A stretch of 37,951 nt of DNA from a virus. The stretch lies in the IMG/VR virus record IMGVR_UViG_3300025030_000266, positions 1 to 37,951 of that record; one strand, written 5' to 3'. Below the pieces are notes generated by a model. That model saw only the letters and a list, made by a program, of their open reading frames with translations, made no database searches and was not told the origin of the DNA. The position numbers and the translations under genes were made by a program. Shown here piece by piece: positions 1 through 37,951 of this stretch (positions are counted from its first letter, which is position 1; each line of letters opens with the position of its first letter).

Positions 1-1206
1 GGTCGTCGATGAGGAGGCTGCATTGCTGGCGTATGTGGCCGCGTTCCCCGACTCGGTGCCGGCTGTGGTGGCGCTGGCTGAAGCGGCCGAGGCGGAATTG
101 CCGGCATTGGTGGCGTGAGTGGCCGCTGTGGTCGCGGAGGTAGATGCAGCCGTGGCGCTACCTGTGGCGTTGGAGGCCTGTGTGGTCGCCGTGGTGGCAG
201 CGGTCTGAGCGCCGGTGGCTGATGTCGCTGCAGATGACGCGGCGCTCGATGCTTCCCCCGCTTTTGTTGAGGCAGTGACGGCATGGGTCGCAGCAGCCGA
301 TGCCGAGGTCCCGGCTGCCGTGGCGGAAGCCGAGGCATTGCTGGCCGAGGTGGCCGCAGCTGTGGCGCTACCTGATGCCGCATCTCTCGATGCCGATGCC
401 GTGTTGGCATGACCGGATGCCGATGTCGCCGCAGTCTCAGCGTCTGTCTTGTAGGCCGACGCGGCATCCGAGTGGCTAGCCGCCGCATTGGCATGGTTGA
501 TCGCGCTGTTTTCTGCCAGGTTGGCGACCAGGACACTGTCGGAGGCAGCCATGGCGGATTCGCCTGCAGCGCCGGCCGAGGCTGCCGCGTTGTTGGCGTA
601 GGAGCTGGAGGCGGAAGCCGAGCTTTCAGCGGACGCGGCTTGCGCCTGGGCGGTGGTGGCACTGTTGGACGCCGACTCCGCATACCCTGCAGCACTGTTC
701 CGGGCCTGTATGGCGGCAGCCTCGGCAGAGATAGCCGCCGCCTGGGCATTGGCCGCCGCCACAACGGACTCTGCAGCGCTGACAACGGACGCTGCAGCGC
801 TGGCAGCGGACTCTGCAGCGCTGACGGTAGTGCCGTATGCCTCCTGCAGATTGCCGATCTCATCCAGGGTGGCTATCAGGTCCTGGTGCAGCTGTGATGC
901 CGTAATCTCGCCGGTGAGCTTATCCAGCAGATCAGCCACGGTATCCACCACCGTGCATGCCATAACCGGGGTGTAGTTGAGTTCGCCGAAGCCGAAAAGG
1001 TCATAGGCCGCGACCTTGATCCCCCAAACTCCGGCTGCCACTCGCACCGTGATCTGGGTGTTCGGCCCCTGGTAGACAAGATTGTCGGGCGAGGGGACGA
1101 ACTCCTCGCCACCCGGCACGGCAAAGACCAGGTACCCCGCGATGTCGATCTCCACGGAGGGGAGGAACGCCAGGGTGAAATCATTTACTCCGCCTGTTAG
1201 TTGCAT
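1..1206 (-). CDS. Tail fibre / tail-tip protein, 3' end missing
   Basis: The frame opens at ATG 1206, 10 nt after the J stop, and stays open to the window edge (at least 402 codons), so the C-terminus is missing. The N-terminal ~120 residues (begins MQLTGGVNDF) look like a globular attachment domain of the type that follows J. From about residue 125 to the edge the protein is almost only Ala, Ser, Thr and Asn, with AxxSAxx-like spacing. That composition is typical of long fibrous trimeric rods in phage side tail fibres. The role in host recognition is inferred from position and composition. No receptor-binding tip or chaperone is visible because the gene is cut. Confidence 0.75.
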   Translation of the reverse strand, partial: MQLTGGVNDFTLAFLPSVEIDIAGYLVFAVPGGEEFVPSPDNLVYQGPNTQITVRVAAGVWGIKVAAYDLFGFGELNYTPVMACTVVDTVADLLDKLTGEITASQLHQDLIATLDEIGNLQEAYGTTVSAAESAASAAASVVSAAESVVAAANAQAAAISAEAAAIQARNSAAGYAESASNSATTAQAQAASAESSASASSSYANNAAASAGAAGESAMAASDSVLVANLAENSAINHANAAASHSDAASAYKTDAETAATSASGHANTASASRDAASGSATAAATSASNASASATAAGTSASAAATHAVTASTKAGEASSAASSAATSATGAQTAATTATTQASNATGSATAASTSATTAATHATNAGNSASAASASATTAGTESGNAATYASNAASSSTT

Positions 1207-1215
1207 GCTCGCCGC

Positions 1216-4200
1216 CTATACCAGCATCTGAGGTGCCGGGTTGGATACCGAAAGCCGAGCCGGGATTTTGGAAAGAGTCCCGGTGTTGGTTCTGGCATAA
1301 ACCTCGGCAGTAAAGGCTCTGGCCGGTGTGCCGCCACCGTCGAAACAGTTCTTGTCATAGCTGTAGGTGTACTGCTCTGTGCCCGCAGCATCGGTACGCC
1401 TGAGAGTCAGGTCGCGGTTGTAGACCTTGATCACGTAGCCGTTCAGCCAGCCGGTAGGGTATTTGGCACCCACCCCGTAGGTGGCGTCGTCAATCTGGTC
1501 GGTTAGCGCACCGGGCGGCACCACCCTGTTCCAGGCGAACCGTGCGTCCTTATCGACGAAGACATGGTCGTTCCCTTGTCCCAGCAGCTGCAGGCCGGTG
1601 ACATCGGGCGGCTCATCGGACCGGGGGGTGACGGTGTGCCCGGCCGCTACCCAGGCGGACGGTATGCCGAACAGGTTCAGGGAGCGGACCCGCGCCGAAT
1701 AGCTGCCGGGGCGGGGGTCTTTGACCTCCACCCGGTTGGTGGCCACGGTGGCCAGCTTGACCCATGGGCCACCATCGAGGCTGTACTCCGCCTCGTACCC
1801 CTGGATCGATGCCTGTTGAACGATGTCCCAGGAGACATACAGGCGGGTCTCAAGGGTGCCGGCCGCATCGAGCCTGGTCTCTTCGGTGATCTGCACGCCG
1901 GTTGGGAGAATCACGCTGCTCAAGGGGAGCTGGCCTGATAAGGGCGCCTCGTCAAAAACGACGCCGTCCTCCACCCAGGCGTACTTGGAGGGGTTGTGCT
2001 CTAGCCCGGCGATCTCGAAGGTGCCGAGCGACACTTCGGTGACGGTCAGGCATCGGAAGAGCTGAGCCTCGATGTACTCCGGACACTCAAGCACCCAGGG
2101 GGTGCCGGGCGCCGGAGCTTCGGGGGCGCTGCCGTCCAGGGTCAAGACAGCGCCGGTGAGGTCCTCGGTTACCGGGGTGACGGCGACCGTGCTGAGCGAG
2201 ACGGGATCCGTGCTCCTTATGAATGTGACGGTGTACTGTCTGCCTGCCTGGAGCGTCACCTCGGCATCGAGAGTCACCTGGGAAGGTGTGCCTGCGACCA
2301 CCCGACCGCCCCAACGCACCCCGGACCGGGAGACATCGAAAACCTTGTACACGTTTCCAGGGACGACCACGGCCCCCTCCAGGCCGGTCCTGTGCGTGCA
2401 GGTCTCGGTCTCTTCCATCTCCGAGTAAAGGGTCCATTTCCCGAACCGGTGCGCCTGCCCGCGTGAAGTGCATCCGAATGCGGGGACGTTGATCGGGTTG
2501 TAGCCGTAACGCCTTATCCCGTCGGGATCGTCGACATACTCGGGGGTCTGCCGGTACATGTCGGCGGGGTCGTTCCAGCTCACCAGGACCGCCGTATGCC
2601 GCGCCCGCTTGGCGGATCCGGTGTAGGTGAATACCCCGTCGACCACGTTGGCGTTGGTGAACTCGTGAACCGGATCCGCCGGAGCGTCCTGGGTCGCCGT
2701 GACTTGGCCGGCGGCCCAGTACACCATGCCCCGGAAGGCCTGGGTCAGGTACTGGAGCAGGGCGTATGCCTGCCCCCTGGTGCTGATGTAGCAGTTCAGG
2801 GTGAAGCGCGGCTCGTAGATGATGGAGCCGGCGGCGTCCCGGTACCCGGAGTCGACCTGGCCGTCGCTGTAGCGGCCGATGGTGTAAAGCGCCCACTTGT
2901 TCACGCTGGCTGGCCTCACGTACTGGCCCAGTCCATACCGGGCATGGACCACCATGTCGTAGTAGCACCAGGCAGGGTTGCTGCTCCAGGTCAGGTAGAA
3001 GGTGCCGTCCCACCCCTGCTCCACGCCGGTGTCCTCACCCAGCGCGTTACGGGTGTAGCGGGCCATGGTCCAGACGCCGGCGGAATCCCTGGTGGCCGGG
3101 AAGCAGTTGCTCGGCACCTGGACCAGCAACAGTTTGCAGTGGTAACCACGGCGCGGGATCGAGCTGAACTGCTGGGCCGATGCCACTACCCCGAACACGG
3201 CACAGTTTGGGTAGGCGAGCTTGGAGTCGATGATCTCGGTATAGGACTCCCAGCGCAGGGTTTGCTGAACCTTGGCATCCGCGCTATCGGGCGTCTTCTT
3301 GCTGACCCGGATGTCCCAGGGACCGATTCCCGGGAGGGTGTAGTCGTAGGTGGAGATCTCGAATTTCGAGGGGTGATTGCCATAGAACCTCGGTCCGGAA
3401 ATGGCGAAGTACTCCGCGCCAACGGTCGAGAAGAACCCGTAGAACCTGTGCCCTGTTGCGGCGGGATATGAGCGGCCCTTATAAGTATAGGCGCCCGAAG
3501 TCAGAAAGCGCACGGCCCTTGCCTGGGTGATGAACCTGAACTGGAGCTTGCTGCGTCCATACACCTCGCAGACGTCATCGACGGTCCAGGAAGATATAAT
3601 TCCCCTTCCCGCAGGTCCCGACCCGCGATGACTGCTGCTCTGTATCAGGGTCCAGTCGGAGGAGTCGGAGCGGCCCCATACCTCCAGAGTAATGTTCTTC
3701 CCCCATTCCCATGGAGGATCGTTTCTCATGGTCAGCACGTAGCGCAACTGGCCCAGCACGTTGGTGGCGCTGGAGAACCCGGACAGATCGAGCTCCCAGG
3801 CGTAGGGGTACCCGTCAACGCTTGTCGGATACGGGGTAGCCGCCAGCGCCGTGGCGCTCAAGGAGGATTGCACCTCTGCGATATCCGGGAACTCCGCCTG
3901 GCTGAAGTTTTTGACCTCTATGAAGTACTCGATCAGGTTCGGGTTGGTGTTGCCGTTCCCGTCGATGGCGTAGAGCGCAGGGGCGGCGAGCCGCAGCCGT
4001 ATCCGATCGAGCCCCGCTTCCACCCGGCGCACTACCGGCTGAGCGTGAAATACCTCGGCGCCCACGGCCGTCTCCGACTCGACCTGGTCAAAGCCGGCGA
4101 TGGCCGGCTGCCCGGGAGTGCCGACACTGTTGGCGTTGACCGTCACAGCGGCAGAGCCGTCACTGTTCAGGAAGTTGTAATTCCCCGAGACCGGGTCCCG

Positions 4201-4362
4201 TAGCGGGGTGTCATCCAGGTAGACGGAACAGTCCCCGTTGACCAGCCCCACGATCGGACCCTCGCAGATCAGGTCGAGGATCCGCGCGGTACCGATGGAA
4301 CGTATCAACTCGGGGGCCACATATACCGAGGCGCCTGCCTCCTTGCCGGATCCCGTTATCAT
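1216..4362 (-). CDS. J: Tail tip host-specificity protein, lambda gpJ family
   Basis: A 1048-residue protein in the lambda gpJ family. The N-terminus has the family hallmark that runs from GSGKEAG through ARILDLICEGPIVGLV to a predicted strand YLDDTPL. The middle contains the tail-hub region, and the C-terminal third has fibronectin-III-like stretches (around residues 800-950, for example VSWDIVQQASIQGYEAEYS). gpJ forms the central tail tip, binds the receptor and closes the tail tube. It overlaps gpI upstream by 4 nt (ATGA) and is followed by the fibre gene. Length is close to lambda J (1132 aa). Confidence 0.95.
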   Translation of the reverse strand: MITGSGKEAGASVYVAPELIRSIGTARILDLICEGPIVGLVNGDCSVYLDDTPLRDPVSGNYNFLNSDGSAAVTVNANSVGTPGQPAIAGFDQVESETAVGAEVFHAQPVVRRVEAGLDRIRLRLAAPALYAIDGNGNTNPNLIEYFIEVKNFSQAEFPDIAEVQSSLSATALAATPYPTSVDGYPYAWELDLSGFSSATNVLGQLRYVLTMRNDPPWEWGKNITLEVWGRSDSSDWTLIQSSSHRGSGPAGRGIISSWTVDDVCEVYGRSKLQFRFITQARAVRFLTSGAYTYKGRSYPAATGHRFYGFFSTVGAEYFAISGPRFYGNHPSKFEISTYDYTLPGIGPWDIRVSKKTPDSADAKVQQTLRWESYTEIIDSKLAYPNCAVFGVVASAQQFSSIPRRGYHCKLLLVQVPSNCFPATRDSAGVWTMARYTRNALGEDTGVEQGWDGTFYLTWSSNPAWCYYDMVVHARYGLGQYVRPASVNKWALYTIGRYSDGQVDSGYRDAAGSIIYEPRFTLNCYISTRGQAYALLQYLTQAFRGMVYWAAGQVTATQDAPADPVHEFTNANVVDGVFTYTGSAKRARHTAVLVSWNDPADMYRQTPEYVDDPDGIRRYGYNPINVPAFGCTSRGQAHRFGKWTLYSEMEETETCTHRTGLEGAVVVPGNVYKVFDVSRSGVRWGGRVVAGTPSQVTLDAEVTLQAGRQYTVTFIRSTDPVSLSTVAVTPVTEDLTGAVLTLDGSAPEAPAPGTPWVLECPEYIEAQLFRCLTVTEVSLGTFEIAGLEHNPSKYAWVEDGVVFDEAPLSGQLPLSSVILPTGVQITEETRLDAAGTLETRLYVSWDIVQQASIQGYEAEYSLDGGPWVKLATVATNRVEVKDPRPGSYSARVRSLNLFGIPSAWVAAGHTVTPRSDEPPDVTGLQLLGQGNDHVFVDKDARFAWNRVVPPGALTDQIDDATYGVGAKYPTGWLNGYVIKVYNRDLTLRRTDAAGTEQYTYSYDKNCFDGGGTPARAFTAEVYARTNTGTLSKIPARLSVSNPAPQMLV

Positions 4363-5018
4363 ACCGCCTCGCTTTTTACTTTGAGCCCCGAACTGACCAC
4401 CGTGGATCCCACGATCAATTCGCCGTACCCCACCGGTATTGGACCTCCCTGGGCCGCTGTATTGACATAGCCTGCGAAGATGAAGCTGCCATCCTGTTGG
4501 GCAGCGGCCAGATCGGGAGTCTTGGCCAGCAGCTGGGAGACTCCCGTGAAGGCAAGGGAGGCGCCCATCATGGCGATGGTGCCGTAGGACATGCCGAGCA
4601 GCGCGCTCTCGGACATGGCGGCACCCATGGCGCCCTCGGAGAACACAGTGCCCATGGCCCCCATGCCGCCGCCATAGGCAGCCATGCCGACGCCGATCGA
4701 GGCGATCGCGATCACGACCCCTACCACGACCTTGGCCACGGCCCTGCCGTCGCTCCCCGAACCAGAGAGGATCGGGACGATGTGGAAGGTCTCGCGGCCG
4801 AAGGGGTGGGCCAGAGCGGCGGGATCGATAGGCTCATCGTCCAGCAGGATCCGGTAGCCGATCCCCTCGGCTTCCGAGGCACACAGGTGCCGGGTGAAAC
4901 CGGGGCGGTTGACGTTGATGGCAAATACCGCCTCGGCCGGAGTGAGGACATCGAGCTGCCAGTGCTCTCCGAAGAGGACGCCCAGCTCCCCGTGCAGCAC
5001 GATCTGTTTCAGGCTCAT
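4359..5018 (-). CDS. I: Tail assembly protein, lambda gpI family
   Basis: A 219-residue protein with the gpI architecture. An N-terminal ubiquitin-like domain (about residues 1-85) ends in the conserved stretch FHIVPILSGSG. A Gly/Ala/Met-rich hydrophobic region follows (about 90-165), then a C-terminal segment with IPVGYGELIVGS. In lambda, gpI is needed for tail-tip assembly with J, L and K and is not found in the finished virion. Four-nucleotide overlaps with K and J support translational coupling within one tail-tip cassette. Confidence 0.93.
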   Translation of the reverse strand: MSLKQIVLHGELGVLFGEHWQLDVLTPAEAVFAINVNRPGFTRHLCASEAEGIGYRILLDDEPIDPAALAHPFGRETFHIVPILSGSGSDGRAVAKVVVGVVIAIASIGVGMAAYGGGMGAMGTVFSEGAMGAAMSESALLGMSYGTIAMMGASLAFTGVSQLLAKTPDLAAAQQDGSFIFAGYVNTAAQGGPIPVGYGELIVGSTVVSSGLKVKSEAV

Positions 5019-5725
5019 AACAGGCTCCCATGGCGCAGCACCAGGTTGGTCATGGACCGCAGATAATCCCCGTAGACATCGGAGGTGGATAGCCGGCCCG
5101 GCACGTGGTGCAGCAGCGTGCCGTTGGACTGGTAGATGCCTGAGTGGATCGGCATCTTCACCCTGCCGCCCAGCTGCATCAGGAGCACGTCATGGCATCT
5201 CAGGTCCTGGACCGGCACGAATCCGAACTGGGCGTAGCGCTCGACGTAGTAGTTTTTCCCCTTCTCCCAGAAGTCCTCCTCGTAAGGCTCCCAGTCGGGA
5301 AGGGTGATGCCGAGCTTCTCCTGGTAGTAGTCATAGACCAGGGTCCAGCAATCGTAGACGCCCCAAACGAAGGGGCGGCCGTGCAGGGGAGCTCTTCCTG
5401 CAGGAACGATCTTGGAGACGGTCTCGTCCGGGACCGAGTAGACGTACCAGACCAGCCCGCTCCGGTTACAGGCAAGCGTGTCGATCCGGGTAGCAGCGGC
5501 AGGCCCGGCAGGATGCGAGTGGTACAGCGCGAGAAGAGTTCCCGCCCGCTTCGCCTCCAGGTAATCGCCCGGATGGACGGCGAAGCTCTCGGCCGGCTTG
5601 TCGTGCATGTTGCGCACCGGAAAGACCTTCTCGTTTCCGTCGGCGTTGAGGATGAAGCCGCACGCCTCGTTGGGCAGGTCGCGCAGCGCGTGATCGCGGA
5701 TTGACGCCAATGTCGCCGTTTTCAT
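5015..5725 (-). CDS. K: Tail tip peptidase, lambda gpK family (JAB/MPN + NlpC/P60)
   Basis: 236 residues from ATG 5725, which has a GGGAGGT SD and overlaps the L stop (ATGA); the longer open frame upstream lacks such support. The N-terminal JAB/MPN metalloprotease domain keeps Glu20 and the motif H69-S-H71-P...T79-x2-D82. The C-terminal NlpC/P60 domain keeps Cys126 (GVYDCWTL) and His194 (MPIHSGIY). In lambda-like tails K acts with I, L and J at the tail tip. The two hydrolase domains may process tail proteins or open peptidoglycan during entry; that role is family knowledge and is not proven here. All visible catalytic residues are intact. Confidence 0.93.
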   Translation of the reverse strand: MKTATLASIRDHALRDLPNEACGFILNADGNEKVFPVRNMHDKPAESFAVHPGDYLEAKRAGTLLALYHSHPAGPAAATRIDTLACNRSGLVWYVYSVPDETVSKIVPAGRAPLHGRPFVWGVYDCWTLVYDYYQEKLGITLPDWEPYEEDFWEKGKNYYVERYAQFGFVPVQDLRCHDVLLMQLGGRVKMPIHSGIYQSNGTLLHHVPGRLSTSDVYGDYLRSMTNLVLRHGSLL

Positions 5726-6528
5726 CGGTTGTACCTCCCGGCGCCGGGGAAGCCGCCGAACGGCAGCGACTCGGACACTATGGGCACTGCCACCTGATCG
5801 AGCGTCCTGGTCCCGGTGCTGAAGCGTTTCCGACAATCGCTGAGCCTCCTGCCGCACTGGTCCTGGGATGCTTCGGCAACGGGATTGCCCATCCGGTCGA
5901 AGTAGGCCACGCCGGTATAGGGGCAGGCGACGGGGAGGCCGCGTGCATCCTGGTAGAGGAAATCATCAGCCGTGGCATCCCAGCTCCGGTATGAGTAGCT
6001 GCAGGTGTCCCTGATCACCTGGCGTCCCGGGAGATAAACCCCCTCGAGGTCGTAGATGCTGGAGAGCTCGTACTCCGCGTAGAGACGGTTCTCGGTGAGG
6101 CGACGCTCCACGTAGTAGATGTCCAGGGGGAATTCCACCGTGGGATCCGCGTCCGGATTGACCGCCCCCGGGAAGTTCACCGCGTCGAGGTATTTCACCA
6201 GGGTGCGGTGCCGGGTGACGATCGCGCCGACCAGGTCGCGGTAGTCGCGGTTCAAAAGGGTCATGAGCCCCACGCTTCCGGTGGTCGGTATGTTGGAGAC
6301 CTGGAGCTTAGGACGGGGAGCCGAGCCGGTCGTGGTGATGCCGAACCCGGAGGCCTGGACCGGGCGCGGTTCGTAGCTGTATTGCTGCCAGACAACGGGC
6401 TGGGACAGCTCATTGGTCCCAGCGTGAAAGCGGGCGATTCCCGCTGCCGGGTCGATCGGGGTGAGGTCGAGATCGAACAGCTCTACAATGGCGCCCGGCT
6501 CAAGGCTGTGGATGTGCTTGACGATCAT
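5722..6528 (-). CDS. L: Minor tail protein, lambda gpL family
   Basis: A 268-residue tail-tip protein. The N-terminal part (IHSLEPGAIVELFDLDLT, then HAGTNELSQPVVWQQ) is typical gpL. The C-terminal region has four cysteines in contexts DTCSY, VACPY, DQCGRR and SDCRKRF. Lambda gpL binds an iron-sulfur cluster through its C-terminal cysteines, and these four are well placed to do the same; that is inference by homology. It sits between M and K in the canonical H-M-L-K-I-J order. The start codon directly follows the M stop. Confidence 0.93.
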   Translation of the reverse strand: MIVKHIHSLEPGAIVELFDLDLTPIDPAAGIARFHAGTNELSQPVVWQQYSYEPRPVQASGFGITTTGSAPRPKLQVSNIPTTGSVGLMTLLNRDYRDLVGAIVTRHRTLVKYLDAVNFPGAVNPDADPTVEFPLDIYYVERRLTENRLYAEYELSSIYDLEGVYLPGRQVIRDTCSYSYRSWDATADDFLYQDARGLPVACPYTGVAYFDRMGNPVAEASQDQCGRRLSDCRKRFSTGTRTLDQVAVPIVSESLPFGGFPGAGRYNR

Positions 6529-6858
6529 CTAGAATACCTGCTGGAATGTTGCGGTGATGACGCTGCTGGCAACGCGGTCCTGCCGGCGCCAGCTGTCGCA
6601 GGTGACCTTGATGGCGGCCGCCGCGTGCGGGGGGGTCCAGGCGAAGGCTTCGTCCCCGTTGCGTGCCTCCAGGAACCCCTCGATCTGATCGGCCGTGGCC
6701 AGCGAAGAGGCCTTGATCGTGACCGGGAAGGCACGGACCAGGCTGTTGATCCCGTCGCGCACGCGCTGGCTGTAGCCGTCGCCGTACTGGGTCTTGAGAA
6801 CGCGGGCCTTGGTCTCTTTCGAGCTGTTCAGGGATACATTCCAGCTGAAGGTTTCCAT
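6529..6858 (-). CDS. M: Minor tail protein, lambda gpM family
   Basis: 109 residues, the normal size for gpM. It carries the family pattern with the central motif QYGDGYSQRVRDGIN and the later GFLEARNGDEAFAWTPP. In lambda, gpM acts in tail-tip assembly after the tape measure is loaded. The start overlaps the tape-measure stop (TGATG), which suggests coupled translation. Confidence 0.93.
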   Translation of the reverse strand: METFSWNVSLNSSKETKARVLKTQYGDGYSQRVRDGINSLVRAFPVTIKASSLATADQIEGFLEARNGDEAFAWTPPHAAAAIKVTCDSWRRQDRVASSVITATFQQVF

Positions 6859-9800
6859 CAGGATAAAAGCCCTCCCGGACGCTTCTCTTTGATGATCGCT
6901 TGGGTGATGGCGGCCTGGAAGAGCTGGCCCAGCTGCCCGGCGCGCTCGTTATCCATCCCCTGGGTACTGCTTTCTGTGTTGCCACTGTTGTCGATGCTGA
7001 TCTGCTGGCTGAAGTTGATTCCGCTGATCCCGCCGGAGCCGTTGCCTTCCGTCTTGTTGACGAACTTCTCGAACAGCTGGTTCTGCTCGACAGACAGAAC
7101 CCGCTCTTTCTTAAGCAGCACTGCCGGCACCTCATCCGAGGCCAGCCCGCCGAAGTGAAACCGAGGGACCACCTTGCCCCCCTCGTGCAGGATCAGGCCG
7201 CCGGAATGTGCCACTGCGACGGTGCTGCCGCCACCTCCTCCACCACCGGTGATCGCTGGGGTGGAGGTGTCGAACAGCGAGCCGATCCCGCTGATCATGC
7301 TGGTTACCGCTTTCTGGGCCAGCGTATTGGCCAGCTGCCGCTCGATGGTGAGTAAGATGGAGTTTACGTAGTCTCTGAAACTCACCAGTTTGCCCTGCAT
7401 GGCGTCGAAGAAAAGATCCGAGAAGGCGCCTTCCATGGCGCTAGCGGTGGCCCTGGACAGCTCAACCATCTGCCCGAACATGCCGCCGGTATCGTCCACG
7501 TACTGCCGCAGCCCCTCGATGAGTCCGCCCGCCATGTCGTCGGAGAGGTCCCGCATCTCCAGTTTCAGGTCCAGTAGCCGCTGTCTGGTCCCATCGATCG
7601 CCGCCTGCTGGCTGTTCCAGGCCGTGGTGTCGTTCGGGTCGATGCCGCCCTGAACCGCCTGCTGTCTGGCGAGGAGATCCTCCAGGAGGCTTTGCCGCCG
7701 GCGCAATGCGTCGGTCTTGCCGATCTGCCGGGTCGCCTCCTGTGCATCCAGGTCGGCGAGCTCGTGGCTGATCCGCGCCTCCTCGCGCTTGGCGTCCAGG
7801 GCCGTGGTCGCCTGCCCGGCCTTGTAGAGCCGATCGGGCGCCGCCTGGCTCAGGTTTTCCATGCGCTGCTCGATCAGCTGCAGCTGGGCTTCGAAGTCGG
7901 CGATCTGCGCGGAGCTGAGCCCGCCGCCGCCCTTTTTGGCCAGGGTGTTCCAGTACTCCGCCTCGAGGCCGCTCTGCTCGGTTGCAATATTGCGCTTTTC
8001 GGCCTGCAGCGGCGTGATGCGCTCGCGCTCAAGCAACAATTGGGTGAGCTGCTTTTCGGCCTGGAGCTGTTCCTGGAGCAGCTTTAAGGCGCCCTCGCGT
8101 TGGGCAGCTTCCAGCTTTTCTCGCACATCGAGCTGCTTCAGTTCCTCATCAACCCCGCTACGCTTCAGCTCGGCCGTCTTCTTGGCATAGTCGGCAGAGA
8201 GCCGGTACCACTCGGTCACGTACGCCTTATGCTTCTCCGAGGCCTCCTTCGGGTCCTCGATCTCGGCCGCTTCCTCCTGGTACTTCTTGGTCAACGCAGC
8301 CTGCTGGTCGGCGATCGCGTTCACCTGCGATACCAGCCCCCGCTTTTCCAGATCGGCCCGGGCTTTGAGATACTCCTCCTGGGAGATCAGCCCCTGCTGC
8401 CAGGCCAGTTCCTTTTCCTTCAGCCCGGTCTTGATCGCCTCCGCCTCTTTGGTCTCGCCGGCCTTGATCAGCGCGGAGGATGCGGCGTAGCGATCCTCGA
8501 TATCGGCAATCGCTGCCGCCTGCCGTTTCTTCTCCTCATCCTCGCTGGTACTGTCAGAGCCCTTGACGTTGAAGGGAGATTTGCCTCCCTCCAGGAACTT
8601 CTTGGCGGCCTCTTCATCAATTTTCACAGCCACGACATTTTGGGGCATGCCCTGCCATGGTGTCGTGTCATGATAAGTCGATATAAGGCCACGACGGAGC
8701 ATCGTGGCGATCTGGCGGTCATCAGCGGCGGGAAGTTTTTGCCGGACGGCCGCCAATTGGTCACCCCCGAATTCTTCTAAATTCTGAAGAGGACGTGCGA
8801 CGCCCATGGCGGTAAGTCGGGCCGTTTCATGATCCGTCTCGGTCTTCGCCTGAAGCCTAATCGCGGCAGCTTCGTCACTCCTTGTTTTTGCCTCGACAAT
8901 CTGCTTTCCACCCAGAACGCCGGCAACCAGTCCTAATGCCGGCAGGCTGGAAATGAGCCGGGCCAGTGCGGCCGACTCGGCGGCGATGGCCAGCCCCTTG
9001 ACCGCCGTGGTGATCTTGTTGATGCCGTAGGCTATGCCCAGGAAAAGAGCCGGCTCAGCCAGCTTGGAGCCCCACTTGACTGACAGCTCCAACAGCTTGA
9101 TCAGCTTTGTCAGATCCTCGGCCAGCTCCCGGATCCGCGCGACCACCTCGGGCTTCACCTCGATGTCGAGGATGTTCCCGCCGGCGTCCCGGGTGATGTT
9201 CACCATGTCGTTAGAGAGCTTGATCACCTCGCCGCGGATGAAGGCAAAGAGCGGCTTGGAACCTTCACCCAGAGCGCGCTGCGCCACGTCCTGAAAGTTT
9301 GACCAGGCGCCGTCCCAGGTGCCGGAGAACTCGCGGGCGGCGTAGGTGAAGCCGTCCAGCCGCTGCTTCAGCTCCTTGTACACCGTTCCCTGCTCGCGCC
9401 ACTTTTTCACCATGGAATCGGTGATGCCGAGCGCGGTGGCCAGCGAGGACGAGGCGGAGTTGATGCCGCCCTGGATCAGGTCGCGCGCCTCCTGCTTGAT
9501 CTGGTTGATGGGAAGTCCCAGGGCTTTGACCGAGTTGGTAAGGAGCCCGGTGATGTCGAGGGTTTCCGCAAAGGTCATCTTGGCGGACAGCGCCGGGGCA
9601 AGTATCCCCTGGTAGACCTCGACCAGCTCACCATAGGTGGCTGCGGTGCTCATGCCGATTTTCTGCAGTTCGCGCTGTGCCTCGACGGATAGCGACTGCG
9701 AGGCGTTCCACTTTTCCTGCCCCTGGAGCACGCGCCCCTGGGCGTCGCTTACCTCGCCCATGCTGGTGATGATGCCGCCCAAGCCGAGCTTCGAGTTCTC

Positions 9801-10298
9801 CAGGGTCTTGTTGTAATCCATCCCCCATTCGAACAGCTTCTTGGAGCCGAGCAGAGTGCCCATAAGGATGGCCATCTGCGCCATCTGGAACAGCATGGAA
9901 TGGGCTTTATGGGCGGAGTCGTGGACGTGGTCCATCGCCTTGCCGCCTTTTTTGCCGGCGTCATCGAGCGCCTTTCCGGACGCGGCGCCGCCGGCCTCGA
10001 CTGCAGCCAGCGGCACCTTCAGCGCGTCGATCTTGGCCAGCAGGGCGGGGAGCTCGACCTTGGCGGCCGCCACATGATCCCGAAATGCGGCAACGGCCGG
10101 TCCCATCCCCCTGAATCCTGCAGCACCCTTTTTGCCGGCAGCGTCCAATGAGTTGCCGGCACTTTTCCCCGCGGCATCGATGGCGGCCAGCTCGGCCCGA
10201 ATCGCTTCCGCGTCCCGCTTCAGGGCCACGAAGGTCGACTGGAAGCGGTTGACCGCCTCGATGACCAGCTGCAGTTTCATGTCGGAGCTATTGCCCAT
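6858..10298 (-). CDS. H: Tail tape measure protein
   Basis: At 1146 residues this is the longest gene in the window. Long helical Ala/Lys/Glu/Gln-rich coiled-coil stretches (about residues 10-120 and 600-920), a hydrophobic middle section (about residues 130-160 and 440-480) and a C-terminal domain rich in Gly near residues 1030-1050 are visible. Its place between the G/GT chaperones and gpM fixes its role: it sets tail length and is ejected with the DNA. Using the rule of about 0.15 nm of tail per residue, the tail should be roughly 170 nm long and non-contractile. Its start overlaps the end of the T reading frame by 11 nt. Confidence 0.95.
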   Translation of the reverse strand: MGNSSDMKLQLVIEAVNRFQSTFVALKRDAEAIRAELAAIDAAGKSAGNSLDAAGKKGAAGFRGMGPAVAAFRDHVAAAKVELPALLAKIDALKVPLAAVEAGGAASGKALDDAGKKGGKAMDHVHDSAHKAHSMLFQMAQMAILMGTLLGSKKLFEWGMDYNKTLENSKLGLGGIITSMGEVSDAQGRVLQGQEKWNASQSLSVEAQRELQKIGMSTAATYGELVEVYQGILAPALSAKMTFAETLDITGLLTNSVKALGLPINQIKQEARDLIQGGINSASSSLATALGITDSMVKKWREQGTVYKELKQRLDGFTYAAREFSGTWDGAWSNFQDVAQRALGEGSKPLFAFIRGEVIKLSNDMVNITRDAGGNILDIEVKPEVVARIRELAEDLTKLIKLLELSVKWGSKLAEPALFLGIAYGINKITTAVKGLAIAAESAALARLISSLPALGLVAGVLGGKQIVEAKTRSDEAAAIRLQAKTETDHETARLTAMGVARPLQNLEEFGGDQLAAVRQKLPAADDRQIATMLRRGLISTYHDTTPWQGMPQNVVAVKIDEEAAKKFLEGGKSPFNVKGSDSTSEDEEKKRQAAAIADIEDRYAASSALIKAGETKEAEAIKTGLKEKELAWQQGLISQEEYLKARADLEKRGLVSQVNAIADQQAALTKKYQEEAAEIEDPKEASEKHKAYVTEWYRLSADYAKKTAELKRSGVDEELKQLDVREKLEAAQREGALKLLQEQLQAEKQLTQLLLERERITPLQAEKRNIATEQSGLEAEYWNTLAKKGGGGLSSAQIADFEAQLQLIEQRMENLSQAAPDRLYKAGQATTALDAKREEARISHELADLDAQEATRQIGKTDALRRRQSLLEDLLARQQAVQGGIDPNDTTAWNSQQAAIDGTRQRLLDLKLEMRDLSDDMAGGLIEGLRQYVDDTGGMFGQMVELSRATASAMEGAFSDLFFDAMQGKLVSFRDYVNSILLTIERQLANTLAQKAVTSMISGIGSLFDTSTPAITGGGGGGGSTVAVAHSGGLILHEGGKVVPRFHFGGLASDEVPAVLLKKERVLSVEQNQLFEKFVNKTEGNGSGGISGINFSQQISIDNSGNTESSTQGMDNERAGQLGQLFQAAITQAIIKEKRPGGLLS

Positions 10299-10991
10299 TC
10301 AGAACCTCAATCTCCTTGCTACAGTTGGGACAATCGTTAAGCCCTGCCTCGCGGCAGACCCGGCAATATTTATCCTCCGGCGTTCGCGGCTCGCCGGCGC
10401 CCGGCGCTCCCAGGAAGGCCAGCACAGATTCACGGAAGGTCAGATCTCGATAACGATGCGCCAGGTACGGCTCACACTCGGCCAGAGTGCACTGCACCAG
10501 AATCTGCCGGCGCTTGGTCAGGTCGCCTGCTGCGAGGATGCAGACGAGCTCAGTGACCCAGTTGCCACCGTGGCCAGCACCCCCCCTGTCTTCAGGAGCC
10601 CGGTCAGCCTGTTGAAAACTGAGGCTACCGGGTTGCAGGACAAAAAACCCTCCACCACCCGCGCCGCCGTGTCCAGGTCGACGTGCGCGCGCAGATGGGC
10701 GGTGATCTCCGCCATGTCCTTCTGGTCCACCTCGACGCCGCGGGGTGTCAGCACGATCGCCAGGATGGCGGCAATCCGGTCACCCAGCAGCTTGACCACC
10801 CCGAGCGCGTTGACGGTCTGCAGGCCGGAAAACATCTCCGGGTTGATGAACTCCACCAACTGCTCCATCTGGAGCAAAACCAGCGGCCGCTGGGTGTAGA
10901 CGCGACCTCCGATGGTGTAACGGATGCCGACGGACATGCCGGACAGCCGGCGGGACAGGAGAGATCGCAGGGAGATGAGAGCGTCAAGCAT
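10288..10991 (-). CDS. GT: G-T frameshift fusion chaperone
   Basis: The frame -1 to G is open from the G7 run to the TAG at 10288, with no good start of its own; its only candidate start is a GTG at 10497 without an SD. A -1 shift at 10581 would give 137 residues of G plus 97 residues of T, 234 in all. The T part contains YRDLTFRESVLAFLG and four cysteines (CRVCREAGLNDCPNCSKE) that look like a small zinc site. In lambda and most long-tailed phages G and GT are both made in a fixed ratio. The shift is inferred from frame layout and the homopolymer, not measured. Confidence 0.75.
10518..10991 (-). CDS. G: Tail assembly chaperone, gpG-like
   Basis: 157 residues from ATG 10991, preceded by AAAAGAGG. 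It lies directly before the tape measure, the position of the lambda G/GT chaperones that keep the tape measure soluble and recruit tube subunits. The product is mostly helical after residue 35 and has no recognisable enzyme motif. It is the first gene behind a late promoter. Near its end it contains a run of seven G, where a -1 shift joins it to a downstream frame. The longer open frame upstream of 10991 runs through the leader hairpin and is not used as the start. Confidence 0.82.
   Translation of the reverse strand: MLDALISLRSLLSRRLSGMSVGIRYTIGGRVYTQRPLVLLQMEQLVEFINPEMFSGLQTVNALGVVKLLGDRIAAILAIVLTPRGVEVDQKDMAEITAHLRAHVDLDTAARVVEGFLSCNPVASVFNRLTGLLKTGGVLATVATGSLSSSASSQQAT
10580..10586 (-). 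promoter_or_regulatory. Probable programmed -1 frameshift site (G7)
   Basis: The minus strand reads ACA GGG GGG GTG in the G frame. Stepping back one base on the G run gives GGT GCT and continues into the open T frame. G ends 60 nt downstream, as expected for a chaperone pair. It is not the classical lambda GGGAAAG heptamer, so the mechanism would be homopolymer slippage. Confidence 0.65.
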
Positions 10992-11077
10992 GGGGGCCTC
11001 TTTTGAATGAGTGGTGGCCGCCCCGGGGGGACAAATCCCGAGGCGGCCGGTAACGGAGAACATCAATGGCAGGGGAG

Positions 11078-11121
11078 ACTATACAGAGGCGGGGCGGGTT
11101 TGATCAGTTGAAACGTTTCAA
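11078..11121 (-). promoter_or_regulatory. Late promoter for tail genes
   Basis: The perfect palindrome TTGAAACGTTTCAA (11108-11121) is followed, 24 bp downstream on the minus strand, by TATAGT (11078-11083). The palindrome centre falls near -43, where class II activators bind, and no good -35 box is present. It drives G and the tail genes downstream and matches the role of Mu PP. Confidence 0.78.
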
Positions 11122-11124
11122 AAG

Positions 11125-11160
11125 AAAAAAGCCCCCGAACCGTGAGGTTGGAGGGCTTTT
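11125..11160 (-). terminator. Intrinsic terminator after tail tube gene
   Basis: On the minus strand, AAAAGCCCTCCAACC and GGTTCGGGGGCTTTT pair around a TCAC loop, followed by a T run. It ends the head/tube operon just before the next late promoter. Confidence 0.85.
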
Positions 11161-11204
11161 ATGGTATCTGCGCCTTATAGCGCAAATGGGTGAAGAGGTC
11201 AAGC

Positions 11205-12179
11205 CTAGATGCTGGCCTGGGTGTTCTTGAGGATCAGCTGCAGGGCGCTGGCCTCGGCCGAGTTCTCGTAGTAAGCCTCGAAGGGAGCCTCCACCACGAG
11301 CCCTTTCGGGCCGGCGATAGGCGGAGTCTTCGGCGAGTAGACCAGTTCGGACAGTTTCAATTCGAGCGACTCGTTGCCGGCGGTTCCGTTGCCGTCGCCC
11401 AGGGCGTACTTCACCCTGATGCTTGACTCCGTGCCGTTTTTGGCCTTGTTGTAGAGATCGATGGTTTTGAACATGGCGTGGGCGGTGCCGGTGACTTTCA
11501 CCATACCTTCCGGGATGTCGTCCCGGGAGCCGTCGCCGCCCAGGGCGTAATTCTCCTCGCCGAGATCCAGGCCGTTGTCGATGGTGAGCCCGGAGATCTT
11601 GCTGATGGTCGCGATCGCCACACCGCCTTCCTCGATGAGCATGATCGAGCGGCCGTCGAAGGAGACCTTGCCCAGGTCCAGGGGAGTGGCATCGAAAGGC
11701 GCGTCGCTAATGGTCTCCTTGGCGCCGCTGGTGCTGACGGTGATGTTCTGGAAGCCTTTCGTCGTCACGTCCATCGACAGTTTGCCGAACTTGCAGCCGT
11801 TGTACTTGGCGTACTTGCCAAGGGTCGGATACTTGCGCTCGAGCATCCAGGACGACAGCGGGCCGTGCTTGAACGTGTGGACGTAAGGGCCGGTGCCGGT
11901 GGTGACCACCGTACCCATCACACCCTCGTAGAGGCGCCCGATGTAGGCCTGCAGCTCGGTCGAGATGTCCCCCCCGACGTCATCGAGGCCGCGGGCCGGC
12001 TTGGTCGGGTTTCGGTTGGCGCCGCGCGAAACGTCGGACGACTCGTTGGGGCGGCTGAAGGCTATGGTGTCGGATCTCAGGTATATCACCTGGGCGTCGG
12101 GGGTGACCGGGTCGACCTTGTAGGAGGGCTCCTTCTGTATCACCAGCTGACAGATGACCCCTTTTTCAGTTGCTCCCAT
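11205..12179 (-). CDS. Major tail tube protein
   Basis: A 324-residue protein placed between the gp37-like terminator and the G/GT chaperones, the position of lambda gpV. It has the beta-rich, Gly/Thr/Ser-rich composition of tube proteins, including a stretch on SRGANRNPTKPARGLDDVGG and a later KLSMDVTTKGFQNITVS. Tube subunits stack in hexameric rings around the tape measure. It is the last gene before a strong terminator. The assignment rests on position, size and composition, with no catalytic motif to check. Confidence 0.83.
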   Translation of the reverse strand: MGATEKGVICQLVIQKEPSYKVDPVTPDAQVIYLRSDTIAFSRPNESSDVSRGANRNPTKPARGLDDVGGDISTELQAYIGRLYEGVMGTVVTTGTGPYVHTFKHGPLSSWMLERKYPTLGKYAKYNGCKFGKLSMDVTTKGFQNITVSTSGAKETISDAPFDATPLDLGKVSFDGRSIMLIEEGGVAIATISKISGLTIDNGLDLGEENYALGGDGSRDDIPEGMVKVTGTAHAMFKTIDLYNKAKNGTESSIRVKYALGDGNGTAGNESLELKLSELVYSPKTPPIAGPKGLVVEAPFEAYYENSAEASALQLILKNTQASI

Positions 12180-12408
12180 TGGTGGGCACCTCCTTCACTT
12201 TTTTCCCGGCCCCCGGGAGGCCCGGGGGGTTTTCCGGCTCCTTGGGGAGATCGGGCTCCTTGGCTTCGCCCTCCTTGAAGACCACGGTTTTCTTCTCCAG
12301 GATCATCTTCGCGAGCCCATCCTCGATCTCCCTGGATACCCCCTTCCTGAATTCCCCGGCCGCGCCCATGGTGATTTTCGGCGGGCCATCCTCGTAGTAG
12401 ATATGCAT
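12166..12408 (-). CDS. Small tail-region protein, unknown
   Basis: 80 residues from ATG 12408 behind AAAAGGAG; the longer open frame upstream overlaps gp37 and is not used. The N-terminal half is a small folded unit (MHIYYEDGPPKITMGAAGEF), and the C-terminal half is Lys/Glu/Pro-rich and probably disordered. It overlaps the start of the tube gene by 14 nt. Small proteins in this place in Mu-like phages are sometimes listed as DUF7210-like; I cannot confirm that here. Confidence 0.7.
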   Translation of the reverse strand: MHIYYEDGPPKITMGAAGEFRKGVSREIEDGLAKMILEKKTVVFKEGEAKEPDLPKEPENPPGLPGAGKKVKEVPTNGSN

Positions 12409-12419
12409 TGCAGCTCCTT

Positions 12420-12830
12420 TTACTGTTCGGTTTCGATCCGGAGGCTCAAGCCGTACACGCTCAGCCCGTTTTTCGCGTAAAGCAGTTTCGCCCCTTCCGG
12501 CCAAAGCCAGCCGTCGGCGATCTTCATCATTTTCAGCTTGTCGGCCGAAGACTCGATCAGGCTGTAGCATTCGACGGCACCGCTCTTGCGATCGCGCACG
12601 TTGCTGGCGGTGATGATGACGTTCCAGACCATGTCATCGAGCGAGAGCTTGCTGCCGATCGCCGCCGGCTCCTCACCGTAAATGATCTCGCCCAGGGCGA
12701 CGTGCGCGGAGGGGAGCTTGGTGGGGACCTTGATCAGCTCCTCGATGTTTCCCTGCCAGCCGTCGAGGTGCCGGAAGACGTTCAGCTCGGTCAGCGCTTG
12801 GATGATGGCTTCCTGCGTTTCAACCAGCAT
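12420..12830 (-). CDS. Tail terminator-like protein, Mu gp37 (DUF1834) family
   Basis: 136 residues with the size, position and overall pattern of Mu gp37. These include an N-terminal helix (ETQEAIIQALTEL), the loop with KLPSAHVALGEI, and beta strands that end LYGLSLRIET-like (YGLSLRIETEQ). Members are thought to cap the tail tube or join tail to head. It follows the gp36 homologue, which is the Mu order. Confidence 0.8.
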   Translation of the reverse strand: MLVETQEAIIQALTELNVFRHLDGWQGNIEELIKVPTKLPSAHVALGEIIYGEEPAAIGSKLSLDDMVWNVIITASNVRDRKSGAVECYSLIESSADKLKMMKIADGWLWPEGAKLLYAKNGLSVYGLSLRIETEQ

Positions 12831-12841
12831 TTAAAGCCCCT

Positions 12842-13273
12842 TTAAAAGTTCTTCAGGCGTTCCTCGGTAAAGACACTGGTGCCCTGGATAAAGGCCGGAC
12901 CGCCCGATGCCTGGACCTGGGCCGGTTCGTCCTTTTCGTAAAGATCCATCTTGCCGTCCTGGATCCGCATCAAGAGCTTGGTGGACGTCTGGTAACGATC
13001 GCCAACCAGCTTGGGCAATTCGAACTCCGGCTTCAGGCCGTAAATACCGTAGGTGGCCAGATCGAGGGCGATGGTCCGGATCAGGCCGGGGACGGGGTTG
13101 AGGGGGAGCGGATACCGGCCTCGCAAGAAACCGTCGATCATTTCGCCGGCGTCGGAGATGGCGCCGTTCACCGCCTCCTCGTTGACCTCGCCGGTATCCG
13201 CGTCATCGGTCAACTGGATGAGCCGCGCCTCCTGGACGCGGCTCTTCTTGATGTCTTCCAGTGTGCAGTACAT
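12842..13273 (-). CDS. Head-tail connector, Mu gp36 (DUF1320) family
   Basis: 143 residues. The N-terminus MYCTLEDIKK, the helix EEAVNGAISDAGEMIDGFLRGRY and the following LPLNPVPGLIRTIALDLATYGIY are typical of DUF1320 proteins such as Mu gp36. It is the probable adaptor protein under the portal. It starts 3 nt after the capsid stop and is followed by gp37, as in Mu. Confidence 0.9.
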   Translation of the reverse strand: MYCTLEDIKKSRVQEARLIQLTDDADTGEVNEEAVNGAISDAGEMIDGFLRGRYPLPLNPVPGLIRTIALDLATYGIYGLKPEFELPKLVGDRYQTSTKLLMRIQDGKMDLYEKDEPAQVQASGGPAFIQGTSVFTEERLKNF

Positions 13274-13276
13274 GGT

Positions 13277-14398
13277 TTAGGCGATGACCTGGGCGTCGCA
13301 GATGCCGTCGACGTTCGGGATCGGGAACGGCTTGCTCTCCGCGACCAGCTGGTAGCCGGACGGGTTCTCGCTCTTGATCGGCTTGACGAAGAAGGGCATC
13401 GGCTGCAGGTTGCCGTCCAGGTCGTCGATGGCGCAGTAGGGCATCTGGTGGCCGGCGTCCAGGGCGATCGCCTTGACGAACTTCGCGGCCACGATCGGGA
13501 CCATCGCCTTGGTCTGCGGGTTGTAGTACATCTCGTCCCGGGGCTTGACCAGGTAGCCGCCGATGTTGATGCCCGCGTCACTGATGGCCACCGTGAGCTG
13601 CGCCGTGGAGACGAACCCCTCGGCCAGGGCGAAGAGGGTGTTGTAGGCGGTCTCGCCGGCCCAGAACTCGACCCGTCCGCCGTAACCCTTTTCCTTGAGC
13701 TTCTTGTGCATGCCGCGCAGGGTCAGGAACACGTCCTTGAGCTTCGCGGCGCCGTCGGACCATTTGACCGCGGGGGCGAAGGTCTGGATGGCGCCGAAGT
13801 CCACCTCGTAGGTCTCGAAGCCACCACCCTCGAGCTGCACCGGCCACTGGATCTTTCCGGTGAGGGAGACGGCACAAAGCGCTTCGGTCGTGGCGCGGAC
13901 GGTACGGCGCAGTATGTCGGTCTTCCCCTGTGCCCAGGCATCGAGGCCGGCCTGGTTCCCCTGGATCACTTTCAGGTTGTTCAGGTCAACACCGCTGACG
14001 AATATGTCCGGGTGGATGGGGAACGGTTCGTAGAATCCCGTCGCCCCGGAGCTGCCGGGGACGGTGATGGACCTGCCGCCCCGTCGCGCCAAAGGCATGG
14101 CGCGGGCCACGCTATTAATGGTGTCGGCACCGATCAGGGCAAGCGGATGCTGGGGGCGGAAGGTGAAGATGCTGTCCATGACCACCGTCTCGATCAAGGG
14201 AAGGCCGGTCAGGTACTTGATGATCGCTTCCCGGCTGTAGAGGCCCCGGATGTTCAGGAAGCCGGCTGCCAGCATGGGTGCCACGAAGAGTGCGCCTCCC
14301 GGGATATCGGCGGCGACCGCCGGGGCATCCGGCATCACCAGAACGGCCAAGAGAAGCAGGCCGAGCCAAACGGAGCAAACTGCAAAAAAGTTCTTCAT
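13277..14398 (-). CDS. E: Major capsid protein, lambda gpE family, with signal-like N-terminus
   Basis: 373 residues from ATG 14398 (SD GGGAG). From about residue 42 onward it fits the lambda gpE-type HK97 fold family, including VPGSSGATGFYEPFPIHPD, DLNNLKVIQGNQ and the late strands around YQLVAESKPFPIPN. It sits beside the decoration protein, as in lambda. The first ~30 residues are odd: Lys2, then a hydrophobic core (residues 4-22), then AVAAD, which is a textbook Sec signal peptide ending in an Ala-x-Ala site. The next Met (14275) has no SD. Either the segment is removed or it serves another role such as membrane-linked assembly. Confidence 0.88.
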   Translation of the reverse strand: MKNFFAVCSVWLGLLLLAVLVMPDAPAVAADIPGGALFVAPMLAAGFLNIRGLYSREAIIKYLTGLPLIETVVMDSIFTFRPQHPLALIGADTINSVARAMPLARRGGRSITVPGSSGATGFYEPFPIHPDIFVSGVDLNNLKVIQGNQAGLDAWAQGKTDILRRTVRATTEALCAVSLTGKIQWPVQLEGGGFETYEVDFGAIQTFAPAVKWSDGAAKLKDVFLTLRGMHKKLKEKGYGGRVEFWAGETAYNTLFALAEGFVSTAQLTVAISDAGINIGGYLVKPRDEMYYNPQTKAMVPIVAAKFVKAIALDAGHQMPYCAIDDLDGNLQPMPFFVKPIKSENPSGYQLVAESKPFPIPNVDGICDAQVIA

Positions 14399-14456
14399 GT
14401 GATTGATCTCCCTGTAGGGGCGAATAATCATTCGCCCGGATTCATTCGGCCGCTAC

Positions 14457-15053
14457 TTACTTCGGATAGACGCCTTTTTTCTGCATCAGCATCAAGAGCG
14501 CCGCGGTCGGCTCGGCCTTGGCCACCTTGCCGACCTTGAGGACGTTGCTGTCCACGGTGCCGTGCGCCACGTAGAGCCCGGATTCGGACTCGGCGGTATC
14601 GACCTCTTCGTCGAGGACGCCGGCGAAGGCGGTGGTGTAGTCCGCCTCGATGTCGGAGGCAAGGAGCACGTTGACGGCGAACTCGATTGCATAGTCGCCG
14701 GTCAGGTAGTTGATGGTGCCGGTGCCGCCGGCGTCGCCGGTGAGATGGCCGAAGCCGTCATCGGTGAAAGTTTCGACGCCGTCGGTGATGACGAGGGTGC
14801 CGGGCTCTACCGGGAACTCCGCGAGGGTGGCGGCGTAGGCCTTGACATTGCCGGCGCCGGTCGCGAGCACTTCGGCCGCGATCAGCGTCAGGGCGATCAA
14901 TACGTTTGCCGCGCTGCGGGTGAGCAGCAGGCCGCAGGGGTAAACGCCGTCGGCGGCGGGGAGCTGGCCGGCGAGGACGACCGGGTCATGCCCGGCGATC
15001 CGGGCGCGCTCCTCGGAGCGGGTGAAGCTTCCGACTTTTCCTTTGATGGTCAT
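14457..15053 (-). CDS. D: Head decoration protein, lambda gpD-like, enlarged
   Basis: 198 residues from ATG 15053 with SD AAAGGAGATGAA. The start of the protein and the end (VGKVAKAEPTAALLMLMQKKGVYPK) fit head decoration proteins that stabilise the capsid surface. Lambda gpD has only 110 residues. The extra part is a central beta-rich insert (about residues 75-125) with repeated strand-turn patterns such as LVITDGVETFTDDGFGHLTG and INYLTGDYAIEF. It lies between scaffold and capsid genes, as in lambda C-D-E. Confidence 0.82.
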   Translation of the reverse strand: MTIKGKVGSFTRSEERARIAGHDPVVLAGQLPAADGVYPCGLLLTRSAANVLIALTLIAAEVLATGAGNVKAYAATLAEFPVEPGTLVITDGVETFTDDGFGHLTGDAGGTGTINYLTGDYAIEFAVNVLLASDIEADYTTAFAGVLDEEVDTAESESGLYVAHGTVDSNVLKVGKVAKAEPTAALLMLMQKKGVYPK

Positions 15054-15098
15054 TTCATCTCCTTTAAGTGCGTTGATGGGCTGGGGGTGCCCGCCGGC

Positions 15099-15479
15099 TT
15101 AGATGTGCTTGGACAAGTCGGTCGGAATCGCGCCGCCGGTTTTGCCGGGCGCCTCGCCGCCACCGAGCTCGGCGAACTCGATCTGCTTGGGCAGGTCCTT
15201 GAACAGGTCCTGCAGGATCTGCAGGTGCGTCTTGGTCTGCTTCGCGTCCCCGTCGCCGAATGAGACGCTGTCACCCTCAGTGATGCCGGCGGCGAAATCG
15301 AGAACGGCGACGACCTCTGCCTTCTTCGCCGGTAGCAACTTGCCGGCCTGAACCAGCCCATCGGCGAAAGCAACGTTGTCACCGTGGCCCTTCTCTTTCT
15401 GCTTCGTTTTCAGCTCGACCTCGCCCTTCGTGACGGCCGCCTCGCGCCGTTCCAGCTCTTCCTTCTGTTTTGCATCCAT
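15099..15479 (-). CDS. Nested scaffold protein by internal start
   Basis: An in-frame ATG at 15479 (MDAKQKEELE) is preceded by AGAAGGAGAAGGAGAGGCT, a strong double SD. It would give a separate 126-residue helical scaffold identical to the protease C-terminus. This is the known layout in Mu (I/Z) and lambda (C/Nu3). Expression is inferred from the SD and the domain border. Confidence 0.7.
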   Translation of the reverse strand: MDAKQKEELERREAAVTKGEVELKTKQKEKGHGDNVAFADGLVQAGKLLPAKKAEVVAVLDFAAGITEGDSVSFGDGDAKQTKTHLQILQDLFKDLPKQIEFAELGGGEAPGKTGGAIPTDLSKHI

Positions 15480-16115
15480 AGCCTCTCCTTCTCCTTCTGC
15501 GAATGATGTTTCGACGGTCGATGGGGCCGGCTCCGGGCGGAGCGCGTCCTCGGTGATTTGTTCCAGGTCCCACTCGTTCAGGACCTGGTCCGCTTCTTCC
15601 TTAGAAAATTTATCGATGAGGAAGTTCTTCACGTTCCGGAACATCCGGGCGATGGTGCGGTCGTTCCAGTCGCCCAGGTTGACCGAAAGACTGACCACGC
15701 CCTCCTCCTCCGCCGCCAGGCTGACCGTGCCGAGTCCCGGGACCGCCGGGGCCATGGCGCCGAGAAACCCGAGGTGACGCGGGTACCAGACGCCGGGCTT
15801 TGGGTTGGACGGGGCCGTGGGGGAGAACAGGGAGAGCGACACCCGATCGTAGTAACCGCCGTTCACGATGCGCTCGAAGTTCGAGTCGTGGATGGCCGGG
15901 TCGCCGTTCAGAAAGCCTTCCGAGAAGTCGATGCCGCCGATCTTCCCATAGGCCGGGTGGTTCGCTTCGGGGTGGCCGATCACCATGGGCGCCGCGTAGA
16001 GAGCCGGGTCGTAGGCGGCCGCGCTCGCTTGCAGGTCCGCCTCGCTCAGGTTCACCACAACTCCCTTCATGTCCTTAAACGTGCCCGGCTTGAGCATCTT
16101 GATTTTCTTTGCCAT
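15099..16115 (-). CDS. Head maturation protease, Mu gpI-like, with scaffold tail
   Basis: 338 residues, the first gene behind the second late promoter, with SD AAAGGAGG. The N-terminal ~200 residues form the protease-like part (VVNLSEADLQ, APMVIGHPEANHPAYGKIG, YYDRVSLSLF). His and Ser residues occur in these conserved blocks, though I cannot assign a catalytic set with certainty. The C-terminal ~126 residues are Glu/Lys-rich and helical and look like a scaffold. In Mu, gene I encodes the protease and an internal start gives scaffold Z. It follows gpG and precedes D and E. Confidence 0.83.
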   Translation of the reverse strand: MAKKIKMLKPGTFKDMKGVVVNLSEADLQASAAAYDPALYAAPMVIGHPEANHPAYGKIGGIDFSEGFLNGDPAIHDSNFERIVNGGYYDRVSLSLFSPTAPSNPKPGVWYPRHLGFLGAMAPAVPGLGTVSLAAEEEGVVSLSVNLGDWNDRTIARMFRNVKNFLIDKFSKEEADQVLNEWDLEQITEDALRPEPAPSTVETSFAEGEGEAMDAKQKEELERREAAVTKGEVELKTKQKEKGHGDNVAFADGLVQAGKLLPAKKAEVVAVLDFAAGITEGDSVSFGDGDAKQTKTHLQILQDLFKDLPKQIEFAELGGGEAPGKTGGAIPTDLSKHI

Positions 16116-16366
16116 GCATCCTCCTTTGTGGGACTCGGCGGAGCTTGCTGAGACGCTTTCCCGGAGCCCGGCTGCACCGGGCTCCGCTTCTTATATCCCT
16201 TCCGAACCGCCTTGATCAGTTGAAACGTTTCAATTATTAAAATCCGGGGTCCGGACCGCTCATGATAGTAGCGTTTAACACCCGCTTAAATTTGCCTGTA
16301 GCGGGCGCGCAGCATTTTCGGCTACCCTAGCTGGCACCTACCCGCCACAGGGCAAATTTGGCCGCC
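16116..16366 (-). other. 250-bp late intergenic region with leader hairpin
   Basis: Besides the late promoter, this region has a 10-bp perfect hairpin in the leader (CGGAGCCCGG and CCGGGCTCCG around a 5-nt loop, 16162-16186) without a T run. It also has a long imperfect inverted repeat just after the gpG stop (AAATTTGCCCTGTGGCGGG and CCCGCTACAGGCAAATTT) and the TTAAAC-type motif at 16271-16290. No gene is visible. Confidence 0.6.
16190..16233 (-). promoter_or_regulatory. Late promoter for protease/head genes
   Basis: The palindrome TTGAAACGTTTCAA (16220-16233) continues CTGATCAA on the minus strand, and 24 bp after the palindrome comes TATAAG (16190-16195). Outside the operator and the spacing, this copy shares little sequence with the other two. 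That points to selection on operator and spacing. It matches Mu PI by position. Confidence 0.8.
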
Positions 16367-16924
16367 TCAGCGCATGGTCAGAAAATCCAGTGTGGCCACC
16401 TCGATCTCGAGGACTTCCTGCGCGGTGATCGCCGCGAAGGGTCGGGCCGGGATGGTGATGGTCCGGGTACCGGAGGTGGCCCATTGCGAGAAGTTCGACT
16501 TGCTCTTTCGCACGAACCGGTTGCCGATCACGCCGGTCTTTTCGTCGGCCCGGAAGTAGACCTTCTGGCTCCGGGGATGCTGGACGATGGTGCCGCCGAA
16601 ATGCTGGATGGCGGAGTAGAACTTGTTGGTGCCGGCGCCCGCCGTGGTCGCGGTAAAGAACTCCTGGACCGAGGAGGCCAAACCCGCTGCCGACACCTGG
16701 AGGATCTGGCCGGGCCATTTCCCCTTGCGCGCCCGGGCCTTCTTGGTCGACGGGGCGAGGTCGGGCCAGGCAGGCCGTCCCTCGGCCGCGAAGTTCCGCT
16801 CGAAGCCGCTGCCCAGGATGCCGGAGATGCGGCGCATCAGCGGGGTCATGTTCTCGCCCCGGCTGATCGCTACGTTGATGCGGGCGATCTGTTCGTCCAG
16901 GCCTTGCGGCAGTACCTTAAACAT
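16367..16924 (-). CDS. Virion morphogenesis protein, Mu gpG / P2 gpS family
   Basis: 185 residues. The pattern LMRRISGILGSGFERNFAAEG, WPDLAPSTKKAR and the later FGGTIVQHPRSQKVYF and ITIPARPFAAI is typical of phage virion morphogenesis proteins (Mu gpG, P2 gpS), which act in tail completion and head-tail joining. It lies directly after MuF, as in Mu, and is the last gene before the protease promoter. Confidence 0.92.
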   Translation of the reverse strand: MFKVLPQGLDEQIARINVAISRGENMTPLMRRISGILGSGFERNFAAEGRPAWPDLAPSTKKARARKGKWPGQILQVSAAGLASSVQEFFTATTAGAGTNKFYSAIQHFGGTIVQHPRSQKVYFRADEKTGVIGNRFVRKSKSNFSQWATSGTRTITIPARPFAAITAQEVLEIEVATLDFLTMR

Positions 16925-17054
16925 GTCTTGACTGTTCCTCTGAAAATGCTAAGCTGCGTGTAGGCTTCGGAAACACGGTGAATCTCCCGGCCGTAGAACG
17001 CTCGAAAGAAGCGGATCATGTGTGGGTGCCAGGGAGCCCCACCCGGAGCCAGCC

Positions 17055-18278
17055 TTACTTCCCCATTTCGTCCATCAGAACCGTCCCCCTCTTCTTCACC
17101 CGCTCCATATCCGCCTCGCTGGTAAATCTGAACGATGTCAGGAAAAGGCCATTCCCGCTCTTGGTCGCCTTGATCGCGGCATGGTAGATCTTGTCGTCAC
17201 GCTTGACGAATACCAGGGATTGATCACCGTCCTGGACGATCAGCTGTGCCATGCTGACTATCTGCGGCAGCTGCTGGTAATCGGCGATGCTCAGTTCCGG
17301 ATGCGCAATCAGGTTCTTCGCCAGCGTCTGGTCCGACAGGTAGACCGTCTGGCTTTTCGCCCCGATGGTTGCCTGGAACCCTTCATCCAGGACCGCAACC
17401 GGAAAGTTGCCGGCAGTCCTCTGCTCGAAGAACATCCGGTAGTCCGGGCCGGTCAAGCCGCCCTCGAGGTATTTGACCGCCACCTGGTGATCGTACAAGT
17501 CCAAATTCGGCTGCCAGGCGGCTTTACCCGGGTTGTAGCTCCAGGCGGCATCCGGAGAGACGGTGAACGCGCGGCCGCCGGCGTCTGTCCCCTTGTACAC
17601 CGCGACCTCGATCGCCTCGCCGGTCTTGGCATCGAGGAGCACGTCCTTGAAGGAGAGGTTCCCTGCCGAGCTCTCGACAGTCAGTCCCAGGCTCTCCACC
17701 TCGGCAGCGCTGAGCGCACGTACCCGGCAACGGCACTTCCAGCCGTTGGGCGGATAGAAATAGTCCCAGAACGGATCGTCGCAACGAAACACCTTGCCGT
17801 TCAGCGCCCGGTGCAGCGGCCGGGTGCGGCCGTCCAGGATCGCCACGTACATCCAGTAGGGGCGGTTCTCCCGATCCTCCCACTGCGACTTGTAGCGCCC
17901 TGCCTGATTGGCGGTCTGTAGGTTGACGTCGTAGATGGTGCGCAGCCGACGCGGACTGCCCAGCTGCACCACCTCGCCGCCGCCGGCGCCGTCTCCCACC
18001 ATCACCTTGCCCCACCACCCTTTGGTCTTGAGGGTCGGCATCAGCTCGCGCTGGAACTGCTCGAAGGTGCGACCTTCCCGGATGGCCCGGTCCAGGGAGT
18101 CCCGGATGTCCTGGAGGATGTCCAGGCGCATCACTTTCGCCACCGTGAAGGCCCGGGCGTGTGCGGCCTCAAGCGTATCCTGCCAGCGCCAGCTGAAGGT
18201 GTATCCCTTCTGCTTCAGGTACTCCACGACCTGTTCCGGCTCGCGCCCGAACAGATTGGCGACGTCAATTTCCGGCAT
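17055..18278 (-). CDS. F: MuF head morphogenesis protein with C-terminal nuclease-toxin-like domain
   Basis: 407 residues. The N-terminal two thirds is MuF: FTVAKVMRLDILQDIRDSL, then RTIYDVNLQTANQAGRY, HRALNGKVFRCDDPFW and PPNGWKCRCRV, the last being the diagnostic Cys motif. MuF proteins bind the portal region and a few copies enter the capsid. From about residue 290 comes a second domain with LSDQTLAKNLIAHPELSIADYQQLPQIV and YHAAIKATKSGNGLFLTSFR. This fits the phage Barnase-EndoU-ColicinE5/D-RelE-like (PBECR) nuclease group known as C-terminal MuF fusions. It may be injected with the DNA and act on host RNA. It overlaps the portal gene by 14 nt. Confidence 0.9.
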   Translation of the reverse strand: MPEIDVANLFGREPEQVVEYLKQKGYTFSWRWQDTLEAAHARAFTVAKVMRLDILQDIRDSLDRAIREGRTFEQFQRELMPTLKTKGWWGKVMVGDGAGGGEVVQLGSPRRLRTIYDVNLQTANQAGRYKSQWEDRENRPYWMYVAILDGRTRPLHRALNGKVFRCDDPFWDYFYPPNGWKCRCRVRALSAAEVESLGLTVESSAGNLSFKDVLLDAKTGEAIEVAVYKGTDAGGRAFTVSPDAAWSYNPGKAAWQPNLDLYDHQVAVKYLEGGLTGPDYRMFFEQRTAGNFPVAVLDEGFQATIGAKSQTVYLSDQTLAKNLIAHPELSIADYQQLPQIVSMAQLIVQDGDQSLVFVKRDDKIYHAAIKATKSGNGLFLTSFRFTSEADMERVKKRGTVLMDEMGK

Positions 18279-19788
18279 CGAGCCGTCCCATGATCTCCGA
18301 AATGAAGATCAGGTTGGTCAGGAGCTTCTCCAGGGCCGTGCCGTCCATGTCCGGATAGGCGTCCACGATCCCCTGCATCGCCTCCTCCGTGTTGCCCGAT
18401 TTCTGCAGCGCCGTGATGATCGGCGCCAGGATCGGCCCCATCTGCTTCTGCAGGGTCTCCGGCGTGACCAGCCCGAGCAGCGCGTCCACCACGACCTGGT
18501 CCGGAAAGGTTTCCGAGCCCGCGGGGTCGGCAAAGGAGACGGTGCCAGGCTCCGGGGCTTTCGGCGCCGGCGGAGTATTCTCTTTCGGGATCTCCTCGAT
18601 GTCATCTTCTTCCAGGCCGTGGACCCGCACGAAATATCCGGTGGTCAACCGCTTGTTGCTACGCGCCATGGCGGAGGAGAGCTTGTCGTCGCGCTCGGCC
18701 AGAGTCTTCTTGTCTTCGCCCCTCTCACAGTCGATCCAGATCTTGGGGTAGCGGCCGTGGCCGGGGAACTGGTAATCGACCAGCCAGCGGATCACCCCCT
18801 CGCGTGCGTTGTAGTGCTCGCAGAGCGCGTCGGCATCGGCCTTTATAATGTCGTCCTTGACGTTCTCCTGGGCATCCTCGTTGCCCATCTTGCCAGCGGT
18901 GCCGGTGGTGGTCGCCGTCTGGCCCAGAATGCAGATGGTGGACTCTTCATTCATGAACTCGGTCAGCTCGCGATAGGTGGTGATGGCGCCGGATCGCGCC
19001 GCCTCGATCAGGCCGAGGCTCATACCCTTCGGATAGATCACTGCCGAGTTGGAGTGAACCGCATGGGCTGCCGAGAGGAGCTTGGCCTGATCCTCCGGGG
19101 TGGCGCCGGGGTCGTATTCCCCCTTGACCGTCGGTGCCGCGAACTTGTCGCAGAACATGAGCCAAAGGCGTATCCCGTTTTTCTTGAACCACCAGGGCCA
19201 GTACAGCTCCCTGCCCAGGCCGCAGCCGTAAGGAGTCTCCGCCTCGTCGCCAAAGGTGACCGACTGGAACTTCTTGAGCGGCAGGCCGTCGCGGATCGTG
19301 ACGTTCATCCCCATCGGGTGTTCCATGGTCTTCAGGAACAGCTGGCCCTCCTTGTCATAATGGAAGCGCCGCTGGTGGCGGTAGCGCATGTCGTAAATGA
19401 AGGTGTCCCCTTCGCTGTGATCCCACATGATCTCGGATACCGCGAACCCCTTGAGGGAACCACCGCGCAATACCGGACGGCGTGCCCGGTCGAACGGGAA
19501 GTCGAGGAAAACCTTCTGCACGTAGTCGGCGACCTTGATGTCGATCGCTTCCTGGGAGAAGGGGACCACCAGCCATTCCTTGCCGACCACGGCCCGCGCC
19601 CTGGTGCCGAGGTTGGAGGAGATCCGGGGGTCGCGCCCGATGTCGTCATAGACGGTGATGTCGCCGCCGCACTCCAGGTTGAGTACCTTGTCGGGGTTCT
19701 CGATGATGTTCAGGAACCCCTGGAACATGTCCATGTCGCCGGCGACTGCAATTTCGTTCATCTCGGGCTTTTGTTTTTCAACTGCCAT
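18265..19788 (-). CDS. Portal protein, Mu gp29 (DUF935) family
   Basis: 507 residues. It has the DUF935 pattern, including ISSNLGTRARAVVGKEWLV, GGSLKGFAVSEIMW, YWPWWFKKNGIRLWLMFCDKFAAP and STICILGQTATTTGTAGK. The portal forms the dodecameric ring through which DNA enters and leaves the head. It is placed between terminase and MuF, as in Mu. Length is close to Mu gp29 (512 aa). Confidence 0.95.
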   Translation of the reverse strand: MAVEKQKPEMNEIAVAGDMDMFQGFLNIIENPDKVLNLECGGDITVYDDIGRDPRISSNLGTRARAVVGKEWLVVPFSQEAIDIKVADYVQKVFLDFPFDRARRPVLRGGSLKGFAVSEIMWDHSEGDTFIYDMRYRHQRRFHYDKEGQLFLKTMEHPMGMNVTIRDGLPLKKFQSVTFGDEAETPYGCGLGRELYWPWWFKKNGIRLWLMFCDKFAAPTVKGEYDPGATPEDQAKLLSAAHAVHSNSAVIYPKGMSLGLIEAARSGAITTYRELTEFMNEESTICILGQTATTTGTAGKMGNEDAQENVKDDIIKADADALCEHYNAREGVIRWLVDYQFPGHGRYPKIWIDCERGEDKKTLAERDDKLSSAMARSNKRLTTGYFVRVHGLEEDDIEEIPKENTPPAPKAPEPGTVSFADPAGSETFPDQVVVDALLGLVTPETLQKQMGPILAPIITALQKSGNTEEAMQGIVDAYPDMDGTALEKLLTNLIFISEIMGRLDAGN

Positions 19789-19980
19789 TTATGACCTCTG
19801 TAACGGCGCATGGCCGAAATGGTAACCCTTGCAAAACTGGCATTTGTAGACGTGCACCCAGCCGCCGCGCTTGCGGCCGCTCCTGATCAGGCCGTGCATG
19901 GCGTCGCACGCTTCGACGTGGTTCTGGAAGCGCTGTTTGCCGCTGCACTGCTTGCGGCGGATCTTGCGTTTGCTGGCCAT
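19789..19980 (-). CDS. Small Cys/His protein between terminase and portal
   Basis: 63 residues, very basic. A first Cys/Lys part (KIRRKQCSGKQRF) is followed by a Cys in DACDAM and a final YKCQFCKGYHFGH, so four or more Cys/His residues could bind one zinc ion. It starts 10 nt after the terminase stop and ends directly before the portal start. Small proteins with a C-x2-C-x2-YHxGH ending occur beside packaging genes in other phages, but their role is unknown to me. Confidence 0.75.
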   Translation of the reverse strand: MASKRKIRRKQCSGKQRFQNHVEACDAMHGLIRSGRKRGGWVHVYKCQFCKGYHFGHAPLQRS

Positions 19981-19990
19981 TGACTACTCC

Positions 19991-21625
19991 CTATGAGCGC
20001 ATGAAGTTGTTCATGCTGCCGCCGTAGCCGACCCTGAAATCAGTCGAGCCGGCGGTCTGGAACTCGATCGGTGCGTTGTCCTGCCGGGTGGCGTAGTAAC
20101 CCAGGGCCAGCATGATCGCGCCGTCCCCGTGTCGTTTGAACTCGGCATCCTTGGTGTCCTGGACGCGCAGGTTGGGAAGCTTGATGATGCCGTCGATCAG
20201 CTCCAGGGCTCGCACGTCGTTCAGTATGTCGGCGTCTTTGGGGATATCTAACAGGCCGTCCTCGAATGCCTGCTGGAAAGGCCCCATGTTCTCCCGGTAC
20301 CAGGCATCGCTCAGCTTGATCTCCATGATGCGCGGCCGGCCGTACTTGTCCGCCGTGTACTCGGCCAGGGTGTAGCCGTTGCCGGTGGCGTCCATGGCGC
20401 CGTTTCTGAACTTGGGCAGATGGTCGATGATGTGCCAGAGGATCTGCTGCTGGTGCCGGGTCGGTATGTTCTTCATCTCCAGGATGAACGGAACCAGGCG
20501 GCGCAGATCCTGCTCGATGGTCATGGGACCGAAAACGGCAAAGTCGCCGTAGCGAGCGTAGTCCGAACCGAAACTGTGCTGGCGTGCCTTGTCGAGCATT
20601 TCCAGGACCGGGTTGACGTGGACACGGATCCAGTCCTCTATCCAGGAGTCGCGGTAGCGCATCCCCTTGGAGACGAAGTCGCTTTCCAGCACGAGGCGCA
20701 GCACCGGCCGGACTTCCTTCATGGCCTGCTCGACCAGCACGCCGGGAATCGCCACGCCGGAGCCTTCCCGGGGAATGGCATCGAGCTCTTCTTTCTTGGC
20801 TGCGACGTTGCTGCCGTAGCCCTTGATGATGCCGTCGTACCACTTCTGCTTGGCCTCGGGAGTCGGCGTCCACCCCTTGACCAGGCAGACCCGTTCGTAC
20901 AGACCGTTCTCCACCGCGGCGTCAAAGGTGCAGTGAAAGACCTTGAAGGCGTTCAGGCCGGCGCGGGCATCCCTGATCAGCTGGTTGAAGGCGTTCTTCA
21001 TGCCGTTGTGCGTGCTGATGATGCGTACCTTGCCGCCCCAAATGAGCAGCGCCAGGCAGGCGTCGATGACGGCCTGAACGTTCTTGTGGAAGGCGGCCTC
21101 ATCGATATTCACGATCCCCTGCAGACCGCGGATGTTAGCCGGGTTGGAGGAGAGCGCCACGATCTGGAACCCCGAGGCATAGCGGATGCGATAGCTGGTG
21201 ATCTGCTTGCTGGTGCCGTCTTCCTGCTGGTCCTCGAAGAGAAAGACCTCGATGCCGTTCCAGCCGTCGGCCATGGCCATGGCCATGATCTTGGACATCG
21301 CCGCGCAGTAGCCGATGAACTCCAGGCCTTTTTCCTTGGTATCGCCCACATAATAAACGTTGTCTCCGCCGGCTCTTTTGTTACTGGAGGCGGTGATGGA
21401 GTCATCCAGGGCGGTGGCGTAGGTGATGCCGGTACGCCGCCCCTTCTCGGCTATGTTCAGGTCGAACTCGTGGATCTGCTTGAGCCATTCGCGCTGATGC
21501 GCCATAAGCACGCCGTCGGCAAGCGGGTCCAGCCCTTCGGGGAGGTCGCGCACGCTCGGGGGGAGTTCCTCCGGGTCGAGTATCCGGATCACATCGCCGG
21601 GAGTCTTCGCCACCTCTGTCACCAT
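19991..21625 (-). CDS. Terminase large subunit, Mu gp28 family
   Basis: 544 residues. The ATPase part has a Walker-A-like loop EKGRRTGITYA (residues about 60-70), in which Arg replaces the usual Lys, as is common in this family. It also has a Walker B GIVNIDEAAF (about 168-177) and a coupling motif VRIISTHNG. The C-terminal nuclease part contains SFGSDYARYGDFAVFGP and DATGNGYTLAEYTADKYG with acidic residues typical of an RNase-H-like fold. It cuts and pumps DNA into the head. In Mu-type packaging it also cuts flanking host DNA. Confidence 0.93.
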   Translation of the reverse strand: MVTEVAKTPGDVIRILDPEELPPSVRDLPEGLDPLADGVLMAHQREWLKQIHEFDLNIAEKGRRTGITYATALDDSITASSNKRAGGDNVYYVGDTKEKGLEFIGYCAAMSKIMAMAMADGWNGIEVFLFEDQQEDGTSKQITSYRIRYASGFQIVALSSNPANIRGLQGIVNIDEAAFHKNVQAVIDACLALLIWGGKVRIISTHNGMKNAFNQLIRDARAGLNAFKVFHCTFDAAVENGLYERVCLVKGWTPTPEAKQKWYDGIIKGYGSNVAAKKEELDAIPREGSGVAIPGVLVEQAMKEVRPVLRLVLESDFVSKGMRYRDSWIEDWIRVHVNPVLEMLDKARQHSFGSDYARYGDFAVFGPMTIEQDLRRLVPFILEMKNIPTRHQQQILWHIIDHLPKFRNGAMDATGNGYTLAEYTADKYGRPRIMEIKLSDAWYRENMGPFQQAFEDGLLDIPKDADILNDVRALELIDGIIKLPNLRVQDTKDAEFKRHGDGAIMLALGYYATRQDNAPIEFQTAGSTDFRVGYGGSMNNFMRS

Positions 21626-22204
21626 TTACTGGACTCCCAGAACTTTGTTGCGCCAGAACGCGGCCTGCTCTGCGTTCATCCCTTGCTGCACCGCGGTTTT
21701 CTCGATCACCTCGCTAACCTCTTCGATGGCCAGCTTCCGAATCTCTCGGGCACGCTTGACGTTGTCCGAAGTCGCCTTCTCGATCCTCATCTGGGTCAGC
21801 GCCATGGTATTCAGCGTCTTCACAATTTCAGGGACCTTGTCGGCATCGATCTTCCCTTTACGCACCATCATCGTGATATCGAAGGAGAGGGACCGGATGA
21901 TTTCGACAACCAGCAGGCCCACGTCGTCTTGAGGTACCGACCCCAGGGCGCCTATCCACTGCTGGGCCACCTCCCGGGACTCGCGCAGCTGCGCGCCGAC
22001 CTCTTCCATGTCCTGGGAGTAGCGGTTGACAGCCGACTTGGTGAGACGAACCGGATGGCCCAGCTCCTCCAGGATCATGTTGGTGCGCCGGGTGGCCTCG
22101 ATCTGGGAGAGCTTCTTGTCGCGCAGATATGCGTCAAGGGTCGCCTTCACGTCATCAGGGATCAGGTCCACGCTCCGTTGCTGTCCACGTCCTACCTTGG
22201 CCAT
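21626..22204 (-). CDS. Small terminase subunit, Mu gp27 (DUF3486) family
   Basis: 192 residues beginning MAKVGRGQQRSVDLIP. An N-terminal helix-turn-helix is followed by the conserved SAVNRYSQDMEE helix and long helices. This is the DUF3486 pattern of Mu gp27, a DNA-recognising small terminase. Its stop directly precedes the large subunit start. Confidence 0.9.
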   Translation of the reverse strand: MAKVGRGQQRSVDLIPDDVKATLDAYLRDKKLSQIEATRRTNMILEELGHPVRLTKSAVNRYSQDMEEVGAQLRESREVAQQWIGALGSVPQDDVGLLVVEIIRSLSFDITMMVRKGKIDADKVPEIVKTLNTMALTQMRIEKATSDNVKRAREIRKLAIEEVSEVIEKTAVQQGMNAEQAAFWRNKVLGVQ

Positions 22205-22206
22205 GA

Positions 22207-22503
22207 TCAGGCCCCCGGGCTGGGACGTTTCACGCCCGGGACGACGGCCCGGCCGGTGGCGACGTCGGCGCCGCGCTGGGTGATGGTGGCGACGTAGATC
22301 GTGCCGACCGTCTTCAGCGTCAACAGCCCCTGTTCCTGCAGCCAGGTCAGGTGCGTCCGGACTTTATCCCGGCTGCAGGCGTGCCCGTAGCGCTCCACTA
22401 CCGAGTGCAGAATCGACTCGTTGTGGCTGTAACCGAGATCCTTCTCCAGGGCGCGCAGGATGACCAGACGTTCGTCTTCGGTCAGCAGGTCCGCGAATTC
22501 CAT
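22207..22503 (-). CDS. Winged-helix protein, Mu gp26-like
   Basis: 98 residues from ATG 22503 (SD AGGAGG). The order helix, helix-turn-helix (GHACSRDKVRTHLTWLQEQGLL), and a two-strand wing (TLKTVGTIYVATIT) gives a winged-helix DNA-binding fold. It lies between the gp25- and gp27-like genes, the place of Mu gp26, and overlaps its upstream neighbour (TGATG). A role in packaging or late regulation is possible but unproved. Confidence 0.82.
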   Translation of the reverse strand: MEFADLLTEDERLVILRALEKDLGYSHNESILHSVVERYGHACSRDKVRTHLTWLQEQGLLTLKTVGTIYVATITQRGADVATGRAVVPGVKRPSPGA

Positions 22504-22901
22504 CACTTTCCTCCTTTCAACAGATGTTCATTGATTAGTCTCAGTTGGTTGGTCAGGCCTTTAACGCCGCCGACCATCTCGCGCACGTCTCCATGCAGGT
22601 CATCGAGCCGCACGAAGAGCTGCTTGTCGTTAGACTCCATACGGTGATGGTTGGCGCAGACCGGCATCGCGGCCACCGCCCGCTCGGCTTCGATGACACG
22701 AACGTCGAGCTTTTTCAGGTCCGCTTTCACTTCCGGGATGACGTCCACCGCTGTCTCGGCCTTTGACATCCTGGTCTCGACTGCATGGAATCGCGCGTTT
22801 CTGTTTTTCTCCCTGTTGGTCCAGATGACGTAGACGCCGAAAATCAGGTTGACCAGGGTGATGACGAGGTTGAGGTAAAACTGCCCGGCGGCGTAGTTCA
22901 T
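22503..22901 (-). CDS. Membrane-anchored coiled-coil protein, Mu gp25 (DUF2730) family
   Basis: 132 residues from ATG 22901, which overlaps the zinc-finger gene stop (ATGA). One N-terminal membrane segment (about residues 7-26, YLNLVITLVNLIFGVYVIW) is followed by a helical coiled coil with regular hydrophobic spacing (ETRMSKAETAVDVIPEVKADL). This is the DUF2730/gp25 layout. Its function is not known. Confidence 0.85.
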   Translation of the reverse strand: MNYAAGQFYLNLVITLVNLIFGVYVIWTNREKNRNARFHAVETRMSKAETAVDVIPEVKADLKKLDVRVIEAERAVAAMPVCANHHRMESNDKQLFVRLDDLHGDVREMVGGVKGLTNQLRLINEHLLKGGK

Positions 22902-23110
22902 TGCAGTGCGCTCCAGTGTTCGAGTAGTGTTTGACAATCAATGCACCGCCGGCATCCGGCTACGGCCTCACGCCGGGCTTCGGGTATCGGTTCCCGGCAA
23001 TCCTCGCAACGGATATTGCTCTCTCCAGCGGGCTGGCGTTTTCGGTGCTCCTCGAGAGCTATCTCCAGGTGCCGTTCGTTTATTTCCTGAGCCTGATCGA
23101 TTTCGTCCAT
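22898..23110 (-). CDS. DksA/TraR-type C4 zinc-finger protein
   Basis: 70 residues. The C-terminal half has CEDCREPIPEARREAVAGCRRCIDCQ, the C-x2-C...C-x2-C finger of the TraR/DksA family, with an N-terminal helix. TraR-like proteins bind RNA polymerase in the secondary channel. This short form could alter host transcription late in infection; that is inference. Confidence 0.88.
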   Translation of the reverse strand: MDEIDQAQEINERHLEIALEEHRKRQPAGESNIRCEDCREPIPEARREAVAGCRRCIDCQTLLEHWSALQ

Positions 23111-23111
23111 G

Positions 23112-23381
23112 TCACCTGTCTCCGGTACGCGGCCGGTATCCGTTCAGCAGGGTCTCAAGTTCGCCCGCATACCCCTTCAGGATCTCCAGCGAGGCGACCA
23201 GGGCCTTCATCACCTGGTCGGGCGGCGTGTATGCGTTCAGGTCGACCGCAGGCAGATGCGGGCGGGCGATCGCCGGCGGTTCCGGACAGGGCACGGCCAA
23301 CGGAACCTGGACGATATCGGGGTGATGGCTGCAGGCGCAAAGCAGGCCGGCGAGGGCGGCGATGACGGCAAAGCGCCTCAT
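23112..23381 (-). CDS. Outer-membrane spanin lipoprotein, Rz1-like
   Basis: 89 residues from ATG 23381, which overlaps the Rz-like stop. A short signal (RRFAVIAALAGLLCAC) has a lipobox with lipid-acceptor Cys17, followed by a Pro-rich stretch (VPLAVPCPEPPAIARPHLP), as in Rz1 proteins. It would span the periplasm with the Rz-like partner and fuse the two membranes in the last lysis step. Unlike lambda Rz1 it is not embedded in the Rz gene but follows it. Confidence 0.82.
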   Translation of the reverse strand: MRRFAVIAALAGLLCACSHHPDIVQVPLAVPCPEPPAIARPHLPAVDLNAYTPPDQVMKALVASLEILKGYAGELETLLNGYRPRTGDR

Positions 23382-23767
23382 TGGTTTTCCTCCCACAGCT
23401 CGGCAAGCTTCGCCGCCTCGATCGCTCCCCACTGGACCGCGTCCGGACACTTGGACGGGACCTGCGCCGACATGATCTTTGCGACCTCCTTGCGGCTTGC
23501 GTTGCGTATCTGGACCGATTCCGACTGGGCGTCCGCCGCTCTCAGCTGTTGGGCCTCGGCTTTCTCTTGCCACTGCTCCACCGCCTGGTTTTGCAGCTTC
23601 GCCATCGCCGACCACCCGGCATTGTCGGCGCGGGCCTTATCCCGCTGCAGCATGGTCACCTTGAGCCACCCCCCGAGCACGATAGACAGGAGCAGCAGCG
23701 CGGCGCAGACGTAGAGGGTGATCCGGAGGGTCACGGCACCGGCTAGGGCATTCAGCGGCGCCATCAT
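23378..23767 (-). CDS. Inner-membrane spanin, Rz-like
   Basis: 129 residues from ATG 23767, overlapping the lysin stop (ATGA). One N-terminal membrane segment (about residues 12-33, LRITLYVCAALLLLSIVLGGW) is followed by a periplasmic coiled coil rich in Gln, Glu, Lys and Ala, the normal i-spanin form. It is paired with the downstream lipoprotein. Confidence 0.82.
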   Translation of the reverse strand: MMAPLNALAGAVTLRITLYVCAALLLLSIVLGGWLKVTMLQRDKARADNAGWSAMAKLQNQAVEQWQEKAEAQQLRAADAQSESVQIRNASRKEVAKIMSAQVPSKCPDAVQWGAIEAAKLAELWEENQ

Positions 23768-24711
23768 ACCCACCGCCTGTATTTGGGAGCGCGGACGTCG
23801 CAGATGATGCGCGGGTACTCGTTGCGCATCTTGACCAGGGGGCGGCCGTAGAGGAGCTTTTGTTCATATCCCATGGCGACCTGGTCGAGTCCGCCCACCC
23901 ACCGATCGGCAGGCACTCCGGAGCGGATCGCCAGGGCGCGGCGCTGCAGCACGGTCCCGTAGCCGGCGTTGTAGGCGACCAGGGAGGCGCGCCAGCGGGA
24001 GTCGTCATCGCGCATGAGCCGGGAGACCTGCCTGAAGTTGCCCCGGTTGGTGACCACCGCGTAGCCCAGCTGGTACTTGACGTTGAAGCGGTCCTCCCAC
24101 TTCCAGTCCCTGAAGAGGCGCTGAGCGGCAACGAAGTTGTTGAACCGCTCGGAGCCGTCCTTATTGTAGGCGATGGTGATCTGTCCTAAGCCGAAGCCGT
24201 ATTCGCGCAGCTTGCCGTTCTCTTTACCCTTCATCTCGGCCCGTTCCTGCCAGCCGGCGCTCTCCTGCTCGATTTGTCCGGCGATGTAGTGGCGCATGGG
24301 CGCGGCCGGCCAGTGTTTGTCGATGGCTGTCTTCAGGACCGGCAAGTAGCGCTTGGCTTTGGCGGAGGGCTCGCTGGCCGCATTGGCGGCGCGGGGGGTG
24401 ATGAAGGAGGCTGCCAGCCAGATCAGGCCGAACAGGAAGGCTATCTTGGCCACGTAGACCACAGCCGCCGGCATGTTCTGATTCATGACCGCCTGGGTCC
24501 ATGCCACCTGCAGGTTCGCGTAGGGGAAAAGCGTTTTCCGGACGTAGTGCCCGAAAAGGGCGACCAGGCTGACGATGCTCAGGATGTTGACGGCACCGAC
24601 GAATTGCTCGTAGTCTCCTTTGTAGAAGAAGAGCGTGAGGCCGAACAGGGCAAGAAACGGAAGGACGCGCAGGAGCTCTCTCCGGCGCAGGGACATCAGA
24701 TCATTGGACAT
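23764..24711 (-). CDS. Holin-like membrane domain fused to lytic transglycosylase
   Basis: 315 residues from ATG 24711 with SD GAGGTGA; it is the first gene of the lysis operon behind a late promoter. Three hydrophobic segments (about residues 13-30, 38-55 and 82-104) make a holin-like N-terminal half. Residues 120-315 are a lysozyme-fold transglycosylase with catalytic Glu150 in IEQES, then GFGLGQ (172-177) and later SLVAYNAGYG. The third membrane segment also looks like a signal peptide ending AANA. No stop or convincing second start separates the parts, so one protein could carry both membrane and wall-cutting roles. Confidence 0.85.
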   Translation of the reverse strand: MSNDLMSLRRRELLRVLPFLALFGLTLFFYKGDYEQFVGAVNILSIVSLVALFGHYVRKTLFPYANLQVAWTQAVMNQNMPAAVVYVAKIAFLFGLIWLAASFITPRAANAASEPSAKAKRYLPVLKTAIDKHWPAAPMRHYIAGQIEQESAGWQERAEMKGKENGKLREYGFGLGQITIAYNKDGSERFNNFVAAQRLFRDWKWEDRFNVKYQLGYAVVTNRGNFRQVSRLMRDDDSRWRASLVAYNAGYGTVLQRRALAIRSGVPADRWVGGLDQVAMGYEQKLLYGRPLVKMRNEYPRIICDVRAPKYRRWV

Positions 24712-24798
24712 GGTCACCTCGTTTGAATGAGTGGTGGCCGCCTCGGGGGGGACAAGTCCCGAGGCGGCCGGTCAAGGGGAACTTCAATGGCAGGGGGG

Positions 24799-24842
24799 AC
24801 TATACAGAGGCGGGGCGGGTTTGATCAGTTGAAACGTTTCAA
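24799..24842 (-). promoter_or_regulatory. Late promoter for lysis and packaging genes
   Basis: TTGAAACGTTTCAA (24829-24842) lies 24 bp upstream, on the minus strand, of TATAGT (24799-24804). It stands at the border of the middle and late regions, the position of Mu Plys. No -35 match is seen, as expected for an activator-dependent promoter. Confidence 0.8.
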
Positions 24843-24845
24843 AAG

Positions 24846-24878
24846 AAAAAGCCCCCTGAACCGTGAGGTTAGGGGGCT
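24846..24878 (-). terminator. Intrinsic terminator at end of middle region
   Basis: On the minus strand, AGCCCCCTAACC and GGTTCAGGGGGCT pair around TCAC, followed by TTTTTCTTTT. It separates early/middle transcription from the lysis promoter. Confidence 0.85.
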
Positions 24879-24910
24879 GTGGTGTGTGCATCCTGCGCCT
24901 TATATCGCAG

Positions 24911-25255
24911 TTAGGTCTTCAGGTCAACCTCTTTACGCTCCGACCGGCTCTTGATGAACCATTCGATGCCGGCCTGCGCCTGGAGGTGGAGCTCATCGAG
25001 CGCGGCCTTCGCCTGCTCCAGGGCTTGGTCCGGAAGGCCGTAGCCGATCATGGTGTGGGCGCCGCCGCCGATCTGCAGCCACAACGCGCAGCGGCCGCCG
25101 TCCATGCCTTGGCAGTAGACTTTCTGGCCAGGGAACATCCTGGCGAGGTCAAGGGTTTCTTTGCTCAGCTCTACATCGTGCTCTTTGATAAACTCGGCAA
25201 GTGCTGTCATTGTCATCCCTTTTCCGGCGGCTTTTGCGTTTTCATTATCCGCCAT
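24911..25255 (-). CDS. Unknown protein, last gene before the late region
   Basis: 114 residues if started at ATG 25255. ATG 25216 or 25210 (SD AAAAGGG) is a better-supported start and would shorten it by 13-15 residues. A helical N-terminus (LAEFIKEHDVELSKETLDLARM) is followed by a strand-rich middle (KVYCQGMDGGRCALWLQIGGGAHTMIGYG) and a C-terminal helix. I do not recognise the family. It closes the middle operon before the terminator. Confidence 0.65.
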   Translation of the reverse strand: MADNENAKAAGKGMTMTALAEFIKEHDVELSKETLDLARMFPGQKVYCQGMDGGRCALWLQIGGGAHTMIGYGLPDQALEQAKAALDELHLQAQAGIEWFIKSRSERKEVDLKT

Positions 25256-25342
25256 AAAAGCGGGTGATGGTGCGGGTTTGCGGGCTGATCGCCCTCGGCT
25301 GCTATCCCGCCATGTGGCGGGATACTCACAAGTTAAACCGTC

Positions 25343-25531
25343 CTATGCCCTCGGGTTATCCCCTGGGGGGCGAGGCGGATTCCTCGGTCCGAGAGACAGA
25401 GTCTTATCAACTATCAGCTGATCGATGATTGCCCTGTCCCGCTTCGATAAGACCAGGAAGCCATTCTTCTTGCGTAACTGCTCGCGCCATTCATGCCACT
25501 CAGTAGGCGTGGTAGGCTTGTCTCCGCTCAT
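25343..25531 (-). CDS. Small unknown protein
   Basis: 62 residues. An N-terminal WHEWREQLRKKNGFLVLSKRDRAIIDQL helical part is followed by a Pro/Arg/Asn-rich tail (LGPRNPPRPPGDNPRA). The start overlaps the DUF551 stop by 4 nt (ATGA), which supports real translation. Function unknown. Confidence 0.6.
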   Translation of the reverse strand: MSGDKPTTPTEWHEWREQLRKKNGFLVLSKRDRAIIDQLIVDKTLSLGPRNPPRPPGDNPRA

Positions 25532-25788
25532 GACCGCACCTCTTTAACATGCCAGGGTGCATCATCCGGCCCGCCCGCCCACGACCCGCCGACAGGCCGG
25601 ACCAACTTAGCGCGGGTCCAGTGGGTGATAAACGCGCTGGTTTCCTGCTGCCACCCGCCGCAATTCGGAGATTTCCAGCCACCGAAACGTTTATCTTTGA
25701 CGACCTGCCGGATAGCGCCGCCAATCATGTAGACCGTGACCTCTGTGCCTTCTTTGGGAAGCCTGTCTTCTACGCTGATCCATTTCAT
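25528..25788 (-). CDS. DUF551 family protein
   Basis: 86 residues. The opening MKWISVEDRLPKEGTEVTVY and the later GGWQQETSAFITHWTRAKL match DUF551, a small domain common in phage accessory regions and of unknown function. Four-nucleotide overlaps with both neighbours place it in a coupled operon. Confidence 0.85.
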   Translation of the reverse strand: MKWISVEDRLPKEGTEVTVYMIGGAIRQVVKDKRFGGWKSPNCGGWQQETSAFITHWTRAKLVRPVGGSWAGGPDDAPWHVKEVRS

Positions 25789-26144
25789 GGCCGCACCGCC
25801 TCTGCCAGAGCTGACTTGGCAATGTCGAACATGCGACCGTCTTGTGGGAAATTGCTCCCGCTTTCGCCGGCATCGATTATTTGTTGTAGCGCAGCCTTCA
25901 GCCGCTCCACCTCGGCCACCGACTGTTGGTAGGAGTTGCCACGATCAACAGCCTGGACGCGGTGGCATTCGCAATCCACCTTAAGCTGCCTCACCCCGGC
26001 CTGAAGTTGCTCCACCGTTTTCCACTCGGCGGAAGACGACCAAGCCCCGCATTCAGGGCATTTTATCTGCAAGCTGTTTTCGTAGACATGCTGCGGATCA
26101 AAGGTCACCTTGCTGCATGTCGGGCAAATCAACGTTTTTGCCAT
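25785..26144 (-). CDS. Zinc-ribbon plus coiled-coil protein, unknown role
   Basis: 119 residues from ATG 26144 (SD AAGGAGGAGGG). An N-terminal zinc ribbon ICPTCSKVTF...IKCPECGAW is followed by a coiled coil (about residues 45-90). The C-terminal motif IIDAGESGSNFPQDGRMFDIAKSALAEA also occurs in small phage accessory proteins. A GCGGG/CCCGC hairpin with TGTTAAA in the loop lies just before the SD. Confidence 0.7.
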   Translation of the reverse strand: MAKTLICPTCSKVTFDPQHVYENSLQIKCPECGAWSSSAEWKTVEQLQAGVRQLKVDCECHRVQAVDRGNSYQQSVAEVERLKAALQQIIDAGESGSNFPQDGRMFDIAKSALAEAVRP

Positions 26145-26201
26145 CCCTCCTCCTTGCGGGTTTAACACCCGCTCCACCGGCAAGCCGGTGAGCTAAATTC
26201 G

Positions 26202-26936
26202 TTAAGCAGCCGCTCCGACCGCCATTGCCTCCGCTTGGCCTTCCATGATCCGCTTCGCCGCCTCGTTGACCATGTGGAGGCGAACCATCAAGCTTTCTCT
26301 CGGCTTCTCAAAGTCAGGAGCATCGCACCAGTCGAAGTCCACGCCATCCAGATCATGAAGGCTGTAAGCCTCGTGGATCTCTGCCGTCCCGTCGGCCGCA
26401 TCCAGGGTGTTGTGACAGGCATAAAACCAATCCCAAAGGTCATCCCCAGCCTCAAGGCCGTACCATACGCGGTATACGAAGTCCTTCAGCCGCTCAAAAT
26501 CTTTGTGGCACGGGTCAGCGTCTTCAGTGAGCCAGTCCGGTATAGCGACCTTCCTCTCTCTCAGCTCGTCCAAATATTTGTCAGCCATGTACCTGATGAC
26601 GCATTTCGCTACCCACTCAAAGTAGCGCTCACGGTTCAGCTCCTTCTCTTTGCAAGAAGCCTCCAGTTTCGAGTGGATGTAGTAGCCCACGTCGTTTCCG
26701 GCCAGAAAGGGCATTCCGTAGTTGCTGCCGACGTTGAAGGTGAGACCGTCGATGTCTCCGACCACGGCGATCCCCATCCGGGTGATGCAGATAGTAAAGG
26801 CGTAGCAGCTCGAACCGGGACGGGAGCACTCCCACACCTCGCTGCCACCTTCACCCCAGGAGGCCAATTGCTTGAACTGGTGATCCTTCAGGTTCTCCTT
26901 TGCTTCCTTTATCCAGCGTTCCGAATCCTTGCTCAT
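26202..26936 (-). CDS. Unknown protein, 244 residues
   Basis: Start at ATG 26936 (SD TTAGGAGGGA). The open frame extends further upstream, but the AT-rich stretch there is non-coding in character. It has a mixed alpha/beta composition with aromatic-rich motifs (VWYGLEAGDDLWDWFYACHN) and an acidic patch (HDLDGVDFDWCDAPDF). No family is recognised, and no membrane segment or nucleotide-binding motif is visible. Confidence 0.65.
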   Translation of the reverse strand: MSKDSERWIKEAKENLKDHQFKQLASWGEGGSEVWECSRPGSSCYAFTICITRMGIAVVGDIDGLTFNVGSNYGMPFLAGNDVGYYIHSKLEASCKEKELNRERYFEWVAKCVIRYMADKYLDELRERKVAIPDWLTEDADPCHKDFERLKDFVYRVWYGLEAGDDLWDWFYACHNTLDAADGTAEIHEAYSLHDLDGVDFDWCDAPDFEKPRESLMVRLHMVNEAAKRIMEGQAEAMAVGAAA

Positions 26937-27001
26937 AATCCCTCCTAAGATGCGCTGCTTAACCCCTCGCTCGTCCGCTGGCGCGGCCAGCTCGAAAACC
27001 G

Positions 27002-27017
27002 TTATGTCTTGACATAA
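27002..27017. promoter_or_regulatory. Operator-like palindrome in AT-rich spacer
   Basis: TTATGTC-TT-GACATAA is a perfect 7-bp inverted repeat with a 2-nt centre. It overlaps TTGACA (27009-27014), a plus-strand -35-like hexamer, and sits in the most AT-rich stretch of the middle region. On the minus strand, TATAAA (27024-27029) could be a -10 box for the genes from 26936 leftward. Confidence 0.45.
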
Positions 27018-27071
27018 AAATAATTTATAGTTAATTTGCAATTTCCAACACTCAGTCAGGAGAACGTTTCA

Positions 27072-27167
27072 ATGAGCAAATCTGATTACCTGATTATTCT
27101 TTTAGCGTTTTTGCCGTTGTTCATCATTGGTATCACGCTGATCATTACCGGCATAAAGGGTTGTTAG
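27072..27167 (+). CDS. 31-residue membrane peptide on the plus strand
   Basis: MSKSDYLIILLAFLPLFIIG begins it, and the remainder ends GIKGC, so nearly the whole peptide is one hydrophobic segment. It has SD CAGGAG 9 nt upstream and a possible promoter at 27009. It is the only likely plus-strand gene in the whole 35-kb minus-strand block. Its stop overlaps the stop of a small minus-strand gene. It could be a small toxin or a membrane regulator; no family is recognised. Confidence 0.5.
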   Translation: MSKSDYLIILLAFLPLFIIGITLIITGIKGC

Positions 27168-27319
27168 GCCGACTCCAGCCGGGCATATGCGTCCCGCTCC
27201 AGCCGGAACAATTGACGTGCTATTTTCAGCGCATGACGTTCATCTCTGGCCGCACAGACACACATAAACTGCTTGGCTGTCGCTGACGGGTAAACCAGAT
27301 AGCGGCGCGTTGCTCTCAT
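27164..27319 (-). CDS. Small basic protein, 51 residues
   Basis: MRATRRYLVYPSATAKQFMC starts it, and the later part DERHALKIARQLFRLERDAY is helical and basic. It overlaps the upstream mini-ORF by 4 nt (ATGA) and is convergent with the plus-strand membrane peptide, sharing 3 nt. Function unknown. Confidence 0.5.
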   Translation of the reverse strand: MRATRRYLVYPSATAKQFMCVCAARDERHALKIARQLFRLERDAYARLESA

Positions 27320-27375
27320 AGCTTCACCGCCACAGCTGCCAGAGCCTTCTTGCGGGGCCGCAATTCATAGAGCAT
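27316..27375 (-). CDS. Possible 19-residue coupled peptide
   Basis: MLYELRPRKKALAAVAVKL begins 1 nt after the TGA of the preceding gene and ends in an ATGA overlap with the next. Its layout fits translational coupling, but at 19 codons chance cannot be ruled out. Confidence 0.25.
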   Translation of the reverse strand: MLYELRPRKKALAAVAVKL

Positions 27376-27376
27376 G

Positions 27377-27724
27377 TCAAACCTCGTAGGTCCCGGCGTT
27401 GTCCAATTCAGACTCGTAGGCCACCGTTATCATCGTGCCGATCTCTGCGGCAGAAGCGGCGTCCACTTTGTACGTGCCGTCGGCCTGTTTGAAATACCGG
27501 CCATACCCCTCTATGTCGCGACGGAATGACTTGGCCTCGCTGTCCCACCTGTCGTGTTCGTTGTGGAAACACAATGACAGGTGTTCCGCCACCTCCTGGA
27601 GGTCATCGAGCCTGTAGAAGACGGTTTTCCACTCCCCGTCAATGAAGTAGGCTTTCGCCGCCTCTGGATTCTCAAACTCCACGTCGATTTCCATTTCATA
27701 GGTACACCGCAACTTCTTGGCCAT
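27377..27724 (-). CDS. Unknown acidic protein
   Basis: 115 residues from ATG 27724 with SD AAAGGAGAGAGG. Beta strands in the N-terminal half (KLRCTYEMEIDVEF) precede helices (LQEVAEHLSLCFHNEHDRWDS) and a Gly/Tyr-rich turn region (IEGYGRYFKQADGTYKVD). Family not recognised. Confidence 0.65.
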   Translation of the reverse strand: MAKKLRCTYEMEIDVEFENPEAAKAYFIDGEWKTVFYRLDDLQEVAEHLSLCFHNEHDRWDSEAKSFRRDIEGYGRYFKQADGTYKVDAASAAEIGTMITVAYESELDNAGTYEV

Positions 27725-27744
27725 TGCCTCTCTCCTTTTTTGGT

Positions 27745-27921
27745 TTAAACCCAAATTGACGCGAACATTGAAACAACTAACGTGATGGAATCCACAATCA
27801 CAATTAGACCCAAGATGCCCTTCAGCCAATCAGGGTATCTGTCAGTGTCACCCTCAATCTGGCAGGCCAATATCAACAGAAGCATTACCACTGCACTCGT
27901 TGCAAAAACTCTGTACCACAT
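27745..27921 (-). CDS. Small two-helix membrane protein
   Basis: 58 residues from ATG 27921 (SD GGGAGG). Two hydrophobic segments (about residues 5-20 and 36-57) are joined by a charged loop (EGDTDRYPDW). It directly follows the Mor/C gene. The small size and two membrane segments are compatible with an accessory holin or antiholin, but nothing specific shows this. Confidence 0.6.
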   Translation of the reverse strand: MWYRVFATSAVVMLLLILACQIEGDTDRYPDWLKGILGLIVIVDSITLVVSMFASIWV

Positions 27922-28003
27922 CGCATATCCTCCCACGGGTTTAACCCCTCGTTCGTGCTGTGCCCACAACTCGATTCCGGCCATTCACTCGGTCACCTCC
28001 ATG

Positions 28004-28357
28004 TCACCCTGCCTCTGCCAGGTAGCTGTCAAACAGCCCGGCCTGGTCGCGCTTCTCGGCGATCGGCCGGATGATCCGGATACGGTTGCGAACCTGCCGG
28101 CCGGTGAGTTCGAACGCCTGACCCACTTCGTCATAGTTCGAACCGTTGAACATCTCCCACATCTTCCAGTCGCGCTCCTCCAGCTGGTCCGAGTTGGGGA
28201 TGTAGATCCCCTCGCAACCGCCCCATTTCTTCCGGATGGTGCCGACTACGCAGAAAGCGATTGAGTTGGCCTCGGCTCGCGGCATGCCGATCTCTTTGAC
28301 CAGGTCCTCCAGGATGTGCTCCCGGATCTCCGTGAGTGTGGTGCTCTGTTTTGGCAT
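28004..28357 (-). CDS. Mor/C family transcription activator
   Basis: 117 residues from ATG 28357, overlapping the GemA stop (TAATG). The block KWGGCEGIYIPNSDQLEERD, then KMWEMFNGSNYDEVGQAFEL and a helix-turn-helix TGRQVRNRIRIIRP, matches Mu Mor and C, including the GG-x-x-YIP and FNG motifs. These proteins bind as dimers to interrupted palindromes upstream of -10 boxes and recruit RNA polymerase. Only one such gene is seen here, where Mu has two (Mor, then C). It is the obvious candidate to act on the three late palindromes. Confidence 0.92.
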   Translation of the reverse strand: MPKQSTTLTEIREHILEDLVKEIGMPRAEANSIAFCVVGTIRKKWGGCEGIYIPNSDQLEERDWKMWEMFNGSNYDEVGQAFELTGRQVRNRIRIIRPIAEKRDQAGLFDSYLAEAG

Positions 28358-28866
28358 TATCGTGCTCCGCTCAGGTCCCAGTTTTCCTTCTGGGCCTTCT
28401 TTGTAAGGGCGGTGATGATGCGGAAGAGATCCTTGGCCGGGACCCACTGTACCTTGTCCGCCAGCCGCATCTGTTTGGCGATACCGTCTGCGTACGCCCA
28501 GGACAAGCCGCCGATCGTCAACAGCGCTTCGATCTTGCCCAGCTGCGCGTCACGGGACTCGCCGGGGGTGTCCATGTTCGTGGGCCGGTTCGGATAGCCC
28601 TTCTTGGTCCAGGTGCCTTTCTTCTTGGGCACTGCCTCGCCGGCCAGCTCGGTCAGCTGCTCGATCAGGGTGATCCGCTCGGCCGGCGTCAACTCTTTCG
28701 AGGACTCGCAGCGGCCTTTGCTGATGATGCTGATGGTGTCCCGGTAGTTTTCGTCGGAGTACTCCGGCCGGGCCTTCTTGACGTTGCCCAGGAGCGCATG
28801 AATCCGGGAGCGATCGCTATTCCACTGCTGCTCGGGAGTCCGCTTTTTAAAATTTGTTGAAGCCAT
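28357..28866 (-). CDS. gemA: GemA, Mu gp16 (DUF1018) family
   Basis: 169 residues. The pattern DRSRIHALLGNVKKARPEYSD near the N-terminus and the C-terminal LTIGGLSWAYADGIAKQMRLADKVQWV fit the DUF1018/GemA family. In Mu, GemA modulates host gene expression and DNA topology. It directly precedes the Mor/C gene, as in Mu. Confidence 0.9.
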   Translation of the reverse strand: MASTNFKKRTPEQQWNSDRSRIHALLGNVKKARPEYSDENYRDTISIISKGRCESSKELTPAERITLIEQLTELAGEAVPKKKGTWTKKGYPNRPTNMDTPGESRDAQLGKIEALLTIGGLSWAYADGIAKQMRLADKVQWVPAKDLFRIITALTKKAQKENWDLSGAR

Positions 28867-28869
28867 GGT

Positions 28870-29028
28870 TTAACCCCCGTTTAACTGGTCTTGCAGCCGT
28901 TGCCCTGGCACATTGGTGCCACATTTATCCGGGTAGTCGCAGCACCACTGCTTTGCCTCTGCTTCGTCGTTAAAAACACATGCCCGAAACATTTCCGAGC
29001 ATATTTCTTCGTCCTTTTTACGCTCCAT
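28870..29028 (-). CDS. Small Cys-rich protein, 52 residues
   Basis: ATG 29028 is preceded by GGAGGTGATCC, an almost perfect SD. The product (MERKKDEEICSEMF, then CVFNDEAEAKQWCCDYPDKC) has five Cys residues that could bind metal. The stop TAA is part of a GGGGTTAAAC motif just before gemA. No family recognised. Confidence 0.65.
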   Translation of the reverse strand: MERKKDEEICSEMFRACVFNDEAEAKQWCCDYPDKCGTNVPGQRLQDQLNGG

Positions 29029-29129
29029 GGATCACCTCCCCGCCCCTGCAACCGCTCTGGATACCCATGTTCTGTCCCGCAACAGATGAATTGATGGTGA
29101 TGAGCAGCTGCAGGGGCTGGTTTTGTTTG

Positions 29130-29210
29130 CTACCTCGATGCAAGCCAGCTGATGAACCAGCCGACAACTATTGCCAAACTCAATGGTAAAGCTACGATTG
29201 TCCAGTCCAC
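29130..29210 (-). CDS. Possible 26-residue membrane peptide (GTG start)
   Basis: GTG 29210 follows GAAGGGGGGACC and overlaps the end of the repeat gene. The product (VDWTIVALPLSLAIVVGWFI and a short basic end) is a single hydrophobic helix. Size and composition suggest a membrane micropeptide, with chance still possible. Confidence 0.4.
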   Translation of the reverse strand: MDWTIVALPLSLAIVVGWFISWLASR

Positions 29211-29728
29211 GGTCCCCCCTTCAAGATCTGCCTCGCTGCCGCGCAATGGTACTTCTCCGCCATGATCTGCAGGATTTGGAGCGTTACCGCGTCAAGCGTC
29301 GGCGTCTCTGACCTGACCTGACCTGACCTGACCTGACCTGACCTGACCTGACCTGACCTGACCTGACCTGACCTGACCTGACCTGACCTGACCTGACCTG
29401 ACTGGCTTTGGTCCGCTTTAGGCGGCTCAAGCGGGTAGGTCCGGGTATCTCGCCAGGGGCTGTTCGGGTTGTCACCCTTGCCCCGCTTGGCGCGCTTGAC
29501 CAGCTTCTCGGCCTTGTTATCCGGCCGCTCCTGGATGCACTTGCTGCAGGAGTAGAGAGCCTGTCCTCTGTTGATCTCGCACTGTCGCGGCGTGATCCGC
29601 GCGCCGAGCAGTTCGCAGCCGAAGAGATTGGCGGCCGCCATGAAGCGCTCGATGTCGCTTTCCGGCGCTCGCGCCTTGTCGGGTGCCGGGCGGGTGTCGA
29701 CATAGTAGGGTAGCGTCACCGTTCTCAT
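29192..29728 (-). CDS. Unknown Cys protein with pentapeptide microsatellite
   Basis: 178 residues from ATG 29728 (SD GGGGAG, ATGA overlap with the upstream gene). The N-terminal ~110 residues include CELLGARITPRQCEINRGQ and YSCSKC, which could form a zinc site. Then comes SGQVR repeated six times, encoded by 18 exact 5-bp units. A ~39-residue C-terminus (ETPTLDAVTLQILQIMAEKY onward) follows. A gain or loss of one unit changes the frame after the repeat: one frame ends after RRRRLTR, the other after a few residues. The repeat itself encodes the same pentapeptide in all frames. Function unknown. Confidence 0.75.
   Translation of the reverse strand: MRTVTLPYYVDTRPAPDKARAPESDIERFMAAANLFGCELLGARITPRQCEINRGQALYSCSKCIQERPDNKAEKLVKRAKRGKGDNPNSPWRDTRTYPLEPPKADQSQSGQVRSGQVRSGQVRSGQVRSGQVRSGQVRSETPTLDAVTLQILQIMAEKYHCAAARQILKGGPWTGQS
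29308..29402 (-). repeat. Pentanucleotide tandem repeat, 18 units
   Basis: 18 exact copies of ACCTG (plus strand, 29311-29400) with partial units at both ends. It lies inside a coding region. A 5-bp unit is not a multiple of 3, so slippage changes the reading frame. Confidence 0.97.
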
Positions 29729-29958
29729 AACAGACTCCCCTGGGCTCCTTTGCCCGGCGCCACTGGCACGGTGACGATCTCCTGGGAGATGATCTTCGCC
29801 CAATGGCGGCACTGAGGACAGACGACAGCGTTGTAATACCCGGTGACAGCCGCGCCAGACTCCGACTGATTCTTGTTCAGCTTTTTCTTCTGCTGAAATC
29901 TGCCGTGATAGCTGCACACGGCTACGACCTCAACGTGACTTTTCGATTTGCCCTTCAT
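29725..29958 (-). CDS. Small zinc-binding-like protein
   Basis: 77 residues from ATG 29958 (GAGG 9 nt upstream); an alternative start at 29991 adds 11 residues but has a weaker SD. CSYHGRF and CPQCRHW make a C-x2-H / C-x2-C pair likely to hold one zinc. The middle is Lys/Gln/Asn-rich. Unknown role. Confidence 0.62.
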   Translation of the reverse strand: MKGKSKSHVEVVAVCSYHGRFQQKKKLNKNQSESGAAVTGYYNAVVCPQCRHWAKIISQEIVTVPVAPGKGAQGSLL

Positions 29959-30058
29959 ATCGGTTGACCTCATCTCCCCGCGGCTGCTCATCAGACCCCG
30001 GCCGCCACGCCGGGATGACGATCATTTTGTCGACGCCGGCAAAATGATCGTTTCGCAT
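29930..30058 (-). CDS. Small protein, 42 residues
   Basis: ATG 30058 lies just after the previous stop, with AGGAGG 8 nt upstream inside the preceding gene end. The product starts MRNDHFAGVDKMIVIPAWRP and ends highly charged. It overlaps the next gene by 29 nt. An 11-bp inverted repeat falls in its first codons. Confidence 0.45.
   Translation of the reverse strand: MRNDHFAGVDKMIVIPAWRPGSDEQPRGDEVNRYEGQIEKSR
30019..30050. repeat. 11-bp perfect inverted repeat
   Basis: CGATCATTTTG and CAAAATGATCG flank a 10-nt centre that contains GTCGAC and GCCGG. It lies in the first codons of a small gene. It could be an operator or a translation-blocking hairpin. Confidence 0.6.
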
Positions 30059-30060
30059 CT

Positions 30061-30294
30061 TTAATCCTCCTGGCTTTTGATGGCCGATACCTTGTCCAGG
30101 GCGTAGCAGCCGGAAAGGCCTTCGACCCAGATGACGGGGGTGTGACCTTCTAAGACCCTGGCTGGGCTGATCGTCCTGGTGTGAAAGTCCTGGTTGCCGC
30201 GTTTCACGACAACGGCGACGCCGATCGCGTGCTTGGCGTTCCAGTCGTCTATTACCTGCTGCAGCTGCTGCAGGGTGGGCTGTTTCCGGGCCAT
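30061..30294 (-). CDS. Small unknown protein
   Basis: 77 residues from ATG 30294 with SD AGGAGGAGG. A helical start (TLQQLQQVIDDWNAKHA) is followed by strands (IGVAVVVKRGNQDFHTRT) and the motif VLEGHTPVIWVEGLSGCYALDKV. It overlaps its upstream neighbour (TAATG). Family not recognised. Confidence 0.65.
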   Translation of the reverse strand: MARKQPTLQQLQQVIDDWNAKHAIGVAVVVKRGNQDFHTRTISPARVLEGHTPVIWVEGLSGCYALDKVSAIKSQED

Positions 30295-30425
30295 TACCTC
30301 CTCCTGTCTGCAGCCGCAACCGCTGGCGCCAGGACGGCTTCGCAGCTGTTGCAGGCGATAAAAACCAGACCGGGGATGCCCCGGTCTGTTCTGTTGTCAG
30401 TTGACCCGCATTTCGGGCATGTCAT
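30294..30425 (-). CDS. 43-residue zinc-ribbon miniprotein
   Basis: MTCPKCGSTDNRTDRG begins it, then IACNSCEAV: two C-x2-C pairs in a minimal zinc ribbon. ATG 30425 has SD TAGGAGGCCTCC 9 nt after the DUF3164 stop. A terminator-like hairpin lies inside the gene between the two Cys pairs. Confidence 0.65.
   Translation of the reverse strand: MTCPKCGSTDNRTDRGIPGLVFIACNSCEAVLAPAVAAADRRR
30358..30387 (-). terminator. Terminator-like hairpin inside a small gene
   Basis: On the minus strand, CAGACCGGGG-CAT-CCCCGGTCTG (10-bp perfect stem, 3-nt loop) is followed by GTTTTTAT. It lies in the middle of the zinc-ribbon ORF, so it could act as a partial early terminator or attenuator. Confidence 0.65.
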
Positions 30426-30434
30426 GGAGGCCTC

Positions 30435-31061
30435 CTACAGCGCCGCTATGTCGAGCGGGATCGCGATGTAGGCGCCGGATTCGTTGCGTTCGTAGAGCCT
30501 CAGGTACTGCTTGCTGCCAACCACTCGCAGCGACTCATCTAACGCCTTCATGGCCATGCGCCAATCGTCGCTATCGAACTTGTAGCGCTTCACCTCCAGG
30601 AGCTTGCCGATGCTTACGCTCCCCTTGCCATTGGGTGCCAGGAGCTCATCCAGCAGCACGATCAGTTCGGGCTTAGCACCCTCCTTCCACACCTGGACGC
30701 ATTCCCGGATCTTCTCCAGACATGCCTGCAGCTCGGGGCCGACGCCGATCTTCTCGTTTACGGCTACCAGCAGCTTGTAGCCGCCGTTATAGGAGAAAAG
30801 CTGAACGTTCCCCTTCTCGCCGCCTTTTTTGACCTGGAACTCCTCGTTGATGGTGCCGAGCAACGCGTGGACGTCGCCGAAGGTGGTCTGCTTGAATTCG
30901 GCGATCGTCTCGCTCAGCGAGCGCCACTTTGCTGCCAGTTCGGTGACCAGGTCGTCGGTCATCTGCTCCACCGGCGAAATCAGGTGTTCCGGAACCAAGT
31001 GGCCCTTGCCGTTCTGGCGGAACCCCGCCGGTACTTCGATCGCTACCTGTGCTGTCTTCAT
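30435..31061 (-). CDS. DUF3164 protein from internal start
   Basis: In-frame ATG 31061 (MKTAQVAIEVPAGFRQNGKG) has its own SD GAAAGGAG, and the product has the normal DUF3164 length of 208 residues. Both this form and the full-length form may be made. Confidence 0.6.
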   Translation of the reverse strand: MKTAQVAIEVPAGFRQNGKGHLVPEHLISPVEQMTDDLVTELAAKWRSLSETIAEFKQTTFGDVHALLGTINEEFQVKKGGEKGNVQLFSYNGGYKLLVAVNEKIGVGPELQACLEKIRECVQVWKEGAKPELIVLLDELLAPNGKGSVSIGKLLEVKRYKFDSDDWRMAMKALDESLRVVGSKQYLRLYERNESGAYIAIPLDIAAL

Positions 31062-31325
31062 GCTTTTTTGCTCCTTTCGTGGTTGTGGTTTTGCCTCTGT
31101 TTGGCTCTTGCGAGCCGGGATATCCTTGCGCGCAGGCAATCTCTGCACCTGCAGCGCCGCCTCGAAACTCTGCCGGAACACGTCCGGATCGACCCCCTTG
31201 ATCTCCGCGTAGGCGTCGGTCAGGTCCATGTATGTCTGGGTCGCGGGGCCCACCAGGTAAGCCAGCCTGGGATCGGTCCCGATGCGCTTGATCATACCCT
31301 CCACTGCAATGTCCGCCTTGGTCAT
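30435..31325 (-). CDS. DUF3164 protein with extra N-terminal domain
   Basis: 296 residues from ATG 31325, which has a strong SD (AAGGAGG) and a 4-nt overlap upstream. Residues 1-88 make a separate helical unit (MTKADIAVEGMIKRIGTDPR, VDPDVFRQSFEAALQVQRL) with a Lys/Pro/Gln linker. Residues 89-296 are DUF3164, an early-region protein family of Mu-like phages. There is no stop between the parts. DUF3164 is usually ~200 residues, so this is a fusion or two products from one frame. Function unknown. Confidence 0.82.
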   Translation of the reverse strand: MTKADIAVEGMIKRIGTDPRLAYLVGPATQTYMDLTDAYAEIKGVDPDVFRQSFEAALQVQRLPARKDIPARKSQTEAKPQPRKEQKSMKTAQVAIEVPAGFRQNGKGHLVPEHLISPVEQMTDDLVTELAAKWRSLSETIAEFKQTTFGDVHALLGTINEEFQVKKGGEKGNVQLFSYNGGYKLLVAVNEKIGVGPELQACLEKIRECVQVWKEGAKPELIVLLDELLAPNGKGSVSIGKLLEVKRYKFDSDDWRMAMKALDESLRVVGSKQYLRLYERNESGAYIAIPLDIAAL

Positions 31326-31510
31326 GCAGCCCTCCTTGCCGTGGGCAAAAGCCCCAGCTGATCCATGCTTTTTTTAGCGGCCAAGTAGGTCTGGAACCTC
31401 TCCTGGCACTCCGTACAGCCGTTGTAATCGTGATCCGCGACGCCGTACTGGTCGCAGGCCCACTCCGGACCACAGCCCTGGAACTCGCCGCGCGCCGCCG
31501 CCGGGCTCAT
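31322..31510 (-). CDS. Small Cys protein
   Basis: 62 residues, with CGPEWACDQYG and GCTECQERF giving four Cys in two pairs. It overlaps both neighbours by 4 nt (ATGA), which is the main support for translation. Function unknown. Confidence 0.65.
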   Translation of the reverse strand: MSPAAARGEFQGCGPEWACDQYGVADHDYNGCTECQERFQTYLAAKKSMDQLGLLPTARRAA

Positions 31511-31674
31511 TTGCTGGCCCTCGCTTCAGGCGCCCCGGTGAGCTGGTCGGGCATCGTTCTGCCGCCGCGAATCTCCTTCAGGAAGTTGCACACGGCCCGT
31601 TTGTCGGCCAGCCGTTTGCTCTTGGCCCACGGGTCAAATCTCCGAATCAGCTTTCCGTACAGTCCTCTCAGCAT
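31507..31674 (-). CDS. Small basic protein, 55 residues
   Basis: ATG 31674 with SD AAAGGGGGG. MLRGLYGKLIRRFDPWAKSK starts a basic helical product, with ADKRAVCNFLKEIRGGRTM later. It overlaps both neighbouring genes by a few bases, in keeping with the coupled early operon. Function unknown. Confidence 0.6.
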   Translation of the reverse strand: MLRGLYGKLIRRFDPWAKSKRLADKRAVCNFLKEIRGGRTMPDQLTGAPEARASK

Positions 31675-31901
31675 GCTCCCCCCTTTGAGTGATGGCAGTG
31701 TTGCATAACAGGAACTTCCATTTCTCCGCCGTTGGCGGTCATCAGATCGGACATGGTCTGGTACAGAGCGACCGCACCCTTCGCCTGGTCTTTGGCCGAG
31801 GCTTCAGGGTTATAGCGGACCAGCTCGACGAAGCAGGCAACCATGAGATTGGGATCGAACCCGTACTTGTTCGGGTTCAGCTTCAGCGTCTTTATGTTCA
31901 C
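31668..31901 (-). CDS. Small protein following MuB
   Basis: 77 residues from GTG 31901, overlapping the MuB stop (GTGA). It has a helical pattern (DPNLMVACFVELVRYNPEAS and AKGAVALYQTMSDLMTAN) and ends with MQHCHHSKGGAC, a Cys/His-rich tail. In Mu the gene after B is kil, but I see no clear likeness to it. Confidence 0.6.
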   Translation of the reverse strand: MNIKTLKLNPNKYGFDPNLMVACFVELVRYNPEASAKDQAKGAVALYQTMSDLMTANGGEMEVPVMQHCHHSKGGAC

Positions 31902-32851
31902 CCTTCACCCCCGAGGTCGCGCCATGCAGCCCTGATCACCGCCGGCCCGATCGCGCCGCCCGCGCCGGCGGCGAACATGCTGGCGTTGCGGATCACCTTG
32001 ACCATGCCGCGCAGGGCGCCCGGCTTCTTGGCGATGTCGGCCAGCAGGGCCTGCTCGGCTTTACCGGTGATGCCAAACGCGGCGGCCAGCATATGCGCGT
32101 CGCCGTCGACCGACTGATTCAGACGCAGGCGCTTCCCGATCCTGGAGAACACCTGGGCGAAGTGGGCGGCCCTGGAGCCCCCGGTAATCCGGTTGTAGAC
32201 GCTCTCGTTGCCTGCGAGCACAACGCCCGCGTCGCCATCGGCAAGGTCATAAAGGGAGCGGATTGACTCGATGCCGGAGCTGTTGAGGTGCTGCCCCTCA
32301 TCGACGATCAGCAGGCCGTGGCTGTTTTTCATCCGGCTCACGATCTCCCGGCGGATTTTAGAGGCCGCGCCTCCCTTTTCATTGGAGATCCCGAAGGCGA
32401 TTGCTATCTCCTCCAGGACCGCCGGGACCGTGGAGCAGTCGGGCGTCATGGTGGCGAGCCAGACGTTGGGATTGTTGTCCCGGTAGTTCTTGGCGGTGGT
32501 TGTCTTGCCGACGCCGGCGCCACCGTAGATCACGCAGAAGTCGGCAGCCATCTGGGCGTAGGAGAGCACGGGGAGGATCCGCCCGGCGGTGGGTGTTTTT
32601 ACGAAGGCGGGGGGCGGCGGCATGATATCGGCGGCCGTTTGGCTGCGCTCGCGATACTCGACCCAGGTGCGGAGCTTCTCGAAGATGTTCTCGTTGTTCC
32701 CCTTGTACTTCCCCTGCAGCCAGGAGTTCAGGGCGCCGTCGTTGACCCCGGACTCCCGGGCTACCTGTTTCTGGCTGAGGTCCGACCCTACTTCGGTCAG
32801 GGACCTGATGTGGCTGCGCAGTGCGTCCTGTGTTGCGAATCGTTCGGTCAT
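31898..32851 (-). CDS. Transposition target activator, MuB-like AAA+ ATPase
   Basis: 317 residues with SD AGGAGGAGAA. An N-terminal XRE-like helix-turn-helix (LSQKQVARESGVNDGALNSW, residues 26-45) is followed by an AAA ATPase with Walker A GGAGVGKTT (110-118) and Walker B LLIVDE (180-185). The C-terminal helices end GPAVIRAAWRDLG. MuB coats target DNA as ATP-dependent filaments, activates MuA and gives target immunity. It lies directly after the transposase. Confidence 0.93.
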   Translation of the reverse strand: MTERFATQDALRSHIRSLTEVGSDLSQKQVARESGVNDGALNSWLQGKYKGNNENIFEKLRTWVEYRERSQTAADIMPPPPAFVKTPTAGRILPVLSYAQMAADFCVIYGGAGVGKTTTAKNYRDNNPNVWLATMTPDCSTVPAVLEEIAIAFGISNEKGGAASKIRREIVSRMKNSHGLLIVDEGQHLNSSGIESIRSLYDLADGDAGVVLAGNESVYNRITGGSRAAHFAQVFSRIGKRLRLNQSVDGDAHMLAAAFGITGKAEQALLADIAKKPGALRGMVKVIRNASMFAAGAGGAIGPAVIRAAWRDLGGEG

Positions 32852-32902
32852 CTGGTATTCTCCTCCTGTTTGGTCATCCCCGCCCCTGGGCGGGTGTTAA
32901 AG

Positions 32903-32930
32903 GGCCGGGGCGGCTACCCCGGCCTTTTTT
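32903..32930 (+). terminator. Terminator facing right, between MuA and MuB genes
   Basis: GGCCGGGG-CGGCTA-CCCCGGCC followed by TTTTTT on the plus strand. In this orientation it would stop transcripts coming from the left that run antisense to MuA. On the minus strand it is followed by only CTTTA, so A-to-B read-through should be possible. Confidence 0.7.
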
Positions 32931-32934
32931 CATA

Positions 32935-34899
32935 TCAGATCCTCGTCTTGCGCCTCTCCATCTCCAACTCCTTCATCTGCTCCACCGCCCGTATAAAGCT
33001 GTCCTCGTAGCCGTCGCTGGTGAGCTCCGAGCCCACGGCCTTTTTGAAGGTCCCTTTGACCACCTTGGTGCTCTGCGGCGCCGGTGCCTCGGAAGGCGGG
33101 ATGAAGCTTGCAGCCTGCAGCGCGGTCATGCGGCGCTCGGCGTCCAGCGATGTCTTAACAGCCTTCTTGTAGCTGTTGCGCTGGCGAGCGTGCTCGCGGG
33201 CCGCGTCGTGATCGTTGAAGCCGGCGGCGAGGATGCACTGGGCGGCGCCGATGTAGCGGCCGTCCAGGGTGTAGCAGTGGACCTCCCCCTGCAGGTGTTC
33301 CGGATCAAAGCGGACCGTGATCTTGCGGCCGGCGAAGGTGCGCAAAGCCTCGCTCCAGTAACGGTTCTCGCCCCCGCTGTGGTTGTAGAACTTGATGGTG
33401 ATGGAGGCGTCATCGCGGTTGCAGGTGACGCTGTCGCAGGCGAGCAGCCAGAGCCGCCGCTGCTCCGCTGTGGCCTTGCGGACCACGGTCCTCGCGTAGG
33501 ACTCGGCGAAGACGGCGTCGAAGGAGCGGCCGTTCATGCCGCGGCCGGTGCGGCCCAGGCGGGCGTTGAAGGTGACCACCTCGGTCTCCAGGATCTGCAG
33601 GAACTCTGCGAGCGGTACCGGCCGTTTTTTGGTGCCGCGGCCGTCCCAGGCCGGGTGCTTGTCGACGTACTCCGACAGGCCGCCTCGCCCGAAAATGCGC
33701 TCCACAGGCTTGGCCTGGCCGTGTCCGGGTGTGGCCCAGTGGACGGTGGCGCCCAGCATAGGCACGATCCCCATCGGGTCCTCTTCCTTGACCTTGAAGC
33801 GGTAGCGGTTGGGAGCGCCGCCGGTCATGGTCTTGTTGGCTGCGGCGCGCGTGTTGTCGAACCACCAGTCGCTGGGAATGCCGTAGCGCTCGACCATGTC
33901 GCCGGAGGAGAGACGGATCACCTCGGTATTCTCGGAGACGTCGGCCCGGTAGGTCAAAATCTTGGAGCTGAAGATGTCCTGCCAGACCCAGGCGGTGGGG
34001 CGCACCACGACGCCGTCGCCGAAGTCGACGTGGGGCCAGAAGGTGTAGCCGTCGCCGTTCACCGCCTCCAGGGCGGAAAATACCGCGTGGTCCCGCTCCT
34101 GGTCCGGGTAGCACTTCTTGAGGCCTTCGGCGCCCAGGCGCGCCAGTATGATCGCCTCCCGGGGGAGCTCCTTCTCCAGCTTGCGCATCAGCGTTTTGAG
34201 GCTCGGGATGGTCCAGCCGTGCTTTTTGGCGGAGCGCTCGAGGCGGTCGTAGCAGGCTTGAGGAGTGGGCTGGGCCTTGCGCAGGTAGTCAGCCTTGAAG
34301 GCGTCCCAGGCCAGGATGTCGCACTCCGCTTTTTTCTGGCGGCCGGCGTACTGGTCCACCAGGACCGGGAGCCGGTCGGCGCGGTCGACACCCTTGACCT
34401 TCTTGAGCCAGCCCGACACCGTCTGCCAGTTGTCGCCGACCTGGGCGGCCACGATCTTGTAGGCGTCGCACCTCGACTCCCCCTCGTCGATCAGCTTCTC
34501 CACCGCCGTGATCGCCGCGAGCTTGCGCTGAGCGTCCAGCTTGGCGCGCTCCGGCTTGCGCTCGTAGTAGGCCCAGAGGTGCGAGTGATCGGCCGCTGCC
34601 GGTGATGTGGATGCCGCATCTTTAAATCCGTTTAAATCCCGCTTAACACGGGGCTTTTTGGGCTGCGCCTGCTCGCGCTGCATGTGGATATGGGCGCGGG
34701 TTTCGGCGGGGAGGGAGTCGAGGTGATACTCGGTACGTTTGCCGCCGGGGCCGCCCTTCGCGTCGACCTGCTGAAAGTTCCAGATTTCGCGATCGGCGCG
34801 CAACTGCACGCCGCGTTCTGTACTGGTCCGGAGCAGGCCCGGCAGCCCCGCCAACTCCTTGGCCGGAAAATACTCTTTATCCCAGTTGATGCATTTCAT
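32935..34899 (-). CDS. Transposase, MuA family (DDE)
   Basis: 654 residues, close to MuA (663). The catalytic triad is intact: Asp283 in NGDGY, Asp348 in WWFDNTRAAANK and Glu400 in GQAKPVERIFG. Further MuA blocks are VSENTEVIRLSSGDMVERYG, GAPNRYRFKVKEEDP and VRFDPEHLQGEVHCYTLDGR. N-terminal DNA-binding domains are shortened (MKCINWDKEYFPAKELAGLP opens a MuA-like winged helix). The C-terminus carries the MuB-interacting basic end MERRKTRI. It joins phage ends to target DNA for integration and replication. Confidence 0.97.
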   Translation of the reverse strand: MKCINWDKEYFPAKELAGLPGLLRTSTERGVQLRADREIWNFQQVDAKGGPGGKRTEYHLDSLPAETRAHIHMQREQAQPKKPRVKRDLNGFKDAASTSPAAADHSHLWAYYERKPERAKLDAQRKLAAITAVEKLIDEGESRCDAYKIVAAQVGDNWQTVSGWLKKVKGVDRADRLPVLVDQYAGRQKKAECDILAWDAFKADYLRKAQPTPQACYDRLERSAKKHGWTIPSLKTLMRKLEKELPREAIILARLGAEGLKKCYPDQERDHAVFSALEAVNGDGYTFWPHVDFGDGVVVRPTAWVWQDIFSSKILTYRADVSENTEVIRLSSGDMVERYGIPSDWWFDNTRAAANKTMTGGAPNRYRFKVKEEDPMGIVPMLGATVHWATPGHGQAKPVERIFGRGGLSEYVDKHPAWDGRGTKKRPVPLAEFLQILETEVVTFNARLGRTGRGMNGRSFDAVFAESYARTVVRKATAEQRRLWLLACDSVTCNRDDASITIKFYNHSGGENRYWSEALRTFAGRKITVRFDPEHLQGEVHCYTLDGRYIGAAQCILAAGFNDHDAAREHARQRNSYKKAVKTSLDAERRMTALQAASFIPPSEAPAPQSTKVVKGTFKKAVGSELTSDGYEDSFIRAVEQMKELEMERRKTRI

Positions 34900-34925
34900 T
34901 GCAGATCCCCCCGACTCAGACCAAT

Positions 34926-35399
34926 CTATCTCTTGCCTTCGAGTTCCTGCAGGAAGAGCAAACGCTTTTTCTTTTGCGCCTGCAGCTCCCGGGACTGTTC
35001 ATCAAGCTTCTGTATCTCCGCCCGAAGGGCGTCGGGACCGGGGAGCATGAAGACACCCGCGCCCTCGGCCAGTAGCCGGATCAGCTCGACGTCTCCAGTC
35101 GCAGCACAAAACGCCGAGTAGAAGCGGCCCGGCATATCATGGGGATGGCTGTCGGCGGTCCAATTGTTGATCATGCAGACCGTGATCCGCTCGCCTGCGA
35201 GCTCTTCCATTTCCTCCGCGATCGCTTCCCTGGACTTGGGTGCCTTGCGGATGCCGGCCTTGATCGCCGCACTGATCTGCGCGTTCATATTGAGCCGACC
35301 TGGGCGGCTGAACTGCCGCTCTTCCCTCTCCTGGCGTAACAGGTCCAGGAGGCTCAGCTGGTCGTTATCGGTGACTAAACTTTTTTTGTTCTTTGTCAT
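34926..35399 (-). CDS. Early protein before transposase, unknown
   Basis: 157 residues. A basic N-terminus (TKNKKSLVTDNDQLSLLDLL) is followed by a helical DNA-binding-like middle (SREAIAEEMEELAGERITVCMINNW) and a C-terminal coiled coil (ALRAEIQKLDEQSRELQ). Proteins of this size lie between Ner and MuA in some other transposable phages. A regulatory or replication role is likely but not shown. Confidence 0.7.
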   Translation of the reverse strand: MTKNKKSLVTDNDQLSLLDLLRQEREERQFSRPGRLNMNAQISAAIKAGIRKAPKSREAIAEEMEELAGERITVCMINNWTADSHPHDMPGRFYSAFCAATGDVELIRLLAEGAGVFMLPGPDALRAEIQKLDEQSRELQAQKKKRLLFLQELEGKR

Positions 35400-35439
35400 T
35401 GAATGGCCGTTAATTTTCGTCTATATTCCCGATCTATTA

Positions 35440-35652
35440 CTAGACCGCGTGTTTCCAGATCCGGTCGAACTTCTTCTGGTTCATGCCGAGCACGTTGGCC
35501 AGAGCGATTTGGACCGGTCGGGATTCCCAGTGTCCGTTCAGCGCGCCGGAGATGGCAGGGACGCCGACCTTGGCGACAACAGCCACGTCCTTTAGCTTGA
35601 TGCCGTTTTCGTTGAGCAGGGCCTTTACTTTGCGGTGCGTTTTACGATCCAT
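35440..35652 (-). CDS. Ner-like helix-turn-helix regulator
   Basis: 70 residues, SD TGAGG. LLNENGIKLKDVAVVAKVGVPAISGALNGHW forms a helix-turn-helix, and RPVQIALANVLGM matches the lambda-repressor-like/Ner fold. It is the first gene of the early operon, as Ner is in Mu, where it limits early transcription. Confidence 0.8.
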   Translation of the reverse strand: MDRKTHRKVKALLNENGIKLKDVAVVAKVGVPAISGALNGHWESRPVQIALANVLGMNQKKFDRIWKHAV

Positions 35653-35674
35653 TCAGGCCTCATTTTTAGGGGTC

Positions 35675-35704
35675 AAAAAGGGGGCTGATTTCCCTCCTTT
35701 TTTT
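35675..35704 (-). terminator. Hairpin in early leader, possible attenuator
   Basis: The minus strand has AAAAAGGAGGG and CCCCCTTTTT with a 7-nt loop and one bulged A. It lies between the early promoter and the Ner-like start and ends in a T run, so it may reduce early transcription. Confidence 0.45.
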
Positions 35705-35742
35705 GGACCCTCCAGCTAAACAAGTTTAGTAAGTTCTGAACT

Positions 35743-35771
35743 CTTATAGTTCACAACTTTCAGTAAGTCAA
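35743..35771 (-). promoter_or_regulatory. Early promoter, sigma70 type
   Basis: TTGACT (35766-35771), a 17-bp spacer and TATAAG (35743-35748) on the minus strand point at the Ner-like gene and transposase. One operator copy overlaps the spacer/-10 edge (35748-35758), another lies just past the -10 (35732-35742), and a third is upstream of the -35 (35783-35793). Confidence 0.85.
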
Positions 35772-35809
35772 TATTTTTTTGCAGTTCGGAACTCGGCGTT
35801 TTAGCGCTT

Positions 35810-35838
35810 TTGTCTGCATATTTGCAACTATCTGTATT
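35810..35838 (+). promoter_or_regulatory. Possible repressor promoter
   Basis: TTGTCT (35810-35815), 17 bp and TGTATT (35833-35838) on the plus strand. The match is modest. Operators lie on both sides, so autoregulation is likely. Confidence 0.4.
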
Positions 35839-35903
35839 TTAATGTGAAACAGAGTTCCGAACTGATCAGCTTCGGTTCGCAACCCTGTTCGGAACTGAGG
35901 CCT

Positions 35904-36560
35904 ATGAGTTCAGAACTAAACCTGAAGAAAAGACTGCTTGAGATCATCGGCGAAGAGGAGCCGTATAAATGGGCTGCGCGTGCCGGCGTTTCTAAGTCAA
36001 CGCTCTACAACATCCTGAATAAGGACGGCAACCCGCGCGCGGACCAACTACTCAAGCTCAGCAAGGCGACCGGCCGCACCATGGAGTGGTTACTGACTGG
36101 GAGCAGTGGCGAGCTGGCGGAAGAGCTGCAGGGTGTGAGCGAACGGGTGGACCAGTACGAGCCGACTACGGTCGATAAAGTGAAGGTTTACGCGCTAGCC
36201 GGCGCTGGGCATCCGAACGAACTCACCGATACCACTCCGGTTGCAGAAGTAGCGGTGCCGAAGGGGTACTACAAGCCGTCGATCGTTCCGGTACTGATCC
36301 GCGGCCGCAGCATGGAAGACACCATCGTGGACGGTGCGATAGTAGGCGTAGATCGTGAAGATAAGATGGTAGTAAGTGGGGAGATTTACGCGGTTTGGGT
36401 GCCTTATGAGGGGGCTGTGGTGAAGCGACTGTACCTTGACCCGGAAAAGATCACCTGCAGGTCCGACAACTCGAAATTTGCCGACTTTGTCGTAATGTTA
36501 GACCGGGTCGATGAACACTTCGTCCTGGGCCGGGTGAAGTGGGTTATTCAGAGGTATTGA
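35904..36560 (+). CDS. Prophage repressor, LexA/S24 type
   Basis: 218 residues from ATG 35904; the frame is open 60 nt further upstream but across operators. An N-terminal helix-turn-helix (WAARAGVSKSTLYNILN, residues 23-39) is followed by a linker. The C-terminal S24 peptidase domain has Ser136 in GRSMEDT and Lys174 in AVVKRL. An Ala-Gly pair in LAGAG (98-102) is the likely self-cleavage site. This means RecA-stimulated cleavage and SOS induction are possible, unlike classical Mu c, which is not of this type. It is transcribed away from the early operon. Confidence 0.93.
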   Translation: MSSELNLKKRLLEIIGEEEPYKWAARAGVSKSTLYNILNKDGNPRADQLLKLSKATGRTMEWLLTGSSGELAEELQGVSERVDQYEPTTVDKVKVYALAGAGHPNELTDTTPVAEVAVPKGYYKPSIVPVLIRGRSMEDTIVDGAIVGVDREDKMVVSGEIYAVWVPYEGAVVKRLYLDPEKITCRSDNSKFADFVVMLDRVDEHFVLGRVKWVIQRY

Positions 36561-36578
36561 GCGAGGGGGAGGAGTCTT

Positions 36579-36941
36579 GTGAAGACTAAGAATGCAGGAC
36601 TAGCTGTGCTACTTGGAGCAATCATACCAGGAGCAGGTCATATCTACGTTGAAAGGTATGGGTCCGGGATTTGGTACCTTGCGCTTTACCTTATTATTTT
36701 CCCTGGAGTGATCGGCGGTTGGATGGGTTATACAATAGCGTCCGCCTCGACTTCCGACGGTTTTTTGATTCTAATTGCAATCTTGGCGTTGATAGCCTGG
36801 TTGTTCAGCCTTTATTCGGTTTATGTTGATGCCCAAAGGTTCAACGAAAAGGCCCAGCGAGAGAGCAAGAAGTGTCCACACTGCGCAGAATTCGTCAAAG
36901 CAGAAGCTAACACCTGTCGGTACTGCCACCAGTCGGTTTAA
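36579..36941 (+). CDS. TM2-like membrane protein with C-terminal zinc ribbon
   Basis: 120 residues from GTG 36579 (SD GGGGGAGGAG), 16 nt after the repressor stop, so probably expressed in the lysogen. Hydrophobic segments at about residues 7-22, 31-52 and 61-82 resemble a TM2-type membrane unit with GAGHIYVERYGSGIWYL. The C-terminus has KKCPHCAEFVKAEANTCRYC, a double C-x2-C ribbon. Position suggests a lysogenic conversion or superinfection-exclusion function; this is inference. Confidence 0.75.
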   Translation: MKTKNAGLAVLLGAIIPGAGHIYVERYGSGIWYLALYLIIFPGVIGGWMGYTIASASTSDGFLILIAILALIAWLFSLYSVYVDAQRFNEKAQRESKKCPHCAEFVKAEANTCRYCHQSV

Positions 36942-36966
36942 ACGATATTGCAAGCGATTTAAGCGC
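36935..36966 (+). repeat. GGTTTAAACGAT...GATTTAAGCG element, copy 1
   Basis: GGTTTAAACGAT followed shortly by GATTTAAGCG occurs here at the stop of the membrane gene and again at 37630-37661 after the next plus-strand gene. It may be a gene-end or recombination-junction motif. Confidence 0.6.
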
Positions 36967-36998
36967 AAATACGCCGGAAAGATATTCTGCCGCCCGGA

Positions 36999-37196
36999 TT
37001 AGCCGAAAAGCGCTTTTGCAAGCGGTACCGCAATGGGTTTGACTTTACGGTTTGCTTTCTCGGCTGCCTCAATTGCGCAGCTCACTTCATGAGCAGCTTT
37101 GCCCAACGCAAGATAGGCATCCATGTCGACCCCCCGGAAGGCCTCTGTCGAGGCGCCCAATATTTTCAGTATCCGATTTAATCTGTTTTGAGCCAT
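36999..37196 (-). CDS. Small unknown protein opposite the lysogeny genes
   Basis: 65 residues from ATG 37196. A helical pattern (AQNRLNRILKILGASTEAFR, then YLALGKAAHEVSCAIEAAEK) ends in a basic stretch. It is divergent from the next gene with a 28-bp gap and convergent with the membrane protein. The SD is weak. Unknown function. Confidence 0.5.
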   Translation of the reverse strand: MAQNRLNRILKILGASTEAFRGVDMDAYLALGKAAHEVSCAIEAAEKANRKVKPIAVPLAKALFG

Positions 37197-37224
37197 CAAT
37201 TAACCCCATGAAAGGAAATATGCC

Positions 37225-37617
37225 ATGTATTTCTACACCGAACCAGGCGGAGATGCAATAGCGAAGGCGTTCCATAAATGTGGAGCCCTTATGAAGGAAG
37301 GCAAACACCTCCAGACCGCGATCGTGGTGCCACAGATGTCCAACCTTAACGGCATCATCAGCGACTATCTCGGTGATGATGCTATTCGATGTCTCACGAA
37401 GAACAAGGTAATCAAGCTCAACCCGGAGGAGATCCTGTTATTTACCAAAAGGAATCCGCCTTTGATGTTTAAGGGGCCGATACTCGCTGCATTTACCACT
37501 ATTCCCCAAGTCAAGGCTATCATCAAAGCGTGTCCAGGCGCGGAGATCGTATACATTCCTTGGCAGGAAGACGAGAAAGATCTCTATGTAAAGCTTTACC
37601 GAGCTACTCAGCTATAG
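37225..37617 (+). CDS. Accessory protein near phage end, unknown
   Basis: 130 residues, SD GAAAGGA. A Rossmann-like alternation of strands and helices is visible (HLQTAIVVPQMSNLNGIIS, DAIRCLTKNKVIKLNPEEIL, IPQVKAIIKACPGAEIVYIP). No nucleotide-binding or catalytic motif is recognised. It lies outside the repressor, where transposable phages often carry cargo genes. Confidence 0.7.
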   Translation: MYFYTEPGGDAIAKAFHKCGALMKEGKHLQTAIVVPQMSNLNGIISDYLGDDAIRCLTKNKVIKLNPEEILLFTKRNPPLMFKGPILAAFTTIPQVKAIIKACPGAEIVYIPWQEDEKDLYVKLYRATQL

Positions 37618-37629
37618 CTGTCAGCAGCT

Positions 37630-37661
37630 GGTTTAAACGATGGCGCAGGGAGATTTAAGCG
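37630..37661 (+). repeat. GGTTTAAACGAT...GATTTAAGCG element, copy 2
   Basis: The second copy of the element at 36935. Here it lies inside the loop and 5' arm of a large hairpin. Confidence 0.6.
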
Positions 37662-37697
37662 GGAATTAAAGCCTAAAACGCCCTGCGCCTTATTTTG
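37642..37697 (+). terminator. Possible terminator after accessory gene
   Basis: GGCGCAGGG and CCCTGCGCC form a perfect 9-bp stem with a 30-nt loop, followed by TTATTTTG. The large loop makes it less certain. CTGCGCCTTAT in its 3' arm also occurs at 11168 and 24893. Confidence 0.45.
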
Positions 37698-37796
37698 TGA
37701 ATCAAGTGGGTGAGGTCTGTGGATAACTCGGATTTTGCGATTCAAACGTTCGACGCGCCCGCCGCGACCGAACGCCGCTAACCTCCCGACCTCAAA

Positions 37797-37838
37797 ACGA
37801 TTCCCACTCGATTCCATCCGATCCCACCGAATCCCGCC
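37797..37838. repeat. Four degenerate 10-bp repeats near the phage end
   Basis: CGATTCCCAC, CGATTCCATC, CGATCCCACC and GAATCCCGCC start at 37798, 37809, 37819 and 37829, spaced 10-11 bp apart, so they face the same side of the helix. They lie ~30 bp inside the candidate phage end. Confidence 0.65.
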
Positions 37839-37951
37839 TTTGTGGGTTCCTAGTGTCTTGTTGCAGGCTTAAAGTCCCCTCTCCCCTGGTGGGTGAGGGC
37901 TAGGGAGAGGGGGGGAAGGGCCAGTGCAAGAAGCAAACCGGACACTGCTGC

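Follow-up and report, generated by a model that had tools for sequence, protein, structure and literature searches.

The stretch of DNA analysed here (the window; IMGVR_UViG_3300025030_000266, 37,951 bp) is a Mu-like phage by gene content and carries, inside a gene of its early region, 18 perfect tandem units of a pentanucleotide. We suggest that a temperate Mu-like phage probably uses this array as a slipped-strand switch within a translated accessory gene. If one 5-bp unit were added or lost, the linker SGQVR would still be readable in each frame, and the ribosome would enter or leave the frame in which a conserved tail of 30 residues is encoded. In one frame in three, the one present in the window with its 18 units, the upstream domain would be fused to this tail, and in the other two frames it would terminate shortly past the array. 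In addition, the switch may raise or lower the coupled translation of the next small open reading frame (ORF). We infer useful rates of length change within a single phage population, synthesis of the products, coupling of the next ORF to the tail, and selection for the switch.

The repeat gene and its surroundings

Pfam and PHROG matches identify homologues of MuA, MuB, GemA and Mor in a Mu-like arrangement in the window. The repressor gene (35844–36560) is encoded on the plus strand, and the minus strand carries the genes for MuA (32935–34899; 38–43% identity to Mu and relatives), MuB (31898–32851), a DUF3164 protein (30435–31325), GemA (28357–28866) and Mor (28004–28447). The repeat gene belongs to the accessory genes of the early region, with the DUF3164 gene as the upstream landmark and GemA/Mor downstream, and its earlier designation as an early gene is consistent with this map. 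Directly 5′ of it lies a gene of 88 aa with a Cys/His pattern (29725–29991, minus strand). Just 3′ of the DUF3164 gene, at 30366–30388, a perfect 10-bp stem with a loop of three bases (CAGACCGGGGATGCCCCGGTCTG) is followed on the minus strand by a T run and is terminator-like. Another tandem repeat, with three copies of 21 bp and 88% match, is found at 761–825.

The repeat gene itself is an ORF of 178 aa (29192–29728, minus strand) and a plausible gene: its third-position GC content is 0.81, its neighbours being alike, its ATG overlaps the stop codon of the 88-aa gene (ATGA) and the sequence GGGGAG is found upstream. The 18 exact units inside this gene, ACCTG on the plus strand and GGTCA on the coding strand (29311–29400), which had been read from the letters in the preliminary description, are real, as TRF reports an array of 95 bp (29308–29402) with 100% match. 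The array is thus a pure tandem of a 5-bp unit, which is not divisible by three, within a reading frame. The N-terminal half of the protein (108 aa, 29405–29728, minus strand) contains four cysteines, with one CxxC motif among them, and to call it Cys-rich was generous. The array is followed by a tail of 39 aa and its stop codon (29192–29311, minus strand). With loose thresholds, Pfam and PHROGs gave nothing reliable for either the N-terminal half or the tail. The predicted structure is poor (pLDDT 46), and the tail alone is predicted to resemble a helix–loop–helix.

As had been claimed before, SGQVR is read from every frame of the coding strand, and the three alternative tails proposed at that time were reproduced when the array length was changed in silico. 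The 39-aa tail is found at 18 units as well as at 15 and 21 units, the tail is DADA at 17 or 20 units, and a short end of the RRRRLTR type results at 16 or 19 units. In the two non-fusion frames the upstream domain stops at most about 10 residues past the array.

A related phage with the same junction

A single relative of the locus, the Mu-like phage IMGVR_UViG_3300025013_000111 (37,034 bp; L009/L151, in the following L009), was found in collections which may omit records very near the window. It shares close early genes with the window (85% identity for a 157-aa protein, 70% for DUF3164 and 71% for GemA), whereas the transposase and the structural genes are mostly 23–39% identical or unmatched. 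The 157-aa protein (34926–35399) has only weak relatives outside L009, and the adjoining transposase is far less alike. No counterpart of the 88-aa Cys/His gene was found in L009. At the equivalent position L009 has an array of the same pentamer with 13 pure units, and the ORF 5′ of this array also encodes a CxxC protein; between the upstream halves of the two phages similarity is not detectable. The sequence 3′ of the array is homologous, with the pattern LDxxTxxILQIMA...ILKGG and 53–55% identity. Upstream, the variable slot is bordered by a 39-bp element with the palindromic core GTCATYCCGGCGTGGCGGCCGGRGTCTGATGA (29982–30019, minus strand), which is 92% identical in L009. In each phage a differing inverted repeat precedes this element, ACGATCATTTTG...CAAAATGATCGT in the window (within 29982–30050) and GGAGTACA...TGTACTCC in L009.

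Further searches did not extend this comparison. The N-terminal half has no relatives in the viral contigs or in annotated phages, and the tail has none in annotated phages or plasmids and L009 alone in the viral contigs. Mu-like relatives among the viral contigs and among Desulfobacterota and proteobacterial genomes had neither the tail nor an array of at least 5 units.

In L009 the upstream ORF, which ends in ...SGQGAGT, does not share the frame of the tail and would be joined to it at 14 or 11 units (+1 or −2). Unit number and frame therefore differ between the lineages, 18 units with the tail in frame versus 13 units with the tail out of frame, in two divergent phages whose counts were read from assembled contigs and are inexact. 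The comparison of unit number among sister strains, which had been proposed earlier, thus gave a difference in one distant relative.

The tail appears to be a selected protein segment. Over the 30 codons aligned between the window and L009, pS is 0.90 and pN 0.28, and 16 residues are identical where 9.7 are expected if the same substitutions are placed randomly (p ∼0.001). The other two frames of the tail region hold stops. Together with the substitution pattern this suggests that the tail has been translated in frame for much of the separation of the two lineages, and it is conserved as protein although it appears to be OFF in L009 now. Both arrays are perfect, whereas the synonymous sites of the adjoining tail are saturated, which points to continuing turnover of the arrays by slippage.

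Part of the conserved tail end may be a ribosome-binding site rather than protein. Within the last codons of the tail lies the Shine–Dalgarno-like sequence AAGGGGGG (29214–29221, minus strand), and L009 has the motif at the equivalent place. The end of the tail reads TTRAAGGGGGG in the two phages, and the start codon of a small ORF follows within a few bases. In the window this ORF overlaps the tail's end and encodes a hydrophobic peptide of 26 aa, MDWTIVALPLSLAIVVGWFISWLASR, from a GTG at 29210 (29130–29210, minus strand); in L009 it is an unrelated ORF of 59 aa. The next ORF may be translationally coupled to the tail and so perhaps be switched as well, since ribosomes that read the tail would pass over this site and those in the other two frames terminate before reaching it. 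The preliminary description had missed both that the upstream half is replaceable and that the tail end probably also serves the next ORF as ribosome-binding site.

The proposed switch and other explanations

A switch sampled once in its ON and once in its OFF state would leave the pattern seen in the two genomes. The phase variation of the C-terminus that was proposed from the window alone gains support from L009 with regard to the unit number (13 versus 18), the other frame and the tail, which appears to be under selection at the protein level; switching within a population remains our inference. Eighteen tandem units cannot have come together by chance. Neutral slippage can produce such arrays, and an array alone attests to slippage; the point at issue is its retention and use.

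The rival explanation to be weighed first is that of a passive microsatellite in a disordered, dispensable linker, the length of which drifts and occasionally breaks the frame. L009 might then be a broken copy. The gene has no function assigned by Pfam or PHROGs, and arrays of the pentamer are found widely. With at least 5 units, 6 other stretches are present in 2.9 million viral contigs, L009 being one of them, and the reversed pattern is present in 5 stretches. We therefore rejected the idea that the pentamer is special in viruses, as the reversed pattern is equally frequent there. In cellular genomes the arrays are common, with at least 118 stretches in unrelated contexts, many of them in Actinobacteria and mostly with 5–7 units, and many of the bacterial arrays are without evident function. 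Nevertheless, a passive array would not account for its persistence at one and the same junction in both phages, in which the synonymous sites of the tail are saturated, nor for the conservation of the tail as protein, and we regard this explanation as rather unlikely.

Among the Desulfobacterota, 1 of 395 genomes contains an array, which has no relation to the phage of the window; a Desulfobacula array was rejected as a relative, as it shows no kinship with the genes of the window. GGTCA arrays of 12–26 units are located at the extreme ends of unrelated cellular contigs (L070:5945-6074, L086:3882-3941 and L063:20-119). Arrays of this kind seem to break assembly, and longer ones may be under-counted in public contigs.

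The unrelated upstream halves suggest a different role of the array. With a unit that encodes the same residues in each frame, the array accepts a domain joined in any of them, and array and tail could be a constant recombination joint for various accessory domains, with phase switching as a by-product. The conservation of array and tail, and of the 39-bp element that borders the slot on its far side, would fit this. On the other hand, there are two examples, ordinary mosaic recombination swaps domains without a repeat, and such a joint is compatible with switching; as the main role of the array we consider it quite improbable. A combination of both ideas, to which we give somewhat more credit while still thinking it unlikely, is that the array is a universal hinge, readable in three frames, which connects varied upstream domains to one constant tail and in which slippage sets the frequency of the fusion and of the coupled small ORF. 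If true, a domain-swap joint and a phase switch would be combined in a phage early operon.

Finally, independent translation of the tail, which would begin close to the array or through re-initiation and make the upstream frame irrelevant, is very unlikely: the tail frame of L009 is open from a TTG just 5′ of the array and the tail is conserved regardless of the upstream frame, but no good ribosome-binding site precedes this TTG, the internal ATG of ILQIMA would exclude conserved residues preceding it, the tail of the window is in frame with a well-started ORF, and RNA folding of array and tail was no better than that of shuffled sequences, leaving a masking structure unsupported.

Comparison with known switching systems

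Phase variation by simple repeats has mostly been studied in bacterial surface and restriction genes. If the slipped-strand switch proposed here is real and under selection, phages too would be hedging steps soon after entry or induction, as the array belongs to the early region of a temperate phage. With a unit that is readable in three frames the linker would survive each slip and the tail alone would change, and the locus, which occurs naturally in two states, is a concrete case open to testing. We found no phage pentanucleotide switch in the open-access literature, which is weak evidence of absence.

The CTCTT repeats of the Neisseria opa genes are a coding pentanucleotide contingency locus. 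Coding pentanucleotide repeats also switch a bacterial gene in the case of GACGA in hsdM of H. influenzae (PMC2651432), and a CACAG repeat belongs to a type III restriction–modification system of Pasteurella haemolytica, as the work of Ryan and Lo (1999) is cited in PMC6321876. Like these bacterial loci the window has a pure 5-bp array in a reading frame, the unit is not a multiple of three and a change by one unit in either direction shifts the frame. The bacterial loci are surface or restriction genes whose switching has been measured or is polymorphic, and their OFF state usually truncates the protein early. In contrast, the locus of the window is phage-borne and lies in an early region, it is known from sequence, and the short tail alone would change; the array being open in all frames of its strand is a feature of the window phage.

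Among phages, Campylobacter phages have hypermutable polyG tracts, going by the title of Sorensen et al. (2021) as cited in PMC10877375. As far as this title reaches, they resemble the window in that simple repeats encoded by the phage are a proposed source of phenotypic diversity, and they differ in that a homopolymer in another phage group is concerned, whereas the repeat of the window is a pentanucleotide located between DUF3164 and GemA of a Mu-like phage.

Phage-borne variation is also generated by more elaborate means. The inversion of the G segment of phage Mu relies on an invertase and diversity-generating retroelements rely on a reverse transcriptase, and both act on late tail-fibre genes. 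The switch proposed for the window would be like them a phage-borne, locus-specific variation of a protein end, and it is unlike them in having a tandem array alone and in being located in the early region.
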